A stretch of DNA of 64,000 nucleotides from Rufibacter roseus (GTDB taxonomy: Bacteria; Bacteroidota; Bacteroidia; Cytophagales; Hymenobacteraceae), in the NCBI RefSeq assembly GCF_001647285.1, contig NZ_LRML01000010.1:62001-126000 (forward strand), in the 5' to 3' direction. Below are positions 1 to 64,000 of this stretch, piece by piece. Each line of letters opens with the position of its first letter. Within the stretch, counting starts at the first letter, position 1. The position numbers and the translations under genes are program-made. Under the pieces are notes generated by a model. That model worked only from the letters and a program-made list of their open reading frames with translations, made no database searches and had not been told where the DNA came from.

Positions 1-271
1 CCATGACCTGGTGATTCTTGTTCCAGATGGTAAGGCCGTCTGAATAGAAAAGCAAGTTACCGTTGGCATCAGAAATGGAAGCGCTTCCTTCGTCTGTTGA
101 TAATTTCCCGTCAGTTAATGGAGTGGGTGGCGATGTGTTGAAATTAAGACCAGCGTTTCTGCCAAAGTACCAGTTGTTGTTGTATCGCTGCGCCTGCGCA
201 CCATAGAAAGAAAGTTGCATGGCGACAAAGGCCAAAAACCAAAAAGAAAGAAGGTTCAGACGAGAAGTCAT
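1..271 (-). CDS. Exported surface protein, N-terminal part (cut by window edge)
   Basis: The reading frame opens at an ATG at 271 and runs off the left edge, so only about 90 residues are visible. It begins with a signal peptide ([20 protein letters not shown], cleavage probably after GAQA) and continues with [30 protein letters not shown] and HQVM. These match the same stretch of the next gene (YFGNHAGLDF, TISDNDGNLLFYTDGLTVWN), so the two are tandem paralogues on the same strand. By analogy it should be a large T9SS-secreted surface protein, but the C-terminus that would prove it is outside the window. Confidence 0.82.
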
Positions 272-748
272 AAGTTAGAACCGCCAGGGTGACAGCTAAA
301 ATAACGATATTAAAATAATTTAAGCAATAGAAAATGAACAGATTAGGGTAAGGATCTTCAGGTCATATTCTTCGGGTGATGATAAAGAAAAGTCTTGAAA
401 ATATGTCTGCCGTGGTACTGATGCACAACAGGAGCTGAGCCTGAATTCCTGTTTTTGATCTGTTTTTTTAAAAGAAGGCTGAAAACAGTTTAAGTAATCA
501 GTTGGGGGTGGTGTAACTTGAGGATACAATCTAAACCGCAAAAAAAGAAAGTGAAATTGTGCACGAATGTGGCAAGTACCCTCCATTCCAGTGAGGGGCG
601 CGCTAAATCGCATTTATAAAATATTGAATTCTTGTCTCGTTCAGATATTCCCCCACCTTTAAGGGCGGGTTAAACAGCTTTAACGAAAAGTGCTTTAATT
701 AGAGACTACGCCTCTAGCAGCACAAATAAATTAGATTTTAAGCTACAG
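272..748. other. Gene-free spacer between tandem paralogues
   Basis: I see no supported gene in these 477 bases. The spacer holds one copy of the nested palindrome (449-488) and a short C-rich/G-rich hairpin (around 648-672, cccccacctttaagggcgggt) of the kind seen in other spacers here. A 97-codon frame on the minus strand lacks any protein-like pattern. Confidence 0.6.
449..488. repeat. Nested palindrome family, copy 1
   Basis: Imperfect 40-nt inverted repeat; outer arms CTGTTTTTGATC and GGCTGAAAACAG, inner TTTTTTT/AAAA. Lies between the two tandem paralogues. Confidence 0.6.
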
Positions 749-3469
749 TTACCGCCCCACTTCTACCCAACCTTTGAACTCCCTGCCGTCTTTGTTATGG
801 CGCAGATGGTAGAAATACACTCCCTCACTTATTCCCTGAGCATCCCAGTCGTTCAGGTAGTTTTTGTTTTCATAGAGTCGCTTGCCCCAGCGGTCAAAAA
901 TGGTGAGTTCCCACCTTTCGCCTCTTTCCTCAAGGGTTGTAGAAATGAGTCCCATGATAAAGAACGCATCATTGAGACCGTCGCCGTTGGGAGTAATGAT
1001 GTTAGGGATGAACAGCCCGCCCACACAGACCTTGAACTTAACGGTGATGGCATCGGTCTGGCTACAGTGCTGCAGTGAGGCGGTGAGACGGTAGGTACCG
1101 GGTTTCTTTATGGTGATAGTGGACTGGGTGGAGCCGTCTTGCCAGAGGTAGGTGACGCCGGGCAATACCTGCCCCACCACTAAGCTGTCGCCGTAGCAGA
1201 GGGTGGTGTCATTGCCTAGTTCTATGGTGGGCGGGGTGAGGTAATGCACTTTTACCTCGTCTCGGGTGGTGCAGTTGAACTCGTTGGTGACCTCCACCCA
1301 GTAGGTGCCGGCACTGCTCACTGTGAAGTTTGGTTCCGTACTGCCGTCTGGCCATCTGTAGGTGGCGTTGGGGCGGGAGACATCCAGCAACAGGGTCTGA
1401 CCTTCGCAGAGGGTGGTGTCGCGGCCAAGGTTCACCAAGGGCAGCGGGTTAAATGTCACGTTGACCTCGTCTCGGGCGGAGCAGCCGTTTATGGTCACCT
1501 CCTGCCAATAGGTGCCGCTGGCGGTGGGGGAGAAGGTGGCGTTGGTAGAGCCGTCTTGCCAGAGATAGGTGGCGTTAGGCTGCGCACTACCCAACACTAA
1601 AGGCTCACCGGAGCACAGCACACGGTCTGAGCCAAGGTTGACCGCGGGCAAGGGCTTATAGGACACCTCCAAGGCATCGGTTGAAGAGCAGCCGTCGGCG
1701 TTGGTGACGGTCACTTGATACCGACCAGCGGTTGTGACGGTATAGGTGGGGCTTGTGCTGCCATCTTGCCAAAGGTAACTTACTCCTGTAGTAGTGGCGT
1801 CTAAAACCAACGTTTCTCCTGCGCAAAGCTGGCGATCTGGTCCTAATTCTACCTGAGGTACGGGTAAAAGCGTGACAACAACTTCATCACGGGCGGTACA
1901 GCCACCGGCAGTGACTTCAACCCAGTAGGTGCCGGGTTGGCTTACCTGTAGCGTGGCCTGAGTGCTGCCGTTGCTCCATCTGTAGGCGGTGGCGTTAGGA
2001 AGGGTGGCATCTAAAATGGTGCTACTGCCAGGGCAAATAGCTCTGTCGGCTCCTAAATCTACCGCAGGCAAAGGTTTGATAACTATTGTAGAACTGTACT
2101 CTTCCAGGGTAGTTTCAACCGTGCGTGTAAGCTTTACGGTGTAGGTACCGGGTGCGGAGAATTTGTGCGAAGGGGCCAGTAGAGTAGACGTGTTGTCAGG
2201 CCCTGAGGCAGGATCACCAAAGTCCCACACCACAGAAACTGGTACTGTTAAGGGAGGTGCGTTTAACGAGAAGCGCGTGTTTTCACCAAAGCAGAGGTTT
2301 GAGAACTGTAGAGAATAATCATAGTTGAAGAAGCTCTGCACAAACACCGGAAGGCCGCACATGCTCAATCCGTCTCCTAAGAACAGGCCGCGGTCGGTGT
2401 AGCGGCAGGCTATGCCTAAGGCATTGGGGTTTTCAATTACTCCTAAATGCTGGCTGGTAGGTCGGGCTACGTATATCTTCAGGTCGGGACCTACCTGTAA
2501 GCTACCGCCCACGTACCGGGTGGCGCCATCTTGCCCAATGCGTGAGATTAATGTGGCCGATGCGGCAACTTGTGCCGGAGAGCCTGCTTTTAGATCTACC
2601 TGAAACAGTTCAGTGTTGCCACTGGTGGTAATGTATAATTTAGAGCCATCTGGTGAAAACTCTACTCCGTACCCTCTTACTATTTGAGTTACCTTAATGG
2701 GGTTAGACACTTGACCGGTGGCAGGGTCAAAATCATATACCTCGGCCCCAATAGCAAACGAAGCGACGGCCAGTCTTCTTCCGTCCGTTGCTACTTTCAT
2801 GCAGCCAATGGCGTTTGAGCCACTGTTGTCTGCTGTATGAATTTGTCCGGTTTGGCTAATGACAGGCTGTGCTGAAATACCCTGTGCCGAGATTAAGAAA
2901 GCCCTGAAGGAATTGTTGCCGTAATCATGGGCTATTACCCAAATGTCGGTGCCGTTGGCATGCCGCACTGCGGTTAGCATCTCAGAGACTGGTTCTGAAA
3001 GAAATATGTTTTTCTCTGTTACCTGACCCATGCCCGCCTGCAGTGTCATGTCAACGACAGAGTACCTAAGTCCATTGGCTCGGGCGTTGTTATCGTTCGT
3101 GAAAATATAGTAGCGCTGGCTATTACCAGGTGCCGGTATGGCTACTGCCGCCTGCGCGGTAGACCCGTTGCCCATCAGGCCGGTTCCGTTTGCCATGACC
3201 TCGTGCTGGCGGTTCCAGACGGTGAGGCCATCGGTATAAAAAAGCAGATTACCATCATTATCTGAAATAGTGGCACAGCCTTCAGAGGTGTTCATGGCGC
3301 TGTTTTGCAAAGGAACGGGGCTGCCCGAGGAGAAGTCAAGGCCTGCGTGATTACCGAAGTACCAAATAGCACTTTGTTTCTGGGCCAATGCCTGAAAAGC
3401 AAAAAGCCATAAGAATGCAAACCCACCTAACAGACGAAGCCGCCAAGATGGAAAAAGAGAAGCTCGCAA
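749..3469 (-). CDS. T9SS type B sorted surface protein with PKD domain and five repeats
   Basis: 906 residues. A signal peptide (1-29, ending FQALAQ) is followed by a region of about 350 residues that looks propeller-like (NGTDIWVIAHDY, FSPDGSKLYITT, VGPDLKIYVA), then a PKD domain near 405-465 (VVWDFGDPASG). Five repeats of about 70 residues follow (roughly 467-815), each opening with V-x-LG-x-D and a C-x-G, then W-x-[DN]GST and GTY-W. The last ~90 residues carry IITPNGDGLNDAF, FDRWGKRLYE and GVYFYHL, the gliding-motility-associated C-terminal (T9SS type B sorting) domain. The protein should be exported by the type IX system and fixed at or released from the cell surface. It is a tandem paralogue of the truncated gene to its left. 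The ligand is unknown; an adhesive or structural role is inference. Confidence 0.9.
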   Translation of the reverse strand: MRASLFPSWRLRLLGGFAFLWLFAFQALAQKQSAIWYFGNHAGLDFSSGSPVPLQNSAMNTSEGCATISDNDGNLLFYTDGLTVWNRQHEVMANGTGLMGNGSTAQAAVAIPAPGNSQRYYIFTNDNNARANGLRYSVVDMTLQAGMGQVTEKNIFLSEPVSEMLTAVRHANGTDIWVIAHDYGNNSFRAFLISAQGISAQPVISQTGQIHTADNSGSNAIGCMKVATDGRRLAVASFAIGAEVYDFDPATGQVSNPIKVTQIVRGYGVEFSPDGSKLYITTSGNTELFQVDLKAGSPAQVAASATLISRIGQDGATRYVGGSLQVGPDLKIYVARPTSQHLGVIENPNALGIACRYTDRGLFLGDGLSMCGLPVFVQSFFNYDYSLQFSNLCFGENTRFSLNAPPLTVPVSVVWDFGDPASGPDNTSTLLAPSHKFSAPGTYTVKLTRTVETTLEEYSSTIVIKPLPAVDLGADRAICPGSSTILDATLPNATAYRWSNGSTQATLQVSQPGTYWVEVTAGGCTARDEVVVTLLPVPQVELGPDRQLCAGETLVLDATTTGVSYLWQDGSTSPTYTVTTAGRYQVTVTNADGCSSTDALEVSYKPLPAVNLGSDRVLCSGEPLVLGSAQPNATYLWQDGSTNATFSPTASGTYWQEVTINGCSARDEVNVTFNPLPLVNLGRDTTLCEGQTLLLDVSRPNATYRWPDGSTEPNFTVSSAGTYWVEVTNEFNCTTRDEVKVHYLTPPTIELGNDTTLCYGDSLVVGQVLPGVTYLWQDGSTQSTITIKKPGTYRLTASLQHCSQTDAITVKFKVCVGGLFIPNIITPNGDGLNDAFFIMGLISTTLEERGERWELTIFDRWGKRLYENKNYLNDWDAQGISEGVYFYHLRHNKDGREFKGWVEVGR

Positions 3470-3577
3470 GAGAACCTAGTAAATTGTGATGGATGGGGAA
3501 CACAAATTTACTGAATTGGACTTCAGATTAGCAATAGATTGGTGGTTTTCAATTTATTACAAATACGTTTTTGAATG

Positions 3578-3617
3578 CTGTTTTTGCCCTGTTTTCTGAA
3601 AAGGAGGGTAAAAACAG
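3578..3617. repeat. Nested palindrome family, copy 2
   Basis: Arms CTGTTTTTGCCCT and AGGGTAAAAACAG pair with one mismatch around TTTTCTGAAAA. Ends 10 nt beyond the stop codon of the gene at 3627-4751. Confidence 0.7.
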
Positions 3618-3626
3618 AAAAAGAGC

Positions 3627-4751
3627 CTATAGTTGCTTTATTCCGTTTTGATCTGCCCAGCGGGCTAATATTCCCCAGCCGTTTGCGGTAGATGCCAAAG
3701 CCAGCAGCATTGTGTTCTTTCCTTTCTTTAAGGGTAAAAAAACGGCAGTAGTTTGAAGCTGCTTGTCTATGTCTCCTCTAAAGGTTCGCCCTTTCGCCCT
3801 GAAGCTATTATCGCCGGAGAAGAGAGGCGCCTCATTCAGGAAGATTTGGATCTTGTTGGAATAGTCAAAGAACAGCTGTTTGGTTTGATCATGGTCAGAA
3901 AACACCTCCACCTTTAGCCACACAAATTCTTCTGTGGCGTTCTGGTGATTGGGTTCTGCCTTTCTCAGAAAGTGGGCGTCTAGATTCAATAAGCCCGACG
4001 GTTCTGGTGTGAGCTCTTTCCAAGAAACCTTAGATAACAATGGCTGGGGAAAAGCAGGAGCGTTTGGATCTGGAACTGTTTGTGCCGGCGAAACCTGCCA
4101 GCGCATAATGGTATTAGCTGGGGCGGTAACCGTTGCAACAGCAGAAGCCAAGGCTGTTTCAGGCAGCGGAGTGAATTGGAAGTTGTTGAAATAAGCCCCT
4201 CCAATGGCTTTTACTCCAAATTGCCCCGAAGACTGACCATTGAGTTTCAGATCAGGGATAACCAGAGTGGGCTGCGTAGCATCATTAACGTACACCGTGG
4301 CTGAATCTCCTTGTACCACCACTTTCAGATGAGTCCAAGAACTTAAATCAAAAGTGGAAGTAGCCTGAAATTCGGGGTACAGAACCCACGAGGTGCTGTT
4401 TTGGTGTACGGGCGAGTACTGCAGTGCATCGGGTTGCCCCGATTTATGCAGCCGAAGGTACACTTCTTCATAGGTGCCCTGGCCGTTGTGCCGGAAAACC
4501 AAACCAGCGAATCCGTTGCCGTTGTCATCGGCTATGTCTACTTCTAAAATGCCGTTCTGTAGCTTTTCACTACCCAGCAGGGCCACTCCCTTTTCAAGAA
4601 AAAGGCATTCTTCCCCTTTAAAATGCACCATGCCCGCGTTGCCTGCCGGTAGCTGCCAGCCAGAAGGTATAAAATCTCTTATGTGGTTGGCGGCGGCTGT
4701 GCTTACTATTGCCCAAACCATTAAAACCACTGCCCCTACTTTTACTTTCAT
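3627..4751 (-). CDS. Exported LamG/DUF1080-like (concanavalin fold) protein
   Basis: Unrecognised beyond fold. I place the start at ATG 4751 (MKVKVGAVVLMVWAIVSTAAA, a good signal peptide). ATG 4769 is also possible; the longest frame (4787) would start inside a -7 promoter box, so it is not used. The mature part has a jelly-roll pattern of the 3-keto-disaccharide hydrolase/LamG type around residues 30-190 (NGFAGLVFRHN, VYLRLHKSG, WTHLKVVVQGDSATVYVND, FGVKAIGGAYFNNFQF), a pattern usual in carbohydrate-binding or glycosidase proteins. The second half (TKQLFFDYSNKIQIFLNEAPLF) resembles a second beta-sandwich. The AraC-type regulator gene ends 95 nt upstream on the same strand. No catalytic residue can be assigned. 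Confidence 0.75.
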   Translation of the reverse strand: MKVKVGAVVLMVWAIVSTAAANHIRDFIPSGWQLPAGNAGMVHFKGEECLFLEKGVALLGSEKLQNGILEVDIADDNGNGFAGLVFRHNGQGTYEEVYLRLHKSGQPDALQYSPVHQNSTSWVLYPEFQATSTFDLSSWTHLKVVVQGDSATVYVNDATQPTLVIPDLKLNGQSSGQFGVKAIGGAYFNNFQFTPLPETALASAVATVTAPANTIMRWQVSPAQTVPDPNAPAFPQPLLSKVSWKELTPEPSGLLNLDAHFLRKAEPNHQNATEEFVWLKVEVFSDHDQTKQLFFDYSNKIQIFLNEAPLFSGDNSFRAKGRTFRGDIDKQLQTTAVFLPLKKGKNTMLLALASTANGWGILARWADQNGIKQL

Positions 4752-4784
4752 CTCTTGCTTGCTCTTCATGTGAAACAGACAATG

Positions 4785-4792
4785 CAAAGGTG
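4785..4792 (-). promoter_or_regulatory. -7 box (CACCTTTG) before the LamG-like gene
   Basis: On the minus strand CACCTTTG resembles the Bacteroidota -7 element TAnnTTTG, with TTTC 17 nt upstream as a weak -33. A transcript would start near 4778, which excludes a start codon at 4787. Confidence 0.45.
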
Positions 4793-4846
4793 GAAGAAGT
4801 GGAGAACTGGAAACAGGTCGTTTTTAAAGAGAATATGGTCATTTTG

Positions 4847-5728
4847 CTACGCATGGGCAGCTGACTGCTCTCGATAGCTTTTAGGAGTAAGGCCGGTGCC
4901 TGACCGGAAGAAACGGTTAAAGTTGGCGGTGTCTGAAAAGTGCAGGGAAAAGGCAATTTCAGCCACTGTTTTGGAAGTATACAAAAGCTCACGCTTAGCC
5001 TCCAGTAGCAACCGGCCTTTGATGAGTGAAGAGGCCGTGGTGCCGAAATAGCGGCGTGTCATTTCATTTAGCTGCACGGGGGTAATGTGCAGCAGATCAG
5101 CGTACTCCTGTACCTGGTGGTGCTGCCGGAAGTGGGCTTCCAGCAACTTCCGGAAAGAGTAAATGAGGTGGTTGCCCTCGGTGTCGGCAACAGTTCGGTG
5201 CTGCTGGGCGTACAGGCGGTTCAGCCAAACCAGCATCTGGTAAAACAAGGCCCTGATCATGTGCGGACTGTCGTTTTGCAAATGCCGGAACTCCTGCTCA
5301 ATCGCCTCAAGGTGCTGGGTTAGCTGCTGAAATTCTGCTGCCGAGGTGCACAGCGCATTGGGTCTGGCTTGATTATGGAAGAACTCGAAGCGGTGCAAAA
5401 ACAGCGGATCATTGAAAAAAGCCGTGGTGAAGCCTTCTTCAAAGAAAAGAGTGTAGCCTTGCACGGGGCTGATGGTTTGCCAGCGACGTACTTGGCCAGG
5501 GGTGGTGAAAATAATTTTGCCCGGTTGTAAGTCGTGTTGTACCTGATCTAAACTAAACGTGCCGCTTCCATGTGTAACAAAAAGAATGTCATAGAAAGCT
5601 AGCGTATGCGGTGTTTGGTCAAGTACAAAGTTCTGCAGGCTTTCTACCCGTCCCACGTCTAGCAGCAGCTCCGGTCCGTATTTGTTCCGGAGAAATTGAA
5701 AGTGCTGTATGTCTTGAGGCTGAGGCAT
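4847..5728 (-). CDS. AraC-family transcriptional regulator
   Basis: 293 residues. An N-terminal cupin-like sensor (about 15-100: DILFVTHGSGTFSLDQVQHDLQPGKIIFTTPGQ) is followed by a linker and a C-terminal double helix-turn-helix of about 100 residues (VQEYADLLHITPVQLNEMTRRYFG, then TVAEIAFSLHFSDTANFNRFFR-x-GLTPKSYRE, the AraC signature). It would sense a small ligand and activate a nearby promoter. The LamG-like exported gene follows on the same strand, so it is the natural target, though no operator pair was recognised between them. The ligand is unknown. Confidence 0.93.
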   Translation of the reverse strand: MPQPQDIQHFQFLRNKYGPELLLDVGRVESLQNFVLDQTPHTLAFYDILFVTHGSGTFSLDQVQHDLQPGKIIFTTPGQVRRWQTISPVQGYTLFFEEGFTTAFFNDPLFLHRFEFFHNQARPNALCTSAAEFQQLTQHLEAIEQEFRHLQNDSPHMIRALFYQMLVWLNRLYAQQHRTVADTEGNHLIYSFRKLLEAHFRQHHQVQEYADLLHITPVQLNEMTRRYFGTTASSLIKGRLLLEAKRELLYTSKTVAEIAFSLHFSDTANFNRFFRSGTGLTPKSYREQSAAHA

Positions 5729-5800
5729 GTTCGCCGTTGAAAATATACAGCAAGATAAGTAGTACCGGCAAAATAATAAGGTTTTGCCACTGCGAGATTA

Positions 5801-5838
5801 CGTTTTAGGGCTATTTTTCAAAAAGGAGGCTGAAAACG
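5801..5838. repeat. Nested palindrome family, copy 3
   Basis: Arms CGTTTTAGGGCT and GGCTGAAAACG around ATTTTTCAAAAAGG. Lies 28 nt beyond the stop codon of the lipoprotein gene at 5866. Confidence 0.6.
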
Positions 5839-5865
5839 CGGGCTTCGGATATGTGCTTAGGCTTT

Positions 5866-6609
5866 TTATGAAATCCAGAGCATAACGGACTTCCTGATTT
5901 CCCATTTTTCTCCAGACTTTTCAAGGTGCAGTACTTCGCCAACGCCACATCTGCTGCCGCACATAAATTCATAGTATAACCATGCTTTCGTTTTATTGTA
6001 GTTGAAGGCAGCTTTTGAAAATTGCACCCTTATTGTTTCGCAGGTTGAACTGTTTTGGCCTAATGAATCTATGGGTGCTACTTTAAATGTGCAGGATTGA
6101 AAATCTTTAGCTGTGAAATCAGTCTGCATCGTCTTGAAACTGTCTAAATGGCTTAAATTCCATTCAGATATATTAAACTCTAAAGATTGTTGTAGTCTAT
6201 GGTTCAGGTTGTCATTAGGTCGTTTAGTTGCCATGCTTTTAAATACATGAGAACCCCTCCATGCAGTATCTAAATACACAGTGCACCATTGTGCAGGATT
6301 ATTGAAAGTTTTATGTTGAGCTTTGGCAAGTTCTGAATTGATTCTGGCTATTTCTTTTTTCAAACTGGCAGAATCTGCAGTGTTTTCATTAAAGGTGGTG
6401 TCAAAAGGAACATCCTTTAAATGATCGCCCAAATAATAATTGTAGAAACTAGTCTCCACCAGTTCAATGAGAGCATCATTATAAATTCTGAGCGTGGGAT
6501 TATCGGTTTGGTAGACACACTCTTTTCTTACCTCCAACGGTTCTTGTTGGGTTGGTTGGCAACCAACTAATGTCAAAAGAAACAGTAGCAGGAGAAGAAT
6601 GTTTTTCAT
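5866..6609 (-). CDS. Hypothetical lipoprotein
   Basis: 247 residues, not recognised. The N-terminus MKNILLLLLFLLTLVGCQPT is a lipoprotein signal with the lipobox LVGC, so Cys17 should be acylated and the protein anchored to a membrane facing the periplasm or cell surface. The rest is soluble, with YYNYYLGDHL near the start and four later cysteines (EFMCGSRCGVGEVLHLEKSGEKWEI region) that may pair. It lies 51 nt after the PepSY membrane gene on the same strand and may be cotranscribed with it. No function can be assigned. Confidence 0.75.
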   Translation of the reverse strand: MKNILLLLLFLLTLVGCQPTQQEPLEVRKECVYQTDNPTLRIYNDALIELVETSFYNYYLGDHLKDVPFDTTFNENTADSASLKKEIARINSELAKAQHKTFNNPAQWCTVYLDTAWRGSHVFKSMATKRPNDNLNHRLQQSLEFNISEWNLSHLDSFKTMQTDFTAKDFQSCTFKVAPIDSLGQNSSTCETIRVQFSKAAFNYNKTKAWLYYEFMCGSRCGVGEVLHLEKSGEKWEIRKSVMLWIS

Positions 6610-6660
6610 TATATCCTTTGAGTTCTTTGCTTTCTCAAGCTACCATTTTCTTCTTAATAT

Positions 6661-7287
6661 TTAGGAGTGGGAAGGGCGTTTTTCTGAAAGCTTTCCAGAT
6701 GAATTGCCTATGGTAGAAAGTTTTCCCTGCTTCATGCGCTTGGGGCCATACCAGAGCCAAAAACCAGTGATGGTGAAAATAAGTAAGGCTATGCCCATTA
6801 CGGTGCTGTAGGTCAACTTCAGAAAACCGCCGTCTAAGTCGAAAATTTTATCCAGAATGGAGCCGTCGTGCAGGTTTTCTATAAAGTCGGAGCGGCGGGT
6901 TTCTATGTGCAGTAGTTGGCCGGTGGCGCCGTCTAGCTGCACGCCTAGGTATTTTTCCTTGAAGAGAAATTTTACAGATCCCTTGTCAGGGCGCATGTCA
7001 ATGCGGTCTAAGGTTAACTGTTCTTGCGGCCCCAGAGAGTCTTGAACGGCTTGGAAGGCAAGGGTGGTGAGGCTGTCTGCCGGTAGCCAGTCTTGTAGGT
7101 TGGTGGAGGTGCCGGAGTGCGTTTTAGCTAGAATAATACCGCCAGAATGTTTCTTCCAGCCCAGCAGCAGCCCTGTAACAGAAATAAAGAAAAAGAAGAC
7201 AAACAGCAGTACCCCAGTAATACGGTGTACTTTTCGGAAATCGCGAAGCACACGCGCCTGCCGCTGTCTTTTGGTGGTGTCGGTCAC
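6661..7287 (-). CDS. PepSY-associated TM helix protein
   Basis: 208 residues. The start MTDTTKRQRQARVLRDFRKVHRITG and the first membrane helix (about 26-46, GVLLFVFFFFISVTGLLLGW) are typical of the PepSY-TM family: a His in a basic stretch, then the GLLLGWKK turn. A PepSY-like periplasmic part follows (TLDRIDMRPDKGSVKFLFKEKYLGVQLDGATG), then a second helix (about 162-182, VMGIALLIFTITGFWLWYGPK). It is shorter than four-helix ferric-reductase-like members. Such proteins are often linked to siderophore or haem iron uptake, but no iron gene is next to it, so the role is uncertain. Confidence 0.85.
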   Translation of the reverse strand: MTDTTKRQRQARVLRDFRKVHRITGVLLFVFFFFISVTGLLLGWKKHSGGIILAKTHSGTSTNLQDWLPADSLTTLAFQAVQDSLGPQEQLTLDRIDMRPDKGSVKFLFKEKYLGVQLDGATGQLLHIETRRSDFIENLHDGSILDKIFDLDGGFLKLTYSTVMGIALLIFTITGFWLWYGPKRMKQGKLSTIGNSSGKLSEKRPSHS

Positions 7288-7401
7288 GAAAAATGAAATG
7301 GATGTATTAGAATAAACTCTGTTTTTGCCAAGTTAGTGTCTTCTAGAAGTTTCTTTGTCTGTAGCAGCACTTTTTTACTGTGCCTGACTGAGCTGTAAAA
7401 A

Positions 7402-7456
7402 CAAAAGAGCCCAGAAATGTTTCCGGGCTCTTTTTCTGAAAACAGGCCATAAACAG
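7402..7456 (-). terminator. Terminator fused to a nested palindrome
   Basis: AAAAGAGCCCAGAAA and TTTCCGGGCTCTTTTT form a stem (7402-7436) with a U-run on the minus strand, 36 nt beyond the LOG gene. The right arm, CGGGCTCTTTTT, can instead pair with AAAACAGGCC just to its right, giving the nested-palindrome form; the two structures share an arm. Confidence 0.75.
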
Positions 7457-7471
7457 CCTTTCTTCTCTTGC

Positions 7472-8335
7472 TTAGAAGTTTGGAGAAAGCAGGTATTTGC
7501 TGTAGAAATCATCAATGACTTTCACGGCATCGGTGGCGTTGTCTACAATGTGTACCAGGTCCAGATCTTCTGGGCTGATGTTGCTTTCCTGTGTCAGCAT
7601 TACATCTTTGATCCAGTCAAACAGGCCGCCCCAGTAAGACTTGCCTACCAGAATAATTGGGAATTGCCCAATTTTTTTGGTCTGGATCAGCGTAATGGCT
7701 TCAAATAATTCGTCTAAGGTGCCAAAGCCGCCCGGCATAACAATAAAGCCCTGGGCGTACTTCACAAACATTACCTTGCGAACAAAGAAGTAGTCAAAGT
7801 TAATGAGTTTGTCAGAGTCAATGTAAATGTTGTTGAACTGCTCAAACGGCAAATGGATGTTCAGACCCACAGAGCGGCCGCCCTCAGAATGAGCCCCCTT
7901 GTTACCCGCCTCCATGATACCAGGTCCGCCCCCAGTAATAACACCGTAGCCGTGGCGCACCAGTTTGGCGGCAATTTCTTCGGCCATTTTGTAGTAAGGG
8001 TTCTCTGCTTTGGTTCTGGCCGAGCCAAAAATGCTTACGCACGGACCAATTTTGGCCATTTTCTCAAAACCTTCCACAAACTCAGACATCACTTTGAAGA
8101 TCTGCCATGAGTCGGCGATCTTAATTTCGTTCCAGTTTTTGTTCGTGAAAGCCTCGCGTATGCGTTTGTCATCTTCAGTGAGCAGAGGCGCTTCTTCCTG
8201 GGCTTTTTTCTTTGCCTCGGCTAAAGATTCTGCTTTATTGTCGTTGGCATTGGGTTGAACAATGGTTCTGCCGCTGCCAGCATTAGATACCTCGTCTTGT
8301 AGCTTTGTTTTACTGTCTTTTCTCAGCTTCGTCAT
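7472..8335 (-). CDS. LOG-family (TIGR00730) nucleotide 5'-monophosphate phosphoribohydrolase
   Basis: 287 residues. The two family motifs are present: GGGPGIMEAGNKGA (around 137) and PGGFGTLDE (around 212), which form the nucleotide-binding and catalytic site of LOG/YgdH-type Rossmann enzymes that release the base from nucleoside monophosphates. The first ~70 residues are a charged, low-complexity extension (NANDNKAESLAEAKKKAQEEAP) beyond the usual core, which may control oligomerisation. It stands alone with a strong terminator behind it. The physiological substrate (cytokinin-like or purine/pyrimidine monophosphate) cannot be told from sequence. Confidence 0.9.
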   Translation of the reverse strand: MTKLRKDSKTKLQDEVSNAGSGRTIVQPNANDNKAESLAEAKKKAQEEAPLLTEDDKRIREAFTNKNWNEIKIADSWQIFKVMSEFVEGFEKMAKIGPCVSIFGSARTKAENPYYKMAEEIAAKLVRHGYGVITGGGPGIMEAGNKGAHSEGGRSVGLNIHLPFEQFNNIYIDSDKLINFDYFFVRKVMFVKYAQGFIVMPGGFGTLDELFEAITLIQTKKIGQFPIILVGKSYWGGLFDWIKDVMLTQESNISPEDLDLVHIVDNATDAVKVIDDFYSKYLLSPNF

Positions 8336-8410
8336 ATCTCATCTTTGAAATTAGCCTATTTTACCATACGTGTTTTGGAAAACAGGGGCGTCAATATAGG
8401 AATAGATTTT

Positions 8411-8431
8411 AGTATCTAGATATTAGATACT
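8411..8431. repeat. Small palindrome AGTATCTA/TAGATACT
   Basis: Eight-base perfect arms around gatat, in the AT-rich spacer upstream of the LOG gene; similar in style to the larger hairpin at 23692-23737. Confidence 0.4.
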
Positions 8432-8552
8432 GGATTTTATAATAAGGGAATAGGGTTTGCCGATAAACGTTATCTTTTAGCTCCGTTAGATATGTTAGTC
8501 CTATAAGTAGAACATTGATAAAATCTTGCTAGTAATGTCTGACTACAAACGT

Positions 8553-9809
8553 CTATTTTGACCTGATAGCAATTACAGGATCTAAGTGGGCGGCAATAAC
8601 AGCGGGTATAATACCCGACAGCACCCCAATCACCACCGATACGCCAAGCCCCAGCAGAATGTTGCCCGGCGTAAGGATAATCTCCAACGAGCCCATGGGA
8701 ATAAAGGTTATCAATGAAACGAGCAAAATGCCCACGCCCCCGCCAATGAGGCTCAGGAAAACGCTCTCAAACAGGAACTGGAACAGAATGAAAAAGTTTT
8801 TTGCGCCTAATGATTTTTGAATGCCAATGATGTTGGTGCGCTCTTTCACTGACACAAACATGATGTTGGCAATGCCAAAACCCCCAATCAAAATAGAGAA
8901 GCCCCCAATAATGGCGCCGGCAAAACCAATAATGCCAAACATATCGCTAATGGCGTCGGCCATCATTTCAGAGCGGTTTACGGCAAAGTTGTCTTCTTCA
9001 TAAGGCTTCAGACCCCTGATGGTGCGCATCTTGCCTTTTACCTCGTACTCCAGGTTTTGCAGCCCGGCATCTTCGGCTTTGCCTTTAATCATGAGCACAG
9101 GCTGTATTCCCCGCGGGCCGCTGGCAAACATCTTCCCGAAGGCGCCATACGGCACATAGGCGTTTTTGTCATTAGTAGGCATACCCTCAAATAAGCCAGC
9201 GCCCTGCTTCTCCATAATGCCAATCACGGTGAATTTCTGGCCCCTGATCCGGATATCGCCCCCTAATGGGTTGCTATGGGGAAACAAGTTTTCAGCCACC
9301 TCGGCCCCAATAATAATGACGTTGCGTGAGCCATCTACCTCCTGTTGGGTGAAATAACGACCTTCTTCAATGGGTACTTCGGCCACTTTGTTGAAGTCCA
9401 TTGACACACCCTGTAGCATAATGCCACTCATGCTGTTGTTTTGGTGCTTAAAGGTATTGCCCCCGCGGCGGGCTACAATGGCCACACCCTCGGCATTTTC
9501 TAAGTTTTCGTACAGGTATTTGTACTCACGCACCGTTGCGGGTGGGCGCTGGGCAAACTTCCACCATGGTATGTTGCTGCCGTCGCTGAAAATCCAGGGG
9601 TACCGTTCCACGTACATAATGCGCTCCCCCACAAAGCTCATGCTCTGGCGTATGCTACGCTCCAGAGAATCTACAATGGTAAATACCGAGATAATGGCAA
9701 AAATACCCACGGTTACGCCCAACAACGAAAGAATAGTGCGCAACAGGTTTGATTTAAGCGCCTGCATGGCAAAGACAAAGCTCTCGTATATCAGGCGTAA
9801 ATAAACCAT
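8553..9809 (-). CDS. MacB/FtsX-type ABC transporter permease
   Basis: About 418 residues from ATG 9809 (MVYLRLIYESFVFAMQALKSN); the frame extends to 9875, but that extra N-terminus has no family likeness. Layout is that of MacB-type permeases: a first helix (RTILSLLGVTVGIFAIISVFTIVDSL), a large periplasmic MacB_PCD domain (about 50-270, with GRYFTQQEVDGSRNVIIIG and VIGIMEKQGAGLFEG), then three helices (GGFSILIGGFGIANIMFVSVKERTNEIG-like, FESVFLSLIGGGVGILL, LLGLGVSVVIGVLSGIIPA). Such permeases move lipoproteins, peptides or drugs by mechanotransmission with an ATPase and often a membrane-fusion protein; neither is adjacent, so partners must lie elsewhere. Confidence 0.92.
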   Translation of the reverse strand: MVYLRLIYESFVFAMQALKSNLLRTILSLLGVTVGIFAIISVFTIVDSLERSIRQSMSFVGERIMYVERYPWIFSDGSNIPWWKFAQRPPATVREYKYLYENLENAEGVAIVARRGGNTFKHQNNSMSGIMLQGVSMDFNKVAEVPIEEGRYFTQQEVDGSRNVIIIGAEVAENLFPHSNPLGGDIRIRGQKFTVIGIMEKQGAGLFEGMPTNDKNAYVPYGAFGKMFASGPRGIQPVLMIKGKAEDAGLQNLEYEVKGKMRTIRGLKPYEEDNFAVNRSEMMADAISDMFGIIGFAGAIIGGFSILIGGFGIANIMFVSVKERTNIIGIQKSLGAKNFFILFQFLFESVFLSLIGGGVGILLVSLITFIPMGSLEIILTPGNILLGLGVSVVIGVLSGIIPAVIAAHLDPVIAIRSK

Positions 9810-9996
9810 AGAGAATGAGCGAAATATATTAGGGAGGAGTATGGGTTTGGTTGCTGCTAAACACACCAGGTGCAACTGGTTCTTTATCAGTCGTTCAAAG
9901 ACGGGATTTATTACATCAAGACCTGGGCAGACTATAGAAAATAGCTATACCTACACATATTTGGGCTGAAAGTAAGATAAATTCACCTAAACTGCC

Positions 9997-10004
9997 TACC
10001 TTTG
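9997..10004 (+). promoter_or_regulatory. -7 box TACCTTTG before queA
   Basis: Exact match to TAnnTTTG, 42 nt before the queA start. No good -33 TTTG at the usual spacing. Confidence 0.45.
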
Positions 10005-10045
10005 CCCTCTATTTCTGGAAATATTTTAATACCGTAATATTAAAT

Positions 10046-11092
10046 ATGAAATTATCCGAGTTCAAGTTTGACCTGCCAATTGAGTTAATGGCTAGCCATC
10101 CGGCCCAAAACCGTGATGAAGCACGCATGATGGTAGTGCACCGCGACAGCGGTAAAATTGAGCACAAAATCTTCAAAGATGTCATTCATTACTTTGATGA
10201 AGGTGATGTAATGGTGTCTAACAACACAAAGGTGTTCCCTGCCCGCCTGTACGGCAACAAAGAGAAAACCGGTGCTAAAATTGAGGTGTTCTTGCTGCGC
10301 GAGCTAGACCAACGCATTCACCTGTGGGATGTATTGGTAGACCCTGCCCGTAAAATAAGAGTAGGTAACAAACTTTACTTCGGCGAGAGCGATCTGGTAG
10401 CAGAAGTGATTGACAACACTACTTCCAGAGGCCGTACCATCAAATTTTTATTTGACGGTTCTGACGAGGACTTTTACAAAACCATACATGATCTGGGCGA
10501 AACGCCGCTGCCTAAGTACATTAAGCGCGAGCCGGAGCCAGAAGATCAGGAGCGTTACCAAACAGTTTACGCAGAGGTAACTGGTGCCGTGGCGGCGCCA
10601 ACCGCAGGTCTGCACTTCACCAAAGAGGTATTAAAGCGTCTTGAACTGAAAGGAGTAGACGTTTCTCCTATTACCCTGCACGTAGGGTTAGGTACTTTCC
10701 GCCAGGTAGACGTAGAAGACCTGACCAAGCACAAAATGGATTCTGAGCAGTTCTTTGTGCCGGAAGAAACGAGTAAAATAGTAAACCGTGCGCTTGACGC
10801 TAAAAGACGCGTTTGCGCCATCGGAACCACTACTATGCGTGCGTTGGAGTCATCTGTGTCGGCCAACAGCCGCTTGAAGCCTAACGAAGGCTGGACTGAT
10901 CGGTTCATCTTCCCTCCGTATGACTTTAAAATTGCCAACAGCCTGATCACGAACTTCCACATGCCGGAATCTACCCTGCTCATGATGGCAGCTGCCTTTG
11001 GTGGATATGACCTGATTATGGAAGCGTACCAAACCGCTATCAAAGAGAAATACCGCTTCTTTAGCTACGGTGATGTTATGCTGATTCTGTAA
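10046..11092 (+). CDS. queA: tRNA preQ1 34 S-adenosylmethionine ribosyltransferase-isomerase QueA
   Basis: 348 residues, the usual length. QueA transfers and isomerises the ribosyl group of S-adenosylmethionine onto 7-aminomethyl-7-deazaguanine in the tRNA wobble position, giving epoxyqueuosine. Family landmarks: N-terminal [36 protein letters not shown], the [11 protein letters not shown] segment, [10 protein letters not shown], the [13 protein letters not shown] stretch, [11 protein letters not shown], and the C-terminal [21 protein letters not shown]. It is a single-gene unit with a -7 box in front and a strong hairpin terminator 19 nt after the stop. No other queuosine gene is in the window. 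Confidence 0.98.
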
Positions 11093-11110
11093 GTTGCATC
11101 TTCCTAAAAC

Positions 11111-11145
11111 AAAAAGCCCCGCCGGAAAAACTGGCGGGGCTTTTT
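11111..11145 (+). terminator. Rho-independent terminator of queA
   Basis: AAAAAGCCCCGCC and GGCGGGGCTTTTT form a perfect 13-bp stem ending in a T-run; the A-run on the other side makes it bidirectional in form. Confidence 0.92.
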
Positions 11146-11183
11146 GTTTTAGGCCTGTTTTCTGAAAAAGAAGCCTAAAACAA
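11144..11183. repeat. Nested palindrome family, copy 4
   Basis: TTGTTTTAGGCCT and AGCCTAAAACAA pair almost perfectly around GTTTTCTGAAAAAGA. It begins in the T-run of the queA terminator. Confidence 0.75.
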
Positions 11184-11278
11184 TAACTTGATTATTGCAA
11201 CCTGATCAGAACCAACGGTTTAAATTTTTCAGTAGTTTGGGGCGCATTTTGTAAAAACAGCTCATAAACGCATACGCC

Positions 11279-11929
11279 ATGCAAGGCCCAAATCTAAACA
11301 CGGTTTATCCGCTGCCTCATCATCACAAGTTGGTGTTCCTGAAAAACATCATTAAAAATCCGCTAATTGAGATTGGAGACTTTACTTATTATGATGATCT
11401 GGAAGACCCTCTGAACTTTGAGAAGAATGTTCTTTACCATTTCGATTTTTTAGGAGACAAACTCATTATAGGAAAGTTTTGTGCTCTGGCCTCTGGGGTG
11501 CGGTTTATCATGAACGGCGGCAACCACGAAACAAAGCCTGTGTCTACCTATCCTTTCGGTATATTCGGAAATGGCTGGGAGAAAGTGATGGAAGGTGTTG
11601 AGCTACACGAGAAATATCCTTCTAAAGGAGACACAGTAGTAGGGCATGACGTCTGGATTGGGTTAGAGGCGGTGATCATGCCGGGCGTGAAAGTTGGTAA
11701 TGGAGCCGTCATCGCGACAAAGTCTGTAGTGACCAAAGACGTACCCGACTATGCCGTGGTGGCCGGTAATCCGGCACAGGTGGTAAAGATGCGCTTCAGC
11801 CCAGAGCAGGTTCAGACGCTGTTGAACGTGGCATGGTGGCATTGGCCTGTTGAGAAGATAACCGAGCACCTGCAATTAATAAATTCCTCAGATGTGGAGG
11901 GGTTGGCAGAGGTGGCGCAAATGCTGTAG
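11279..11929 (+). CDS. Vat/CatB-type O-acetyltransferase (xenobiotic acyltransferase family)
   Basis: 216 residues, the usual length of Vat streptogramin A acetyltransferases. The fold is a left-handed beta-helix of hexapeptide repeats followed by a C-terminal helix. Landmarks: GDFTYYDD (33-40), VLYHFDFLGDKLIIGKFCAL (51-70), GVRFIMNGGNHE with the catalytic-type His83, STYPFGIFGNGWEK (89-102), VGHDVWIGLEAVIMPGVKVGNGAVIATKSVVTKDVPDYAVVAGNPA split over 121-166, and WWHWPVEKI near the end. These match Vat proteins more closely than plain CatB. Acetyl-CoA should be the donor; the acceptor may be a streptogramin-like or other hydroxyl compound. It stands alone with no mobile element nearby, which argues for an intrinsic chromosomal gene. 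Confidence 0.88.
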   Translation: MQGPNLNTVYPLPHHHKLVFLKNIIKNPLIEIGDFTYYDDLEDPLNFEKNVLYHFDFLGDKLIIGKFCALASGVRFIMNGGNHETKPVSTYPFGIFGNGWEKVMEGVELHEKYPSKGDTVVGHDVWIGLEAVIMPGVKVGNGAVIATKSVVTKDVPDYAVVAGNPAQVVKMRFSPEQVQTLLNVAWWHWPVEKITEHLQLINSSDVEGLAEVAQML

Positions 11930-12081
11930 CAGGCGGTTAGGATTGTTTGAAAACCAATGGTTTATACTTGTTTTCTTTCAAAAAATTATTTGTAGCCCAA
12001 AACTGATTTTATTGAAATAATCCTAACTTTATAAAATAAACTTGTTTGTAGAGCTGGCCGCGCCGTAAAAAAGGGAGTACC

Positions 12082-12153
12082 ATGCCTGAGGAACTTACAA
12101 GCATTTTATGTGAATCTGATGGCTTAGATAATGTGTTGAATGGGAGCGAATAA
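12082..12153 (+). CDS. Possible 23-residue leader ORF overlapping the kinase start
   Basis: ATG at 12082 encodes MPEELTSILCESDGLDNVLNG plus SE and stops at 12153, overlapping the following kinase ORF by 14 nt in another frame. AAGGGAG stands 8-10 nt before the ATG, an unusually good Shine-Dalgarno match for this phylum, whereas the kinase ATG at 12140 has none. This arrangement would allow translational coupling. It may equally be chance; composition gives no decisive signal. Confidence 0.35.
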   Translation: MPEELTSILCESDGLDNVLNGSE

Positions 12154-14788
12154 CGAAAACAGCCCTACGCAGCAGCGGAGTGAAGAACAATGGAGGCAGC
12201 ACAGTACCGAAGGTCATTTACCTTCTGTGGGTACTCCCGCTACTACATTTTCTTCTTCAGCTGATAATGCTGTGTCTACCCCTGATCAGGAACTAGAGCA
12301 GGCTCGCCAGGCTTTGCAAAGCATGCGTCAGGAGTTGGCAACGGTGCGGCAGGAGTTGGAAGAAGCCCGCAGGCAGATTAATCTTTTTTCTGTTGGCGGA
12401 TCTGCCTTTGCTAGTACAGAAGAGCTTACCGAGTTTAGGCGTGTGCAAGAGCTGGAACGCTTAGGCAAAGAAGTACTGGAAAAAACCACTACGCCAGGCA
12501 GTACTTTAGAAGAAATCATTTCCTTTTACTTAGCAGGTATTGAGAAGATCCATGAAGGCATGATATGCTCTTGCATGCGCCTTGAGGGAAGTCAACTGTT
12601 CATGATTGCCGCACCTAGTTTGCCTGCTCCTTTTGCCTCGGCAGTAAATGGAGCTACCATAGGCAGGGCAGCAGGTTCTTGCGGTACAGCGGCTTATTTT
12701 GGCGAAAAAGTAATTGCCACTGATATTGCGCAAGATGAGAGGTGGCAGCATGTAAAAGAGCTTGCCCTTTCTTGTGGGTTGAAAGCTAGCTGGGCGTTTC
12801 CCATCATGCGCGCCAACAAATCAGTACTGGGTACCCTTTCAGTCTATTACAACCAGCCCAAAGCACCAACTCCAGAAGAAGAAGCCTCTTTAGAAAGTGT
12901 GAGTAGCCTGCTGCAGCTTATTTTGGAAAATAAATTAGCTGACCAAGCATTGCGTGAAAGCAACGAGCGGTTCAATCTGGCCGCCGCCGCCACTAATGAT
13001 GCCATCTATGACTGGGCCATTCCTTCTGATGAAATGCGCTGGGGTGAAGGCTTTGAAAGAATGTTCGGGTTGGGGCGTACCAAAGAAAACTCATCTTTGG
13101 AGGCCTGGAAGAAAAGATTGCACCCAGAAGACCGTGAAAAAGTAGTAGCCTCATTAGCAGCCACTTTAGAAGATCCTGACAAAGACCATTGGGGCATGGA
13201 ATACCGCATCATCAAAGCCGATGGCAATTGCAAACATGTTTCTGAGCGTGGATTTATAGTACGAAACGAGAACCGTAAAGCTATAAGAATGGTAGGGGCT
13301 TTGCAGGATGTAACAGAGCAAAAGTTAGCAGAAGAAGAGCTCCGTAAACTTTCTGTTATTGCCAAAGAAACCATTAACGGTGTAATTATACTGGAGCCCG
13401 ATTTTAAAGTGCAGTGGGTAAACCATTCATTTACTAAAATCACAGGTTATACGCTAGATGAAGTGCAAGGCTCACCTCCTGGTCAATTTCTGAATGGCGA
13501 GGAAACTGACCGAGCCGTCATGCAGTACATTAGGCAGCAACTGGAAAGAAAGCATCCGTTTGAGTGTGAGCTGTTGCAATATGCCAAGTCCGGCCGAAAG
13601 TGCTGGATCAGATTACAGGTGCAGCCCCTCTTTGATGACCAAGGGCAGGTAAAAAATTTCTTTGCCCTGCTCACTGATATAACGCAGGAAAAGAAAGAGG
13701 AGCAACAGCTAAAACTGCTGGAGTCTGTCATTAAAAACGCTCATGAGGCTATTGCGGTAAGCAAGGTGTTCCCAAAGTCGAAGCTTAGGCCCAGAACTAT
13801 ATTCTGCAACAAGGCCTACCTTGATCTGACAGGCTATTTAGCAGAGGAAGTGATAGCCAAACAGCCCTTGCTGCTTAGCGGGCCAGAAACAGATATGGCT
13901 GCCCTGCAAGTACTGGAGCAAGCCATACAAGATACCCGAGCACATGAAACAGAACTGCTGGGGTACAAGAAATCTGGAGAGAAATTCTGGGCACATGTTT
14001 CACTGATTCCCATATTCAACAAGCAGAACCAAATCACCCACTGGCTTACCATGATGCGCGATATTTCCGCGCGCAAAGTATATGAACGGGAGCGGGAGCT
14101 TCTCATCTCTGAGCTTTCACAGAACAACGCAGATCTAAAGCAGTATTCATTTATTGCCTCGCATAATCTGAGGGCGCCCCTCTCTAACCTCAAAGGAATT
14201 GTCAACTTGATTGACATGGACAAAATGCCCGATGGTCAAAACAAGTTGCTGATAGAGAAATTCAAAGAATCTACTTTGCAGCTCAGCACTGTAATTGATG
14301 ATTTGTTGGACGTGCTGGTGATCCGGAATGGGGTGGAAGTAAAGAAAGAGCGGGTACACCTGCAAGATGCCTTTGAAAAAGTAAAGGCTTCAGTAGAGGA
14401 GCTATTGAAAGAAACAGGTGCCACCCTAGAGACCGATTTTTCTGCGGTGCCGGAAGTAGAATACAACCCAGGGTACATGCACAGTATCTTGCTGAACCTG
14501 CTCACAAACGCTATCAAGTACCGCTCGCCAGACCGGAAGTTGCAAATAGTAGTGAAAGCAGTGGATTTGCAGGGACGACCCGCGCTGCAGTTTTCTGATA
14601 ATGGCCTTGGTGTTGACCTTAGTCGTTTCAGAGAACGTATTTTCGGATTATACCAGCGTTTCCACAAACACAAAGACAGCAAAGGCATGGGGCTGTACAT
14701 TGCGCAGTCTCAGGCGAAAGCCATGGGCGGACTGCTGCTGGTAGACAGTGAAGTGAACGTGGGTACTACTTTTACCCTGTTGTTTTAG
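12140..14788 (+). CDS. GAF-PAS hybrid sensor histidine kinase
   Basis: 882 residues, soluble (no membrane helix). In order: a low-complexity N-terminus, a coiled coil (about 50-90, EQARQALQSMRQELATVRQE), a GAF domain (about 110-270, with GMICSCMRLEGSQL and CGTAAYFGEKVIATDIAQDERW), three PAS/PAC modules (about 275-395, 400-525, 528-650), then the kinase core. The H-box SHNLRAPLSN puts the phospho-accepting His near 674. The ATPase part has N-box LLNLLTNAIKYRS, G1 DNGLGVD and G2 GMGLYIAQS. It should autophosphorylate in response to a cytoplasmic cue read by GAF/PAS. No response regulator is adjacent, so it is an orphan kinase. A second orphan PAS kinase lies at 32063-34183. Confidence 0.95.
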   Translation: MGANNENSPTQQRSEEQWRQHSTEGHLPSVGTPATTFSSSADNAVSTPDQELEQARQALQSMRQELATVRQELEEARRQINLFSVGGSAFASTEELTEFRRVQELERLGKEVLEKTTTPGSTLEEIISFYLAGIEKIHEGMICSCMRLEGSQLFMIAAPSLPAPFASAVNGATIGRAAGSCGTAAYFGEKVIATDIAQDERWQHVKELALSCGLKASWAFPIMRANKSVLGTLSVYYNQPKAPTPEEEASLESVSSLLQLILENKLADQALRESNERFNLAAAATNDAIYDWAIPSDEMRWGEGFERMFGLGRTKENSSLEAWKKRLHPEDREKVVASLAATLEDPDKDHWGMEYRIIKADGNCKHVSERGFIVRNENRKAIRMVGALQDVTEQKLAEEELRKLSVIAKETINGVIILEPDFKVQWVNHSFTKITGYTLDEVQGSPPGQFLNGEETDRAVMQYIRQQLERKHPFECELLQYAKSGRKCWIRLQVQPLFDDQGQVKNFFALLTDITQEKKEEQQLKLLESVIKNAHEAIAVSKVFPKSKLRPRTIFCNKAYLDLTGYLAEEVIAKQPLLLSGPETDMAALQVLEQAIQDTRAHETELLGYKKSGEKFWAHVSLIPIFNKQNQITHWLTMMRDISARKVYERERELLISELSQNNADLKQYSFIASHNLRAPLSNLKGIVNLIDMDKMPDGQNKLLIEKFKESTLQLSTVIDDLLDVLVIRNGVEVKKERVHLQDAFEKVKASVEELLKETGATLETDFSAVPEVEYNPGYMHSILLNLLTNAIKYRSPDRKLQIVVKAVDLQGRPALQFSDNGLGVDLSRFRERIFGLYQRFHKHKDSKGMGLYIAQSQAKAMGGLLLVDSEVNVGTTFTLLF

Positions 14789-14815
14789 TTGGTGCCAAGG
14801 TAATTCTTGTGATAC

Positions 14816-14851
14816 GTTTTCGCCTTGGTTTTTGAAAAGTAGGGGTAAAAC
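14816..14851. repeat. Nested palindrome family, copy 5
   Basis: GTTTTCGCCTTGG and AGGGGTAAAAC around TTTTTGAAAAGT, 28 nt after the kinase stop and 41 nt before ispD. Confidence 0.6.
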
Positions 14852-14892
14852 AGGGTTGCCTGCAGGCAGAGCTAACTGTAACTTGCAACGGA

Positions 14893-15594
14893 ATGTCAGT
14901 AACAGATTTTAAAAAATACGCCATTATAGTAGCCGGTGGTTCAGGTAGCCGCATGCAGGCAGCTATGCCCAAGCAGTATCTGCCAATTGCCGGAGAACCG
15001 GTGCTTATGCACACCATCCGTAAATTTGCTGACTATGATGCGGCCATTGATGTTGTGGTGGTTTTGCCCGCTCACGAAATAGAAGCCTGGCAAGGGCTTT
15101 GTGCTGAACATGGCTTTGTATTACCCCATCAGATTGTAGCCGGCGGCGATACCCGGTTTCAGTCGGTGCAGAATGGGCTGGCTGCTCTTTTTCATGCTGA
15201 TGAAGGTGTAGTGGCCGTGCATGACGGTGTCAGGCCGTTTGTAGATGCTGCTATTCTGGACAGTGCTTATCAAATGGCTCATGCAGAAGGTAGCGCAGTG
15301 GTAGCTGTCTCGCTAAAAGACTCACTAAGGAAAGTGACTGGGGGCAAAGGTGGCAAGTCTAAAGCTGTTGACCGATCAGCATTCCGATTAGTGCAAACTC
15401 CACAGTGCTTCCGGCTGCCTTTGTTGCGCCGCGCGTACGAGCAAGAGGAAATTCCTTTGTTCACCGATGATGCCTCTGTAGTAGAACGGTTCGGGCATCG
15501 TATACATCTGGTAGAGGGCAATTACCGCAACATCAAACTCACCACCCCGGAAGATCTTGTATTGGCTGAGGCATTTTTGAGAAAGCTGAAATAA
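14893..15594 (+). CDS. ispD: 2-C-methyl-D-erythritol 4-phosphate cytidylyltransferase IspD
   Basis: 233 residues, usual length. IspD joins CTP and MEP to make CDP-ME in the non-mevalonate isoprenoid pathway. The nucleotide-binding signature is VAGGSGSRMQAAMPKQYL (13-30), with Arg20 and Lys27 in the positions used for catalysis. VHDGVRPFVD (about 108-117) binds cytidine, and the C-terminal TDDASVVERFGHRIHLVEGN is also typical. It follows the histidine kinase by 104 nt with a palindrome between; no other MEP-pathway gene is present. Confidence 0.97.
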   Translation: MSVTDFKKYAIIVAGGSGSRMQAAMPKQYLPIAGEPVLMHTIRKFADYDAAIDVVVVLPAHEIEAWQGLCAEHGFVLPHQIVAGGDTRFQSVQNGLAALFHADEGVVAVHDGVRPFVDAAILDSAYQMAHAEGSAVVAVSLKDSLRKVTGGKGGKSKAVDRSAFRLVQTPQCFRLPLLRRAYEQEEIPLFTDDASVVERFGHRIHLVEGNYRNIKLTTPEDLVLAEAFLRKLK

Positions 15595-15651
15595 GTTATT
15601 GGTGGGGAAGCATTTGCATACATATCTGATCCTGAATTCCAGAACCACAAT

Positions 15652-16123
15652 TTCCTGATACTCCCTTTGAAAGGGCAGGTGAAGTTTACTCCTGCCAACT
15701 CACGCATTCCTAGTCTTTCTCTTAACGGTCATCCTGAGCCTGTCGAAGGATCTAACGAAGACTCTTTCTCTAGTTTCAGCTTTACCACTTGCCGTTGTTG
15801 CGAGTTATCATCAACAACTACAACTAAACTTTGTTCCTGCTCCCGATTTTCATAGCCCCCGCATATCCATGGTCTCACAAGACAGCCCTCTCCGTCTCTT
15901 TGGCTCCGTGCGCTCACGGCCGCGAGGCCCCGCCGGGTGGATTCGCACTGCCCTTTTCACTAGACCTTCGGTCTTGCCGCTAGCGCGGCACCGCTCAAAG
16001 CGAGGTGCTCATCCCCACGGCTGGTATCAGTTCCAATTCTGCCCCATGTGTTGCTCTTGAACTATGGCTGATAGTTTTCTATTAATGCAGTCCCTGGGTA
16101 GTGTCACTCGCGCTGCGCGCATC
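15652..16123 (+). repeat. Long intergenic element B, copy 1
   Basis: Non-coding element of about 0.47 kb, same orientation as copy 2 (34355-34839). Shared landmarks in order: TTCCTGATACTCCC, a short hairpin box (ctttgaaaggg), GAAGGATCTAACGAAGAC, GCTTTACCACTTGCCGTTG, then a nearly identical core from 15883 (CAGCCCTCTCCGTCTCTTTG onward through CACGGCCGCGAGGCCCCGCC) to GGCTGGTATCAGTTCCA, and an end at TCACTCGCGCTGCGCGCATC. The core is GC-rich and full of potential stems (CACGGCCGCGAGG; GACCTTCGGTC). It fills almost the whole gap between ispD and the ABC ATPase. No transposase or target duplication is visible. Confidence 0.75.
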
Positions 16124-16175
16124 ACTTTTTAGATACTTGCTGGAATGATGCTTATTGAGTGATTGCTTAAAAAAC

Positions 16176-16919
16176 TTAAGGCAATGGATTCTCTAAAAGC
16201 TGTTGATGTGCCAAAACAGTTTCTAGCGACAAGGGTTCCAGAGTAGGCTGGGGGTGAGAAAGGTTGAGCAGGTAGCCTTGAAGAGGAAGCAAGTTGAGCA
16301 GGTCATGTGTAATGCAGAGAACCGTTTGTTGCTGTTTTTTTACCCAACTGGCCATTAAATCGAATACGCGCTTCTTGTGGTACACATCTAACTGTTGCGT
16401 GGGTTCGTCAAGTAGCACCAAGGGTGTGTTCTGGAGCATGAGCTGGGCCAGCCAAACAAGCTGCTGCTCTCCGCCAGACAAATCAGTGAAGGTGCGGTTG
16501 CTCAGGTGAGATATCTGAAGATGGTGCAGCACGGAATCTGCCTGAGCATAATCTGCAGAGGTGTAATGGTCTAGCAGTTTCTTATGCCGGAAAAGTCCCA
16601 TCACCACCAACTCACGCACTAGCACCGGAAAAGCTACATTGTTTTTCTGCGGAAGGTAGGAAAGAGTTTTGGCAATGGCCCCCGTGCGCTGCGGCAAGCG
16701 CTGCCCCTGTACTAGAACCTGCCCCTGGTATGGGATCTGACCAGTCAGGGCTTTCAAAAAGGTAGATTTGCCGCTGCCGTTGTGCCCAATAATGGCTACA
16801 AATGAAGGCTCGGGAACTAAAAAAGAAAGGTTGCGGATTAACACGCGCTCTGCGTACCCCGCAACCAGTTCTTTTATTTCTAAAACGGAATCTTTCAATG
16901 AGTAATGATTAATGAACAA
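16176..16919 (-). CDS. ABC transporter ATP-binding protein (iron-chelate/FecE-like type)
   Basis: 247 residues. Walker A GHNGSGKST (about 45-53), Q-loop LPQKN (about 90), signature LSGGEQQLVWLAQLML (about 145), Walker B PLVLLDEPTQQLD and switch His in CITHD are all intact, so it should hydrolyse ATP. The subfamily resembles BtuD/FecE/ZnuC importers. No permease or binding protein is adjacent, so it is an orphan subunit. The ATG at 16919 falls within an AT-rich inverted repeat (16897-16964); translation may really begin at TTG 16898 (in SLKDSVLEIKEL), since residues before that have no family match. Confidence 0.88.
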   Translation of the reverse strand: MFINHYSLKDSVLEIKELVAGYAERVLIRNLSFLVPEPSFVAIIGHNGSGKSTFLKALTGQIPYQGQVLVQGQRLPQRTGAIAKTLSYLPQKNNVAFPVLVRELVVMGLFRHKKLLDHYTSADYAQADSVLHHLQISHLSNRTFTDLSGGEQQLVWLAQLMLQNTPLVLLDEPTQQLDVYHKKRVFDLMASWVKKQQQTVLCITHDLLNLLPLQGYLLNLSHPQPTLEPLSLETVLAHQQLLENPLP

Positions 16920-16964
16920 TGATCAATAAAGCAATTATGCATTTTTGTTTAATCATTACTCATT
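16897..16964. repeat. 16-bp perfect inverted repeat across the ABC gene start
   Basis: AATGAGTAATGATTAA (16897-16912) and TTAATCATTACTCATT (16949-16964) are exact complements separated by 36 nt; a further TCATTAATCATTAAT follows. It covers the 5' end of the ABC ATPase gene. Confidence 0.8.
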
Positions 16965-16976
16965 GCTCATTAATCA

Positions 16977-17198
16977 TTAATATTCGTCCTCGTTAAACAT
17001 GAAGTCTTCTTTGGTAGGATAGTCTGGCCAAACTTCTTCAATGCTCTCATACGGCTGTCCGTCATCCTCCAGAGCCTGTAGGTTCTCTACTACCTCCATA
17101 GGGGCGCCAGAGCGGATAGAGTAGTCAATCAATTCATCTTTGGTAGCTGGCCATGGCGCATCTTCCAGGTAAGAGGCAAGTTCTAGTGTCCAATACAT
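16977..17198 (-). CDS. DUF2795 domain protein
   Basis: 73 residues. MYWTLELASYLEDAPWPATKDELIDYS followed by SGAPMEVVENLQALEDDG and EVWPDYPTKEDF is the pattern of the short, acidic DUF2795 proteins kept throughout Cytophagales and related groups. Function unknown; the acidic surface suggests a binding role but this is inference. Expression signals are unusually clear: a consensus -33/-7 promoter and a TAAGGAGA Shine-Dalgarno before the ATG. Confidence 0.9.
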   Translation of the reverse strand: MYWTLELASYLEDAPWPATKDELIDYSIRSGAPMEVVENLQALEDDGQPYESIEEVWPDYPTKEDFMFNEDEY

Positions 17199-17207
17199 AG
17201 TAGTAAA

Positions 17208-17215
17208 TCTCCTTA
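17208..17215 (-). promoter_or_regulatory. Strong Shine-Dalgarno (TAAGGAGA) of the DUF2795 gene
   Basis: Minus-strand TAAGGAGA about 10 nt before ATG 17198. Such sites are rare in this window, where most genes lack one. Confidence 0.6.
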
Positions 17216-17263
17216 GTTAAGTATATCTGTTGCTAATAGTTTGCAAATCGGTGCAACGGCCTG

Positions 17264-17293
17264 CAAAAATAAAATTTTGTGTGAGAATTCAAA
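17264..17293 (-). promoter_or_regulatory. Consensus Bacteroidota promoter of the DUF2795 gene
   Basis: On the minus strand TTTG (17290-17293), an 18-nt spacer, then TATTTTTG (17264-17271), matching TTTG / TAnnTTTG. The start codon is about 65 nt downstream. Confidence 0.65.
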
Positions 17294-17380
17294 CACTAAA
17301 TTTTTAATGTTTTAGGCCCCTGCTAATGCAACAACACAACGCGTAAGGGCTGAAATTGTTTGCGTGAAGTGTATATTTTT

Positions 17381-18178
17381 TTATTTGTGACGGGCTGGTG
17401 TTTCTCCGTCTCCGGTGTTAAACAAAAAGTGAATTCCTAACTGCAAGCCTACCACCATGTTCTGGCGCAGCACATAATAATCAGGGTCTACAGGGCTTCT
17501 CTGTGACTCTGAATCTCTTATGTTCACAAAGTTGTAGTGGTAGCGGATATTGGCCGTTAGGTACGTGGCTGAGTTAAGGGAATATTCCACCCCTGTGCCC
17601 AGGGCTATACCTAAGTCATATTTATTAAAGCCGCCAATAGGTGTACCGCTGTTGTTTCTGTTGCGCTCAGCTTCATCAGTGGTAGCTAGCACATATGTGC
17701 CTGCATTTATAGGAATTGGAGAGCCGTTACGGTCATAAGTGGCATCGCGGGAAAAACGGTTTTCTTCGCGGCCTTTTTGCAGGATGCTCAGCTGCGGCCC
17801 TACATGGAAGTTAAAGCGAAGCCTACCCGTGGTGGTGTACTTGAAGAGCACCGGAATATTCCAGTACACCAAGTCAATTTCCTTTTCGCCTGTCTTGTCT
17901 CCGTTGTCATCTACAAAGTCAAAATTCTCGCCTTGCTTAGAGCGAATCAACTCTACCTGAAAGTTGTGGTTCTCATTGAACTTATAACCGGCTACAACTC
18001 CGAACGGAGCCCACTTGGTAGTAAACTTGTGCCGGTAGTTTACATCCTCATACTGTTCATCATTGATGATCCAGGTATTTTGGTATTGGGTGGTCACGCC
18101 AATGTACGGCCCTTTAATGCTTTGAGCCTGCATAGCGAGAGGAAGCAGAAGAAGCAGGGGTAAAAAGTATTTTTTCAT
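17381..18178 (-). CDS. Outer-membrane beta-barrel protein (PorT-like family)
   Basis: 265 residues. Signal peptide MKKYFLPLLLLLPLAMQAQ, then alternating-residue strands typical of an 8- to 10-stranded barrel (GPYIGVTTQYQNTW, APFGVVAGYKFNENHNFQVELI, RLRFNFHVGPQLSIL, YDLGIALGTGVEYSLNS, TYLTANIRYHYNFV, VVGLQLGIHFLF). It should sit in the outer membrane. It stands alone, and no ligand or export role can be given. A GCGTAAGC/GCTTACGC inverted repeat lies in the untranslated leader just upstream (about 18180-18220). Confidence 0.85.
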   Translation of the reverse strand: MKKYFLPLLLLLPLAMQAQSIKGPYIGVTTQYQNTWIINDEQYEDVNYRHKFTTKWAPFGVVAGYKFNENHNFQVELIRSKQGENFDFVDDNGDKTGEKEIDLVYWNIPVLFKYTTTGRLRFNFHVGPQLSILQKGREENRFSRDATYDRNGSPIPINAGTYVLATTDEAERNRNNSGTPIGGFNKYDLGIALGTGVEYSLNSATYLTANIRYHYNFVNIRDSESQRSPVDPDYYVLRQNMVVGLQLGIHFLFNTGDGETPARHK

Positions 18179-18336
18179 AGCGTAAGCTTTAATGACCGTT
18201 TAGTAATACTATCGGCTTACGCATGTTTTTTTGAGGGGTTATGCTCTGGTTGCGTCGGTTATAGGTAGGTAAGGTGATGCCGCCAGTAATTTAATGGGTA
18301 GTAGAGGGCCAGGTGAAGAGTGCAGAGAGGTTTAAT

Positions 18337-18380
18337 AACAAAAATGGCTTTAGCCTCTTGTAAAGAAGGCTAAAGCCATT
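18337..18380 (-). terminator. Terminator of the DUF349 gene
   Basis: AATGGCTTTAGCCT and AAGGCTAAAGCCATT pair with an 8- to 10-nt loop; on the minus strand the stem is followed by TTTTTGTTATT, 40 nt after the stop codon. Confidence 0.85.
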
Positions 18381-18419
18381 GTAGGTTTTGCCGCAAAACA
18401 GGGCACCTATTGCATTGGT

Positions 18420-19730
18420 TTAGGCGTCTTTCTGCACTCCGTGCTTTGCTTTGAGCAGTTCAATCAGTTCAGTTTTGGTTCTGATTTTGCGGTTGAAGTT
18501 TTTGATTTTGCCTTCCAGCATGGTACGGAACGTCTCATTGCTGGGGTTAGGGTTCAGGCGGCCCAAATTAGTTTCCAGCACTTCCAGCTCTTGCTTGTCA
18601 TGCTTTATGAAGTCGCGCAAGGCGTTGATGCGGGCGTGCAGCTGGTCATTAGGGCCGTCTTTGCCTTCGGGCAACGGACGCTTGCGCATATAGTGTTCCA
18701 GACTGCTTAATTCAAATATTTTATCGCAGGCAACCAGAAAGCTTTCCCACACAGCGTCAGACTCCTCTTGCTTTACGGGCCCCACTTTCTTCCAGGCGGC
18801 TTGAAGTTCTTTGGCCTTAGAAACAGCCACCTGAACCGGCTCGTTCAGCAAATCATCGGCTTGGGCTACCAGAGACTTTTTCTTCTCCAGGTTTTCCTCC
18901 AGGTACTTTTCCTTTGATTCAGTTTTCTGGCTGTTAATATGTTTTTTCAAGCGCTCAAAAAAGTGGTTGTTGGCTGCCCTGAAGCTGTTCCATAAATCGT
19001 TGGACAATTTGCGAGGTAGGGTGCCGCCAATTTCTTTCCACTGGTTTTGCAGGTCCTTCAGCTTTTTGCTCGTTTCTTCCCACTCCTCAGAATTCTTGAG
19101 GGCTTCTGATTGGGAGATCAAGGCTCTGTATTTGTCAACAGTCCGGGACAGCATGTCCTTCTTGTCTTGGAAGAATTCTTTTTTACGGGTAAAGAAAACC
19201 TCCACGGCCGCTTTAAAACGCTCTTCCAGTTCTTCCGTCAAATTTTTGTCTACAGGGCCGGTTTTAATCCAAGTCTGGCGAAGCTCCTTTAGTTTTTCAG
19301 TTGTCTCTGGCCAGTCAATGCTGTCTTGCAGGGCTTCGGCCTGCTGAATTAAGGTAATTTTAGTGGAGAGGTTTTTATTACGGTTACGGGCAATGGCCTC
19401 TTTGATTTCTTCCTCGGCGGCGGTAAGGCGGGTGTGCAGGGCCTCAAAATCGCCAATGGCGTCATATTTCTCAATCTGCTCTTTCAGGTGCAGTACCTTC
19501 ATCAGAAAAGAGCCCTTGTTTTCAGACGTTTCAATTTTCTCCAGTAAGGCGTCTACTTTTTGGCGGAAGTTTTCAAAACGGTTCGCGAAGTACAGCAACG
19601 ACTCTTCGGGCACTTCTTTCACTTCACCTACTTGGCGGGCAGGGTAGTGCATAAAAGGCTTTAACCAAACCTGGTTTCCTTCTACGTAGCCGTACTTGTG
19701 CGCCTCCTCAGACAAATCTTTGGTTTCCAT
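18420..19730 (-). CDS. DUF349 domain protein
   Basis: 436 residues, highly charged and helical. At least three DUF349 repeats are visible (about 130-200, 210-275, 285-350), each with a W at the centre: LKELRQTWIKTGPVDK, LKDLQNQWKEIGGTLPRK, KELQAAWKKVGPVKQ, followed by W-x-x-F-x-A-x-x-x-F-F. Such proteins form long coiled bundles; the gammaproteobacterial relative YggN/YfgM-like roles are not established, so the function is unknown. It is transcribed divergently from ettA across a 260-nt gap and ends at a good terminator. Confidence 0.92.
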   Translation of the reverse strand: METKDLSEEAHKYGYVEGNQVWLKPFMHYPARQVGEVKEVPEESLLYFANRFENFRQKVDALLEKIETSENKGSFLMKVLHLKEQIEKYDAIGDFEALHTRLTAAEEEIKEAIARNRNKNLSTKITLIQQAEALQDSIDWPETTEKLKELRQTWIKTGPVDKNLTEELEERFKAAVEVFFTRKKEFFQDKKDMLSRTVDKYRALISQSEALKNSEEWEETSKKLKDLQNQWKEIGGTLPRKLSNDLWNSFRAANNHFFERLKKHINSQKTESKEKYLEENLEKKKSLVAQADDLLNEPVQVAVSKAKELQAAWKKVGPVKQEESDAVWESFLVACDKIFELSSLEHYMRKRPLPEGKDGPNDQLHARINALRDFIKHDKQELEVLETNLGRLNPNPSNETFRTMLEGKIKNFNRKIRTKTELIELLKAKHGVQKDA

Positions 19731-19902
19731 CTACTGGATAATTAACTGAAAAATGTAAAGTCTATTTTTTCACAAGTTTATGAATTAAAGCCAATTTTCA
19801 TAACCCCGCACCGCCAAATTTACGATATTTGCACACTTTGGCGGCTATGCCTGTAAAACTGACTTCTGCTTTCATACTGATTTGAGGAGGCAAGGGTTAT
19901 AT

Positions 19903-19944
19903 AGCGTTTTTGGACTGTTTTTCAGAAAAGAGGCCATAAACGCT
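19903..19944. repeat. Nested palindrome family, copy 6
   Basis: AGCGTTTTTGGACTG and GGCCATAAACGCT around TTTTTCAGAAAA. One of the few copies on the 5' side of a gene (ettA, 47 nt away), within a divergent gap. Confidence 0.6.
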
Positions 19945-19990
19945 TTACTGCCAACACGCTCTGAACCTAAGACAACTGTAACACTGCACT

Positions 19991-21658
19991 ATGAGCAACG
20001 AAACTATCATCTTTTCTATGGCTGGGGTAAGCAAGATTTACCCACCGCAGAAACAAGTACTAAAAAACATTTATCTCTCTTTTTTCTACGGCGCCAAAAT
20101 AGGCGTGCTGGGCCTCAACGGCTCTGGTAAATCTTCTTTGCTGAAGGTAATTGCCGGCGTTGACAAACAGTACCAAGGCGATGTAGCATTCTCGCCAGGC
20201 TATAGCGTGGGGTATCTGGAGCAGGAGCCGCAGCTGGATCCTACCAAAACCGTGATGGAAATTGTGCAGGAAGGCGCGGCCGAAACGGTAGCGCTTCTAA
20301 AGGAATTTGAAGAAATAAACGAAGCCTTTGCTGACCCAGACGCCGATTTTGACAAGTTACTTGCCCGCCAGGGCGAAGTACAGGAAAAGCTGGACCACCT
20401 GGGTGCATGGGATCTGGACAGCAAGCTGGAGCGTGCCATGGATGCTCTGCGCACCCCGCCGGGCGAAGCCATAGTTGGCAACCTGTCGGGTGGTGAGAAG
20501 CGCCGCGTGGCCCTGTGCCGCCTGCTGTTGCAAGAGCCGGATGTGTTGCTACTAGATGAGCCTACCAACCACTTAGACGCTGAGTCTGTGCTGTGGCTGG
20601 AGCAGCACCTTCAGCAGTACAAAGGCACCGTGATTGCCGTTACCCACGACCGTTACTTCCTTGACAACGTAGCTGGCTGGATTCTAGAACTGGACCGTGG
20701 CGAAGGCATTCCGTGGAAAGGAAATTACTCAAGCTGGTTAGAGCAGAAAGCCGAGCGTTTAGCCAAAGAGGAGAAAACCGAAAGCAAGCGCCAAAAGACC
20801 TTACAGCGCGAGTTGGAGTGGGCCCGCATGAGCCCGAAAGCCCGTCAGGCAAAGTCGAAAGCACGTTTAGGCAATTATGAGAAAATGGCCTCTGAGGAAG
20901 CCAAAGAGAAAGAGCAGAAACTGGAGCTCTTCATTCCGGACGGGCCACGATTAGGTAACGTAGTGATTGAGGCAGAAGGCCTGAGCAAAGCATTTGGTGA
21001 TAAACTGCTGTTTGAAGACTTGACATTCAATCTGCCGCCGGCGGGTATTGTGGGTATTATTGGGCCAAACGGTGCTGGTAAATCTACCTTGTTCCGCCTT
21101 ATCACGGGTCGCGAAAAGGCAGATGCCGGTACCATCAATGTAGGCCCAACTGTGGAAGTAGCGTACGTTGATCAGCAGCACGAAAGCTTAGACCCGAACA
21201 AGAGCGTGTTTGAAACCATCTCTGGTGGCACTGAAACCATGATGTTGGCCGGCCGTCAGGTGAATGCTCGTGCCTACGTAAGCAAGTTCAACTTCAGCGG
21301 CGGCGACCAGGAGAAGAAAGTGGGTGTGCTGTCTGGCGGTGAGCGCAACCGCGTGCACCTGGCCATGACTTTAAAGCAAGGTGCCAACCTGTTGTTATTG
21401 GATGAGCCTACAAACGACTTGGACGTAAACGCCATCCGTGCACTGGAAGACGCGCTGGAAAACTTCGCCGGTTGCGCCGTAGTCATCAGCCACGACCGCT
21501 GGTTCTTAGATAGAATTGCCACGCACATCTTAGCCTTTGAGGGCGATAGCCAGGTGGTTTGGTTTGAAGGAAACTTCTCTGACTACGAAGAAGCCAAAAA
21601 GAAACGCCTGGGTGATGTGGAGCCGAAGCGTATCCGTTATAAAAAGCTGATGGACTAG
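19991..21658 (+). CDS. ettA: Energy-dependent translational throttle protein EttA (ABC-F)
   Basis: 555 residues, the family length. Two ABC cassettes: Walker A GLNGSGKSS (about 42) and GPNGAGKST (about 358); signatures LSGGEKRRVALCRLLL and LSGGERNRVHLAMTLK; Walker B DEPTNHLDAES and DEPTNDLDVNA; switch His in VTHDRYFLDN and ISHDRWFLDR. The linker (ERELEWARMSPKARQAKSKAR) and the arm in cassette 1 are those of EttA, which binds the ribosomal E site and gates the first elongation step according to ATP/ADP. No membrane segments. A bidirectional-type terminator follows at 21683. Confidence 0.96.
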   Translation: MSNETIIFSMAGVSKIYPPQKQVLKNIYLSFFYGAKIGVLGLNGSGKSSLLKVIAGVDKQYQGDVAFSPGYSVGYLEQEPQLDPTKTVMEIVQEGAAETVALLKEFEEINEAFADPDADFDKLLARQGEVQEKLDHLGAWDLDSKLERAMDALRTPPGEAIVGNLSGGEKRRVALCRLLLQEPDVLLLDEPTNHLDAESVLWLEQHLQQYKGTVIAVTHDRYFLDNVAGWILELDRGEGIPWKGNYSSWLEQKAERLAKEEKTESKRQKTLQRELEWARMSPKARQAKSKARLGNYEKMASEEAKEKEQKLELFIPDGPRLGNVVIEAEGLSKAFGDKLLFEDLTFNLPPAGIVGIIGPNGAGKSTLFRLITGREKADAGTINVGPTVEVAYVDQQHESLDPNKSVFETISGGTETMMLAGRQVNARAYVSKFNFSGGDQEKKVGVLSGGERNRVHLAMTLKQGANLLLLDEPTNDLDVNAIRALEDALENFAGCAVVISHDRWFLDRIATHILAFEGDSQVVWFEGNFSDYEEAKKKRLGDVEPKRIRYKKLMD

Positions 21659-21664
21659 CGCCTG

Positions 21665-21720
21665 CTTTTGACCAGTTTTTAGAAAAAGAGCCCGGAAACG
21701 TAAGTTTCCGGGCTCTTTTT
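21665..21720 (+). terminator. Terminator of ettA fused to a nested palindrome
   Basis: AAAAAGAGCCCGGAAAC and GTTTCCGGGCTCTTTTT-type arms (21683-21720) form a strong hairpin with a T-run. Its left arm is also the right arm of a degenerate nested palindrome beginning CTTTTGACCAGTTTTT at 21665. Confidence 0.88.
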
Positions 21721-21916
21721 ATTGGAGATGGTGAGGCTGTTGTGCTTGTTGGTGATAACACCAACAAGGGCAGAGTGCGTAGAGAGAAGAGAGAGTAAAA
21801 GGGAACACTTCTCTACCAAAGCCATCTATGGCAAAAGCTTCCTAAACCAAGTCAACCTTTTCCCAAGAAGAAAGCAGTAGTTTTATCACCATAAAAATGA
21901 TTTTTGAAACCTTGAA

Positions 21917-22810
21917 ATGAAATACCTCTTAGCCATTCTGCTTCTCTGCCTCAGTTTTGTGGGGCAATTGCAGGCTCAAACACCAGCTCCAAAGCTTACT
22001 ACCTGGCAAGACATCAGCAACTTGCCAGCTCCCACTTCGGGTAAAAAGATATTCTATGGCTCAGACTCATTGCAGTTTGGGGAACTGCGGTTGCCAGAGG
22101 GGAAAGGGCCGTTTCCGGTGGTGGTAGTGATACACGGCGGCTGCTGGTTAAATCAGTTCAATTATCAGTACATGAACCACATGAGCGCGGCGTTGACTAA
22201 AGCGGGGTACGCTACCTGGAACATAGAATTCAGACGTGTGGGAGACGAGGGCGGAGGCTGGCCGAGCACTTTTTTAGATGTGGCAAAAAGCATAGATCAT
22301 GTGCGGGAATTGGCAAAGCAGTTTGACTTGGACAAGAAGAAGGTAGCGGTAGTGGGGCATTCAGCCGGAGGGCATTTGGCTTTGTGGGCGGCAACCCGTC
22401 AGAAGTTGCCCCGCACTAACCCGCTGTACATTAAAAATCCGATGAAGATAAAAGGAGTAGTGTCGTTGGCGGGCATTACAGACCTGTACACGTACAGCCA
22501 GGAAAAAGGCAGTTGCAATTCAGCAGTGAAGTCTCTTATGGGCGGTTTGCCGGCAGATGTGCCAGACAGATATGCGGAAGGCTCTCCTAAGGGAAATATC
22601 CCCATGAATATGCCGGTAAAGTTGGTGCAAGGCGAACTAGACCCAATTGTGCCGGTAAGTCAGGCCGAAACTCTTGCTAATTATTCTTCTAATAGAAAGT
22701 ATTTAGTGAAATTGGTTCTGCTGCCTAATGCCGGACATTTTGATTTGGTGGCACCTACCTCACCTGCCTGGTTAGCGGTGAAAGGTGCAGTTAGAGAAGT
22801 GTTATATTAG
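21917..22810 (+). CDS. Exported alpha/beta hydrolase (esterase/dipeptidyl-peptidase-like)
   Basis: 297 residues with signal peptide MKYLLAILLLCLSFVGQLQA. The alpha/beta-hydrolase landmarks are the oxyanion-hole HGGCW (73-77), the nucleophile elbow GHSAGG with Ser149, an acid in GELDPIVP (about 238) and the catalytic His in AGHFDLV (about 272). HGG plus GxSAGG places it with the hormone-sensitive-lipase/BD-FAE carboxylesterases, which remove acyl or acetyl groups from small esters or xylan-type sugars in the periplasm. Substrate unknown. It stands alone. Confidence 0.9.
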   Translation: MKYLLAILLLCLSFVGQLQAQTPAPKLTTWQDISNLPAPTSGKKIFYGSDSLQFGELRLPEGKGPFPVVVVIHGGCWLNQFNYQYMNHMSAALTKAGYATWNIEFRRVGDEGGGWPSTFLDVAKSIDHVRELAKQFDLDKKKVAVVGHSAGGHLALWAATRQKLPRTNPLYIKNPMKIKGVVSLAGITDLYTYSQEKGSCNSAVKSLMGGLPADVPDRYAEGSPKGNIPMNMPVKLVQGELDPIVPVSQAETLANYSSNRKYLVKLVLLPNAGHFDLVAPTSPAWLAVKGAVREVLY

Positions 22811-22948
22811 TCTCAGGAGTAAAATAACACCAACTCTGCGTTGATTATAGGGCAGCCAACCTAGGCGGCTCTTCATTTTTAACATCCAATTTTGGGTTGA
22901 TTCCGTTTCTTAATAGGAGAAAGGAACAGAAAATCAAAAGAAATAGAG

Positions 22949-23608
22949 ATGTTGAAAATGATTAGAAGAAGTTTGAAAGTGAATGTATGCCTGTTTATTT
23001 TATCCATAGCCACAATAGTAGGTTGCGCGCCTACTACCCAAGTGACAGGTACTTGGGTTAGCCCCGAAACAGCAGGAAAGACCTATGGTCAGGTAATTGT
23101 GGCAGCACTCACTGAAAACGCAGTAGCCCAGCAGACCATAGAAAGCAGCTTGCAGAAGCAATTGCAACAGCGGGGTATTACAGCCACTAAAAGCATTGAT
23201 ATGTTTTCGCCGGATGTAATGCGAAATGCCGGAACCAACCCAGACGCTTTGCTGGAGAGAATAAAAAGTAACCGGCACGATGCCATACTTACGGTGGCCG
23301 TGGTAGACACCGAAGTGGAGCAGCACTATTTGCCTAGCCCCAGCCCTTATTCGCCAATGGCGCGGTTCAGGTGGTACGACAGTTTTAGAGGGTATTATGG
23401 GCATATGTCGCCAACTGTATATAACCCGGGTTATTACCGTGAAGACAAAACTTATTTTCTAGAATCGAATTTATATGATGCTGATTCAGAGAAGCTGCTG
23501 TGGTCAGCGCAATCGCAGTCTACCAATCCGCTCGGGCTGGAACGGCTGGCGGAAACATTTGCGGAAGAAACCGTAAGGCAAATGCGAAGAGATAAACTGA
23601 TCAGGTAA
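22949..23608 (+). CDS. DUF4136-like lipoprotein
   Basis: 219 residues. The N-terminus (MLKMIRRSLKVNVCLFILSIATIVGCAPT) carries the lipobox IVGC, with Cys26 the lipid anchor. The mature protein begins TTQVTGTWVSPETAGKTYGQVIVAALTENAVAQQTIESSL, then QLQQRGITATKSID and a C-terminal AQSQSTNPLGLERLAETFAEETVRQM, the layout of DUF4136 and related lipoproteins of unknown role. The centre is rich in Tyr/Pro (YLPSPSPYSPMARFRWYDSFRGYYGH). Followed 41 nt later by a terminator. Confidence 0.8.
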   Translation: MLKMIRRSLKVNVCLFILSIATIVGCAPTTQVTGTWVSPETAGKTYGQVIVAALTENAVAQQTIESSLQKQLQQRGITATKSIDMFSPDVMRNAGTNPDALLERIKSNRHDAILTVAVVDTEVEQHYLPSPSPYSPMARFRWYDSFRGYYGHMSPTVYNPGYYREDKTYFLESNLYDADSEKLLWSAQSQSTNPLGLERLAETFAEETVRQMRRDKLIR

Positions 23609-23630
23609 TTTTGCAAAAAGTAAAAAAAAG

Positions 23631-23685
23631 TTTAGAACCTGTTTTTACCAAAAGAGCCCGGAAACTTATGTTTCCGGGCTCTTTT
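23631..23685 (+). terminator. Terminator fused to a nested palindrome
   Basis: AAAAGAGCCCGGAAAC (23650-23665) pairs perfectly with GTTTCCGGGCTCTTTT (23670-23685). The preceding TTTAGAACCTGTTTTT (23631) is the left arm of a nested palindrome that would compete for the same left stem arm. Confidence 0.88.
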
Positions 23686-23691
23686 GGTTTA

Positions 23692-23737
23692 CATTAGACG
23701 TAAGACACAAGAAAAGTCTTGTGTCTTACGTCTAATG
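23692..23737. repeat. Perfect 21-bp hairpin CATTAGACG.../...CGTCTAATG
   Basis: The arm at 23692-23712 is the exact complement of 23717-23737, loop aaag. It lies between convergent genes immediately after the terminator and 16 nt before the yceI-like stop codon, without a T-run of its own. Confidence 0.85.
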
Positions 23738-23753
23738 TCTTGTATCTAAAATT

Positions 23754-24428
23754 TTACTGCTTTTTAGCTTGCAGGTCCATTTCAATGTTAACGGTTTCAG
23801 AGATAAACTTATCGCCTAAGGTTTTGTCGTTGCCGTAGTTCATTTTCCACTCGCGGCGGTCAATGTCAAAGTTGGCTTTAGCCTTAAGGGAGTTTTCATC
23901 CTGCTCAACGCGAGCCGGGAAAGTGATGTTCTTTGTCTCGCCCTTCAGGGTAAAGTTACCGCTCACGTTAAAGTTAGCGCCTTCTACAAGAGAGGTATCG
24001 CCTTCAGATGGTTTATAAGGGGCAACGTTGGTGATTTCAAATTTGGCGGTGCCAAAGTTATCGGCATCAAAGAAGTCGCCGCTCATTAAGTGCGGACGTA
24101 ATTTAGTGTCAATCATTTCACCTTCTTCTTCCATATCCATAGAGGTGATGTCAATCACAAAGTTGCCTCCGGTAATTTGGTTGCCTTCTACTGATACAGT
24201 GCCAGAAGCAAGTTTAAACGTGCCTGGGTGGTTCTTGCCCACACCATGCCCAGTAAAACGTATTTTAGAGTTGGCAGTGTCTACCGTAAAGGTCTGGCCT
24301 GCTGCGTCGGCGGCTTGTTGGGCATCGGTAATAGTGGCACTATCGCCTTTAGGCGCTTCGTTACAAGAAGCAACAGCCAGAGCGGTAGCAAACGCGAAGC
24401 AGGTGGTTTTTAAAAAGGTGAATTTCAT
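23754..24428 (-). CDS. YceI-family lipoprotein
   Basis: 224 residues. Signal with lipobox (ALAVASCNEAP, Cys23), then a YceI beta-barrel domain from about 45: FTVDTANSKIRFTGHGVGKNHPGTFKLASGTVSV, GGNFVIDITSMDM, HLMSGDFFDADNFGTAKFEITNV, NFTLKGETKNITFPA. YceI domains bind long amphipathic isoprenoid-like molecules in the periplasm. The HPG in place of the common H-x-V-x-G segment is a subfamily trait of Bacteroidota. It is a single gene; the leader has a possible TATATTTC -7 box. Confidence 0.93.
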   Translation of the reverse strand: MKFTFLKTTCFAFATALAVASCNEAPKGDSATITDAQQAADAAGQTFTVDTANSKIRFTGHGVGKNHPGTFKLASGTVSVEGNQITGGNFVIDITSMDMEEEGEMIDTKLRPHLMSGDFFDADNFGTAKFEITNVAPYKPSEGDTSLVEGANFNVSGNFTLKGETKNITFPARVEQDENSLKAKANFDIDRREWKMNYGNDKTLGDKFISETVNIEMDLQAKKQ

Positions 24429-24628
24429 AGCGTGTTAAGGTTTGTTAAATAATGTATCTACACGAATTAAGTGAAATGAAATATAGTTTACAACGATAGC
24501 CAGCAATATTAGTTGAATTTAATGTTTGACAGCTTGATCAAAATTGCCTCCTGTATTGAAAAAACATGGCTAAAACCTTCGCATGCATTAAAAGTTCAGG
24601 CATGTGCTGCCTCACAATTTTGAAAAGT

Positions 24629-25387
24629 TTATTCAGCCGAAACCTGTTCAGGCTCGGGAGAAACTGAGCCTATTGGGTTAAATGGGTACAGTATGATCAG
24701 ACAGAAAAGGGTAGTAGCGCCCAACTCCAGCAACTCCGCATTTTTGCCCGACGGACATAAGCCAATTAACACAAACAGCAGAAGGAAAGAAATAATTTGG
24801 TAAACTCGGGGGACTGGCACTGCCCAACTGTTTGCCAATGATCTAACCCATTGTTTTTTGCGGTAAAGCCACGGGAACACTAACAAGTAAAAGGCTATTG
24901 CTACGGTTAAAAGCTGTGAGAAAATAAGTTTATTCACCTTCACGCCATCTACCACCATGTTGTGCAGGTTCATTTCTTGCTGAGCATTATAGGTTTTGAA
25001 AAAAGAGGAGCTCTGGATGTTGAAGATGCGTTGTCCCCAGCTAATTTCTTCGCCTAAGGCAAATAAACTGAACAGGGCAATAAATACAGTGCTGGCTATC
25101 ATTTTGCCGCTGAGGGAGCCCCTCCTATAAATTATTCTTACAAGGCAGGCTATGGAAACCACCGCCAAGGGTAATACCGTAAGCCATTCAATTAGCCCGT
25201 CTTCTACGGTGTACACATCTTCAAACCACTCTTTATCTGCGTAAGCTGAAATCACGCCTATGCTCACCAAGCTAAACATGAGTAGCAGAGAGAGTTTTTC
25301 GGGCAATGAAAGAAGAGAAAAGCTTTTTGTTTTAAATAAGTTGCCAACGTAGCTAGGCGCGGAGGGAGAGGAGGAAAAATAACCCAT
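24629..25387 (-). CDS. Hypothetical polytopic membrane protein
   Basis: 252 residues, not recognised by name. Six or so hydrophobic helices can be seen (LSLLLMFSLVSIGVISAYA, WLTVLPLAVVSIACLVRII, MIASTVFIALFSLFALG, IFSQLLTVAIAFYLLVFPWLY, YQIISFLLLFVLIGLC, ATTLFCLIILYPF). Between helices 3 and 4 lies a polar stretch GEEISWGQRIFNI with QQEMNLHNMVVDG, which is the conserved-looking signature and may be a catalytic or binding loop at the membrane face. Stands alone; no function proposed. Confidence 0.75.
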   Translation of the reverse strand: MGYFSSSPSAPSYVGNLFKTKSFSLLSLPEKLSLLLMFSLVSIGVISAYADKEWFEDVYTVEDGLIEWLTVLPLAVVSIACLVRIIYRRGSLSGKMIASTVFIALFSLFALGEEISWGQRIFNIQSSSFFKTYNAQQEMNLHNMVVDGVKVNKLIFSQLLTVAIAFYLLVFPWLYRKKQWVRSLANSWAVPVPRVYQIISFLLLFVLIGLCPSGKNAELLELGATTLFCLIILYPFNPIGSVSPEPEQVSAE

Positions 25388-25696
25388 AGGAATAGTAGTT
25401 AAGATGCTGCTTAAGTGCCACCAATCACTAGGTTAACGAAGAAATACTATATATGGTCTATAATATCTTTACATGAAGCAAAATTGGGTATTTCAGATTG
25501 CTTGATGCTTAACGGTTAAGATGAAATCTTTTGTGAGAGCTACAGCATTATTGGAAGTAATGCCAAGACAAGCGCTATTACAGAACCCAAGATTCAATGA
25601 TGAAATTACCAAAAAGGAAAAGGCGTTTTCGGGGTGTTTTCCCGAAAACGCCTACAAAACAGATCGGCTGAAATAGGGCCAGCAGATCGGACAGAA
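25388..25696. other. Spacer with M16 terminator
   Basis: 309 bases without a gene. It contains the terminator of the M16 gene (25615-25653); the rest is AT-rich and shows nothing I can name. Confidence 0.5.
25615..25653 (-). terminator. Terminator of the M16 peptidase gene
   Basis: AGGCGTTTTCGGG (25621-25633) and CCCGAAAACGCCT (25641-25653) form a perfect 13-bp stem; on the minus strand TTTTCCTTTTT follows. It lies 44 nt after the stop codon. Confidence 0.88.
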
Positions 25697-28600
25697 TTAA
25701 TTAAATACGCGGCCGTTCACCTTCTTAGCCTTGCGGTTGTTTTTAGATTTAGTTTTAGAATCTGCTTCTACCGGAGCAGCCGGAGTTTCTACCTTGGCTA
25801 CAATTGGAGCACCGTCTGGGTCAAGCTCCACCACTTCATAGCCTAATTTCTCAAGGCCAGGTTTGATAGTGGCTTTGTCTCCTACCAGCATGATGCTCAT
25901 TTTCTCTACCTGAAGGTGTTTCTTCGCTAGTGCGTTGATCTCCTCTTTGGTGATGTTCTGCAGGATCTCATTTTGCTTGGCCACATAATCAGGCTCCAGG
26001 TTGTAGCGCAGCATGTTGTTCAGGAACGAAGCCTTCTGGAACGAAGTCTCGTAACGGCGGGCATCTGACTGCCCAATGGCGCTCTTCATAAAGGCCAATT
26101 CCTCGTCAGTGATTCCTTCTTCTCTGAACCGCTTGATCTCCTTCATGAACTCTACCACGGCGCTGTCAGACACGTTAGAACGCACACCGGCATAAGCCGT
26201 GTAAGGACCGGCAGACTCAGTGCCGGAGAAGTATGAACCGGCTCCGTAGGTGTAGCCTTTGTCTTCGCGCAGGTTCAGGTTGATACGGCTATTGAAAGCG
26301 CCACCCAACACATAGTTCATTAAACCAGCTTTGTAGTACTCGCCAGTGGCGTCATACGGCATGGCCATGTAACCGATTCTGATTTCAGACTGAGCCGCTT
26401 TCTCTTTGTCTACAATAAACAGTTTAGTTTTGTCTATGGCAGCCAATTTAGCCTCGGCAGGCATGGTGACTTGCTTAGGAGACCAATTGTTCAAAAATGC
26501 CAGCTTAGGCATAATCTGGTTCTGCTCCACGTCGCCCACAATTACCAGGTTAGTCACGCTTGGCGAGAAGTAAGTCTTGTAGAACTTCTTCACGTCGTCC
26601 AGCGTGATGCTTTCAACGGTTTGTATAGTGCCCACTACCGGTATGGCCTGAATATGGCCTTCGCCGTAAAGCACTTTGTTGTACACGTTGTTGGCAATAA
26701 CTGTAGGCTGGGTGCTCTGGTTTTTGATGGCCTCCAAACGCTGCTTTTTCAGGCGGTCAAAATCTTCCTGAGAGAAGCGTGGGTGGAACATACGCTCCTC
26801 CAACAAGGCCAATGTGGCGTCTAAGTTTTTGATCTGAGACTGAACCGACACGGTCATGCTCTCTGAGCCGCTTCCAAATGAAATAGAAGAACCTAATTTC
26901 TCAAGTTTGGTGCTGATTTCCTCGGCTGTGAATTTCTCCGAATCCTCGTTCAGCATAGAAGCCATAAGGGACGCGATACCCGCTTTTGAAGGATCATGCG
27001 CCTCTAACTTATGCCCGCCTTGTAGCGAGAAGAACAAGGTAACTGTAGGGATTTCATCGTTTTTAGTACCAATTACTTTGATGCCGTTGGCCAGGTTCTG
27101 CTTCCAGAACGGAGGCACATTGATAGTAGGGTTGGCACCTGGGGCCGGACGCTTGCTGCGGTCAAAGGTATCTTTTGCCTTGTTGTATTTCAGGCCGGCG
27201 TACTGATCGGCTGGGGCTTTGTAGCCAGCTTTGTCAATGGTGTAGTTGTCTTTGGCGGCCACCATTTCAGGTTTTCCTTTTGGTACCACGCTTAAGATAA
27301 CCGCTTTCTTGCCCTGAATATACTTTCTGTACACCCGCATAACATCGTCTTTGGTGACAGCGCGGTGAGCCTGTAACTGCTTGGTTAGGAAGTTAGGGTT
27401 GCCGGTGAACGTTTGGTAAGAGGCAAGGGTAGAGGTTTTGCCGCTCACGCTGGAAAGGCTGTTGATAATGCCAGCTTCGTAAGACGCTTTGAAACGCTCC
27501 AGGTCATCATCGGTGACGCCTCTTTTCTCAAATTCTACCAGTGCGTTGCGTAGCTCTTTTTCCATGTCAGCCAAGGTGTGGCCCGGCAGTGGAAGTGCGG
27601 TTAACGTAAATTCACCAGCTAATTCTGAGCAAGGGTGCCCGGCGTTAGCCTGAACTGCTTTTTGTGCTTTGGTCAGGTTTTGGTAAAGAATAGAAGTTTT
27701 GCCACCGCCGATAATCTCAGCCAGTACATCTAACGGAACCTCATCTGGGTGATAGTTAGGCACGGTAGGAAATACCATCTGAATAAGCGGGAAGCGGATA
27801 TTGTCTTCATAAGACACATAGCGGTCTTGGGTTAGCACCGGTGCCGGCAGCTTCATGTTTTTCACCTCAGGCCCGCGCGGAATAGATCCGAAGTATTTCT
27901 CGGCCAGCTTCACTACTTGCTCAGGAGTTACGTCACCGCCCACGGTTAAGGTGGCGTTGTTTGGTCCGTACCAACGCAGGAAGAAGTTCTTCAGATCGTT
28001 TACGTCTACGCGGTTCAGGTCTTCAATGTAACCAATCACATCCCATGAATAGGGGTGGCCATAAGGGTACAGCGTACGGTAAATGGTTTCACGGGCTTGG
28101 CCGTAAGGCTGATTGTCTACGCTCTGTCCGCGCTCGTTTTTCACGGTTTCGCGCTGCACCTCAAATTTCTTCTGGGTAACGGCGTCCAGCAGGAAGCCCA
28201 TGCGGTCAGCCTCCAGCCACAGCGCGGTCTCCAGCTGGTTTCTAGGCACAGTCTCAAAATAGTTGGTGCGGTCGCGGTTGGTGGTTCCGTTCAGCGTTCC
28301 GCCTGACTCAGACACAATCTTGAAGTGCTCCTCGTCGGCCACGTTGTCTGAGCCCTGGAACATCATGTGCTCAAAGAAGTGGGCGAAGCCAGATTTGCCA
28401 ATTTCCTCGCGGGCGGAGCCCACGTGGTAGGTCACGTCAACATGCACAATAGGGTCAGAATGGTCTTCGTGCACCACCACGGTAAGCCCGTTGGGCAGCA
28501 CGTATTTCTCGTACGGGATCATCAACTCTGATCCCTTGCGGGTCACTTTCTCTACCAGCTGAGTTTGCCCCGGCTTCGCTTTAGAAGTGGCGGTAGTGGT

Positions 28601-28699
28601 AGTTTTCTTTGCTGGAGTAGCCTTTTTCTGGGCCTGCACTTCTGCCTGCGCCAACAGAGCGGCAGCCAGCAAGAAGGCCATTGTGCTCTTTTTTGCCAT
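25697..28699 (-). CDS. M16-family zinc metalloprotease (double domain)
   Basis: 1000 residues with a signal peptide (1-24, LLAAALLAQAEVQAQ). It has two M16 halves. The first half holds the inverted zinc motif HFFEH (107-111) with the third ligand Glu189 in VKNERGQ, 78 residues on as expected. The second half (from about 520, VTLFFSLQGGHKLEAHDPSKAGIASLMASML) lacks HxxEH and forms the clamshell partner. It should degrade short peptides in the periplasm, using a closed chamber. Low-complexity Lys/Thr stretches flank the core at both ends (KKTTTTATSKAK; SKTKSKNNRKAKK). Monocistronic; divergent from the TonB-dependent receptor. Confidence 0.95.
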   Translation of the reverse strand: MAKKSTMAFLLAAALLAQAEVQAQKKATPAKKTTTTATSKAKPGQTQLVEKVTRKGSELMIPYEKYVLPNGLTVVVHEDHSDPIVHVDVTYHVGSAREEIGKSGFAHFFEHMMFQGSDNVADEEHFKIVSESGGTLNGTTNRDRTNYFETVPRNQLETALWLEADRMGFLLDAVTQKKFEVQRETVKNERGQSVDNQPYGQARETIYRTLYPYGHPYSWDVIGYIEDLNRVDVNDLKNFFLRWYGPNNATLTVGGDVTPEQVVKLAEKYFGSIPRGPEVKNMKLPAPVLTQDRYVSYEDNIRFPLIQMVFPTVPNYHPDEVPLDVLAEIIGGGKTSILYQNLTKAQKAVQANAGHPCSELAGEFTLTALPLPGHTLADMEKELRNALVEFEKRGVTDDDLERFKASYEAGIINSLSSVSGKTSTLASYQTFTGNPNFLTKQLQAHRAVTKDDVMRVYRKYIQGKKAVILSVVPKGKPEMVAAKDNYTIDKAGYKAPADQYAGLKYNKAKDTFDRSKRPAPGANPTINVPPFWKQNLANGIKVIGTKNDEIPTVTLFFSLQGGHKLEAHDPSKAGIASLMASMLNEDSEKFTAEEISTKLEKLGSSISFGSGSESMTVSVQSQIKNLDATLALLEERMFHPRFSQEDFDRLKKQRLEAIKNQSTQPTVIANNVYNKVLYGEGHIQAIPVVGTIQTVESITLDDVKKFYKTYFSPSVTNLVIVGDVEQNQIMPKLAFLNNWSPKQVTMPAEAKLAAIDKTKLFIVDKEKAAQSEIRIGYMAMPYDATGEYYKAGLMNYVLGGAFNSRINLNLREDKGYTYGAGSYFSGTESAGPYTAYAGVRSNVSDSAVVEFMKEIKRFREEGITDEELAFMKSAIGQSDARRYETSFQKASFLNNMLRYNLEPDYVAKQNEILQNITKEEINALAKKHLQVEKMSIMLVGDKATIKPGLEKLGYEVVELDPDGAPIVAKVETPAAPVEADSKTKSKNNRKAKKVNGRVFN

Positions 28700-29068
28700 A
28701 AAGGGTTAGTTAAGGTGTAAAGGGTGTGTGGCATTAGTATGCCTCTGTGCCTGTTTATTACAAAAGCACAGGAAATAATTTATTTAAAAATAAAGTAATT
28801 TTTGAATATCATGCCTTTTGCTCCTAAAAGCATTGTACTAAAATAATTTGGTGCAGCTAACTTACCGGGTGCGTTTTTAGGCTGTTTCTTGAAAAACTAG
28901 CCTGAAACACAAATTCATTCAAATAAAACAAAAGTTACATTCTAGCTGCTCTAATAGAAATGTTAATGTTTGTTAAAGTTTGATTTAAGGTTCAATTAAA
29001 TAGAATAATATTGATAATCTTTCCTACCTTAAATTTCATAAATAAAGCTCTTCATCTATCACCTCTAC
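28700..29068. other. Divergent promoter region, AT-rich
   Basis: 369 bases between divergent genes. It holds nested palindrome copy 7 and AT-rich sequence that must contain both promoters; TACCTTAA about 35 nt before the receptor gene is a weak -7 candidate. No ORF is supported. Confidence 0.5.
28869..28910. repeat. Nested palindrome family, copy 7
   Basis: GTGCGTTTTTAGGCT and AGCCTGAAACAC around GTTTCTTGAAAAACT, in a divergent gap. Confidence 0.7.
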
Positions 29069-31861
29069 ATGAAACAGTTTTTCCGCTTTGCCTTTTTGGC
29101 TGCCTTCTTTTTAATGTTCCATAATGCGTTTGCCCAAAAAGGTGAGGTGAAAGGTGTGTTAATGGATGCGGCTCATAAAGAGCCCTTAGGCTACGCCACT
29201 ATTGCGGTATATACCGCCCAAGACACCACGTTGGTAACTTTCAGGGTGAGCGATGAAAAAGGAGGATTCAAGGTGCCCAATCTAGCTCTGGACCGGCAAC
29301 TGCGGTTAGTGATTACCATGACCGGTTTTCAAGTGTTCCGGAAGGAGTTTACCCTAACCGCAGAGCAGCCGGCGCTGGATCTGGGGCAGATAAATATGGA
29401 GCAGGCCGACCATTTGTTGCAAGAGGTGCTCATTACTGCTGAGATTCCGCCCATCATTGTGCGGCAAGACACGCTGGAGTTCAACGCTAATTCTTTTAAA
29501 ACGCTGCCAACCGCACTGGTAGAAGATCTCTTGAAGAAACTGCCTGGGGTAAATGTAGACGCCTCTGGTAACATTACGGTGCAGGGTAAGCCAGTAAACC
29601 GCATATTAGTAGACGGAAAAGAATTCTTCGGCAGTGATCCAAAAATTGCAAGCCAGAACCTGCCGGCCAACGTGATAGACAAAGTGCAGGTAGTCAATGA
29701 CCCCGATGCTCTGCGACGCGATCCAGACATGCCAGTGTCTGAAATACCACAGGTCATTAACCTGAAGCTGAAGAAAGGAATAAAGCAAGGTGCCTTCGGT
29801 AAAATGTACGCCGGTGGCGGAACAAATGATAGGTTTGAAGCCGGAGGAATTTTGAACATCTTCAGAGACACCACGCAGTTGAGTGTGCTAGGCTACGCCA
29901 ATAACCTAAACCGCTCTGGCTTTGGCATGGATGACATCAGGCGCATTGGCGGCTTTGACCGTAGTGGCATTAACTCCATGATGATGATGTATGACGGCGG
30001 GTTTGCCATCAACGGCATTTCCTTTGGGGGACTAGGCAGCGGCATACAGACCTCTACCGGAGGGGGCGGTAATTTCAACACCTTGTTCAAAAACGGCTTA
30101 AAATTGAACCTGCAGTACTTTTATGGGGGCGTTGATTCTGATTTGCGGCAGGTGGTGAATACGGCACAAACAGTGGGCTCTGAAGACATACTCGCCTCGC
30201 GCCGGGTGAACATACAAGATAACTTTGACCGTGGACACCGCATTGGCGGCAGGCTAGACTGGAAGTTAGATTCTTTAACAGATTTAAGCATCAGGCCTGG
30301 GATCAACTTCGGGCGCAAAGGTTCCAGACAATTCAATGAACAAAGCACCCTTCGTAACTACGAAAACCTGATCAACGAGAGCGACATGAACCAGCATGTG
30401 GCCAGCAACAATTTATCTTATTCAAGCACTATCTCATTTAACCGAAGTTTCCGGAAGAAGGGGCGAAGTCTGTCTTACTACGGTGATTTTGAATATTCTA
30501 CCTTTGGGCAAGACCAGGTTACCAATGCTCTGAACCAGTTCTTTGAGCCTACCCCCAGAACCACGCTCTTAAACCAGTTGCGAGATAACGACCGCCAAAG
30601 CTTTAACATGGCCAGCACCTTGTCTTATAATGAGCCCTTCAGTAAAACGCTGAGTGGCGTGGTGCGGCTAAACTCCAGAAGGTTTGACGATGAAGACCGG
30701 CTGAACACCTATGACCGAGCAGAAGAAGGAGAGCCTTATGACCAGCTGGTGCCGGAATTGTCTAATCAACTGGACCGTACGGGCTGGCGCAATTACCTGA
30801 ATGTGGGGCTGAAATGGAAGCTGAAAGACCTGACCGTGCAGCCAGGTATTCAGTTTACCAAGCTAGACATTAAAAACCAATACAAAGATTTACCGACTAT
30901 TCCGCAAAATCTATTCTTCGTGTTCCCTTCTATGGTAGTAAACTGGAAAGGGCTGAACCTGTCGTACAACGTGCACCTGCGCGAGCCCGATGCCACTGAT
31001 TTGCAGGCAGTGCAAGACAATACCAACCCGTTGATTGTACAGTACGGTAACCCAAATTTGGTGCCCGCAGAGTCTCACTCCATTAGCATGAACTACCGGA
31101 AGTTTGATTCAAAACGCTCTATGAACTACTGGGCGTACGTAAGCGGTAGCATCAACAACAACGCCATTACCAGAGCCCGAACCTTTGATGGCAACGGCGT
31201 GCAAACCTTCAGACCCGTTAACACCGACGGTAACTGGAGCTTCTACGGAAATGGTTCTGTCAACAAAGACTACAAGTATGACGGCAACCGACAGTTTTCA
31301 TTAGGCCTGTCGGGCTTCATGAACTATACCAAGACACTTATTCTGCTGAACAACATAAGAAGCTATGGCCAAACGTTTAGCATAACTCCGCGTCTGGAAA
31401 GCCGCATGAACCTGAACGACAAGTTTGAGCTTAGCCAGTCGCTTTCATTGGGTATTAGACAGAGCGCGTATGAAGATGAGTCTTTCAGAGACCTAAACTA
31501 CCACACCCGCAGTTCAGAGTCTGGCGTAGTAGTGCGGTTGCCAAAAAAACTGGTGTGGGAGGCCAACCTATCCTACAACTATAACTCCAATACCGCACCT
31601 GGCTTGCGCAAGAGCTATAGCCGCTTGAATTTGGGAGTGACCTATGTTTTCTTGAAAGATGACCGTGGCCAACTGAAGCTGTTTGTGTATGACGCCCTTG
31701 ACCAAAACCTGAGCGCCTACCGCTCTATCCGCGAGAACATGATCGAGGACTTCCAGACTACGGTGCTCACCCGCTACGCCATGCTTTCCTTTACCTATAA
31801 TATCCGCAACTTCGGGGGCAAGGTGGGCAGCACCAGTAACAACTCATTCTTCAGATTCTAG
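29069..31861 (+). CDS. TonB-dependent receptor-like outer-membrane protein with regulatory N-domain
   Basis: 930 residues. Signal peptide MKQFFRFAFLAAFFLMFHNAFA; a carboxypeptidase-regulatory-like beta-sandwich (about 25-105: GEVKGVLMDAAHKEPLGYATIAVY and LVITMTGFQVFRKEF); a plug domain (about 115-235: LPTALVEDLLKKLPGVNVDASGNITVQGKPV and VNRILVDGKEFFGSDP); and a long OMP_b-brl_3-type barrel with many aromatic strands ending in F (SFFRF). The family is often annotated as TonB-dependent receptors; no SusD partner or regulator is adjacent, so the substrate is unknown and a peptide or siderophore is as likely as a glycan. Terminator at 31898. Confidence 0.9.
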   Translation: MKQFFRFAFLAAFFLMFHNAFAQKGEVKGVLMDAAHKEPLGYATIAVYTAQDTTLVTFRVSDEKGGFKVPNLALDRQLRLVITMTGFQVFRKEFTLTAEQPALDLGQINMEQADHLLQEVLITAEIPPIIVRQDTLEFNANSFKTLPTALVEDLLKKLPGVNVDASGNITVQGKPVNRILVDGKEFFGSDPKIASQNLPANVIDKVQVVNDPDALRRDPDMPVSEIPQVINLKLKKGIKQGAFGKMYAGGGTNDRFEAGGILNIFRDTTQLSVLGYANNLNRSGFGMDDIRRIGGFDRSGINSMMMMYDGGFAINGISFGGLGSGIQTSTGGGGNFNTLFKNGLKLNLQYFYGGVDSDLRQVVNTAQTVGSEDILASRRVNIQDNFDRGHRIGGRLDWKLDSLTDLSIRPGINFGRKGSRQFNEQSTLRNYENLINESDMNQHVASNNLSYSSTISFNRSFRKKGRSLSYYGDFEYSTFGQDQVTNALNQFFEPTPRTTLLNQLRDNDRQSFNMASTLSYNEPFSKTLSGVVRLNSRRFDDEDRLNTYDRAEEGEPYDQLVPELSNQLDRTGWRNYLNVGLKWKLKDLTVQPGIQFTKLDIKNQYKDLPTIPQNLFFVFPSMVVNWKGLNLSYNVHLREPDATDLQAVQDNTNPLIVQYGNPNLVPAESHSISMNYRKFDSKRSMNYWAYVSGSINNNAITRARTFDGNGVQTFRPVNTDGNWSFYGNGSVNKDYKYDGNRQFSLGLSGFMNYTKTLILLNNIRSYGQTFSITPRLESRMNLNDKFELSQSLSLGIRQSAYEDESFRDLNYHTRSSESGVVVRLPKKLVWEANLSYNYNSNTAPGLRKSYSRLNLGVTYVFLKDDRGQLKLFVYDALDQNLSAYRSIRENMIEDFQTTVLTRYAMLSFTYNIRNFGGKVGSTSNNSFFRF

Positions 31862-31875
31862 CCAGTTATAGTTTG

Positions 31876-31932
31876 CTGTTTTTGACCTGTTTTTTAAAAA
31901 AGAGCCTGAAAATGAAAATTTCAGGCTCTTTT
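31876..31932 (+). terminator. Terminator of the receptor gene fused to a nested palindrome
   Basis: AAAAGAGCCTGAAA (31898-31911) and TTTCAGGCTCTTTT (31919-31932) form a perfect stem. The upstream CTGTTTTTGACCTGTTTTTT (31876) makes the left half of a nested palindrome sharing the same arm. Confidence 0.85.
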
Positions 31933-32062
31933 AGTTTCTGAGGCTGAGTAAGGAGCCAACAGTTTCTCTTGTTTTAAGCTGACTAATTCCTGTTATTGTA
32001 CATCAACTCAAGTATGGTTCTTGCGTATCTGTCAGATTGTAATTGAATATTCCCCTATTGCT

Positions 32063-34183
32063 ATGTCTAACACCCCATCTGCTAATTCCAGCTCAGACTC
32101 ATTAAATATTTTTCAGGGAGGAGGAGAGATGGGGGCCCTCATGCGGTCTTATGACTGGGAATCACACCCACTGGGTAATCCTTCTGGTTGGCCTCATAGC
32201 TTGAAATCAAATGTGCGCCTGCTGCTGAACTCGGGTTTCCCCATGTTTATCTGGTGGTCAAAAGAATTATATTCTTTTCACAATGACGCCTATCTGCCAG
32301 CTTTGGGAACCAAGCACCCGTCGGCGCTGGGCACGCCTGCCAGAGAAGTATGGGCCGAAATCTGGGAGGAGATAGGGAATATTGCACATAGCATCATGAA
32401 CGGGGGCGAGCCTTTTTATGCTGAAGGGCTGAAGCTATTTCTGAGAAGGCAAGGCTTTGCGGAGGAAACTTACTGGACCTTTTCTTACAGCCCCGCTTTT
32501 AACGATGCCGGTGAAGTAGACGGAGTGTTCTGTGCATGCCACGAAGTAACCAGCACCATTTTAGGTCAGCGAAGGCTTACAACCCTTAGAGAGATATCAG
32601 ACATGATGTCACAGGTGCAGGTGCTGGAAGAGGCTTGCCAAAGCATTTGCGCTATACTGAACCAGAACCAGAGCGATGTGCCGTTCAGCCAAATTTACCT
32701 GCTCAATTCTTCCGGAACGGAGGCTAGGTTGTTGGGGGCATCTGGTGTGCTGGCAGAGAAGGCAGTTTCGGTGGTGCCCCTCACCAGTGAGGGGGCAGTG
32801 GGGCAGTGGCCACTGAAAAGGGTGTATGACTCAAAGCAGATGCAGGTGGTGAAGCACCTAGAGGGGGCTTTTGCGCCATCGGAAGGGCAACTTGAGCAAG
32901 CACAGGTTAAGCAGGCGGTCATTTTACCCATTCTTCGGCCAGGCCATGATCAGGTACTAGGCTTTTTTGTGGCTGGCATCAGTGAATTCCTCTCCTATGA
33001 CATTGGCTACCAAAACTTCCATGAACTTATAGTTGGCCAGGTAGCCACCACCATTGCCAGTATAGAAAGCAAAGAACAGGCTGCGCGGCAGCAGCAAGAG
33101 TTGCTTAATCTGTTTCAGCAGGCACCCGTGGCCATTTGTGTTCTTAGAGGCAGTAACCATGTGATAGAACTAGCCAACCCAGGTATATGTGAGCTTTGGG
33201 GTAAAACCTTGGAAGATGTTCTGGGAAAACCAGTGCTGGAAGCTCTTCCGGAAGTGAAAGACCAAGGAATCAAAGAACTGCTAGACAGTGTTTTCTATAC
33301 TGGTGTGCCCTACGTGAATAATGAGTTGCCCGTGATACTGGAGCGTAACGGCAAAATGGAGACGGTGTATTTCAATTTCGTGTATCAGCCTATGCGCGAC
33401 CGTTGGGGCAACATTACTGGTATTATAGCTGTAGCAGTAGGCGTGAACGAGCAAGTAGAAGCCCGTCATGAAATTGAAAGCATGAATACTGAATTACGGG
33501 CTATAAATGCTGATTTAGATAATTTTGTGTATTCCGCCTCTCATGACTTGAAAGCCCCAATCTCTAACATTGAGGGTTTAATGGAGACGCTGGTTGAGTT
33601 CCTGCCCAAGGAGATACAACAGCAGGATGCGGTGCAAGAGGTATTGAGCATGATTACCGCTTCCGTGGGCCGTTTTAAACGTGCCGTTGCCGATCTTACT
33701 GAGGTAGCCAAAATACAACGTGAAGCTGGGGAAGACGTAGCGTCAATTGATTTAGCTGAAGTAGTAGAAGACGTGCAGCTTGATTTCAAAAATATGATTC
33801 AAGCTTCCAATGCCCAAATAACCACCACTTTCGCCCCAGACTCTACTGTTAAGTTTTCAGCAAAAAATGTGCGTAGCATTGTATACAATCTATTTAGCAA
33901 CGCGCTCAAATACCGGGCAAATGACCGTACCCCTACTATAGAGATCACAACAGAGCACGAGCCAAAATATGTGGTACTCACCGTAGCGGATAATGGCTTG
34001 GGCATACGACCAGAAGAACAGCACAAAATTTTTTCTATGTTCAAGCGCCTGCATGACCACGTAGAAGGCACGGGTATTGGTCTTTATATTGTAAAGCGTA
34101 TCATTGAAAACGCCGGAGGCAAGATTGAAGTAGAGAGCCAGGAAGGAGTTGGTACTACGTTCAAGGTTTATTTTAAGCGCTAA
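32063..34183 (+). CDS. PAS-GAF sensor histidine kinase
   Basis: About 706 residues from ATG 32063 (MSNTPSANSSSDSLN); a TTG at 32021 in the same frame is less likely. No membrane helix. A PAS-like module near 30-175 begins with the conserved MGALMRSYDWESHPLGNPSGWPHSLKSNV of this subfamily; a GAF-like domain follows (about 180-350), then another PAS (about 355-475: FQQAPVAICVLRGSNHVIELANP). The H-box ASHDLKAPISNIEG puts the phospho-His near 493. N-box VYNLFSNALKYRAND, G1 ADNGLGI and G2 GTGIGLYIVKRI are intact. No response regulator or output gene is adjacent. Confidence 0.94.
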   Translation: MSNTPSANSSSDSLNIFQGGGEMGALMRSYDWESHPLGNPSGWPHSLKSNVRLLLNSGFPMFIWWSKELYSFHNDAYLPALGTKHPSALGTPAREVWAEIWEEIGNIAHSIMNGGEPFYAEGLKLFLRRQGFAEETYWTFSYSPAFNDAGEVDGVFCACHEVTSTILGQRRLTTLREISDMMSQVQVLEEACQSICAILNQNQSDVPFSQIYLLNSSGTEARLLGASGVLAEKAVSVVPLTSEGAVGQWPLKRVYDSKQMQVVKHLEGAFAPSEGQLEQAQVKQAVILPILRPGHDQVLGFFVAGISEFLSYDIGYQNFHELIVGQVATTIASIESKEQAARQQQELLNLFQQAPVAICVLRGSNHVIELANPGICELWGKTLEDVLGKPVLEALPEVKDQGIKELLDSVFYTGVPYVNNELPVILERNGKMETVYFNFVYQPMRDRWGNITGIIAVAVGVNEQVEARHEIESMNTELRAINADLDNFVYSASHDLKAPISNIEGLMETLVEFLPKEIQQQDAVQEVLSMITASVGRFKRAVADLTEVAKIQREAGEDVASIDLAEVVEDVQLDFKNMIQASNAQITTTFAPDSTVKFSAKNVRSIVYNLFSNALKYRANDRTPTIEITTEHEPKYVVLTVADNGLGIRPEEQHKIFSMFKRLHDHVEGTGIGLYIVKRIIENAGGKIEVESQEGVGTTFKVYFKR

Positions 34184-35278
34184 GCTACCTTTGGTAGTCA
34201 GTCCTTGCAATTAGTCAGAGTGTACCTCCAGTAGCTATACAAAACTGATCCTGCTCCTTCTCAACAATTGATATTTTTAACTGTTGTGAATAGCCAAAGC
34301 CTCAATGAGGCTTATTAGAAAGTGCAGGGGGTGCATTTACCCTTCGTCACACATTCCTGATACTCCCCCTTTGAAGGGGGCGAAGGGGGATGTTTACACC
34401 AGCAGATCCACGCATTCCAGATCCTTCTTTCAAGGTCGTCCTGAGCGCTAGCCGAAGGATCTAACGAAGACTTTTGCTCCTGCTTCCGCTTTACCACTTG
34501 CCGTTGTTGTATATTCTCACAGACAACCAAAGCTAAGTAACCCATTCCTCTTTTTTCCCGCTCCCGAATTTCATAGCCGCTGCTGATCCAAGGCCTCACA
34601 TTCAGCCCTCTCCGTCTCTTTGGCTCCGTGCGCTCACGGCCGCGAGGCCCCGCCCTGTGGATTCGCACTGCCCTTTTCACTTGACCTTTGGTCTTGCCTT
34701 ACGGCACCGCTCAAAGCGAGGCGCTCATCCCCACGGCTGGTATCAGTTCCAGTTCTGCTACTTGTGATGCTTTTGAACAGCTATCATTAGGTTTCTGCTT
34801 CTGCTATTCTATCCAAAAGTCACTCGCGCTGCGCGCATCTTATTTGATAGATGCTACTAATTAGTCTGTGAAGTGTTTGATTGCCTAGTTTGACTACTTA
34901 TGATAATGTGTAATTAGAGGTGAAAATATGTGTGTTGTAATCATGGATTAAAATACTTATTTGGGTCTAATTGTGAGGATATGTTGAGATTGTATAAATT
35001 TAAATAAACTAATATGGTGCAGCTTTTGTTGATATAATAGCGTATATCATATATAGGTCATTTTTGAAAAATTTAAACAAATTAATTCTGCTTTAATCTG
35101 ATGAATAGCTGTAGGTTTACTTAAATAAGGTGAATTTTAGCAATTTTCAGTATAAAATAGACATAATTGACTGATATTCCTAGATATAATTATCAATAAA
35201 TTAAAGACTAAAGCAGGAATTGTAATTCTGCTTTAACACCTGAATAATCTCTTAATTTTCAAACAATAAACACGTACT
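34184..35278. other. 1.1-kb gene-free region
   Basis: The left half holds element B copy 2. The right half (about 34860-35278) is very AT-rich and non-coding; AATTCTGCTTTAA occurs twice there (35084 and 35224, 140 nt apart), the second 43 nt before the small orphan gene, which could mark a repeated regulatory site. Frames inside element B are not credible genes. Confidence 0.6.
34355..34839 (+). repeat. Long intergenic element B, copy 2
   Basis: Same order of blocks and orientation as copy 1 (15652-16123): TTCCTGATACTCCC, a longer hairpin box (ccccctttgaagggggcgaa), GAAGGATCTAACGAAGAC, GCTTTACCACTTGCCGTTG, the conserved core starting CAGCCCTCTCCGTCTCTTTG at 34603, GGCTGGTATCAGTTCCAG and the end block TCACTCGCGCTGCGCGCATC. 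The left half has diverged with small insertions and deletions while the core is nearly unchanged. Confidence 0.75.
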
Positions 35279-35674
35279 ATGCTGTATACCCTGAAAAGAA
35301 CTGATGAATATAATTCAATGGCGAAACAAGTAATCAACTATGTGGAGAAATCTGGCTATGAAGATGTGAAAGCTGATTTTTCTGGATATGACAGTCCTGC
35401 TGCGCTGACTATGGTAAGCCAAGGTATTACCCTTACTCCAGACTTCACCGCCAAGAGAGGCGATAGCAAATATTACTTTGAGTTAGTGGTGAAAACCAAC
35501 GATGACAAAGAAAACAGTACTCTCGTGAGCAAGTGGAAAGCTTTAGAGTCTATTGCCAAAATGAAGGGCGGTAGCCTGAACCTTTTTGTACCACACGGTA
35601 GCTATAAGTTTGCCACCTCTCTGTTGAAAGACTATAACATAGAGGCAGACTTAATCAAAATGTCTGACCTTTAA
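35279..35674 (+). CDS. Small conserved-looking protein with a possible nuclease-like fold
   Basis: 131 residues, not recognised. No signal peptide or membrane helix. The middle reads LTPDFTAKRGDSKYYFELVVKTNDDKEN, then LVSKWKALESIAKMKGG and LNLFVPHGSYKFATSLL. The order PD, then a strand ending E-x-x-x-K, then a helix, then a strand with GS is like a PD-(D/E)XK nuclease/Holliday-junction-resolvase fold, but the usual E-x-K is not exact, so it may be an inactive relative. This is inference. The gene is isolated behind an AT-rich 1.1-kb spacer and has its own strong terminator. Confidence 0.75.
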   Translation: MLYTLKRTDEYNSMAKQVINYVEKSGYEDVKADFSGYDSPAALTMVSQGITLTPDFTAKRGDSKYYFELVVKTNDDKENSTLVSKWKALESIAKMKGGSLNLFVPHGSYKFATSLLKDYNIEADLIKMSDL

Positions 35675-35692
35675 ATAAAGATACCCCCAGAG

Positions 35693-35746
35693 AAAAGCCG
35701 TTTTGCGCTGGTTTTACGAAACCATGCCGCAAAACGGCTTTTTTTT
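35693..35746 (+). terminator. Branched terminator
   Basis: AAAAGCCGTTTTGCG and CGCAAAACGGCTTTTTTTT form a perfect outer stem with eight Ts; an inner TGGTTTT/AAACCA hairpin forms the tip. It serves the small gene at 35279 and can also act for map on the other strand. Confidence 0.92.
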
Positions 35747-35790
35747 AATCTGTTCACGGAAGGAGTATGTGCGGTACAGAAAAGTAATTC

Positions 35791-36555
35791 TCAGTCCCAG
35801 ATCTCGTTTTTAGCGGTAAGTAATATTGGAGCCTTGTCGGTTACTATAATGGTGTGTTCATGTTGGGCTACGAAGCCGCCTTTGTTACCTACCAGAGTCC
35901 AGCCGTCTTTTAAAGTATGGGCTAAAGTAGAGTGGGTGGAGATGAACGTTTCAATGGCCACCACCGAGTTTTTCTTGAAGCGGGTGCGGTTAAACTTATT
36001 GTAACAATTCAAGATTTCTTCCGGGGCTTCATGTAGGCTTCTGCCCACACCGTGCCCTGCCAAATTCCTGATCACTTTGTAGCCCGCTTTCTGGGCTTCC
36101 GACTCAATCAATCTGCCAATCTCAGCCACCTTTACCCCGTCTTTAATCTGGCCAATGGCTTTACACAGAATTTCTTTAGATGCCTGTACCAAGGGCTGGT
36201 AAGAGTGCACATCTGACCCCAACACAAAAGAACCGCCATTGTCTGACCAAAAACCATTCAACTCCGCTGAAACATCAATATTCACTAAATCACCTTCCTG
36301 TAGAATCTTCTTAGCTGACGGTACACCATGCGCTATTTCCTGGTTCACGCTAATGCAAGTCCAGCCCGGGAAACCATAGGCAGTGCGCGGAGCCGATTTT
36401 GCGCCTAGCTTTCGCAGAATTTGTCCGCCGTAGTCATCCAGTTGTTTGGTGGAGAGGCCGGGGCGCGCAAAGGCGCGCATTTCTTTCAGGGTAAGCGCCA
36501 CCGCCTCACTTACGGCCTGCATGCCTACTAGTTCTGATTCTTTGGAGATGGACAT
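35791..36555 (-). CDS. map: Type I methionine aminopeptidase
   Basis: 254 residues, the usual length. All five metal ligands are present: Asp94 and Asp105 (NIDVSAELNGFWSDNGGS), His168 (AGHGVGRSLHE), Glu202 (IETF) and Glu233 (QHEHTI), with the conserved His76 in IAHGVP. It removes the initiator Met from new proteins in the cytoplasm. In many Bacteroidota one map copy sits in the ribosomal-protein cluster; this one does not, so it may be a second copy. A TACCTTTA box about 27 nt upstream (around 36585-36592) is a fair -7 element. Confidence 0.95.
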   Translation of the reverse strand: MSISKESELVGMQAVSEAVALTLKEMRAFARPGLSTKQLDDYGGQILRKLGAKSAPRTAYGFPGWTCISVNQEIAHGVPSAKKILQEGDLVNIDVSAELNGFWSDNGGSFVLGSDVHSYQPLVQASKEILCKAIGQIKDGVKVAEIGRLIESEAQKAGYKVIRNLAGHGVGRSLHEAPEEILNCYNKFNRTRFKKNSVVAIETFISTHSTLAHTLKDGWTLVGNKGGFVAQHEHTIIVTDKAPILLTAKNEIWD

Positions 36556-36622
36556 AGCACTGGTGAATTTGTTTAGACTTAAAGGTACCTTCCTTTTTGA
36601 TGAAGGAAAGTGTATGCAGCTA

Positions 36623-37156
36623 TTATTCTGCCCGGTTGTACCACAACTGCACCAGTCCTGATTTAAACGTGCTGCTGTGGGTGAGGGTCAAGTTCTGCTC
36701 TGGCCTGCCGTCCTGGAACAGTCTGATGCCGCTGCCCAGCAGGTGTGGGATAATTGAGATGATCAGTTGGTCAATGAGGTTTTCTTTTAGCAGCGCACTG
36801 ACCACCTCGCCGCCGCCATCGCAGTAAATGTTTTTGCCCTGCTGTTGTTTTAAGCTGGAGATAAGCTCTGTCAGACTTCCGCCGTAAAATTCCACGTTCT
36901 CGTCTTGGCCCGTTTTGCTCTTAGAAAGCACGTAGCATTTTTTATCTTTGTGCGGAAACTCGGACATGCCAAATGACAGTACTTTGTCATACGTTCTTCG
37001 GCCCCAGATAAGCGTATCTACGGTATGTTGAAAAGCATGATAGCCGTAGTCCTCGCCGGGCTCTTCTACTTTTGAAAGGAAGTCAATGTTGTCGTCTTCT
37101 TTGGCAATGTAGCCATCTAAGCTCATGGCAATGTACAGAACTACTTTTCTAGGCAT
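36623..37156 (-). CDS. RibD C-terminal/DHFR-like reductase
   Basis: About 177 residues from ATG 37156 (MPRKVVLYIAMSLDGYIA). The longer frame back to 37261 runs through a putative promoter box (TATCTTTA on the minus strand, 37219-37226) and has no family likeness. Landmarks: IAMSLDGYIAKEDD (9-22), a D-x-L-I-W-G-R-R-T-Y-D segment (LIWGRRTYDKVLSF), KSKTGQDENVEFYGGSL, and IYCDGGGEVVSALLKENLIDQLIISIIP. The family uses NADPH to reduce pterin- or pyrimidine-like substrates; the exact one is unknown, as is usual for the stand-alone dihydrofolate-reductase-family paralogues. Confidence 0.9.
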   Translation of the reverse strand: MPRKVVLYIAMSLDGYIAKEDDNIDFLSKVEEPGEDYGYHAFQHTVDTLIWGRRTYDKVLSFGMSEFPHKDKKCYVLSKSKTGQDENVEFYGGSLTELISSLKQQQGKNIYCDGGGEVVSALLKENLIDQLIISIIPHLLGSGIRLFQDGRPEQNLTLTHSSTFKSGLVQLWYNRAE

Positions 37157-37397
37157 AGCTTTAGATTTGTTTAGTTTATAGAAGTCAGATTCTGCTTTTG
37201 AGAGAAAGGTTGCGTGGGTAAAGATAAAATTATATTCTGTTGTACGGACTGGTCGCGACATGTCCTATGCGGTGGCTGCTGGTTTAGCTTCTGCTACTGT
37301 TGTCATCGTTAAATTCCTCGGCGCTGATAGGGAATATTGAATAGGGCAGGCATATTGCTTCGTTGCAAAGGTTTTATCTCGGGCCAGCGTCTTTGGA

Positions 37398-37417
37398 CAG
37401 GTCACGACCTGTCCGTA
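37398..37417. repeat. GGACAGGTCRCGACCTGTCC palindrome
   Basis: 20-nt near-perfect palindrome, followed by GTACCAT. Same family as 37247-37266 and the perfect copy at 41341-41360. Confidence 0.7.
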
Positions 37418-37510
37418 CCATCAGCAATGCGTGGAGTCTCCTTTGTAAACATCCCCCTTCGCCCCGTTAAAAAGGGGAGTATCTGGAAGGCGTGCTTTAT
37501 TGTTTGACGC

Positions 37511-37546
37511 GTTTTAGCCCTGATTATCCAAAAACAGCCCTGAAAC
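37511..37546. repeat. Nested palindrome family, copy 8
   Basis: GTTTTAGCCCTG and CAGCCCTGAAAC around ATTATCCAAAAA, 12 nt beyond the SNF2 gene stop codon. Confidence 0.6.
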
Positions 37547-37558
37547 ACTCTTCTCCAC

Positions 37559-40500
37559 CTACCGGAATAGCCCCAGCAAATCCTTTTTAGAAAGCGACTT
37601 CAAAATTGCAGAATCAGTCTTAATCAAGTCGCTGGCGAGTTCTTTTTTGGTGGCTTGTAGCTGCAGAATCTTTTCTTCCACGGTGTCGGGGCAAATGAGG
37701 CGGACGGCGACTACGGGCTTCTGCTGACCAATGCGGTGACTGCGGTCTATGGCTTGATTTTCGGCGGCGGGGTTCCACCACGGGTCAACCAGATACACAT
37801 AGTCGGCGGCGGTTAAATTGAGGCCCACGCCTCCTGCTTTCAAGCTAATCAAAAACACCCGCACGTTGGGGTTATTTTGGAAATTCTCTACCCGCGCGGC
37901 TCGGTTTCTGGTTTGGCCGGTGAGGTACTCAAAGCAGATGCCCCGCGCCTGTAGCTCGGGTTTAATCAAATCCAGCATGCTCACGAACTGCGAGAACACC
38001 AGAATCTTGTGCTGCCTAGATTTGTTCTCAATCTGCTCCAGCAGCGTCTCAATTTTGGCCGAGGGGTGATCGAATCCTTCGGCATCGGGAAGCAGGGCGG
38101 GGGAGTTGCAGAGCTGCCGAAGTTTTGTGAGGCCGGTGAGTACGTGCATGCCTTGTTTGGCCAACTCATCGTCGCTTTTGCCCTCCAGGTAATCGCGCAG
38201 TTCTTTCTCATAGGCATCATACACGGCGCGTTGCTCTGGGGGCATTTCGCAATAAATCACCATCTCGGTTTTTTCTGGTAACTCAGGAGCTACCTGCTGT
38301 TTCGTGCGCCGCAAAATGAACGGACTAATCTTTTTCTGCAGTTGCTGGGCTTTTCTGAAGTCATCGAATTTGTCAATCGGCATGGAGTAGATGTCCTTGA
38401 AGTGCTGTTTGCTGCCTAGCAGGCCGGGGCAGGCAAACGAGAGTTGCCCGTACAAATCATAGGTATTGTTCTCCAGCGGCGTTCCCGTGAGTACCAGCTT
38501 ATTTCTGCTCTGCAGCAGTCGCGCCGCTTTGTACCGCTGGCTTTCCGGATTTTTAATGGCCTGCGACTCATCCAGCACAATGTAGTTGAACGGGAACTCC
38601 TTTAGCCGACGAGCCTCGGTGAGCAAGGTGCCATAGGTGGTCAACACAATATCATAGTCGTGGAAGTCTGGTTTTTCTTTGGTGCGTTGGGCGCCGTGTA
38701 AAGTGTACATGCGCAGCGACGGGGCAAACTTCTGAACTTCGGCCTGCCAGTTGAATAGCAGCGAGGTAGGCACCACCACCAGATTGGTGTTCTGGCCCAG
38801 CTTCTGCCGCTGGAGCAGGAGAAGCGCAATTACCTGCACCGTTTTTCCCAAGCCCATGTCGTCCGCCAAGCAGCCGCCGAAATTAAATTCATCCAGAAAG
38901 TTCAGCCAGTTCAGTCCCTGGTGCTGGTAAGGCCGCAGCGTAGTGTTCAAGCCGGAGGGCACCTCAACAGGCGTGATTTCCTCAAACTTGGAGAACTTGG
39001 CTCTGAATTTGGCAATTTCCTCTTTCACCGGCTGGGTCAGTACCTCTTCTTCATACAGCTCCTCTACATCAGAGAAGTTGGTTTTAGGGGTGCGAATGCT
39101 GTCTTCCACGGCCTCGCCATAGCGGAAATAGCGCGATAGTTTCTCCAGCCATTCCTGCGGAAGAATACCTTGCGTGCCATCATCCAGAGCCACGTAGCGG
39201 GTCTTGTTTTTTACCGCCTTATGCAGCTCCTTTAACTTCGCTTTTTGCTTGCCAAACCTGATATCCAAGTTTGTGTCAAACCAGTTGATGCCGCTGTGCA
39301 CGCTCAGGGTAACAGTAGCTTTGTGTGAGTTGCGCCGGTTTCCTTTCAGGTCGTTAAAGCCCAGAATAGTAATGTCCTGTTTGCGCCATTCTTCAAAAGC
39401 ATCCAGAAACCAGCTCTCGTCCAGAAACCGTTCTTTGTGGAGGTAAAAATCGAGGCGGGGCAGTTGGCCTTCAAAGTCGGGGTGCTGGCGCATAATTTCC
39501 GATACCAGCTGGAGCTCCAGCTCACTGTCGCGGGAGATGGAGAAAGCCTTGCCTTTGGAGTCGGTGGCGTAGAGTTGCTTTTTAGACAGCACCGGAATCT
39601 CCAACTCGCCGCCGTACCGCATCACGGGCAAGAGGTACACATAGCTGGCGGTTTCGGAGAGGTAGAGAATTTTCTCGCGGCGCTGGTCAAACCCCTGCTC
39701 GGCCAATTGGCTTTTGGTGGCGGGCTTAAGGTAAGAATATGTTATCTGGATGTTCTGCTCCAGGTTAGCCAGAATGCTCTCCTGAAACTCAGCGTATTTA
39801 GAAGTATGAATAAGCAGGCGGTTGCTGTTCTTCCGGAAGAAGTCAATCACGCGCAGCGTATCGGGCTGGTCGGGCAGGTACAGCGTGTTGCCCACGTGAA
39901 CGAAGTACTGGTATTTGAGATACAGCTGGTGCAGGGCGTGCGCCTTGCCGTCAATCACCAATTCCCCAGAAATTTCATAGAAACTCTGCTGCCGGTGCAC
40001 GGTCAACTGCAAGTCTGTCTTTAGCCGCTGCACCTGCACCGGCACCACTGAGGCGGCGTTCACTTTCTCCGAGGCCTGCGTGTTATGAATATAAAAGTCC
40101 AGCCCCTGCGGATTGCGCACCAGTGCCTGTAAGCCTGCAAAGTCTTGTTCGGGGTTTCCGCCGTCATAGTTGTTCTGAAAGCGGGCGATGCCAGAGAAGA
40201 ACTTCAGCTCCTCGGGGCTTTCCAGGAGCCAGACCAAATCGAGAGGCTTTACCGGAGTGAACGGGTTCTTCGGTTTGCCTTCCTTGGTGAAAGGCGCCTG
40301 AAACAGCTCTACCGTAAACTGGTCGTAATACCGGTGTTTGCCCAGCACCACCATCAGCTTAGAAGCGGCTTGGTCCGTTGCAGTTGTTAGCGAACTGTAG
40401 CGTTCAGGTTTAGGCAAAATCTGCTCCTGCAATTGGGCGGTGATGGCTGGGGTAACGGGGAAAATCTCTTTCTCCCGTGGCGTAATCTCCACAAAGCTTC

Positions 40501-40972
40501 CCTTATAGCTCAGCTGAAACAGGGCATCTAAGTTAGGTTCGTGCTGCAGACCGTAATCTTTGGCCACTGCCCGTATTTTTTCGTGCCGAAGAGGAGCGTC
40601 AAAGAAAAGGCGGAGGTGGCGGCGGTTGAGCAGGTTCAGAAGCACTTGGGCCTGATGTACACACAGCTTAGTTTTAGGAACTGCACATGAGCAGGAGACC
40701 ACCAATGCCGTCGGCAGCTGTTGTACCCGCACGTGCGCAGCGCCCGCCTCATGTGGTGTGGAGAGCACAAAAGCCGCAAAGTCTACGTCAATAATCTCAG
40801 GTTGAATCTCAGAGAAGCCATTGGCAGATGTTTCTACGTGCTCCAGGCTTTGCCGAAGAACCAGTGAATAGCTTAGGTCAGGCAGCTGGAGGTTCGGGAA
40901 AAGGTAGTCGTGCGGAAAAGGATTGGCTGCACCTTTGTTGTCTTGTCGTTCAAACCAATTCCCGTTGCTCAT
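37559..40972 (-). CDS. SWIM zinc-finger SNF2-family helicase
   Basis: 1137 residues. The N-terminal half has a SWIM-type zinc finger (C94-x-C96 ... C104-x-H106 in VSCSCAVPKTKLCVHQ) and a long all-beta/alpha region of unknown role. The SNF2 motor begins near 650: motif I DDMGLGKT, II DESQAIKN, III LTGTPLENN, then C-lobe motifs V/VI (SLKAGGVGLNLTAADYV; DPWWNPAAENQAIDRSHRIGQ). These are ATP-driven translocases that remodel protein-DNA complexes; the bacterial SWIM-SNF2 class is often linked to transcription recycling or stress. No methylase or nuclease is adjacent, so this is not a restriction or defence cluster by context. Confidence 0.94.
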   Translation of the reverse strand: MSNGNWFERQDNKGAANPFPHDYLFPNLQLPDLSYSLVLRQSLEHVETSANGFSEIQPEIIDVDFAAFVLSTPHEAGAAHVRVQQLPTALVVSCSCAVPKTKLCVHQAQVLLNLLNRRHLRLFFDAPLRHEKIRAVAKDYGLQHEPNLDALFQLSYKGSFVEITPREKEIFPVTPAITAQLQEQILPKPERYSSLTTATDQAASKLMVVLGKHRYYDQFTVELFQAPFTKEGKPKNPFTPVKPLDLVWLLESPEELKFFSGIARFQNNYDGGNPEQDFAGLQALVRNPQGLDFYIHNTQASEKVNAASVVPVQVQRLKTDLQLTVHRQQSFYEISGELVIDGKAHALHQLYLKYQYFVHVGNTLYLPDQPDTLRVIDFFRKNSNRLLIHTSKYAEFQESILANLEQNIQITYSYLKPATKSQLAEQGFDQRREKILYLSETASYVYLLPVMRYGGELEIPVLSKKQLYATDSKGKAFSISRDSELELQLVSEIMRQHPDFEGQLPRLDFYLHKERFLDESWFLDAFEEWRKQDITILGFNDLKGNRRNSHKATVTLSVHSGINWFDTNLDIRFGKQKAKLKELHKAVKNKTRYVALDDGTQGILPQEWLEKLSRYFRYGEAVEDSIRTPKTNFSDVEELYEEEVLTQPVKEEIAKFRAKFSKFEEITPVEVPSGLNTTLRPYQHQGLNWLNFLDEFNFGGCLADDMGLGKTVQVIALLLLQRQKLGQNTNLVVVPTSLLFNWQAEVQKFAPSLRMYTLHGAQRTKEKPDFHDYDIVLTTYGTLLTEARRLKEFPFNYIVLDESQAIKNPESQRYKAARLLQSRNKLVLTGTPLENNTYDLYGQLSFACPGLLGSKQHFKDIYSMPIDKFDDFRKAQQLQKKISPFILRRTKQQVAPELPEKTEMVIYCEMPPEQRAVYDAYEKELRDYLEGKSDDELAKQGMHVLTGLTKLRQLCNSPALLPDAEGFDHPSAKIETLLEQIENKSRQHKILVFSQFVSMLDLIKPELQARGICFEYLTGQTRNRAARVENFQNNPNVRVFLISLKAGGVGLNLTAADYVYLVDPWWNPAAENQAIDRSHRIGQQKPVVAVRLICPDTVEEKILQLQATKKELASDLIKTDSAILKSLSKKDLLGLFR

Positions 40973-41039
40973 GTACTTTTCAGCTTCAACTCTTTGTGAA
41001 GTAAAATTAAGAAATTAACGGGAGGCAAAATCTTCGTTT

Positions 41040-41079
41040 CTGTTTTTAAGCTAGTTTCTGAAAAATAGGTCGAAAACAG
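41040..41079. repeat. Nested palindrome family, copy 9
   Basis: CTGTTTTTAAGCTAG and AGGTCGAAAACAG around TTTCTGAAAAAT, in a divergent gap 5' of the SNF2 gene. Confidence 0.6.
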
Positions 41080-41290
41080 GTTGTGTAGAGACAGCCCAAC
41101 AATAGTTTTCTCTTTATCAAAACCAATGTTGTTTGGAGTCTTCTAAAGGGCGATTTCAAAATTATTATGAGAATGGAAGTCTCTGACTTCCTGCCTGCCA
41201 CAAAGTAAAAGCAGACGAAAAGTTTAGCAGTTGTTTCATAGAAATTCATCTGCCACTTTTTCGGAACGGAGTTCCTGCTGATTCATTATA

Positions 41291-41322
41291 CGTTTGGAGT
41301 CGCCCTTCGGAAGACTCCAAAC
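41291..41322. repeat. GTTTGGAGT/ACTCCAAAC hairpin
   Basis: GTTTGGAGTC and GACTCCAAAC arms enclose gcccttcggaa. A one-sided inverted relative (GTTTGGAGTCTTC then aaagggcga) lies at 41128-41149. Confidence 0.65.
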
Positions 41323-41340
41323 AGCGGGGGGATTGTGTAG

Positions 41341-41360
41341 GGACAGGTCGCGACCTGTCC
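41341..41360. repeat. Perfect 20-bp palindrome GGACAGGTCGCGACCTGTCC
   Basis: Every base pairs with its mirror. Two imperfect relatives lie at 37247-37266 and 37398-37417. Confidence 0.8.
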
Positions 41361-41456
41361 GCTTCGGTTGCCGTCACCTTATACTGTTGCTGTTCGGGAT
41401 TGATAAATCCGAAAGAGCGGTTATCTTTCCAGCCAATTGCACGTTAAGAGAGCCCT

Positions 41457-42377
41457 ATGGGAACTGTAGCATTTATTTTGTTTGTAACGGTGGGCGTGCT
41501 GATTTTTTACCGTTGGGCCACCCGCAAAACCCGTCGCCGGAAAAAGGTGCTGGCGCAGGAGTTTCCGGTGGAATGGCGAAAAGTTTTAACCGATAGAGTC
41601 GGCTTTTACCACACCCTCAAAACCGAGGAAGAAAAGCGCCGCTTCGAGAAAATGATTCAGCTGTTTTTAGCGGAGAAGCGGATTACAGGCATTGAAGTAA
41701 GGATAGATGATACCATAAAAGTGTTGGTGGCGGCCAGTGCCATCATTCCTATTTTCGGGTTTGAAGATTGGGAATATCCTCATTTAGGGGAGGTGCTGGT
41801 GTTTCCTGGCAGCCTGGAACGCTACAAGCACGAAGACAGCGAGGCGGTATCAGAAGTATTAGGCCGGGTAAACCCGTTCCAGAATGCCCATTACGTCACC
41901 CTCTCCAAACCTGCCCTTGAACGTGGTTTCAATGACATGGCCGACCGGCAGAACGTGGGTATTCATGAATTCGCGCACATGCTAGACCAGGCCGACGGCG
42001 AGATTGACGGTCAGCCCAAAGCCTATCTGCCCGAAGAACTATACCAGCCTTGGCAGGAAATGATGTACCGCAAAATAAAACAAATCAAGCGCGGCGAGTC
42101 AGACATCAATCCGTACGGGGCCACCAATGAGGCCGAGTTCTTCGCCGTAGCCACCGAGTATTTCTTTGAAAAACCGAAGCAGCTGGCAGAGAAGCACCCA
42201 GGCTTGTACAAAATGCTCACGCAGGTGTTTCAGCAGAACCCTAAAAGAACTTTCGGGCTTAACTTCAGAGAACTGCTAAACCCCTACGGCAAACGCTTGG
42301 GCCGCAATGAGCCCTGCCCCTGCGGCAGCGGACAGAAGTACAAGAACTGCTGCCTGCAAAAGAAGACGGCGGCTTAA
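41457..42377 (+). CDS. MtfA-like zinc peptidase (M90) with C-terminal SEC-C motif
   Basis: 306 residues. A single N-terminal membrane anchor (MGTVAFILFVTVGVLIFYRW) is followed by an MtfA/M90 domain (about 35-270): catalytic HEFAH (170-174) and a third ligand in NEAEFFAVATEYFFEKP (Glu near 226). The C-terminus adds a SEC-C metal motif, RNEPCPCGSGQKYKNCC (about 283-300), which binds zinc and often mediates protein contact. In E. coli MtfA is a cytosolic peptidase acting with the Mlc regulator; the anchor and SEC-C tail differ. The stop codon overlaps the MATE gene end by 4 nt (convergent). Confidence 0.92.
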   Translation: MGTVAFILFVTVGVLIFYRWATRKTRRRKKVLAQEFPVEWRKVLTDRVGFYHTLKTEEEKRRFEKMIQLFLAEKRITGIEVRIDDTIKVLVAASAIIPIFGFEDWEYPHLGEVLVFPGSLERYKHEDSEAVSEVLGRVNPFQNAHYVTLSKPALERGFNDMADRQNVGIHEFAHMLDQADGEIDGQPKAYLPEELYQPWQEMMYRKIKQIKRGESDINPYGATNEAEFFAVATEYFFEKPKQLAEKHPGLYKMLTQVFQQNPKRTFGLNFRELLNPYGKRLGRNEPCPCGSGQKYKNCCLQKKTAA

Positions 42378-43768
42378 ATCTTCACCGTTTTCCAGCGGCC
42401 TTTCTTGAACAGCCACCAGCTGATAACGGAGTGGAAGGAGTGGCAGAACGCAATGGTGATGAAGATACCGGTGATACCCAGGTTCCAGTACAGCGCCAAA
42501 AGGTAAGCCAACGGAATTTCAATAAGCCAGAGCACGAACACGTTGATCCAGGCCGGAGTTTTGGTGTCGCCGGCACCGTTGAACGCTTGTACCATCACCA
42601 TGCCTAAGCCGAAGAAGATATAGCCCAGCGTAATAATCTTCAGGCCTTCAGAGGCAATGGCCACTACTTCAGGGTCTGGGGTGAAGAAGCTGGCCAAGTG
42701 TTTTCCGAAGAGGAAGAAAGCTGCAGTGGCTAACCCAAGGAATATCATGTTGTAGCGAGCTGTGAGCCAGACGGAGATCTCAGCGCGGCGCGGTTTATTC
42801 GCTCCTAAATTCTGCCCCACCAGCGTAGCCGCCGCCGAAGACAGTCCCCAGGCGGGTAAGAGGGTGAACATGATAACCCGGAAAGCAATGGTATAACCTG
42901 CCAACGCGTTGCTCCCGAACTCGGCGGTTATGCGGGTCAGGAAAATCCAGCTGGCGGTTTCAATCATGAACTGTCCCATGCCCCCCGCTGATATCCGCAG
43001 AATCTTCATCACCGTCTTCCACTTCAGTTTCAGATTCTCTGTGGTGATTTTGAGTACGTGCTTGCCGTTAAACAAATGGTAGAGCTGGTACACCACGCCA
43101 ATGCTACGGCCAATGGTAGTAGCCCAGGCGGCTCCCGCCAGTCCTAAACCTTCAATAGAGCCAATCCCGAAAATAAGCAGCGGGTCCAAGACAATGTTTA
43201 TTCCGTTGGAAATCCAGAGGGCACGCATGGCCAGGTGTGGTTGCCCAGCTCCCCTAAAAGCTCCGTTAATCAGGAACAGCAGAATAATGGCCAGGTTTCC
43301 GGCGAAGATGATACGCGCATAAGAAAGGCCAATGGATATGACTTCTTCAGAAGCTCCCATCAGGCGCAGAATATCATCGGCCCAGATAAACGTTACGGCT
43401 CCCATGGCAATGGCCAGCACCGCCCCCGTTGCCAACAACTGAAACGTGGTACTTCCGGCTTGTTTGACTTTCTTTTCGCCAATTCGGCGCGCCACCATGG
43501 CCGTGCCCGCCATACTAATACCCATGCCTACCGAGTAGATAATCATGAGAACCGACTCTGTTAAGCCCACGGTTGCCAATGCCGCCGAACCCAATCGTCC
43601 TACAAAGAATATATCTACAATGGCAAACAGAGACTCCATGAGCATTTCCAGAATCATGGGCGTAGCCAGCAGCACAATTGATTTTTTGAGGCTGAGACGT
43701 GTGTAATCCTGCTCCTGCCCTTTAATGGCAGACCAGATAAGAGGCAGAAGTTCTGTGCGCGAACTCAT
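42374..43768 (-). CDS. MATE-family efflux transporter
   Basis: 464 residues with 12 hydrophobic segments in two pseudo-repeats. Landmarks: ATPMILEMLMESLFAIVDIFFVGRLGSAALATVG near the start, AMRALWISNGINIVLDPLLIFG in the middle, and AATLVGQNLGANKPRRA plus MVMVQAFNGAGDTKTP in the second half, all typical of NorM/DinF-type carriers. It exchanges cationic drugs or metabolites for Na+ or H+ at the inner membrane. The gene is convergent with the MtfA-like gene, sharing 4 nt at the ends. No regulator is adjacent. Confidence 0.94.
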   Translation of the reverse strand: MSSRTELLPLIWSAIKGQEQDYTRLSLKKSIVLLATPMILEMLMESLFAIVDIFFVGRLGSAALATVGLTESVLMIIYSVGMGISMAGTAMVARRIGEKKVKQAGSTTFQLLATGAVLAIAMGAVTFIWADDILRLMGASEEVISIGLSYARIIFAGNLAIILLFLINGAFRGAGQPHLAMRALWISNGINIVLDPLLIFGIGSIEGLGLAGAAWATTIGRSIGVVYQLYHLFNGKHVLKITTENLKLKWKTVMKILRISAGGMGQFMIETASWIFLTRITAEFGSNALAGYTIAFRVIMFTLLPAWGLSSAAATLVGQNLGANKPRRAEISVWLTARYNMIFLGLATAAFFLFGKHLASFFTPDPEVVAIASEGLKIITLGYIFFGLGMVMVQAFNGAGDTKTPAWINVFVLWLIEIPLAYLLALYWNLGITGIFITIAFCHSFHSVISWWLFKKGRWKTVKI

Positions 43769-44109
43769 AGTTTTTGAAGTAGATGGAATTGGGTGTGCTA
43801 AGCTACAAAAAGCGGCGGTTTATCTACTAGAGTCAGTAACAGCGTGTTCAGTTGCATGGGTGCTCCTGAATTCAGAATTAAAATCAAACTTTTACAAGAA
43901 AGCTGTTTTAGCGTTTCAAACCTCTGGCGCCAGCATTTACTTGTTCCGCCCAGGCTGCGTTGTTTTGTCTGTTTTAGGCCTGTTTTTGAAAAAGTAGCCT
44001 CAAAACAGCGGCGCATGCAGAACCGTTCGCTTGGAAGTAGCAAGCATTTCTATCACACAAAAGTGTGGAAAAGCAGCTTCAAGAAAAGGAGTGGGAAAGG
44101 ATAAAGGTG
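43769..44109. other. Spacer with nested palindrome
   Basis: 341 bases; apart from nested palindrome copy 10 I see no gene or other named element. Confidence 0.5.
43969..44008. repeat. Nested palindrome family, copy 10
   Basis: CTGTTTTAGGCCTG and AGCCTCAAAACAG around TTTTTGAAAAAGT. Confidence 0.72.
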
Positions 44110-44799
44110 CTATTTCTTTCTTCGCTTCTTCTGTTCTTCTGCTGGCGTAAACCTAACAGGAATGGTATAAGTTACATTTACTTTGCGGTTCCCCTGCATG
44201 CTTGGGGTGAATTCTAACAATTGCACTACCCGTAGCACCTCCTGATCTGCCCATTCTGATAAGCTTTTCACAATCTTTGGGTTTGTGACAGCGCCTGTGG
44301 TGTCTATGACGAAAGTGGCCACCACCATGCCCTCTAGGTCTGCTTGAGGTGATTGTGTCATGTTATCCTTTATGAACTTTATCAACCCAGCCATGCCACC
44401 GTGCTTGTATTCAGGCAACTTTTCCACAACTCCTAGGAAAATTTTCTCATCAGTATGGGATTCAGGTAAGTCAGGGGGTGGTGGGGGTACTTGTGCTTTC
44501 AGCTCATTCGCCAGAGAGGTGAAGCCAAGGGTGAGCAGTATTCCGGCAGCCATTCGTTTAAATGAAGAGGAAGCGGGCTGTGGAGCTGTGGCCAACTGCG
44601 ACTGACGGAACCGACCACATATCTCACCCCCAGATTCCAGCGCCGCCTGCAAATCTTCTTGGCATTTCTGGGTAAAGTCAATTACAGTGGTGTGGCAGCT
44701 CAAGCACTTTTTGCCGTTGTGGCACGGCTGCATGTGGTCCCAGCTTTTGTCACAGGCAAAGGCTAGGTGCACGTTCTTGATAGGGTTTTTGTCTGTCAT
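44110..44799 (-). CDS. TonB C-terminal domain protein with Cys-rich N-terminus
   Basis: 229 residues. The first 50 residues hold a Cys/His-rich motif (CDKSWDHMQPCHNGKKCLSCHTTVIDFTQKC, quoted in parts: C-x6-M-x2-C-x5-C-x2-C-H) found in some Bacteroidota TonB-type proteins. A single membrane helix (about 82-97, MAAGILLTLGFTSLA) precedes a proline linker (VPPPPPDLP) and a TonB C-terminal domain (about 135-218: MVVATFVIDTTGAVTNPKIVKS, LEFTPSMQGNRKVNVTYTIPVRF). It should link inner-membrane energy to an outer-membrane receptor. No ExbBD or receptor is adjacent. The hairpin CTACCACC/GGTGGTAG lies about 60 nt upstream. Confidence 0.88.
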   Translation of the reverse strand: MTDKNPIKNVHLAFACDKSWDHMQPCHNGKKCLSCHTTVIDFTQKCQEDLQAALESGGEICGRFRQSQLATAPQPASSSFKRMAAGILLTLGFTSLANELKAQVPPPPPDLPESHTDEKIFLGVVEKLPEYKHGGMAGLIKFIKDNMTQSPQADLEGMVVATFVIDTTGAVTNPKIVKSLSEWADQEVLRVVQLLEFTPSMQGNRKVNVTYTIPVRFTPAEEQKKRRKK

Positions 44800-45132
44800 G
44801 GGTGCCGTGCCAGAAGCATATTATAAACCGTTCCTTTTTCTGAACCGCTACCACAGAAGGTGGTAGTTTATTAAAATTACCAAAAAACGCGGGAAAGACA
44901 AGTGCTTCTGTTTTAGAGCCGCTTTTGTAAAAACAGACCTAAAATAAGCTTTGGAAAGGAAGGGAGCCTTTTGCCCTGGCAACAGGCGCAACAACCTTTC
45001 CAGTGGAATTTAGATTTAGCCGGAACACTTCCTTGAGTTTGTGAGTATCAGGTTGGGAAGAACGAGCAGAAAACGGCTAGAGTATTTTGGGCTCAAATAC
45101 CAGCTGAAGGCTATAGTACAAACAAAAAGACT
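44800..45132. other. Divergent spacer
   Basis: 333 bases between divergent genes, holding nested palindrome copy 11 and a small hairpin (about 44869-44889). No ORF supported. Confidence 0.5.
44908..44945. repeat. Nested palindrome family, copy 11
   Basis: CTGTTTTAGAGCC and AGACCTAAAA around GCTTTTGTAAAAAC; a degenerate copy. Confidence 0.5.
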
Positions 45133-45936
45133 ATGAACTTACAAAACATAAAACAAACTGTTCTGGTAACCGGCGCCAGCTCGGGTATTGGGCAAGGCAT
45201 TGCCATCGCTTTTGGGCAGCAGGGCGCCAACGTAATCATTAATTACCACAGCGACGAAGAAGGGGCTTTGCACACCCTGAACCAAGTGGAAGAGGGCGGC
45301 GGCAAAGGATTTATCTGTCAGGCTGATGTTGGGAAAGAGGAAGAGGTGGCACGTTTGTTTGAGGCTGCGGTAGAGGCTTACGGTACGGTAGACGTGGTTA
45401 TCAATAACGCGGGCATACAGAGAGACAGCTCTTTTTCAGAAATGACCTTAGACCAGTGGAACAAGGTGTTGAGCACTAACCTCACCGGTCATTTCCTATG
45501 CGCCCGTGAGGCCATCAAGATTTTTGAGAAAAAAAGCGCCGCCGGCCCAGAAGATAAAGCCAAAGGAAACCTTATTTTCATAAGCTCGGTGCACGACATT
45601 ATTCCCTGGGCAGGTCATGTAAACTATGCCTCGTCTAAAGGCGGAATTTTAATGCTGATGAAGTCATTGGCGCTGGAAGTGGCTCCTAAGAAAATAAGAG
45701 TAAACGGAATTTCGCCCGGTGCCATTGCCACTGATATTAATGATGAGGTCTGGAAAGACGATGCCAAACGCAAAGAGCTCCTGAAGCTCATCCCGTACCA
45801 GCGCATAGGCCAGCCCGAAGATGTGGCCAAAGTGGCGGTGTGGCTAGCCTCGCCAGACAGTGACTATATTACCGGTACCACCATTTACGTAGACGGCGGC
45901 ATGACCCTTTATCCGGGGTTCGTGGATAATGGGTGA
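45133..45936 (+). CDS. Short-chain dehydrogenase (glucose 1-dehydrogenase-like)
   Basis: 267 residues. Classical SDR pattern: TGASSGIG cofactor motif (about 14-21), NNAG (about 91), catalytic Ser in SSVHD and Y-A-S-S-K (YxxxK, about 160), PGAIATDIN after the active site, and the C-terminal TGTTIYVDGGMTLYP. The family Glc-dehydrogenase-type paralogues reduce sugars or ketones with NAD(P)H; the true substrate is unknown. It stands alone. Confidence 0.92.
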   Translation: MNLQNIKQTVLVTGASSGIGQGIAIAFGQQGANVIINYHSDEEGALHTLNQVEEGGGKGFICQADVGKEEEVARLFEAAVEAYGTVDVVINNAGIQRDSSFSEMTLDQWNKVLSTNLTGHFLCAREAIKIFEKKSAAGPEDKAKGNLIFISSVHDIIPWAGHVNYASSKGGILMLMKSLALEVAPKKIRVNGISPGAIATDINDEVWKDDAKRKELLKLIPYQRIGQPEDVAKVAVWLASPDSDYITGTTIYVDGGMTLYPGFVDNG

Positions 45937-46047
45937 GAGTGCCAATGTGGGGACAGACTTTCTTATTTAGCTTTTCTCATTTCGGGGGCATGGCCAAATC
46001 AACTTTTGACGAAATAAGTTAAAATATGTACGGGCGGGGCAGTGGAA

Positions 46048-46901
46048 TTAACACCCTACGCTGGTATGGCTGGCCACTGCTTGTAACAGTTGGCCCTTTG
46101 GTGCCGAGGTGGAAAGGAAGAGGGTGGGAATAATGGCGTTGTAGTGGTTAGATGTGTCAATTAGAAAATCAGGTACGGTATCGCCATCAAGATCACCCAC
46201 AAATAAGATGTTGATCATGTCATCATCAAAGTACTTTTCGTCTACCAGCAGCTGCGTTATCTTCTGGCCATTTTTGTTGGCGGTGAGGTACAGCTTATAA
46301 TCAGACACAATAAACCAGTCGCTGGAAGGGCTTTCCCGTTCTTTTTTGCCGGTGGCGTGGAGGAGGTAAGAAGTACCCTTAAAGGTGAACGACACCTTTT
46401 CGCCAGGTAGAATCTCTGTTTTAGACAAGGCCACTGCTTCTACGCGCGGTTGTTTATGGCAGGCAGACCGGTGATCAGAACCAGAGAGCTGTCTTGGTTA
46501 GGGGAGGAAACCTCCCAGCCAGATTTGATGCTCTCATTGTCATCTACCAAAGGGTCATGAGAGCGAGTGGTTTTGATAGTGGTTTGCTGCAGATAGTAGC
46601 CGTTTCTGCCCTTAAACAGCCCGTACCATTTTTCCTGAGTGGCATTGGGCCACACTTCATCTTCGTGGAAGAAACCCTCCGTTAAGAGTTTACCTGGGCC
46701 TGACGGAGCGGCTGGGGCCTCTTCATCTGACGCAACTAAAGTGTCTGCTAACAGTTGCGGCACCTGGCTAACAGGCGTAGTTGGTGGGGTGGCAACTGTT
46801 TCTGCAACAGAGGCAGGAGTGTTACCTTATTCATTCGCTTTCTGTGAGCAAGCAGACAGAAACAACGTAGAACACAAGAAGAGCGTCGAGGTGTATTTCA
46901 T
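46048..46901 (-). pseudogene. Broken lipoprotein gene (in-frame TAA plus frameshift)
   Basis: A lipoprotein start (ATG 46901, MKYTSTLFLCSTLFLSACSQ, lipobox LSAC) runs 24 codons into TAA at 46827-46829. Beyond that stop the same frame stays open (TPASVAETVATPPTTPVSQV, then VPQLLADTL... to 46440). A frame change near 46440 then leads into a third piece (KQPRVEAVALSKTEILPGEK..., to 46048) that includes a VGDLDGDTVPDFLID Ca-binding-like segment. The pieces only make sense as one coding sequence of about 280 residues. Two lesions suggest decay, although base-call errors could explain either. It starts 18 nt after the membrane-protein gene at 46920 and was probably cotranscribed with it. Confidence 0.72.
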
Positions 46902-46919
46902 AAAATCTGAAAGAAGCAT

Positions 46920-47336
46920 CTATAGAGGCTTAACCCCGTTGGCTGAGCTCTTTCTTTGCAGCGCCAGCCGCAGACTGAACAAAGACAGCAGAAGGGTAAC
47001 CGGGGTGAAAATCAGTTTCTCCCACGCATTCGCCGAGGCCAGGTTGCCCAGCGTGTTTAGTAGAAACAGCGCCACCATAGCCCACAGCACTCCTTTCAGA
47101 AAGAACTGATTGGGGTTGAAGTTGAAAAGACCGGCATAGGTGCCCACGGCCCAAATCATGAATACGTTTATGCTGATGGAAAAAGCCTCGAAACCCAGCA
47201 TTTGCTCGTGGGTTTCTAACCGGCCTCCCCACACTATGTTGAACGGAATAACACCCGTAACAATGAGCAGGTGAAAGACAACCATTGCCGAAAGAATGGT
47301 GACAATACCATAAGCGGAGATTTTAGCAGAATTCAT
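46920..47336 (-). CDS. Small four-helix membrane protein
   Basis: 138 residues, not recognised by name. Four membrane helices: AYGIVTILSAMVVFHLLIV, SISINVFMIWAVGTYAGLF, FFLKGVLWAMVALFLLNTLG, IFTPVTLLLSLFSLRLAL. The spacing and the short loops resemble DoxX-like or DUF4267-like small membrane proteins, but I cannot name the family. The broken lipoprotein gene follows 18 nt downstream. Confidence 0.7.
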   Translation of the reverse strand: MNSAKISAYGIVTILSAMVVFHLLIVTGVIPFNIVWGGRLETHEQMLGFEAFSISINVFMIWAVGTYAGLFNFNPNQFFLKGVLWAMVALFLLNTLGNLASANAWEKLIFTPVTLLLSLFSLRLALQRKSSANGVKPL

Positions 47337-47426
47337 GGTTAGAGCTGAGTTGGCAGTACAAGTTGCTGAAAATACAGGAGTGGGGGCGGCTTCTGGAGGA
47401 ACTCCGGCAAATATAGCAGGATTCCC

Positions 47427-47462
47427 GTTTTTGACCTGTTTTCTGAAAATAAAGGGTAAAAC
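47427..47462. repeat. Nested palindrome family, copy 12
   Basis: GTTTTTGACCTG and AAGGGTAAAAC around TTTTCTGAAAAT, upstream of the 46920-47336 gene and beyond the pectate lyase terminator. Confidence 0.55.
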
Positions 47463-47512
47463 AGCCTCGGGGCCTCTGTCATCTTTGGGGGTTGTCGAAT
47501 TTTAAACAAGAA

Positions 47513-47563
47513 AAGAGCCTGTCTACACCTTTTCTATGAAAAGAAAACTGTAGACAGGCTCTT
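47513..47563 (-). terminator. Terminator of the pectate lyase gene
   Basis: AAGAGCCTGTCTACA and TGTAGACAGGCTCTT form a perfect 15-bp stem with a 21-nt loop, 39 nt after the stop codon; on the minus strand it is followed by TTCTTG, a weak U-tract. Confidence 0.8.
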
Positions 47564-47601
47564 GGTTTCTAGGGAGGATGGTGCTACACCACTATACCAC
47601 C

Positions 47602-49893
47602 TTATTTTTTGATTAGGCGGGTCGTGTGTCTGAGTCCGTTTTCTCCTTGAATCACGATGAAATACAAGCCTGGCCTGATGCCTTTCAGATCTAAAGACTG
47701 ATTGGTGGTTCCTTTCTTCAGCAGAACTCCTGTGGTACTGTAGAGAGAGAACTCCTGTTGCTTTTTCCAGGTCACCATCACCTCCCGGTCTGCAGGGTTC
47801 GGATAAACTTTAACGGCCAGCTCATCCGTGTCCTTCACCCCTAAAGGGCCTTCCCCATTGTAGACCACACTCATAAAATAGAGGTTCGTCGTGGAGCCTT
47901 TGGTAATCTGGTGCGAGCCAGCCGGAAGCGTCATTGTCAGTTTGCCTGCGCTTATGGTCTGGTCAGTTCCATTCACTTTTATGGTTCCGCTAAAGCCGGT
48001 GTTAAATACCAGCGTGAGAGTGGCCTCTTTTGTGGTGGTAAAGGAAATAGACGTGGAAGATTCAATTTTCAGGCACTGCGTCAGGGTTAAGCCGTTGTAA
48101 TTGACTGTGCCTTTTGAGTCTGACAGGTTGCCGTTGATGGTGTAGAACGTACTTGTTTTACCAGCCAAGGTGAAATTATGCACCATGTCGCCTTCAGAAA
48201 CGCCACTGCCGTCGCCGTTTCCGTCACCATTGTCCTCTCCGTCTCCGTTACCGCCAGTAGAAGGGACGGTGTCTCCTTGCACAGAAACTAGGCTGGTTCT
48301 GTAATTCACCAGCGCCGCTTTCAAGCCTGGGTTCACCGCCGAGGAGGCATCATCTACCGCATTGTTAAACGTCCATTTAAAGTCGCCGCCGTTCACGCGT
48401 CCTGCATATTGTTTAACCTTGTCTCTGGCTTCCTCAGGGCTGTCTGGGGTGTAGGAATACATGACATTGGCATTGGTGTCAAAGTTGTTGTAGGTGTTAC
48501 TTCCGTAAGCCGATACAATAGAGCTGCTGATGGTTTCATCTCTCGTGGCGGCTACGTAGGCATCAAAATCTATGGTGGAGTTGGGGAAACCCTCTGCGCC
48601 ATAAGGCACAAAACGCTGCTGCCCGGTCATGTAGTTGTTGAACGCCTTGATGGTGCCTCCGTCTTCCTTGGAAAAGGTGGCCATGTTGTTATAGTCGTTT
48701 GTCTTTTTGCTCTCGCTGTACACATCTGACCCCTGCATGGAAGTAAGCATAGGATATTTGCAGTTCCGGAAGTAGTTGCCCTCTACAAACACAGACGAAC
48801 CCATGGTTGAACCTACGCCATACTTTGAATTGCCGTCATAGTAGTTGTTGTACACGTGCGCCGAGTAGAAACGGACGCGTGGGTGGCGGGAATCTGAATG
48901 GTCGTACCAGTTATGGTGGAACGTGATGAACAAGCCATCGGTGGTACTCTCGCTTAAACCAACCAAGTTGCTTTTCCCGGCATCCCAGAAATGGTTATAG
49001 GAGAACGTGATGTAAGTAGACCTTTTAGCGTCCAAAGCCCCGTCTCCTTTGGCTTGGTCTGCGTCGCCTCCGGCATCACCGTAAAAGAAATCAATGTGGT
49101 GTATCCAAATGTACTCATTGTCTTGCTGCAGGCCTATGTTATCTCCTTCTGAGCTGTTACAGTTCATAGAGCCTAGGTTGCGAACCTCCACGTTAGAGGC
49201 ATTCTTGATCCGGATTCCCCAGCCATCGGCTACGGCATCGTCTCCCACGCCCTCCAGAGTGATGTAGCTAGCGGCAGAGTTGTTGTTCTCAATCACTATA
49301 TCTCCGTTGTGCATCACGTCTAGGTCAGTGATCTGCCCAACCAGACGGATGATCAATGGGCGCGCATCTCTTCCCTTTTTGAAACCATCCAGAATCGTCT
49401 GCAGGCCCACGCAAGGGTTTGCGTTTGCCCCGGTAACATCAAGAGAAATAGTGTTCTTGGTATTTTCAGTAATGTACAGGATAACGGCATTGTCTTTTAC
49501 GGTGCCATCTGCTTTGTAAGCGCCTGGTACCCGTCCGTTGCTGAAAGCAAAGCCTGTGCGATCATGCGGCAACACGGTAAGCGGATTTGTGGCTGTGGCG
49601 GCACCCTCAGTTCCTGAGATCACAGGCTTGATGGAAAGGGTGTAGGTGCCAGCTTTTAGACCCAACACATCGGCCCGGAGATACGAGCCATAGTTCCGGA
49701 TAAGCTGGTTGTCAATTTTCTTATCAGTAATGCCCTCGCCGCTGTAGTACACGTTGTAGCTATCGGCATTGGCGGCGGGTTCCCACTTCACGTACGCCGA
49801 CTCCAGCCAGCCGGCAGATTCTGTAATGGTAAGAGACTGCGCCCACACAAACACGGGGGACAGTAGTAAGAGAAGCGTAAAGATGTGTTTCAT
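47602..49893 (-). CDS. Pectate lyase (PL1) with T9SS type A sorting domain
   Basis: About 763 residues from ATG 49893 (MKHIFTLLLLLSPVFVWAQ, a signal peptide; the frame extends further, but that part is not signal-like). In order: a fibronectin-III-like domain (about 20-120, WLESAYVKWEPAANADSYNVYYSG), a right-handed beta-helix pectate lyase domain (about 140-480, with VEVRNLG, WIHHIDFFYG, ITFSYNHFWDAGKS, ITFHHNWYDHSDSRHPRVR, whose final H-x-R-x-P-R-x-R is the catalytic region), a Gly/Asp-rich linker (GGNGDGEDNGDGNGDGSG), a beta-sandwich and a T9SS type A tail (VKVYPNPADREV ... GLYFIVIQGENG ... LIKK). It should cleave polygalacturonate by beta-elimination, with Ca2+, outside the cell. A LacI-type operator lies at its promoter. 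Confidence 0.95.
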   Translation of the reverse strand: MKHIFTLLLLLSPVFVWAQSLTITESAGWLESAYVKWEPAANADSYNVYYSGEGITDKKIDNQLIRNYGSYLRADVLGLKAGTYTLSIKPVISGTEGAATATNPLTVLPHDRTGFAFSNGRVPGAYKADGTVKDNAVILYITENTKNTISLDVTGANANPCVGLQTILDGFKKGRDARPLIIRLVGQITDLDVMHNGDIVIENNNSAASYITLEGVGDDAVADGWGIRIKNASNVEVRNLGSMNCNSSEGDNIGLQQDNEYIWIHHIDFFYGDAGGDADQAKGDGALDAKRSTYITFSYNHFWDAGKSNLVGLSESTTDGLFITFHHNWYDHSDSRHPRVRFYSAHVYNNYYDGNSKYGVGSTMGSSVFVEGNYFRNCKYPMLTSMQGSDVYSESKKTNDYNNMATFSKEDGGTIKAFNNYMTGQQRFVPYGAEGFPNSTIDFDAYVAATRDETISSSIVSAYGSNTYNNFDTNANVMYSYTPDSPEEARDKVKQYAGRVNGGDFKWTFNNAVDDASSAVNPGLKAALVNYRTSLVSVQGDTVPSTGGNGDGEDNGDGNGDGSGVSEGDMVHNFTLAGKTSTFYTINGNLSDSKGTVNYNGLTLTQCLKIESSTSISFTTTKEATLTLVFNTGFSGTIKVNGTDQTISAGKLTMTLPAGSHQITKGSTTNLYFMSVVYNGEGPLGVKDTDELAVKVYPNPADREVMVTWKKQQEFSLYSTTGVLLKKGTTNQSLDLKGIRPGLYFIVIQGENGLRHTTRLIKK

Positions 49894-49952
49894 TTTTATA
49901 AAGTAAGTTAGGATGGCAGGCGAGGGTACAGTCAATTGCTTTGCTAATTCAT

Positions 49953-49972
49953 TTGCGCAATCGATTGTACAA
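49953..49972. promoter_or_regulatory. LacI-type operator overlapping the pectate lyase start site
   Basis: TTGCGCAATC and GATTGTACAA form a 20-bp palindrome centred on AATCGATT, with the central CG of LacI/GalR-family operators; two mirrored positions mismatch. It sits directly downstream of the minus-strand -7 candidate TATATTTA (49974-49981), so a bound repressor would cover the transcription start. Confidence 0.6.
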
Positions 49973-50604
49973 GTAAATATAGTTTTATTATTTCCAATTT
50001 AGCTCACATTTTTATGAAAATATTTTAATGTCATCTGCTAGCACTTTACCTAAAATATCAAATTTCTACTGTTAGATGCCAAAAAGGGGACTTTGCTCTT
50101 TGCTTAGAGAGGTATCAACAAAGCTTGGGAAGGAGCAGGATGAAAAGAGGGATGAGGGAAAAGGCCTACTCAGGTTAGAAATTAAGTTTGGGCTCGAGGC
50201 TCAGATAATTTTTCAGTTCAAGCATTTGAGCGAGCCGTTTTAAAAGTAGGCATGTTGACTACTGGCCTGTGCCTTATTTAGGACGCGATGGTTCCTTTCT
50301 TGATGTAGCCCTAAGGATGCAATGAGTTTGCTATGAATATTTTACCAAGCGATAGCGAGCCAACTTAGTATAGATGTGATCCTCCTGTGCGTTCACTTTG
50401 AATAGAGGGTTTGCTGATGTTAAACCAAGATAGAAGGCTAGGCGCTCAGGAAGTAAATTTAATTTGAATGTTACGCCTAATGGTGCTAAAATATAGTTTT
50501 TAGCACTTTTGGGAAAAGAAGACCTAAAAGAGAAATATGGCAATCGTTTGCGCAGCTTAAAGTGTAACTGATAGTTATTGCGGTGGCAGTTTTTCAAGGG
50601 AAAT

Positions 50605-50642
50605 AAAAAGCGCCCCATTGGTTTAGCCAGCGGGGCGCTTTT
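50605..50642 (-). terminator. Terminator beyond the TM2 gene
   Basis: AAAAAGCGCCCC and GGGGCGCTTTT enclose about 15 nt; A- and T-runs on both sides make it usable in either direction. It is about 100 nt beyond the TM2 stop codon. Confidence 0.8.
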
Positions 50643-50669
50643 GCTTGAAGCTTTGCGTAAAATATAATA

Positions 50670-50709
50670 CTGTTTTAAGGCTCCTTTTCGGAAAATAGGC
50701 CGAAAATAG
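50670..50709. repeat. Nested palindrome family, copy 13
   Basis: CTGTTTTAAGGCTCC and AGGCCGAAAATAG around TTTTCGGAAAAT, 30 nt beyond the TM2 stop codon. Confidence 0.6.
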
Positions 50710-50739
50710 GGAATAAGCAGAGGCAGTATGATTTATTAA

Positions 50740-50976
50740 TTACTGCCGAGGCCGGTGCCCGTGAACTTCGCGGCGCAAATTCTGGATTTCCACCTTGTTG
50801 TTGTAGTTATCAACCATGCTGCTGGTCAGGAATAAGTCTACGAGCCAACCAACGCCCAGCAACTGCCCTGTGAGCAGGTACAGTATACCTGAGCCTATCT
50901 TGCCCAGGTAGAACCGGTGCATAGACAACCAACCCAGAAAGAACCACAAGAGATACGCTGCCAGTTTTGATTTCAT
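50740..50976 (-). CDS. TM2 domain protein
   Basis: 78 residues. Two membrane helices (LAAYLLWFFLGWLSMHRFYL and GILYLLTGQLLGVGWLVDLFL) joined by a short loop with the conserved G-x-H/M-R-F-Y-L-G and a Gly/Trp/Asp-rich second helix define the TM2 family, followed by a basic cytoplasmic tail (NNKVEIQNLRREVHGHRPRQ). Function unknown; such proteins are common single genes. Confidence 0.92.
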   Translation of the reverse strand: MKSKLAAYLLWFFLGWLSMHRFYLGKIGSGILYLLTGQLLGVGWLVDLFLTSSMVDNYNNKVEIQNLRREVHGHRPRQ

Positions 50977-51115
50977 ATGGATTGGGTGTAGTAATTGTCT
51001 ATCAGATAATACATTGGAGCATTACAATCCGTTTTTCTCTGATTTCTGCTAGTGTAGTACACTCACTCATGTTCTGAAACGGTGAGCGTGAGTGGGGAGA
51101 AGTTAAGTGTGTTTC

Positions 51116-51691
51116 TTAAGGCCGAGGTTTTTGTTTCTGATTAGCGAGATCCACTATTTCCGTAATTCGTTTTTGCCGGGTTTCGGGGCGTTTGGCCAGC
51201 ACCAGCCCCTGCAACAGAACTTTTCTGGCGGATTTGCTTAGGCGCAGGAAAAAGTCTTTCGCCGTTGGGTGCGTGGCAAAGGCCGCCTCCAGATCTTCCG
51301 GAATGACTAATTCTTCCACGCTGTCTAAGAGATTCCAGGAGCCGTTTTGCTGGGCAGTTTCTATGATTTGTAGGCCGGCGGCGGTCATGCGGCCGTCTGC
51401 TATAAGCTGTTGCACCTTGGCTTTGTTAATTTTGGACCAGGTGCTCTTAGGTTTGCGTTTGCTGAAAAATTGGTGCGCTTTTTCTTCGTCTATCTTTACT
51501 TTCTTGCTGTCTATCCACCCATAGCAGAGGGCTTCCTCCACGGCCTCGGCCCAGGTGATGGTGCTTTTGCCTGATTTTTTGGTGTAGAAAATAAGCCATA
51601 CCGCCTGGCTGGAAAGGTGGTTTGTTTCTAACCACTTTCGCCAGGCGGCACGGTTTGCCGGATAAAAGATTTCTACTTCTTTTTGCTGCAT
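51116..51691 (-). CDS. YdeI/OmpD-associated family protein
   Basis: 191 residues. VEIFYPANRAAWRKWLETNHLSSQAVWLIFYTKKSGK, then WAEAVEEALCYGWIDSKK and QFFSKRKPKSTWSKINKAKVQQL, is the YdeI/OmpD-associated pattern (bacteriocin-protection YdeI-like). The C-terminal part (FLRLSKSARKVLLQGLVLAKRPETRQKRI) is also typical. The ATG directly follows the TAA of the RidA gene, so the two are translationally coupled and belong to the same transcript with the WYL regulator upstream. Biochemical role is unknown. Confidence 0.9.
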   Translation of the reverse strand: MQQKEVEIFYPANRAAWRKWLETNHLSSQAVWLIFYTKKSGKSTITWAEAVEEALCYGWIDSKKVKIDEEKAHQFFSKRKPKSTWSKINKAKVQQLIADGRMTAAGLQIIETAQQNGSWNLLDSVEELVIPEDLEAAFATHPTAKDFFLRLSKSARKVLLQGLVLAKRPETRQKRITEIVDLANQKQKPRP

Positions 51692-52084
51692 TTATTTGAC
51701 TACGGTGGCTTCCAGTTCTACGGTCAAGGTAGCGAAAAGTCCTTTTATCTCCAGCAGGGTAGTGGCCTGCTGAATGCCGTGCTTCTGCAGGAACGGCACG
51801 TACACATCCATGCAGGTCATGAAAAATTCCTGGGTAGAGGTGGTGTACACGTTCAGCCGTACAATGTTCTTGCATTCATAGCCCGATTCGCTGATCAGGA
51901 GCTCCAGGTTGGCGATGGTCTGCAGGAGCTGCGACCGCATGTCAGAGGTGCTGGGGATGCCGTTAGCGTCCAGGGCTACCTGTCCCGAACAGTACAGCGT
52001 GCCGGTTACGTTTTTTACTTCCACCGCTTGTGCCGAGTTGGTGTTCCTGCCCCAGGCCCAGGGGTCTACTGTGTGCTTTTCCAT
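51692..52084 (-). CDS. RidA-family protein
   Basis: 130 residues. RidA trimers hydrolyse reactive enamine/imine intermediates; this one belongs to the wider YjgF/YER057c/UK114 family: ALDANGIPSTSDMRSQLLQTIANLE, NIVRLNVYTTSTQEFF, and the closing LFATLTVELEATVVK. The Arg normally found in the sequence just before the end (consensus VEIE...A) is not clear, so deaminase activity is uncertain. It is the first gene after the WYL regulator and has its own operator-promoter (52112-52146); its stop abuts the YdeI ATG. Confidence 0.88.
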   Translation of the reverse strand: MEKHTVDPWAWGRNTNSAQAVEVKNVTGTLYCSGQVALDANGIPSTSDMRSQLLQTIANLELLISESGYECKNIVRLNVYTTSTQEFFMTCMDVYVPFLQKHGIQQATTLLEIKGLFATLTVELEATVVK

Positions 52085-52111
52085 TTCTTTGTGGTTTTAA
52101 AGTTTACTCTG

Positions 52112-52146
52112 CAAAGGTGGAGCGGCCTGGTGACAGCGGTATGTCA
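52112..52146 (-). promoter_or_regulatory. RidA promoter with TGACA-N6-TGTCA operator
   Basis: The plus strand reads TGACAGCGGTATGTCA at 52131-52146 (TGACA and TGTCA arms, 6 nt apart). On the minus strand it is followed after 11 nt by CACCTTTG (52112-52119), a -7-like box, and the RidA ATG is 28 nt further on. The operator therefore covers the -20 to -35 zone of the RidA promoter; the adjacent WYL regulator is the natural binder. Confidence 0.55.
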
Positions 52147-52162
52147 GGGGTACAATAAGCGC

Positions 52163-52855
52163 TTAATGGTATTGATCAAAATATTCCTGCAGGGTCATGT
52201 GGTGAGGAGTGAACTTCTCTGGAAGCACCTTCAGTAGCGTGATTCTGTCTAACCGGAAATATCTGAACTGGGTGCGTAACCGGCACCAGGCAATGAGCAG
52301 CCAATTCTCAGTGGTGCTCACCAAAGCAAAGGGCTCTATGGTGCGGCTGGTGGCGGTGCCTTGCTCGTTGGTGTACTCTATGTGTGCCAGGTAAAAGTTG
52401 GTAAGGGCATTCTGCAGCTGCGAGAGGTGGTTGCTGTTCCGGTCTCGGGTAAGGTTCTGCTCAAAGCGAGTCCGGTCGGCTAGCAGGTTAGCTTTGTCTT
52501 TTTCGGCGGGCCGGAGCACGGCTTTTATTTTGTCAATGGCCTCAGTGTAATCTTTAATGAATGAGGAGTCTTTATTCTTCAGCACCAGTTGCTCGGCCAA
52601 AATCAAGGCGTTGGCCTGGCTTTCGGAAAACATGACCGGCGGAATTCTGTACCCTTCCAACAAGGTATAGCCTTTGCCGTTTTCGGTGACAATTGGCACA
52701 CCTGCCTGCTCCAAAGCCCGCATGTCGCGGTAAATGGTTCTGACGCTTACCCTGAACTTCTCTGCCAGATCAGGCGCCGTGGTGAGCCGCTTGGTTTGCA
52801 GCTGCGTCAGAATAGCCGTCAGGCGAGAGAGCCGGGTGGTGTCCTTGTCGTTCAT
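52163..52855 (-). CDS. YafY-type WYL-domain transcriptional regulator
   Basis: 230 residues. An N-terminal DeoR-type winged helix (about 6-60: RLTAILTQLQTKRLTTAPDLAEKFRVSVRTIYRDMRALEQAGVPI) is followed by a WYL ligand-binding domain (about 135-210, with IEPFALVSTTENWLLIAWCRLRTQFRYFRLDRI). WYL proteins sense nucleic acids, nucleotides or other small ligands. The RidA and YdeI genes follow on the same strand with a palindromic operator at the RidA promoter, so these are the likely targets. Confidence 0.93.
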   Translation of the reverse strand: MNDKDTTRLSRLTAILTQLQTKRLTTAPDLAEKFRVSVRTIYRDMRALEQAGVPIVTENGKGYTLLEGYRIPPVMFSESQANALILAEQLVLKNKDSSFIKDYTEAIDKIKAVLRPAEKDKANLLADRTRFEQNLTRDRNSNHLSQLQNALTNFYLAHIEYTNEQGTATSRTIEPFALVSTTENWLLIAWCRLRTQFRYFRLDRITLLKVLPEKFTPHHMTLQEYFDQYH

Positions 52856-52968
52856 TTGTCTGTCTGCCCTATTTTTCAGGAATGCAAGATGGTTGAATGT
52901 CTGGTAGAAAAGAAGGGATTAGTGCTTTGGTTAATTTCTTCTCCATAGAAAAGCATTAGAAACGAAAA

Positions 52969-53010
52969 GTTGTTTTTAGCCTGTTTTAAGAAAAACAGGC
53001 TAAAAACAAC
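52969..53010. repeat. Nested palindrome family, copy 14 (perfect)
   Basis: A perfect 19-bp stem: GTTGTTTTTAGCCTGTTTT and AAAACAGGCTAAAAACAAC with loop aaga. The best-preserved copy in the window; it lies between the WYL regulator start and the pirin stop. Confidence 0.9.
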
Positions 53011-53120
53011 TCGTATTTGGGATAGTTTATATTTATCAACCTGAAGGTAAGTCTTCCCTGATCCCTTGGTAAGAAGTGTAGTGTCTGCTGTTATAAACGA
53101 ATTCTTTTAGAAAAAACAGT

Positions 53121-54011
53121 TTACTTCACTAGAACCGGTTTATTGTACTCAATCTGCCCGTACTTGCCGTTGAAGAAATCACGGTAGGCCAGAGCAATTT
53201 CAGCTTTGCTGTTCATCACAAAAGGACCTTCGGCTACAATTGGTTCTGCGTAACGTTCGCCCCCGAAGAGAATCACATCAATGGCGGTCTCCTGCGGATT
53301 TGTGATTTCTACGGAGCCCTCAGAGCGGTCAAACTCCACAAACTCGTTGGCGGTGTGCTCGGTGCCGTTTAGTTGCGCATTGCCAGCCAACAAGAAGGCA
53401 GCGTACTCTACCCCAGCACTCGTTTCTTGCTTGAATGTTTGGCCAGGCTCCAGGTGCAGGTGATACAGGAACTGCTCAGAATAGCTGGGAATAGGCGAGG
53501 CCAGTTCTTCATAGCTGCCGGCAATGACCTTGATCCAACCTTTGCCATTTTCTAACATCTTTTGCGGAACCTCTGCGGCCTGTACAGCTAAATATGCAGG
53601 AGCTTCGGCTTTGTGTTGGCTGGGCAGGTTGATCCAGAACTGCATGGCGTGGGTGAGGCCAGTGGTTTCCGCTGGGTTGGGGTTTAGGGTTTCGTCATGG
53701 ATAACACCATTGCCCGCTTTCATCCATTGAATGCCGCCGCTGGTTACTTTGGCGTGGTGGCCGGCACTGTCAAAATGCTCGCCTTTGCCGTGTAGTAGGT
53801 AGGTGAGGGTGGCAATGCCGCGGTGCGGATGCGCGCCCGTACCAGTTTGCATTCTGCTTTCAGTAGGCGCATGTACTTTGGGTGTAATATGGTCCAGGAA
53901 CACAAACGGACCCACAGCCTGGGCGTAGCGGTTAGGCAGCATGCGGTAAATGAGGAGGTCTCCAATATCGGCGCGTTGGCCGCGGGTAGAAAAGCTTACG
54001 TTCTTTTTCAT
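53121..54011 (-). CDS. Pirin-family protein
   Basis: 296 residues, a bicupin. Landmarks: VGPFVFLDHITPKVHAP (33-49), PHRGIATLTYLLHGKGEHFDSAGHHAKVTSGGIQWMKAGNGVIHDET (quoted in parts: PHRGIATLTYLLHGKG and GGIQWMKAGNGVIHDE). Metal ligands expected in the pirin N-cupin (H-P-H-R-G and later H, E) are present. Pirins bind Fe and act as redox-sensing cofactors or quercetinase-like dioxygenases; the partner here is unknown. The adjacent Crp/Fnr regulator and an FNR-like palindrome upstream suggest control by that regulator. Confidence 0.93.
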   Translation of the reverse strand: MKKNVSFSTRGQRADIGDLLIYRMLPNRYAQAVGPFVFLDHITPKVHAPTESRMQTGTGAHPHRGIATLTYLLHGKGEHFDSAGHHAKVTSGGIQWMKAGNGVIHDETLNPNPAETTGLTHAMQFWINLPSQHKAEAPAYLAVQAAEVPQKMLENGKGWIKVIAGSYEELASPIPSYSEQFLYHLHLEPGQTFKQETSAGVEYAAFLLAGNAQLNGTEHTANEFVEFDRSEGSVEITNPQETAIDVILFGGERYAEPIVAEGPFVMNSKAEIALAYRDFFNGKYGQIEYNKPVLVK

Positions 54012-54070
54012 GGCTATGTCTTTTTAGCGTGGCGTCCTGGGGCTGATGATCATCGCCGGCAGGAACAATA

Positions 54071-54078
54071 CAAAGGTG
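54071..54078 (-). promoter_or_regulatory. -7-like box CACCTTTG of pirin
   Basis: On the minus strand CACCTTTG, about 60 nt before the pirin ATG. The centre of the palindrome 54122-54141 would lie near -66 from the resulting start, suitable for class-I-type activation. Confidence 0.45.
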
Positions 54079-54121
54079 CAGCCCAACCCCGCCTGAACAC
54101 GATGACCTAGGGTAAAAAAAG

Positions 54122-54141
54122 ACGTTGACAAATGTCAACGT
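54122..54141. promoter_or_regulatory. FNR-like palindrome ACGTTGACA-aa-TGTCAACGT
   Basis: Perfect 20-bp palindrome with TTGAC and GTCAA half-sites separated by 4 nt, the same architecture as the FNR box (TTGAT-N4-ATCAA). It lies between the Crp/Fnr-type gene and pirin, upstream of the pirin promoter. Confidence 0.65.
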
Positions 54142-54307
54142 GTGCAGCAAGTATCAGGTAGCAACATCAATGATGGCAAGTACAAGAGAAAGCTCCCTAC
54201 AAATTAGGTGTTAACGTAAATGCAGGCTGCCGTAATCCCGCAATTCCCCTCTTGGGAGGGGTAGGGGTGGGTTCACTTCTGTGAGCAGCGCTATTTGGGT
54301 AAAACCT

Positions 54308-54343
54308 GTTTCTAACCTGTTTTCGTCAAAACAAGCCGAAAAC
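54308..54343. repeat. Nested palindrome family, copy 15
   Basis: GTTTCTAACCTG and CAAGCCGAAAAC around TTTTCGTCAAAA, 33 nt beyond the Crp/Fnr stop codon. Confidence 0.6.
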
Positions 54344-54376
54344 AAAAAAAAGCTACCCCTTGCACGCAAGACACCG

Positions 54377-54958
54377 TTAATGCACCTGCTGCTTGCGTAT
54401 GCGGCTGAGGGTTTCTTTGGTGATGCCCAAGTACGAGGCAATAAGGTGTTGTGGAAACCGCTGCACAAATTCCGGGTGGCACTCAACAAACTCCGCGTAG
54501 CGTTTCTCGGCGGAGAAGCTGATGGCGGCATTGATGCGGCGTTGTGTAGCCATGGAGTGGCGGTCGTCCATTCGCCGGGCCATCTGCAGGAGGGTAGGCA
54601 CCTCTTCATACAGTTGTAGCAAATCTGCTTTTTCAATGACCAGCAGTTGGGTGTCTTCCCAAGCATCTATATTGTACAAAGAAGGCGTGAGCATGAGAAA
54701 GCTTTCCCGGTCACCAACCCACCAGTTTTCTACCGCAAACTGCACCACGTGTTCGGTGCCCTTTTCATCTACGCTGTACTGCCGCATAGCCCCGCTTACC
54801 ACAAAAGCCATGTAGCGGCTAATATCTCCCTCCTGCAACAGGTACTGCTTCTTCCGCAGCTTCTTCGGGTGGAAGGCCTCTTGCACCAGCGCCTGCTCCT
54901 GCTGGGTGAGCGGGGTTTGGGTGTAGTGGGTGATGTAGGTGAAGAGGGATGAGTGCAT
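54377..54958 (-). CDS. Crp/Fnr-family transcriptional regulator
   Basis: About 193 residues from ATG 54958 (MHSSLFTYITHYTQTPLTQQE; the frame continues to 54976 but this start fits the family). A cNMP-binding-like beta-roll (about 20-115: RKKQYLLQEGDISRYMAFVVSGAMRQYSVDEKGTEHVVQFA in order) lacks the cysteines of iron-sulfur FNR and the residues of cAMP-binding CRP. The last third holds a helix-turn-helix (FPQHLIASYLGITKETLSRIRKQ), with E and R at the recognition-helix positions that contact TTGAC-type sites in the family. Pirin follows on the same strand beyond an FNR-like palindrome, so it is the likely target. Confidence 0.92.
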   Translation of the reverse strand: MHSSLFTYITHYTQTPLTQQEQALVQEAFHPKKLRKKQYLLQEGDISRYMAFVVSGAMRQYSVDEKGTEHVVQFAVENWWVGDRESFLMLTPSLYNIDAWEDTQLLVIEKADLLQLYEEVPTLLQMARRMDDRHSMATQRRINAAISFSAEKRYAEFVECHPEFVQRFPQHLIASYLGITKETLSRIRKQQVH

Positions 54959-55114
54959 GGTTGAAAAAGAATACAAAAGAGGAAGCAGGAGGCTCTGAAA
55001 AGCCTTATCGATTCATATTATTTAACTTTTATCAGACTAGATCTATTTCTAATGAATAGAGTTAGAATATTCTATTGTGGTCGCTACTCGTCTCCTGTTC
55101 AATAATTACTTAAA

Positions 55115-56683
55115 TTATATGGGTGTAACAGCTGAGTTGAATGAAGTCCCCTGTATTATGTCTGATTCGGTCCCTAAATCTTGAGTTTCACTACTATATT
55201 TAACCCAGTCATATATACTTAAAATTTTTCTATAATCTGTAGTCGGATTTGAGGATGTTTCTCGAAGATAACTTTCAGTTAATTCTAATGGTATATTCCG
55301 GTAGAAAGTGTTCCAGATAATAGAACTGGTTTTGTATGATGAAGGAATAGTCTCGTCTGCTAAAATATCGGTCACAGTAATGTGTGTTTTTTGTGAAGCC
55401 GGTTTTATATTTTTAAGACATTCATCAATGTTCTTTACTTGTTGCTCTTTTAGTTTTTCTATCGACTGAATTTGTGAATTTATTTTACTAAAACCGAAGA
55501 TTGGAAAATATTGAGCAGCTTGAATTTTATATTTATCTATTAAAAATAAGATTTGATAGTTAGATTCATCTATAATTTTAAAGTAATTGGAAAGTAGTTC
55601 AGCTGAAGTTTCATAATGGTAACTAATGGTTTTCGTTGAGCCAATTGCTAATATTTTATCACCATTCCTCAAAGTGTCTAAATCCTCTGTTATGCTAACT
55701 TTAATTTCACCCCCAGCATAAATTTCTTTCACTACATTTTGAACTTTCCTAACATCTAAGGCAGTAACAGGTAAATGAATGTTAGAAATTGAGTTGTAAA
55801 GTTTTGAGTAATTATCAGTTTTAACCTTATTAATTTGAATTGTGAGCCCTTCATTTAAAACTATATCATGCTCACTTATTATGTCATTGTCATCCCCAGG
55901 GCTATATTCCACGAGTAAAAAATTACTTTTAATTTTAGACGCTGATTCTGAATTATGTTCAACATAAGAAAAAATAGTTCTTAATATTTTCTTTATGTTG
56001 TCATCACCTACATTATATCCTAGAAATATTATGGGGTTGTGGATAAAGAGAGAGAGTAGTTGTGCTCTAATTAGTTCGTATTTTTCATCGAATCCTTTAT
56101 AATCTTCTTCAGTTATAATTATTTTATCTGGCTATTGGTGACATCCATGTATTTTATATACCGAACCATAAGGGTTGCTTAATAGTATATTATTGCCTAC
56201 AAGTTTATTGAATTCAAAAAAATTTTCTATTAGGGAATCATAGTTTGTTGTAATGATTGAGCCTATGTTTTTTCTTATTTTTCTTAACTCTTTTAAGTCT
56301 TCTTTTTTTTCTTCTTTAAACATTAAAGAAGAAAAAATTTCTGCAATATAAATCTTGAACCTGCTTAAGTTTTTTCCATTCTGCATATTTTCATAAAAAA
56401 TGTCATTAATGCGCTCGAACTTACCCCGTCTATCATCTTGTAGTTGTTCATTAAAGTCTTTTTCTAGTATCGACGCTATTTTTAAAAAGTCAAACTTATT
56501 GTTATGGAAGCACTTTGATTTGATGTCTAGATAGTATTCATCATTTTCTTTTAAATCAAAAGAAATTTTTTTTAATAGCCCATCCCAAGTATAGGAGTTG
56601 TCAAGATATCTTAAGCTAATACCAATACCAATAAATAGAATAGGATGATTTTTATATCTTGAGATGAATTCTTCTATTTTCAT
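55115..56683 (-). pseudogene. SIR2-family protein gene interrupted by an in-frame TAG
   Basis: From ATG 56683 (MKIEEFISRYKNHPILFIGIG) the frame reads a SIR2 (NAD-consuming) domain: FIGIGISLRYL, a W-x-GLL segment, IITTNYDSLIENF (the Asn that binds NAD ribose) and VYKIHGCHQ (catalytic His), then TAG at 56132-56134 (codon 184). The same frame continues without further stops for 338 codons: PDKIIITEEDY, IFLGYNVGDDNIKKIL (the expected end of the SIR2 core), then an effector- or sensor-like C-terminal half ending ...TSFNSAVTPI. The interruption lies between two core motifs, so without readthrough the protein is inactive. The gene is strikingly AT-rich compared with its neighbours and stands between unrelated genes. 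SIR2 proteins of this type deplete NAD during phage attack. Confidence 0.78.
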
Positions 56684-56710
56684 ATGATTTATAAATCTGT
56701 TGCTAGACAA

Positions 56711-57060
56711 TGTTTAATTTGTAAATATATGCATCTAATATAGGATTTATTTTATTATTAAAAATATTAATTTCTGTTAATAGGTTTATGAGCTATTTTA
56801 GTCATTGTTTAACATTTTGCACTCATTCCTGCATACTAACATGACTCATGCACTCGTTCTCCTTCACTATCAGTATACCGTGATAAATGAATTCAAGCAG
56901 TAGGCATTCCGGTGATTTCCCTCTTCGGGCAGTACCTCACACACAATCCTATCAGGCTGAGCCTACAAATTCAAAAACAAAAAAGGTGCTCATCCGCCTC
57001 TCCAGGCAGATAAACACCTCTCCCAATCCTGACCAAACAGGAAACGCTAAACTTCCCCCG
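56711..57060. other. AT-rich spacer upstream of the SIR2 gene
   Basis: 350 bases. The left part, next to the SIR2 start, shares its AT-rich composition and must contain its promoter; the right part returns to the neighbours' composition. No direct repeats, att-like sites or genes seen. Confidence 0.5.
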
Positions 57061-57918
57061 CTAAACTTCCACCTCAAACCCCACCGATTGGCTTACCTCC
57101 ACCCACTGCGCAAACTCCTGCCCCAGGCTGTCCAGTTTAGCGGTGGCCATGTCATAGGCGTCTGAACCTAAGAGCAAGTGCACGGGTGGGTTTTCAGAAG
57201 TGGCGGTTTGGATGAGGGCGGCGGCTACTTTCTCGGGGTCGCCAGGTTGGTTGCCGTTAATCTGCTCCTGGTGCAGGGTCTGCATTTCACGGGCGTTGGC
57301 GTACTCGGCCATAGGAGACTGCGGCGTGACCAGTGAGCTTTCGGTTAAGAAGTTCGTGCGGATGTAACCCGGCATGACCACCGTTACCTTGATGTTGAAC
57401 GGTTCTACCTCCACGGCCAGTGCTTCGGTGAAACCGTTCACGGCAAACTTGGTGGCGCAGTAAACCCCGAAGCCCGGGAAGTTTCCGTTCATGCCCCCAA
57501 TGGACGAAATGTTGAAAATGTGGCCGCTGTTTTGGCGGCGCAGGTACGGCAGCGCTTTCCGGATCACGTTCAATGCCCCGAAGACGTTCACCTCAAAATT
57601 CTTCCTTGCCTCCTGGTCTGTGAGTTCTTCCAGGCTGCCCAAAAGGCCGTAGCCCGCGTTGTTCACCACCACGTCTACCCGCCCGAAGGTTTCCACGGTT
57701 TTGGCCAGGGCCTGCGCCACGCTTTCCTCGTTTGTCAAGTCCATAGCCAAAGGCAGAAACTGATTTGTAGAAAAAGCAACGGCTTGAGGGAGCTGTTTCA
57801 CGCTACGGGAGGTGGCGGCCACCGCATGCCCTTGCTGCAACAGCTGGCGGGTGAGAGATAGGCCAATGCCTTTAGAGGCGCCGGTAATGAACCACACTTT
57901 TTTGGTTTGATTTTCCAT
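57061..57918 (-). CDS. Short-chain dehydrogenase/reductase (AraC-regulated)
   Basis: About 285 residues from ATG 57918 (MENQTKKVWFITGASKGIG); the frame extends to 57972 but lacks family likeness before this. TGASKGIG (about 10-17), NNAGYG (about 83-88), Ser in ISSIGG and Y-C-A-T-K (about 150-154) are the SDR cofactor and catalytic residues; the C-terminus has PEKVAAALIQTATSENPPVHLLLG, typical of the ketoreductase-type subgroup widely paired with AraC regulators. It should reduce a carbonyl with NADP(H); substrate unknown. The AraC regulator gene lies upstream on the same strand, and a strong operator-promoter stands 190-255 nt before the ATG, leaving a long leader. Confidence 0.92.
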   Translation of the reverse strand: MENQTKKVWFITGASKGIGLSLTRQLLQQGHAVAATSRSVKQLPQAVAFSTNQFLPLAMDLTNEESVAQALAKTVETFGRVDVVVNNAGYGLLGSLEELTDQEARKNFEVNVFGALNVIRKALPYLRRQNSGHIFNISSIGGMNGNFPGFGVYCATKFAVNGFTEALAVEVEPFNIKVTVVMPGYIRTNFLTESSLVTPQSPMAEYANAREMQTLHQEQINGNQPGDPEKVAAALIQTATSENPPVHLLLGSDAYDMATAKLDSLGQEFAQWVEVSQSVGFEVEV

Positions 57919-57931
57919 GGTTTCCAAGGTT

Positions 57932-58066
57932 TTAAGTTTCGAGCATGTTTGCATTTGTCTTTTGCGCTGCAAAACGGCATATAAAGAACCTGCCTTCGTG
58001 CTTTTTTCTCACCATAGCGCTGCTATGCTGCTCAAAAACCACATCGGCAGAACCTTTCTCTGCCAT
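57932..58066 (-). CDS. Possible 44-residue ORF in the SDR leader
   Basis: Between the operator-promoter (58107) and the SDR start lies an open frame, ATG 58066 to TAA 57932, coding MAEKGSADVVFEQHSSAMVR plus 24 further residues, basic at the centre (VRKKHEGRFF) and with one Cys. It ends 14 nt before the SDR ATG. It has no Shine-Dalgarno, but few genes here have one. It may be a small protein, a leader peptide or chance sequence. Confidence 0.3.
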   Translation of the reverse strand: MAEKGSADVVFEQHSSAMVRKKHEGRFFICRFAAQKTNANMLET

Positions 58067-58106
58067 TTTTCGCTAGCAAAATCAAAATGTAAACAAGCTC
58101 TTAAAA

Positions 58107-58173
58107 CAAAGGTAGGGCAGGGGCGGACGGCGGTGTTTGCGCCTATCAAACCATCACTTGCAAAAATCAAACA
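58107..58173 (-). promoter_or_regulatory. AraC-type operator and promoter of the SDR gene
   Basis: On the minus strand: TGTTTGA, 13 nt, TGGTTTGATA (58144-58173; the two TTTGA copies are 21 nt apart), then 29 nt later TACCTTTG (58107-58114), a perfect -7 box. The same motif at the same spacing stands before the Atu4866 gene (59994-60060). The distal half-site overlaps the stop codon of the AraC gene itself (58167). Confidence 0.75.
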
Positions 58174-59060
58174 TGCCGGAACTGCGAGGGCGGCAACGAG
58201 GTGTGCTTCTTGAAGAAATTATTGAAATGCGCGGGTTCTTCAAAGCCCAGGCTGTAGCCAATCTCCGAGATGTTCCAGTCAGTGTGCTTGAGCAGAGCCA
58301 TGGCCTCGCTCACTAGTCGCGACGAAATAAGCTCCGTAGTGGTTTTGCCAGTGGTTTTCTTGATGGCGCGGTTCAGGTGGTTCACGTGCACTGCCAGCTG
58401 CTCGGCAAAGTCTTTGGCTGATCGCAGCTGGAACCGCTGGCCAGGTGATTCAATCGGGAACTGGCGCTCCAGCAACTCACTGAACACGGCGGTAATACGG
58501 GCATTGGCATCTGGGTGTTCATACAGTACTTCGGCCGGTTGGCTCTTCAGGGCGAAGTGCGTCATCTCGGTCACGTAATTGCGCAGCAGGTCGTACTTAT
58601 ACAGGTAGTCAGAACTGATCTCCGACAGCATCTTCTCAAAAATTGCCGTCACCTGTTGCTCCTGCTCCTCATTTAAAGGGTAAAACGGTTTTCCGCCCAA
58701 GGCGAACATAGGCAAATCCTGCAGGCTTCCCCGTATCTTCTCAGTGAAAAAAGCCTCCGTGAAAATGCAGAAATACCCGCTGGGCTCCCCAGAAACCGCC
58801 TCCCAAGTGTACGGCACCTGCGGATTGAAAAACATGAGCGTTGTGCCTTTTACCTCCACGCTTCTGTCAGCGTAATGGTACCGGAAGTGCCCCCTGATCA
58901 GGGAGATTTTGTAGAAATCGCGGCGGCTGTAATTGGCGGGGGTAAGGGCGCAATCTTCTAGCCGGAATACATTAAAATGCCCAAGGTCTTTCTTCAGGTT
59001 TTCGGGAAGTCCCTTGAATTTGTGCTGGTAAAATTCTTCTAAAGTCTCTGTAGGTGCCAT
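58167..59060 (-). CDS. AraC-family regulator controlling the SDR and Atu4866 genes
   Basis: 297 residues. An N-terminal cupin-like domain (about 30-160: FRYHYADRSVEVKGTTLMFFNPQVPYTWEAVSG) senses a ligand; the C-terminal 100 residues are a double HTH (FAEQLAVHVNHLNRAIKKTTGKTTTELIS, then WNISEIGYSLGFEEPAHFNNFFKKHTSLPPSQFRHV, the AraC signature). Two matching 30-bp motifs with half-sites 21 nt apart, one overlapping this gene's own 3' end and one upstream of the Atu4866 gene, define its likely regulon. No copy of that motif stands before the regulator itself. Confidence 0.94.
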   Translation of the reverse strand: MAPTETLEEFYQHKFKGLPENLKKDLGHFNVFRLEDCALTPANYSRRDFYKISLIRGHFRYHYADRSVEVKGTTLMFFNPQVPYTWEAVSGEPSGYFCIFTEAFFTEKIRGSLQDLPMFALGGKPFYPLNEEQEQQVTAIFEKMLSEISSDYLYKYDLLRNYVTEMTHFALKSQPAEVLYEHPDANARITAVFSELLERQFPIESPGQRFQLRSAKDFAEQLAVHVNHLNRAIKKTTGKTTTELISSRLVSEAMALLKHTDWNISEIGYSLGFEEPAHFNNFFKKHTSLPPSQFRHV

Positions 59061-59098
59061 GATGGAAGATAGGTGATTTCAGGGGATCTGTTTGTTAT

Positions 59099-59134
59099 GT
59101 TTTCGGCCTGTTTTCTGAAAAGCAGACCGAAAAC
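59099..59134. repeat. Nested palindrome family, copy 16
   Basis: GTTTTCGGCCTG and CAGACCGAAAAC pair with one mismatch around TTTTCTGAAAAG, 39 nt 5' of the AraC gene. Confidence 0.7.
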
Positions 59135-59435
59135 TCTTTTCTAGGTCAGTCCTTTTCTCAAATATTGTGCACGCATTTCGTCCCCCTTTGAAGGCTCGGG
59201 ATGATTACTCGTGCAGATTAGGTATTCCCGAGAATCGTTTTCTTGCTCTTTTAGTAGTTGTTATTGGTTCTTCTGATGCCCTTGTCATCCCCCTACCCCC
59301 TTCAAAGGGGGACGATCGGGTATCGTCATATTAGTAAACTTGCCGAAGGGAATGAGCCGCACTTGCCTACGCTGCTTAGAAAGGCACGGATTTGCTTCCG
59401 CGCCATAGAGGGCAGCGCATTTGATCAACAAGAGC

Positions 59436-59486
59436 CGCGGATTGCAAATCCGCAGGTATTTAAGTTCGGGATTGCAAATCCCGAAC
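59436..59486. repeat. Two adjacent xxGATTGCAAATCxx hairpins
   Basis: GCGGATTGCAAATCCGC (59436-59452) and TTCGGGATTGCAAATCCCGAA (59465-59485) share the centre GATTGCAAATC and differ in their flanks, which are complementary within each hairpin. A degenerate nested palindrome (tctgtttttaacctgctttc, 59536) follows. Confidence 0.7.
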
Positions 59487-59690
59487 AGCTTGTCCAAACA
59501 GCTGGGGCTCGAGCAGCTTATTATTCTGAAGTTCTGTTTTTAACCTGCTTTCAAGAAACTAGTGCTTCTCTAATTTAATTCTTAGAAGAATCGAACAGGA
59601 GTTCAGACTGACTTTTCTTATCCTCTTACAATTTCTAATTCTTAATTTCTAATTTTTAATTTGAAAGAGCACCAGCCCCAAAACAGTAAA

Positions 59691-59939
59691 CTACTGCTCT
59701 TCCCGATATAGCACCATTCCGGCGTGGTAGAGAATGCCGTCTTTGAAATCACCGTCGGCGGTGAAGCCGGTGTCATCTTGGTAGTCTATGTGGTCTCCGG
59801 TGAGGGTATAAGAGCCTTGGTAGGCGCTTTGGCGGGAGCCGCGGGCTTCGTCGTAGCGGCCGTTGGGCAGCAATTCGTGCCGAATGTAACCGTCGGCGGT
59901 GACCCACATGCCCACGTAGGGGTGTGCTTCTTCTTTCAT
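59691..59939 (-). CDS. Atu4866-domain protein
   Basis: 82 residues, full length for the family. HPYVGMWVTADGYIRHELLPNGRYDEARGSRQSAYQGSYTLTGDHIDYQDDTGFTADGDF (quoted in parts: HPYVGMWVTADGYIRHELL and GSYTLTGDHIDYQDDTG) is the Atu4866 beta-sandwich pattern. Small, soluble, no known enzyme activity. The AraC-type operator and a -7 box lie 55-120 nt upstream, so it belongs to the AraC regulon together with the SDR gene; its short leader contrasts with the SDR's long one. Confidence 0.9.
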   Translation of the reverse strand: MKEEAHPYVGMWVTADGYIRHELLPNGRYDEARGSRQSAYQGSYTLTGDHIDYQDDTGFTADGDFKDGILYHAGMVLYREEQ

Positions 59940-59993
59940 AATCTTGTCTTTAATTGCCTGGCGAGAATGAATTCTTTCCGTATTTCCTGATTA

Positions 59994-60060
59994 CAAAAGT
60001 AGAAGGAGAGAAGGCGAAGGTGTTTGCCTGTATCAAACCATTGCTTGCAAAATTCAAACA
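59994..60060 (-). promoter_or_regulatory. AraC-type operator and promoter of the Atu4866 gene
   Basis: On the minus strand TGTTTGA, 13 nt, TGGTTTGATA (60031-60060) and, 29 nt downstream, TACTTTTG (59994-60001). 27 of 30 motif bases and the spacing are identical to the SDR operator; GCAAACACC occupies the same place in both spacers. Confidence 0.75.
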
Positions 60061-60115
60061 ATCGGGGCGGGGGAGAAGAGTAGTTCTAAAGCACTGGGCT
60101 CTGTAAAAGTCATTT

Positions 60116-60155
60116 CTGATTTGGGCCTGTTTTACCAAAATCAGGCCCAAATCAG
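60116..60155. repeat. Nested palindrome family, copy 17
   Basis: CTGATTTGGGCCTGTTTT and AAAATCAGGCCCAAATCAG pair with a single bulged base. Ends 11 nt beyond the beta-barrel stop codon. Confidence 0.8.
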
Positions 60156-60165
60156 ATTTCTGCTG

Positions 60166-60750
60166 CTAATTAGGGTCGGTTATTTGGCTCAGTACACTTG
60201 ATAAATAGATCTGGAAGCCTAAGTTAAGGGTAATGCCGGTTAACCCTCTGCTTTGAAAAGTATTAGAGGACAAATTAGCCTTGTCATAATTGAGCATCAA
60301 TTCAATGCCCACGTGCTCATTCAAGAACTGGGTAACACCCGCCCCGAAACCGTAACTGAAATATCCTTCAGCGTCAGGCCTGTTCATATAGTTATAATCA
60401 TCGTTGAAATTAGTTCCTACTCGGTTGTACCCCGCGCGTCCCTCCAGTAACAGTTTAGTAGGCGAAGAGCCAAAGTAGCCTCTAACAAAAGGCGTAAGGC
60501 CAATGGTGTAGAGTTTATAATAATCAGTGGTAGAATAAGCCACCGGAATGCCTGTGCCCAGAGCAATGTTATCTGCCACAAAGGTGCCAAAGCGCGGGGT
60601 TAACGAAAGAGCGGTGGTGTTGTCTGGGCCTTCAGTGTCAATGTAAAGGCTGCCGGAACCGCCAATAAGCCTTGCGCCTTTTTCTGTTTGGGCCTGTGCC
60701 GAAGCAATGAGGCAAGAAAAGAGAAAGATGGTGAAAAAGACCTTTTTCAT
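60166..60750 (-). CDS. Outer-membrane beta-barrel protein (8-strand type)
   Basis: 194 residues. Signal peptide MKKVFFTIFLFSCLIASAQA, then strands with alternating hydrophobic residues (KGARLIGGSGSLYIDT, ALSLTPRFGTFVADNIALGTGIPV, YTIGLTPFVRGYFG, KLLLEGRAGYN, YFSYGFGAGVTQFLNEHVGIELMLNYDKA, GLTGITLNLGFQIYL): an OmpA/OmpX-like barrel about eight strands long. Single gene; no ligand can be inferred. Confidence 0.85.
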   Translation of the reverse strand: MKKVFFTIFLFSCLIASAQAQTEKGARLIGGSGSLYIDTEGPDNTTALSLTPRFGTFVADNIALGTGIPVAYSTTDYYKLYTIGLTPFVRGYFGSSPTKLLLEGRAGYNRVGTNFNDDYNYMNRPDAEGYFSYGFGAGVTQFLNEHVGIELMLNYDKANLSSNTFQSRGLTGITLNLGFQIYLSSVLSQITDPN

Positions 60751-60830
60751 GTGAAGATGGAATAATTAGATAGATAAAATAAGGAAGCTAAAGAAATTCC
60801 TTTTGGTCTAGGGAGCCAGTACAGCCTGCT

Positions 60831-61283
60831 TTACCCCTGCACCGCAATCTTCAACACCACTTTACGCACCACTTCCTGCGTAGCCAGAGGGGCATGCACA
60901 TCATTGGGGAAGAAGATGGTGAAAAAGCCCGCCGGTACGTCAAACCAACTGGTAGGCTTCACGTCGAAGAAATAGACATCGCGCTCGGCAGAGTAGGGCT
61001 CTATGGAAGTGCCGCAGGAAGAAAGGTCTTGCCAGCCCATGTGATCAGTTCCCCGCACAATATACTGGATGTCAATGTACCGCTGGTGCGCTTCCATTTT
61101 AGCGTCTGCCTTGGCTACACCAGGCCCTTCAGAGAGAATGGCAAAAAGATCATCGCCGGCTAGTTCTATCTTGCCGGTGGGTAAATTCTGAAGATCTGCT
61201 TCTTGTAGAAACTGAAAGGCTTGCTTGAACAGTGGGTGCAGTGCGTAGTAGCGAGCGGCGTGTTGCAGAGAGTCTAAAACCAT
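60831..61283 (-). CDS. YhcH/YjgK/YiaL family protein
   Basis: About 150 residues from ATG 61283 (MVLDSLQHAARYYALHPLFKQAF); the frame continues upstream without likeness. AHQRYIDIQYIVRGTDHMGW and a closing YFFDVKPTSWFDVPAGFFTIFFPNDVHAPL are the cupin pattern of this family (beta-galactosidase small-subunit-like), with His residues on opposite strands that bind a metal in relatives. Some members are N-acetylmannosamine-type anomerases/lyase helpers; which sugar this one handles is unknown and no sugar gene is adjacent. Confidence 0.9.
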   Translation of the reverse strand: MVLDSLQHAARYYALHPLFKQAFQFLQEADLQNLPTGKIELAGDDLFAILSEGPGVAKADAKMEAHQRYIDIQYIVRGTDHMGWQDLSSCGTSIEPYSAERDVYFFDVKPTSWFDVPAGFFTIFFPNDVHAPLATQEVVRKVVLKIAVQG

Positions 61284-61451
61284 AAGTCTTTTTTGTAAAG
61301 GAAAGGCGAGAAAGCGTTGGTGAAAACTGCTGTTAACGCAAGCTAGTATACTTAAAACCACCCAAAGCTTCTGCTGAGTAGGTTGGTAAATTGCACCATT
61401 TTAGGCCAATTACCAAAGAGTAACATCTATTGTTTAAGAAGCAGAGGCTGT

Positions 61452-62075
61452 TTACTTCTCTTCGCATTGGTTAAATCTGCTGCCATGCATTTTCCTGAAG
61501 GAGTACTTTCCACTGCTAATCACGAGAGAATCTAAAGGATTGGCTTCATTGTACAGGGTGCCGGAGAAGGTACCTTGAATGCCTGTTAAAGCAACAGAAC
61601 CAGAAATAGGGTGGAAGGCGGCTACGGTGACCCAAAAGTTTGCTTTATCACTTCTGTTAACGTAGCGCCGTGAAGGTTCACCAGGTTTGTTTTGGTTATA
61701 GATCACAAAGGAGTCAAAGTTTTGTTTATAGGTGCCGGTAAGGGGGTAGGTGCCTGTATTGGTCACGTTCATGAACTGAATCAGCAAAACATCCTCACTT
61801 CTATAATCAGCCAAGCCCTGTGGGTCTTTATACGCCCAGATGGTATAAAATGGAATCTCGCCTTGTGCTCGTACAAGCCCCGATTGGTCCAGGGAGAACG
61901 TGCGGCTGCAGGCATCTTGTTCTCTCTGACCTGGTACCCATTCCTGATTTCCTATTTTCATGCTGAAGGTGTTCAGGGGCAGGCTTGCTTCTCTAACTGG
62001 CGTTCCTTCATCATCTGAGGTGCAACTACTAACCGCTAGCAGTAGTATTGCCAGTGCCAGAGAACTAACCCTCAT
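61452..62075 (-). CDS. Hypothetical lipoprotein
   Basis: About 207 residues. Start chosen at ATG 62075 (MRVSSLALAILLLAVSSCTSDD, lipobox VSSC); ATG 62117 is also in frame, but a -7-like box (TACCTTTA, 62128-62135) would leave almost no leader there. After the anchor: FSMKIGNQEWVPGQREQDACSRTFSL, WAYKDPQGLADYRSEDVLLIQFMNV, FWVTVAAFHPISGSVALTGIQGTFSGTLYNEA. The beta-rich pattern resembles DUF6252-type lipoproteins; two cysteines (DACSR; NQCEE) may form a disulfide. Function unknown. Confidence 0.72.
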   Translation of the reverse strand: MRVSSLALAILLLAVSSCTSDDEGTPVREASLPLNTFSMKIGNQEWVPGQREQDACSRTFSLDQSGLVRAQGEIPFYTIWAYKDPQGLADYRSEDVLLIQFMNVTNTGTYPLTGTYKQNFDSFVIYNQNKPGEPSRRYVNRSDKANFWVTVAAFHPISGSVALTGIQGTFSGTLYNEANPLDSLVISSGKYSFRKMHGSRFNQCEEK

Positions 62076-62127
62076 GCTTAAAGTCTTTGTTTTGGTGGGA
62101 GTTATTCGTTTTTCCATGGGGGTAGAA

Positions 62128-62135
62128 TAAAGGTA
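62128..62135 (-). promoter_or_regulatory. -7-like box TACCTTTA of the lipoprotein gene
   Basis: Minus-strand TACCTTTA, without a clear -33. It supports initiation at 62075 rather than further upstream. Confidence 0.35.
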
Positions 62136-62188
62136 TGACACGTTGTTCTCTGGTGTGTATTTAAGGGGGTGGGTACACGGTAGTCTCC

Positions 62189-62233
62189 ACCTTAAGCGTT
62201 GTTCTATGCGCAAGGCATCAACACGCTTAAGGT
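62189..62233. repeat. 11-bp inverted repeat upstream of the lipoprotein promoter
   Basis: ACCTTAAGCGT (62189-62199) and ACGCTTAAGGT (62223-62233) are exact complements 23 nt apart, 55-100 nt upstream of the -7 box: a possible operator pair or stem. Confidence 0.55.
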
Positions 62234-62249
62234 AGATAAATTTTCTCAT

Positions 62250-62689
62250 TTTCAGGATGCTACGCTAATTTATCTGCGTTGGTGCCTGCATATGAAAAAA
62301 TAATTTGCAAGGGCTATAACAAATAAAAAGTTCAAGCCTTCGGCAGGATTGATACAGGAAAAATGGCTGCTAGCGAAAGAAAGGTAAAAGAACAGAACCG
62401 GTTGGGCAGAGCCAAAGATAAATCTCTTCTACGGCCTCTTTGCCAAAAACATACTTTAAAGATGGCAACAGGTATTTCCATTAATTTATAAGCCAGGCGG
62501 GCAACCCAGGTACTTTGGCTTGGCCGTGTTCAAATATGAAAAGAAACAACCAAAGTGCAGCTGCTGTCGTTAATGACCTAATGCGCTTTCCGGAAATATC
62601 TGGATAACGTTGTTCGACCTCCCGCTCTTTTTACCACCGAGTGGTGGGGACAATTTAATTTTTCAACCCAATTCTTACCTTCAGATCAA
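62250..62689. other. Spacer between lipoprotein and porin genes
   Basis: About 440 bases, divergent promoters expected at both ends. TACCTTCA (62676-62683) just before the porin ATG resembles a -7 box and would give a leaderless mRNA; otherwise I see nothing nameable. Confidence 0.45.
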
Positions 62690-63907
62690 ATGCCTATGCG
62701 CAGAGTGTTACTGCTGCTTTGCTGTACTTTTATGTTTGCCCAAGCCATGGGTCAGTCATCTCCCTTGGAGGCGTATTGGCAAGATGGGCTCAAGTTCCGG
62801 AGCAAAGACACCTTGTACCGGTTCTCGGTAGGCGGCAGGCTGCACTATGACTTGGCGTACTCTGGCCAGTCTGAAGAGTTGGGAAGTCGTTTTGAGCATA
62901 AAAGAACTCAGGTAGAAGTGCGACGGGCCCGGATTTCGCTAGAAGGAAATATCAGGAAAGAGCTGGCGTATGAATTTGAGGTTACCTTTGGCGAGGACAT
63001 AGAATTTGCCGACATGTACGTGGCTTTTCTGCAGGTGCCTTTGGTGGAGCGGCTTACCGTAGGGCATTTCCGGGAGCCTTTCGGGCTGGAGGAGTTAACC
63101 AGCAGCAATGCTATTGTGTTCATGGAACGCGCGCTTACCAGTACTTTTGGCCCCGACCGCAATACTGGTATCATGGTGCAGAAGCCGTTTTGGCAAGAGC
63201 GGCTGCGGGGTTACGTGGGAGTGTTCCGGATTACCGATGACCTAGGCAATGACCGCCAAGGGCTGGGGGACCACTCGTTCACTACCCGCTGGGCCTTTGC
63301 CCCCGTGGTGGCAGACCATAACCAGGTGCTGCACCTGGGCTTAGCCTTTAACCGCATTGCCCCAGACACCGGTAACTATCGTATTAGTACAAACAACGAA
63401 GTCAACACCAGCCCCGATTACCTTGACACGGGCGTGCTGAAAGGTGTGGAAAACGTGAACCAACTGGGTACTGAACTGGGCTTTACCCGTGGCCGCTGGC
63501 TTCTGCAGGGCGAGTGGATACAGTCTTTCACAAAGTTTTCAAATCAGGCTCCAGATGGTTTGGCCAACGCCAAACACCGGTACCAGAGTTTTTACCTGCT
63601 CACCTCGTTCTTCCTGAAAGGAGGGGCACGGGTTTACAGCAAAGGCTCCAACAGATTTAATCCAGTGCTGCAGCCCCGGCACCCGGGTCAAGATGATTTT
63701 GGGGGAGCATGGGAGGCTGGTTTGCGGTATTCGTACCTTGACCTCCGCGATTCACGCCAGCCCCTACACACCCTGCACAATGTTACCGCGGGCCTAACCT
63801 GGTACTACAACACCAATACCCGGGTCATGATGAATTATGTGCACTCTCTCTTTAACCAAGGCGCACGAGCCAACACGCTACAGGGCCGGTTGCAGTTTAC
63901 GTTTTAA
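62690..63907 (+). CDS. Phosphate-selective porin O/P-type outer-membrane porin
   Basis: 405 residues. Signal peptide MPMRRVLLLLCCTFMFAQAMG (an ATG at 62696 is also usable), then the porin O/P pattern: WQDGLKFRSKDTLYRFSVGGRLHYDLAY, RRARISLEGNIRKELAYEFEVTFG, FADMYVAFLQVPLVERLTVGHFREPFGLEELTSSNAIVFMER (quoted in parts: TVGHFREPFGLEELTSSN), repeated strands with aromatic girdles, and a closing LQGRLQFTF with terminal Phe for barrel assembly. It should form a 16-strand trimeric channel for phosphate or polyphosphate-like anions. No pho gene is adjacent. Confidence 0.92.
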   Translation: MPMRRVLLLLCCTFMFAQAMGQSSPLEAYWQDGLKFRSKDTLYRFSVGGRLHYDLAYSGQSEELGSRFEHKRTQVEVRRARISLEGNIRKELAYEFEVTFGEDIEFADMYVAFLQVPLVERLTVGHFREPFGLEELTSSNAIVFMERALTSTFGPDRNTGIMVQKPFWQERLRGYVGVFRITDDLGNDRQGLGDHSFTTRWAFAPVVADHNQVLHLGLAFNRIAPDTGNYRISTNNEVNTSPDYLDTGVLKGVENVNQLGTELGFTRGRWLLQGEWIQSFTKFSNQAPDGLANAKHRYQSFYLLTSFFLKGGARVYSKGSNRFNPVLQPRHPGQDDFGGAWEAGLRYSYLDLRDSRQPLHTLHNVTAGLTWYYNTNTRVMMNYVHSLFNQGARANTLQGRLQFTF

Positions 63908-63955
63908 AAATTTAATAGGAGGCGGGAGGAAAAAATCTATAACGTCAACAAACAA

Positions 63956-63988
63956 AAAGAGCCCGAAAACAACGTTTTCGGGCTCTTT
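63956..63988 (+). terminator. Terminator of the porin gene
   Basis: AAAGAGCCCGAAAAC and GTTTTCGGGCTCTTT form a perfect 15-bp stem with a 3-nt loop, 48 nt after the stop codon; same arm sequence as the terminators at 7402, 21683 and 23650. Confidence 0.92.
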
Positions 63989-64000
63989 CCCTAAAATCAA

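Follow-up and report, generated by a model that had tools for sequence, protein, structure and literature searches.

An AraC-type regulator with a putative direct-repeat operator at its own stop codon and two predicted target promoters in Rufibacter roseus

In the window, which is the whole stretch of 64,000 nucleotides of Rufibacter roseus DNA that was analysed, three genes follow each other on the minus strand in the order Atu4866-domain gene, araC and SDR-family oxidoreductase gene (Table 1), and the Pfam matches agree with the identities that a preliminary description had given them. The regulator carries the two-HTH C-terminal DNA-binding domain of the AraC/XylS proteins (PF12833, 5.1e-19; PF00165, 4e-10; both above the cut-off) and the N-terminal ligand-binding/dimerisation domain (PF02311, 29.5 bits against a cut-off of 21.1), and its nearest named relatives, with 92-93% identity, belong to Rufibacter immobilis, R. 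ruber and R. sediminis. It is a member of the AraC/XylS family and not the arabinose regulator, whose equivalog model NF007860 was ruled out (39.5 against a cut-off of 208); the best NCBIfam match, the HpaA regulator (TIGR02297), also fails its cut-off (65.2 against 274.65). The SDR protein passes the curated cut-off of NCBIfam NF004824 (PRK06180.1; 310.6 against 298) and its top PDB match by sequence is 3m1a, a putative dehydrogenase. The Atu4866 protein scores 145.2 with PF11512, for which the gathering cut-off is 25, and matches PDB 2jmb at 6.9e-34.

The preliminary description had placed a pair of almost identical minus-strand sites before the two outer genes, and direct reading together with a pattern search located them at 58173-58144 and 60060-60031; 27 of the 30 bases are identical, and the differences are confined to site positions 8, 18 and 19. 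The geometry claimed for them also stood: in both sites the distance from TTTGA to TTTGA is 21 nt, GCAAACACC occupies spacer positions 4-12, and exactly 29 nt separate the site from a -7 box, while the stop codon of araC (TGA, 58169-58167) is formed by positions 5-7 of the site before the SDR gene. The operator itself was retained and its 30-bp extent was not, since the conserved part runs from position 2 to 37 and takes in the GCAA formerly assigned to the spacer. The sequence TAnnTTTG is given as the sigma-A -7 consensus of Flavobacterium psychrophilum in PMC9723704.

Table 1. Features of the araC locus, in window coordinates
Feature	Position	Strand	Basis
Atu4866-domain gene, predicted target 2, 82 aa	59691-59939	-	PF11512, 8e-43
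AraC-type regulator gene, 297 aa	58167-59060	-	PF12833, PF00165, PF02311
SDR-family oxidoreductase gene, predicted target 1, 285 aa from ATG at 57918	57061-57918	-	PF00106, 3.6e-51
Hairpin-forming dispersed repeat, 160 nt, predicted 5' untranslated leader of SDR	57945-58104	-	fold z -6.55
-7 box of SDR promoter, TACCTTTG	58107-58114	-	read directly; spacing fixed in relatives
Operator repeat I2 (promoter-proximal) of SDR site, GTTTGATAGGCGCAA	58137-58151	-	consensus and 21-bp period
Operator repeat I1 (promoter-distal) of SDR site, GTTTGATTTTTGCAA	58158-58172	-	holds last codon (Val) and TGA of araC
-7 box of Atu4866 promoter, TACTTTTG	59994-60001	-	read directly
Operator repeat I2 of Atu4866 site, GTTTGATACAGGCAA	60024-60038	-	reading and repeat consensus
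Operator repeat I1 of Atu4866 site, GTTTGAATTTTGCAA	60045-60059	-	reading and repeat consensus

The half-site pattern (up to 3 mismatches) matched the window twice, both times exactly, against a mean of 0.23 matches in shuffled windows, with two matches in 1 of 100 shuffles. Extended to the full genome, this loose pattern gave 23 matches and its reversed control 25; these loose matches are thus noise, and a stricter pattern was therefore adopted. Exact half-site matches were limited to the two window sites, and the three genome matches with 2 mismatches were devoid of the GCAAG spacer. A composite pattern, which combines the half-sites with a GNAA block and a -7 box and tolerates up to 3 mismatches in its 24 fixed bases, recovered the two window sites and no third one from the 5.1-Mb genome, so that the motif search of the same genome proposed in the preliminary description yielded no further comparable site.

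When applied to 297 genomes, the composite pattern (up to 3 mismatches) had matches in 65, and the reversed pattern gave a single match in the same genomes, in G105. The regions round the matches outside the window genome were retrieved (mostly +/-4 kb) and 85 sites were found again; since these loci (L073-L153) were picked by the motif, they were left out of the unbiased rates given below. An araC homologue ends in the identical register, with its TGA at site positions 5-7, in 53 of the 85 sites and 5-29 nt before the site in another 11; no araC homologue ends near the remaining 21, which include three Atu4866 copies as well as sites before araC itself or before SDR operons ending in araC (L074, L078, L082, L088). 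Occurrence of the motif at many loci without the AraC gene was one finding that would have spoken against the preliminary description, and the outcome was mainly favourable, as 64 of the 85 sites lie at, or at most 29 nt behind, araC. Six sites have no araC homologue in the retrieved stretch (L094, L105, L108, L116, L127, L132) and may be targets in trans or chance matches. At L094 (G023:C3:2475652-2475718) an SDR gene carries a site of its own, and the surrounding 4 kb or so contain no araC homologue; the best-matching araC of that genome is about 0.49 Mb away, and this SDR gene is a possible second target in trans. When the -7 box was left free to lie 18-48 nt downstream, it was found at 32 nt in 27 of the 30 exact sites of 197 genomes and at 31 nt in the other 3, and the reversed control gave 0 matches.

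The association was also analysed from the side of the protein. Using the AraC protein alone, 80 named loci (L173-L252), the best 80 of 545 candidates, were collected, mostly from Pedobacter, Mucilaginibacter, Chitinophaga, Dyadobacter, Larkinella, Flavobacterium and Rufibacter; many of these loci are related, hence the counts that follow are not independent. A tandem site is present somewhere in 79 of the 80. In 60 it covers the stop codon of araC, always in one register, and in 8 it follows the stop at 7-315 nt. There is no site at or behind the stop in 12, of which 11 have the tandem elsewhere in the locus: before araC in 8, before an SDR gene in 2 and in one (L198) at a place that was left unassigned. 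The locus without a tandem, L231, ends 367 nt behind araC, and among 17 matches upstream of araC those of L231 and L252 are a single half-site and not a tandem. With up to 3 mismatches a site was found near the stop in 65 of the 80 loci; with up to 4 there are 68 sites at or behind the stop, and in these the -7 box follows the 27-bp core at 32 nt in 60, at 31 nt in 7 and is absent in 1. Markov-1 resamples of the same stretches (80 loci x 20) gave no site match, and together with the reversed-pattern controls they led us to reject a chance origin of the sites. Among more remote proteins, eight distant AraC loci (25-32% identity) had no site even at 4 mismatches, and four homologues with 47-50% identity (L027, L028, L029, L169) had none near the stop (7-10 mismatches); other araC homologues at about 47-50% identity do carry it.

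Alignment of the 68 sites revealed the architecture of the operator: GTTTGANNNNNGYAA occurs twice in direct orientation, with a period of 21 bp, and both copies stand before the -7 box. The consensus reads GTTTGAATTTyGyAA at positions 2-16 and GTTTGAwtnncGyAA at positions 23-37; a weakly conserved stretch follows, and then TAnnTTTG at positions 60-67. The repeats match each other at a shift of 21 with 17.8 bits, the next best value among shifts 8-44 being 1.4, and since no other shift brings them together, GCAAACACC contains the latter half of the proximal repeat, its presumed second contact block. No separate -33 element is conserved between I2 and the box, where columns 38-59 carry at most 0.58 bit; from the spacing, the second block of the proximal repeat would sit about where such an element is expected.

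The overlap with the stop codon is widespread in this AraC subfamily and not peculiar to the window. In all 60 overlapping cases araC ends in Val-TGA; the 20 non-overlapping araC genes end in TAA (12), TGA (5) or TAG (3), and the 103 SDR matches of the same loci in TAA (75), TAG (16) or TGA (12). In four of the five non-overlapping genes with TGA (L190, L191, L226, L230) a vestigial GTTTGATTT or GTTTGAATT, left from the first half-site, is present at the araC stop; in these loci the tandem at the stop is degraded and an intact one lies before araC or an SDR gene. Because Val-TGA is invariable in the overlaps, the stops are mixed elsewhere, and vestiges accompany four of the five remaining TGA codons, the stop codon of the regulator appears to be fixed by the operator. 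The subfamily would thus offer a clean case in which the same bases are under protein-coding and operator constraint, with the stop of the regulator held as TGA.

With respect to the targets, the gene behind the site was called an SDR in 60 of the 85 motif-found sites. Among the other genes, ten were inspected: three encode aldo/keto reductases (L091, L122 and L128), two [2Fe-2S] proteins and two hexapeptide-repeat proteins, and the remaining three an MFS transporter, a metallo-beta-lactamase-fold protein and a protein of Epimerase/NmrA type. The [2Fe-2S] proteins preceded by a site at L106 and L108 have the domains Fer2 and Fer2_2. The reductase and [2Fe-2S] targets hint at carbonyl stress as a common theme. 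In E. coli, the AraC-family regulator YqhC activates the neighbouring carbonyl reductases YqhD/DkgA, and the system of the window resembles it in that an AraC-family regulator adjoins a reductase gene. The second predicted target, Atu4866, is uncommon: of 148 genomes, 12 have it, counting that of the window. It lies without a site of its own behind an operator-controlled SDR gene in L073, L076, L078, L082, L115, L178, L188, L201 and L252; this arrangement in other genera fits with a co-regulation by the Rufibacter copy. Only in Rufibacter, in 4 of 16 genomes of the genus (the window, G001, G005 and G010), was an Atu4866 gene seen that lies upstream of araC and is preceded by a separate operator at the same spacing. 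In five of the 12 genomes with Atu4866 (G094, G105, G110, G225 and G231), a scan of the 1.5-kb flanks of the gene at up to 3 mismatches found no such site.

The DNA itself shows the sites, how they are built from repeats, their spacing and conservation, and their linkage to araC, and these features support, as a prediction, the set of regulator, site, promoter geometry and two targets put forward in the preliminary description. We propose, with a probability of roughly 0.87, that a dimer of the AraC protein binds the direct repeats of GTTTGANNNNNGYAA, replaces the -33 contact and activates the SDR and Atu4866 genes. The two repeats, 21 bp or two helical turns apart, would be contacted by the dimer on one face of the DNA. 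I2 would end about at the expected -33 element, with TAnnTTTG at a fixed 31-32 nt behind the 27-bp core, and from this position and distance it follows that the regulator could replace the missing -33 contact and recruit RNA polymerase. The activation suggested by this geometry would be of class II, as at araI1-I2 of E. coli; the same geometry could, less probably, serve repression. In the window, the SDR reductase and the Atu4866-domain protein would be co-induced, and the trigger would presumably be a small, perhaps carbonyl-type, ligand held in the AraC_binding domain. All that concerns binding, dimerisation on the DNA, activation, the inducer and the role in the cell is prediction from this model.

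Which protein recognises the motif can be approached through covariation. In 133 of 157 araC genes (site with up to 6 mismatches; motif-chosen and protein-chosen loci mixed), the distance between sites tracks that between the HTH domains of the neighbouring AraC proteins once the N-terminal distance is controlled for (partial Mantel r 0.27, 0 of 999 permutations), and in the reverse test, site against N-terminal domain with the HTH constant, r was 0.04 (146 of 999). Of the 50 pairs of protein and site columns with the highest mutual information, 12% involve the HTH, no enrichment over the expected 25%, which speaks against a simple residue code. The covariation of the site with the HTH and not with the N-terminal domain speaks against a different transcription factor binding the motif with araC as a mere neighbour. 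That reading could account for the six motif-found sites with no araC homologue in the retrieved stretch; we consider it very improbable, given that the tandem is kept beside araC at loci with no SDR match (e.g. L190, L223 and L227), is missing from the eight distant AraC loci, and occurs just 1-3 times in each of 10 whole genomes chosen from the 80. Even less credence can be given to the idea that the two window sites are a recently duplicated fragment devoid of function. Their identity at 27 of 30 positions would be expected from it; the flanks of the two copies, however, differ outside the operator and the -7 box, and phylogenetic footprinting contradicts it, because the copy before Atu4866 is kept in the four Rufibacter genomes (0-1 mismatch) with the 32-nt spacing while the flanking DNA differs.

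A possible, if on balance unlikely, alternative concerns the mode of action: the regulator could be mainly a repressor or a two-state switch, in which the dimer without ligand occupies one of the tandem repeats and a remote half-site, forming a loop, and moves with ligand to I1-I2, as in the ara system of E. coli. Supporting this idea, a single half-site (up to 1 mismatch), typically GTTTGAATTTTGTAACTTTG, is fused to the -7 region of araC in 58 of the 80 protein-found loci against a shuffle expectation of 0.92, a count that includes L200, scanned over too long a stretch, and a few start codons that are off by a few bases; in 44 of the 58 the half-site lies at exactly -24 from the start codon. 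In most loci its GTAA is common with the araC -7 box, TAACTTTG. The ATG usually stands 4 nt behind this box. The arrangement suggests that in these loci the araC mRNA would be leaderless and autoregulated. In a wider scan, an upstream tandem was present in 3 of 61 loci with the half-site and in 12 of 19 without it, hence the two elements are nearly exclusive. In the ten whole genomes, nine composites of half-site and -7 box (up to 2 mismatches) were found, spread over 7 genomes; eight of them precede a tandem site by 896-929 bp, a distance that fits with both elements lying at opposite ends of one araC gene. Against the switch, the half-site is missing from the araC promoters of three named Rufibacter loci and from the window, where the 300 nt upstream of araC (up to 2 mismatches) hold just a weak 2-mismatch match at -247; moreover, the distances cluster at 921 and 930 bp, which differ by 9 and not by one helical turn. 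With two clusters, helical phasing of the loop was uninformative and was discarded as evidence. A more elaborate version, which we hold to be doubtful, is that in the usual form of the module the araC gene is bracketed, about 0.92 kb apart, by the half-site fused to its -7 box in front and by I1-I2 at the stop codon behind; uninduced AraC would bridge both and enclose its gene in a repression loop, ligand would shift it to I1-I2 and turn the reductase on, and in Rufibacter the half-site in front would have disappeared and a further I1-I2 pair would have arisen before Atu4866. If this were true, Rufibacter would have turned a one-operon switch into a two-promoter regulon.

Returning to direct activation by the AraC dimer, in E. 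coli araI1-I2 the half-site is of 17 bp, the period is 21 bp and the proximal part overlaps the -35 region. The operator described here likewise has direct repeats with a 21-bp period at a fixed spot upstream of a core promoter without a -33 element. Both systems have two adjacent half-sites and an AraC-family regulator, and recruitment of polymerase by the proximal half-site is what we infer here. In contrast to E. coli, the half-site sequence is different, the -7 box is of Bacteroidota type, regulator and target lie in tandem with the operator within the stop codon of the regulator, and no araO-type site was found in the window. For E. coli AraC, activation from I1/I2 and an O2-I1 loop model are described in PMC4760080 and PMC6018408. 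By analogy with araI1-I2, tandem-repeat inducer sites have been proposed for the AraC-type OnfD of Rhizobium tropici, with a further repeat inside a neighbouring gene; unlike the window system, OnfD is rhizobial and controls nodulation genes, and the accessible part of that report does not mention an overlap with a stop codon (PMC7499043). In a literature search of titles and abstract openings, with thin coverage of subscription journals, neither this module nor an AraC operator on the stop codon of its regulator nor the fused half-site was described among the matches listed. The name Atu4866 came up in one paper, a single time. Apparently new, though not proven to be so, are the definition of the operator from sequence in several Bacteroidota genera, its overlap with the stop codon and the fusion of a half-site to the araC -7 region. 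They would provide a sequence-defined operator, a promoter geometry and a likely autoregulatory site for an AraC subfamily of several Bacteroidota genera, found mostly together with reductase genes (SDR, aldo/keto reductase and others). Small regulons could thus be called from sequence in genomes whose AraC sites are poorly known, and short inducible elements for use in Bacteroidota might be derived from the operator.

The SDR promoter and its start codon are separated by a dispersed repeat (Table 1), present in the window genome and in R. ruber (G001) and absent from the same place in G005 and G010. Seven matches to it occur in the window genome, compared with at least 41 in G001 and at least 42 in G009. 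Window and R. ruber are 100% identical over the 100-nt bins 58100-57901, and the adjoining bins 93% and 91%. The repeat is perhaps MITE/REP-like, and it could uncouple the level of the SDR protein from the promoter; given its position before the SDR start, any measurement of SDR must allow for it.

A sister type of site, roughly ATTTGANTTTTGCAAA with a proximal GGATTGAT...GCAAACA, was observed at L026, L153, L165-L167, L236, L300 and L303. In the first six of these loci it adjoins a paralogous AraC gene or precedes an SDR gene with about 30% identity, and it probably represents a second specificity group.
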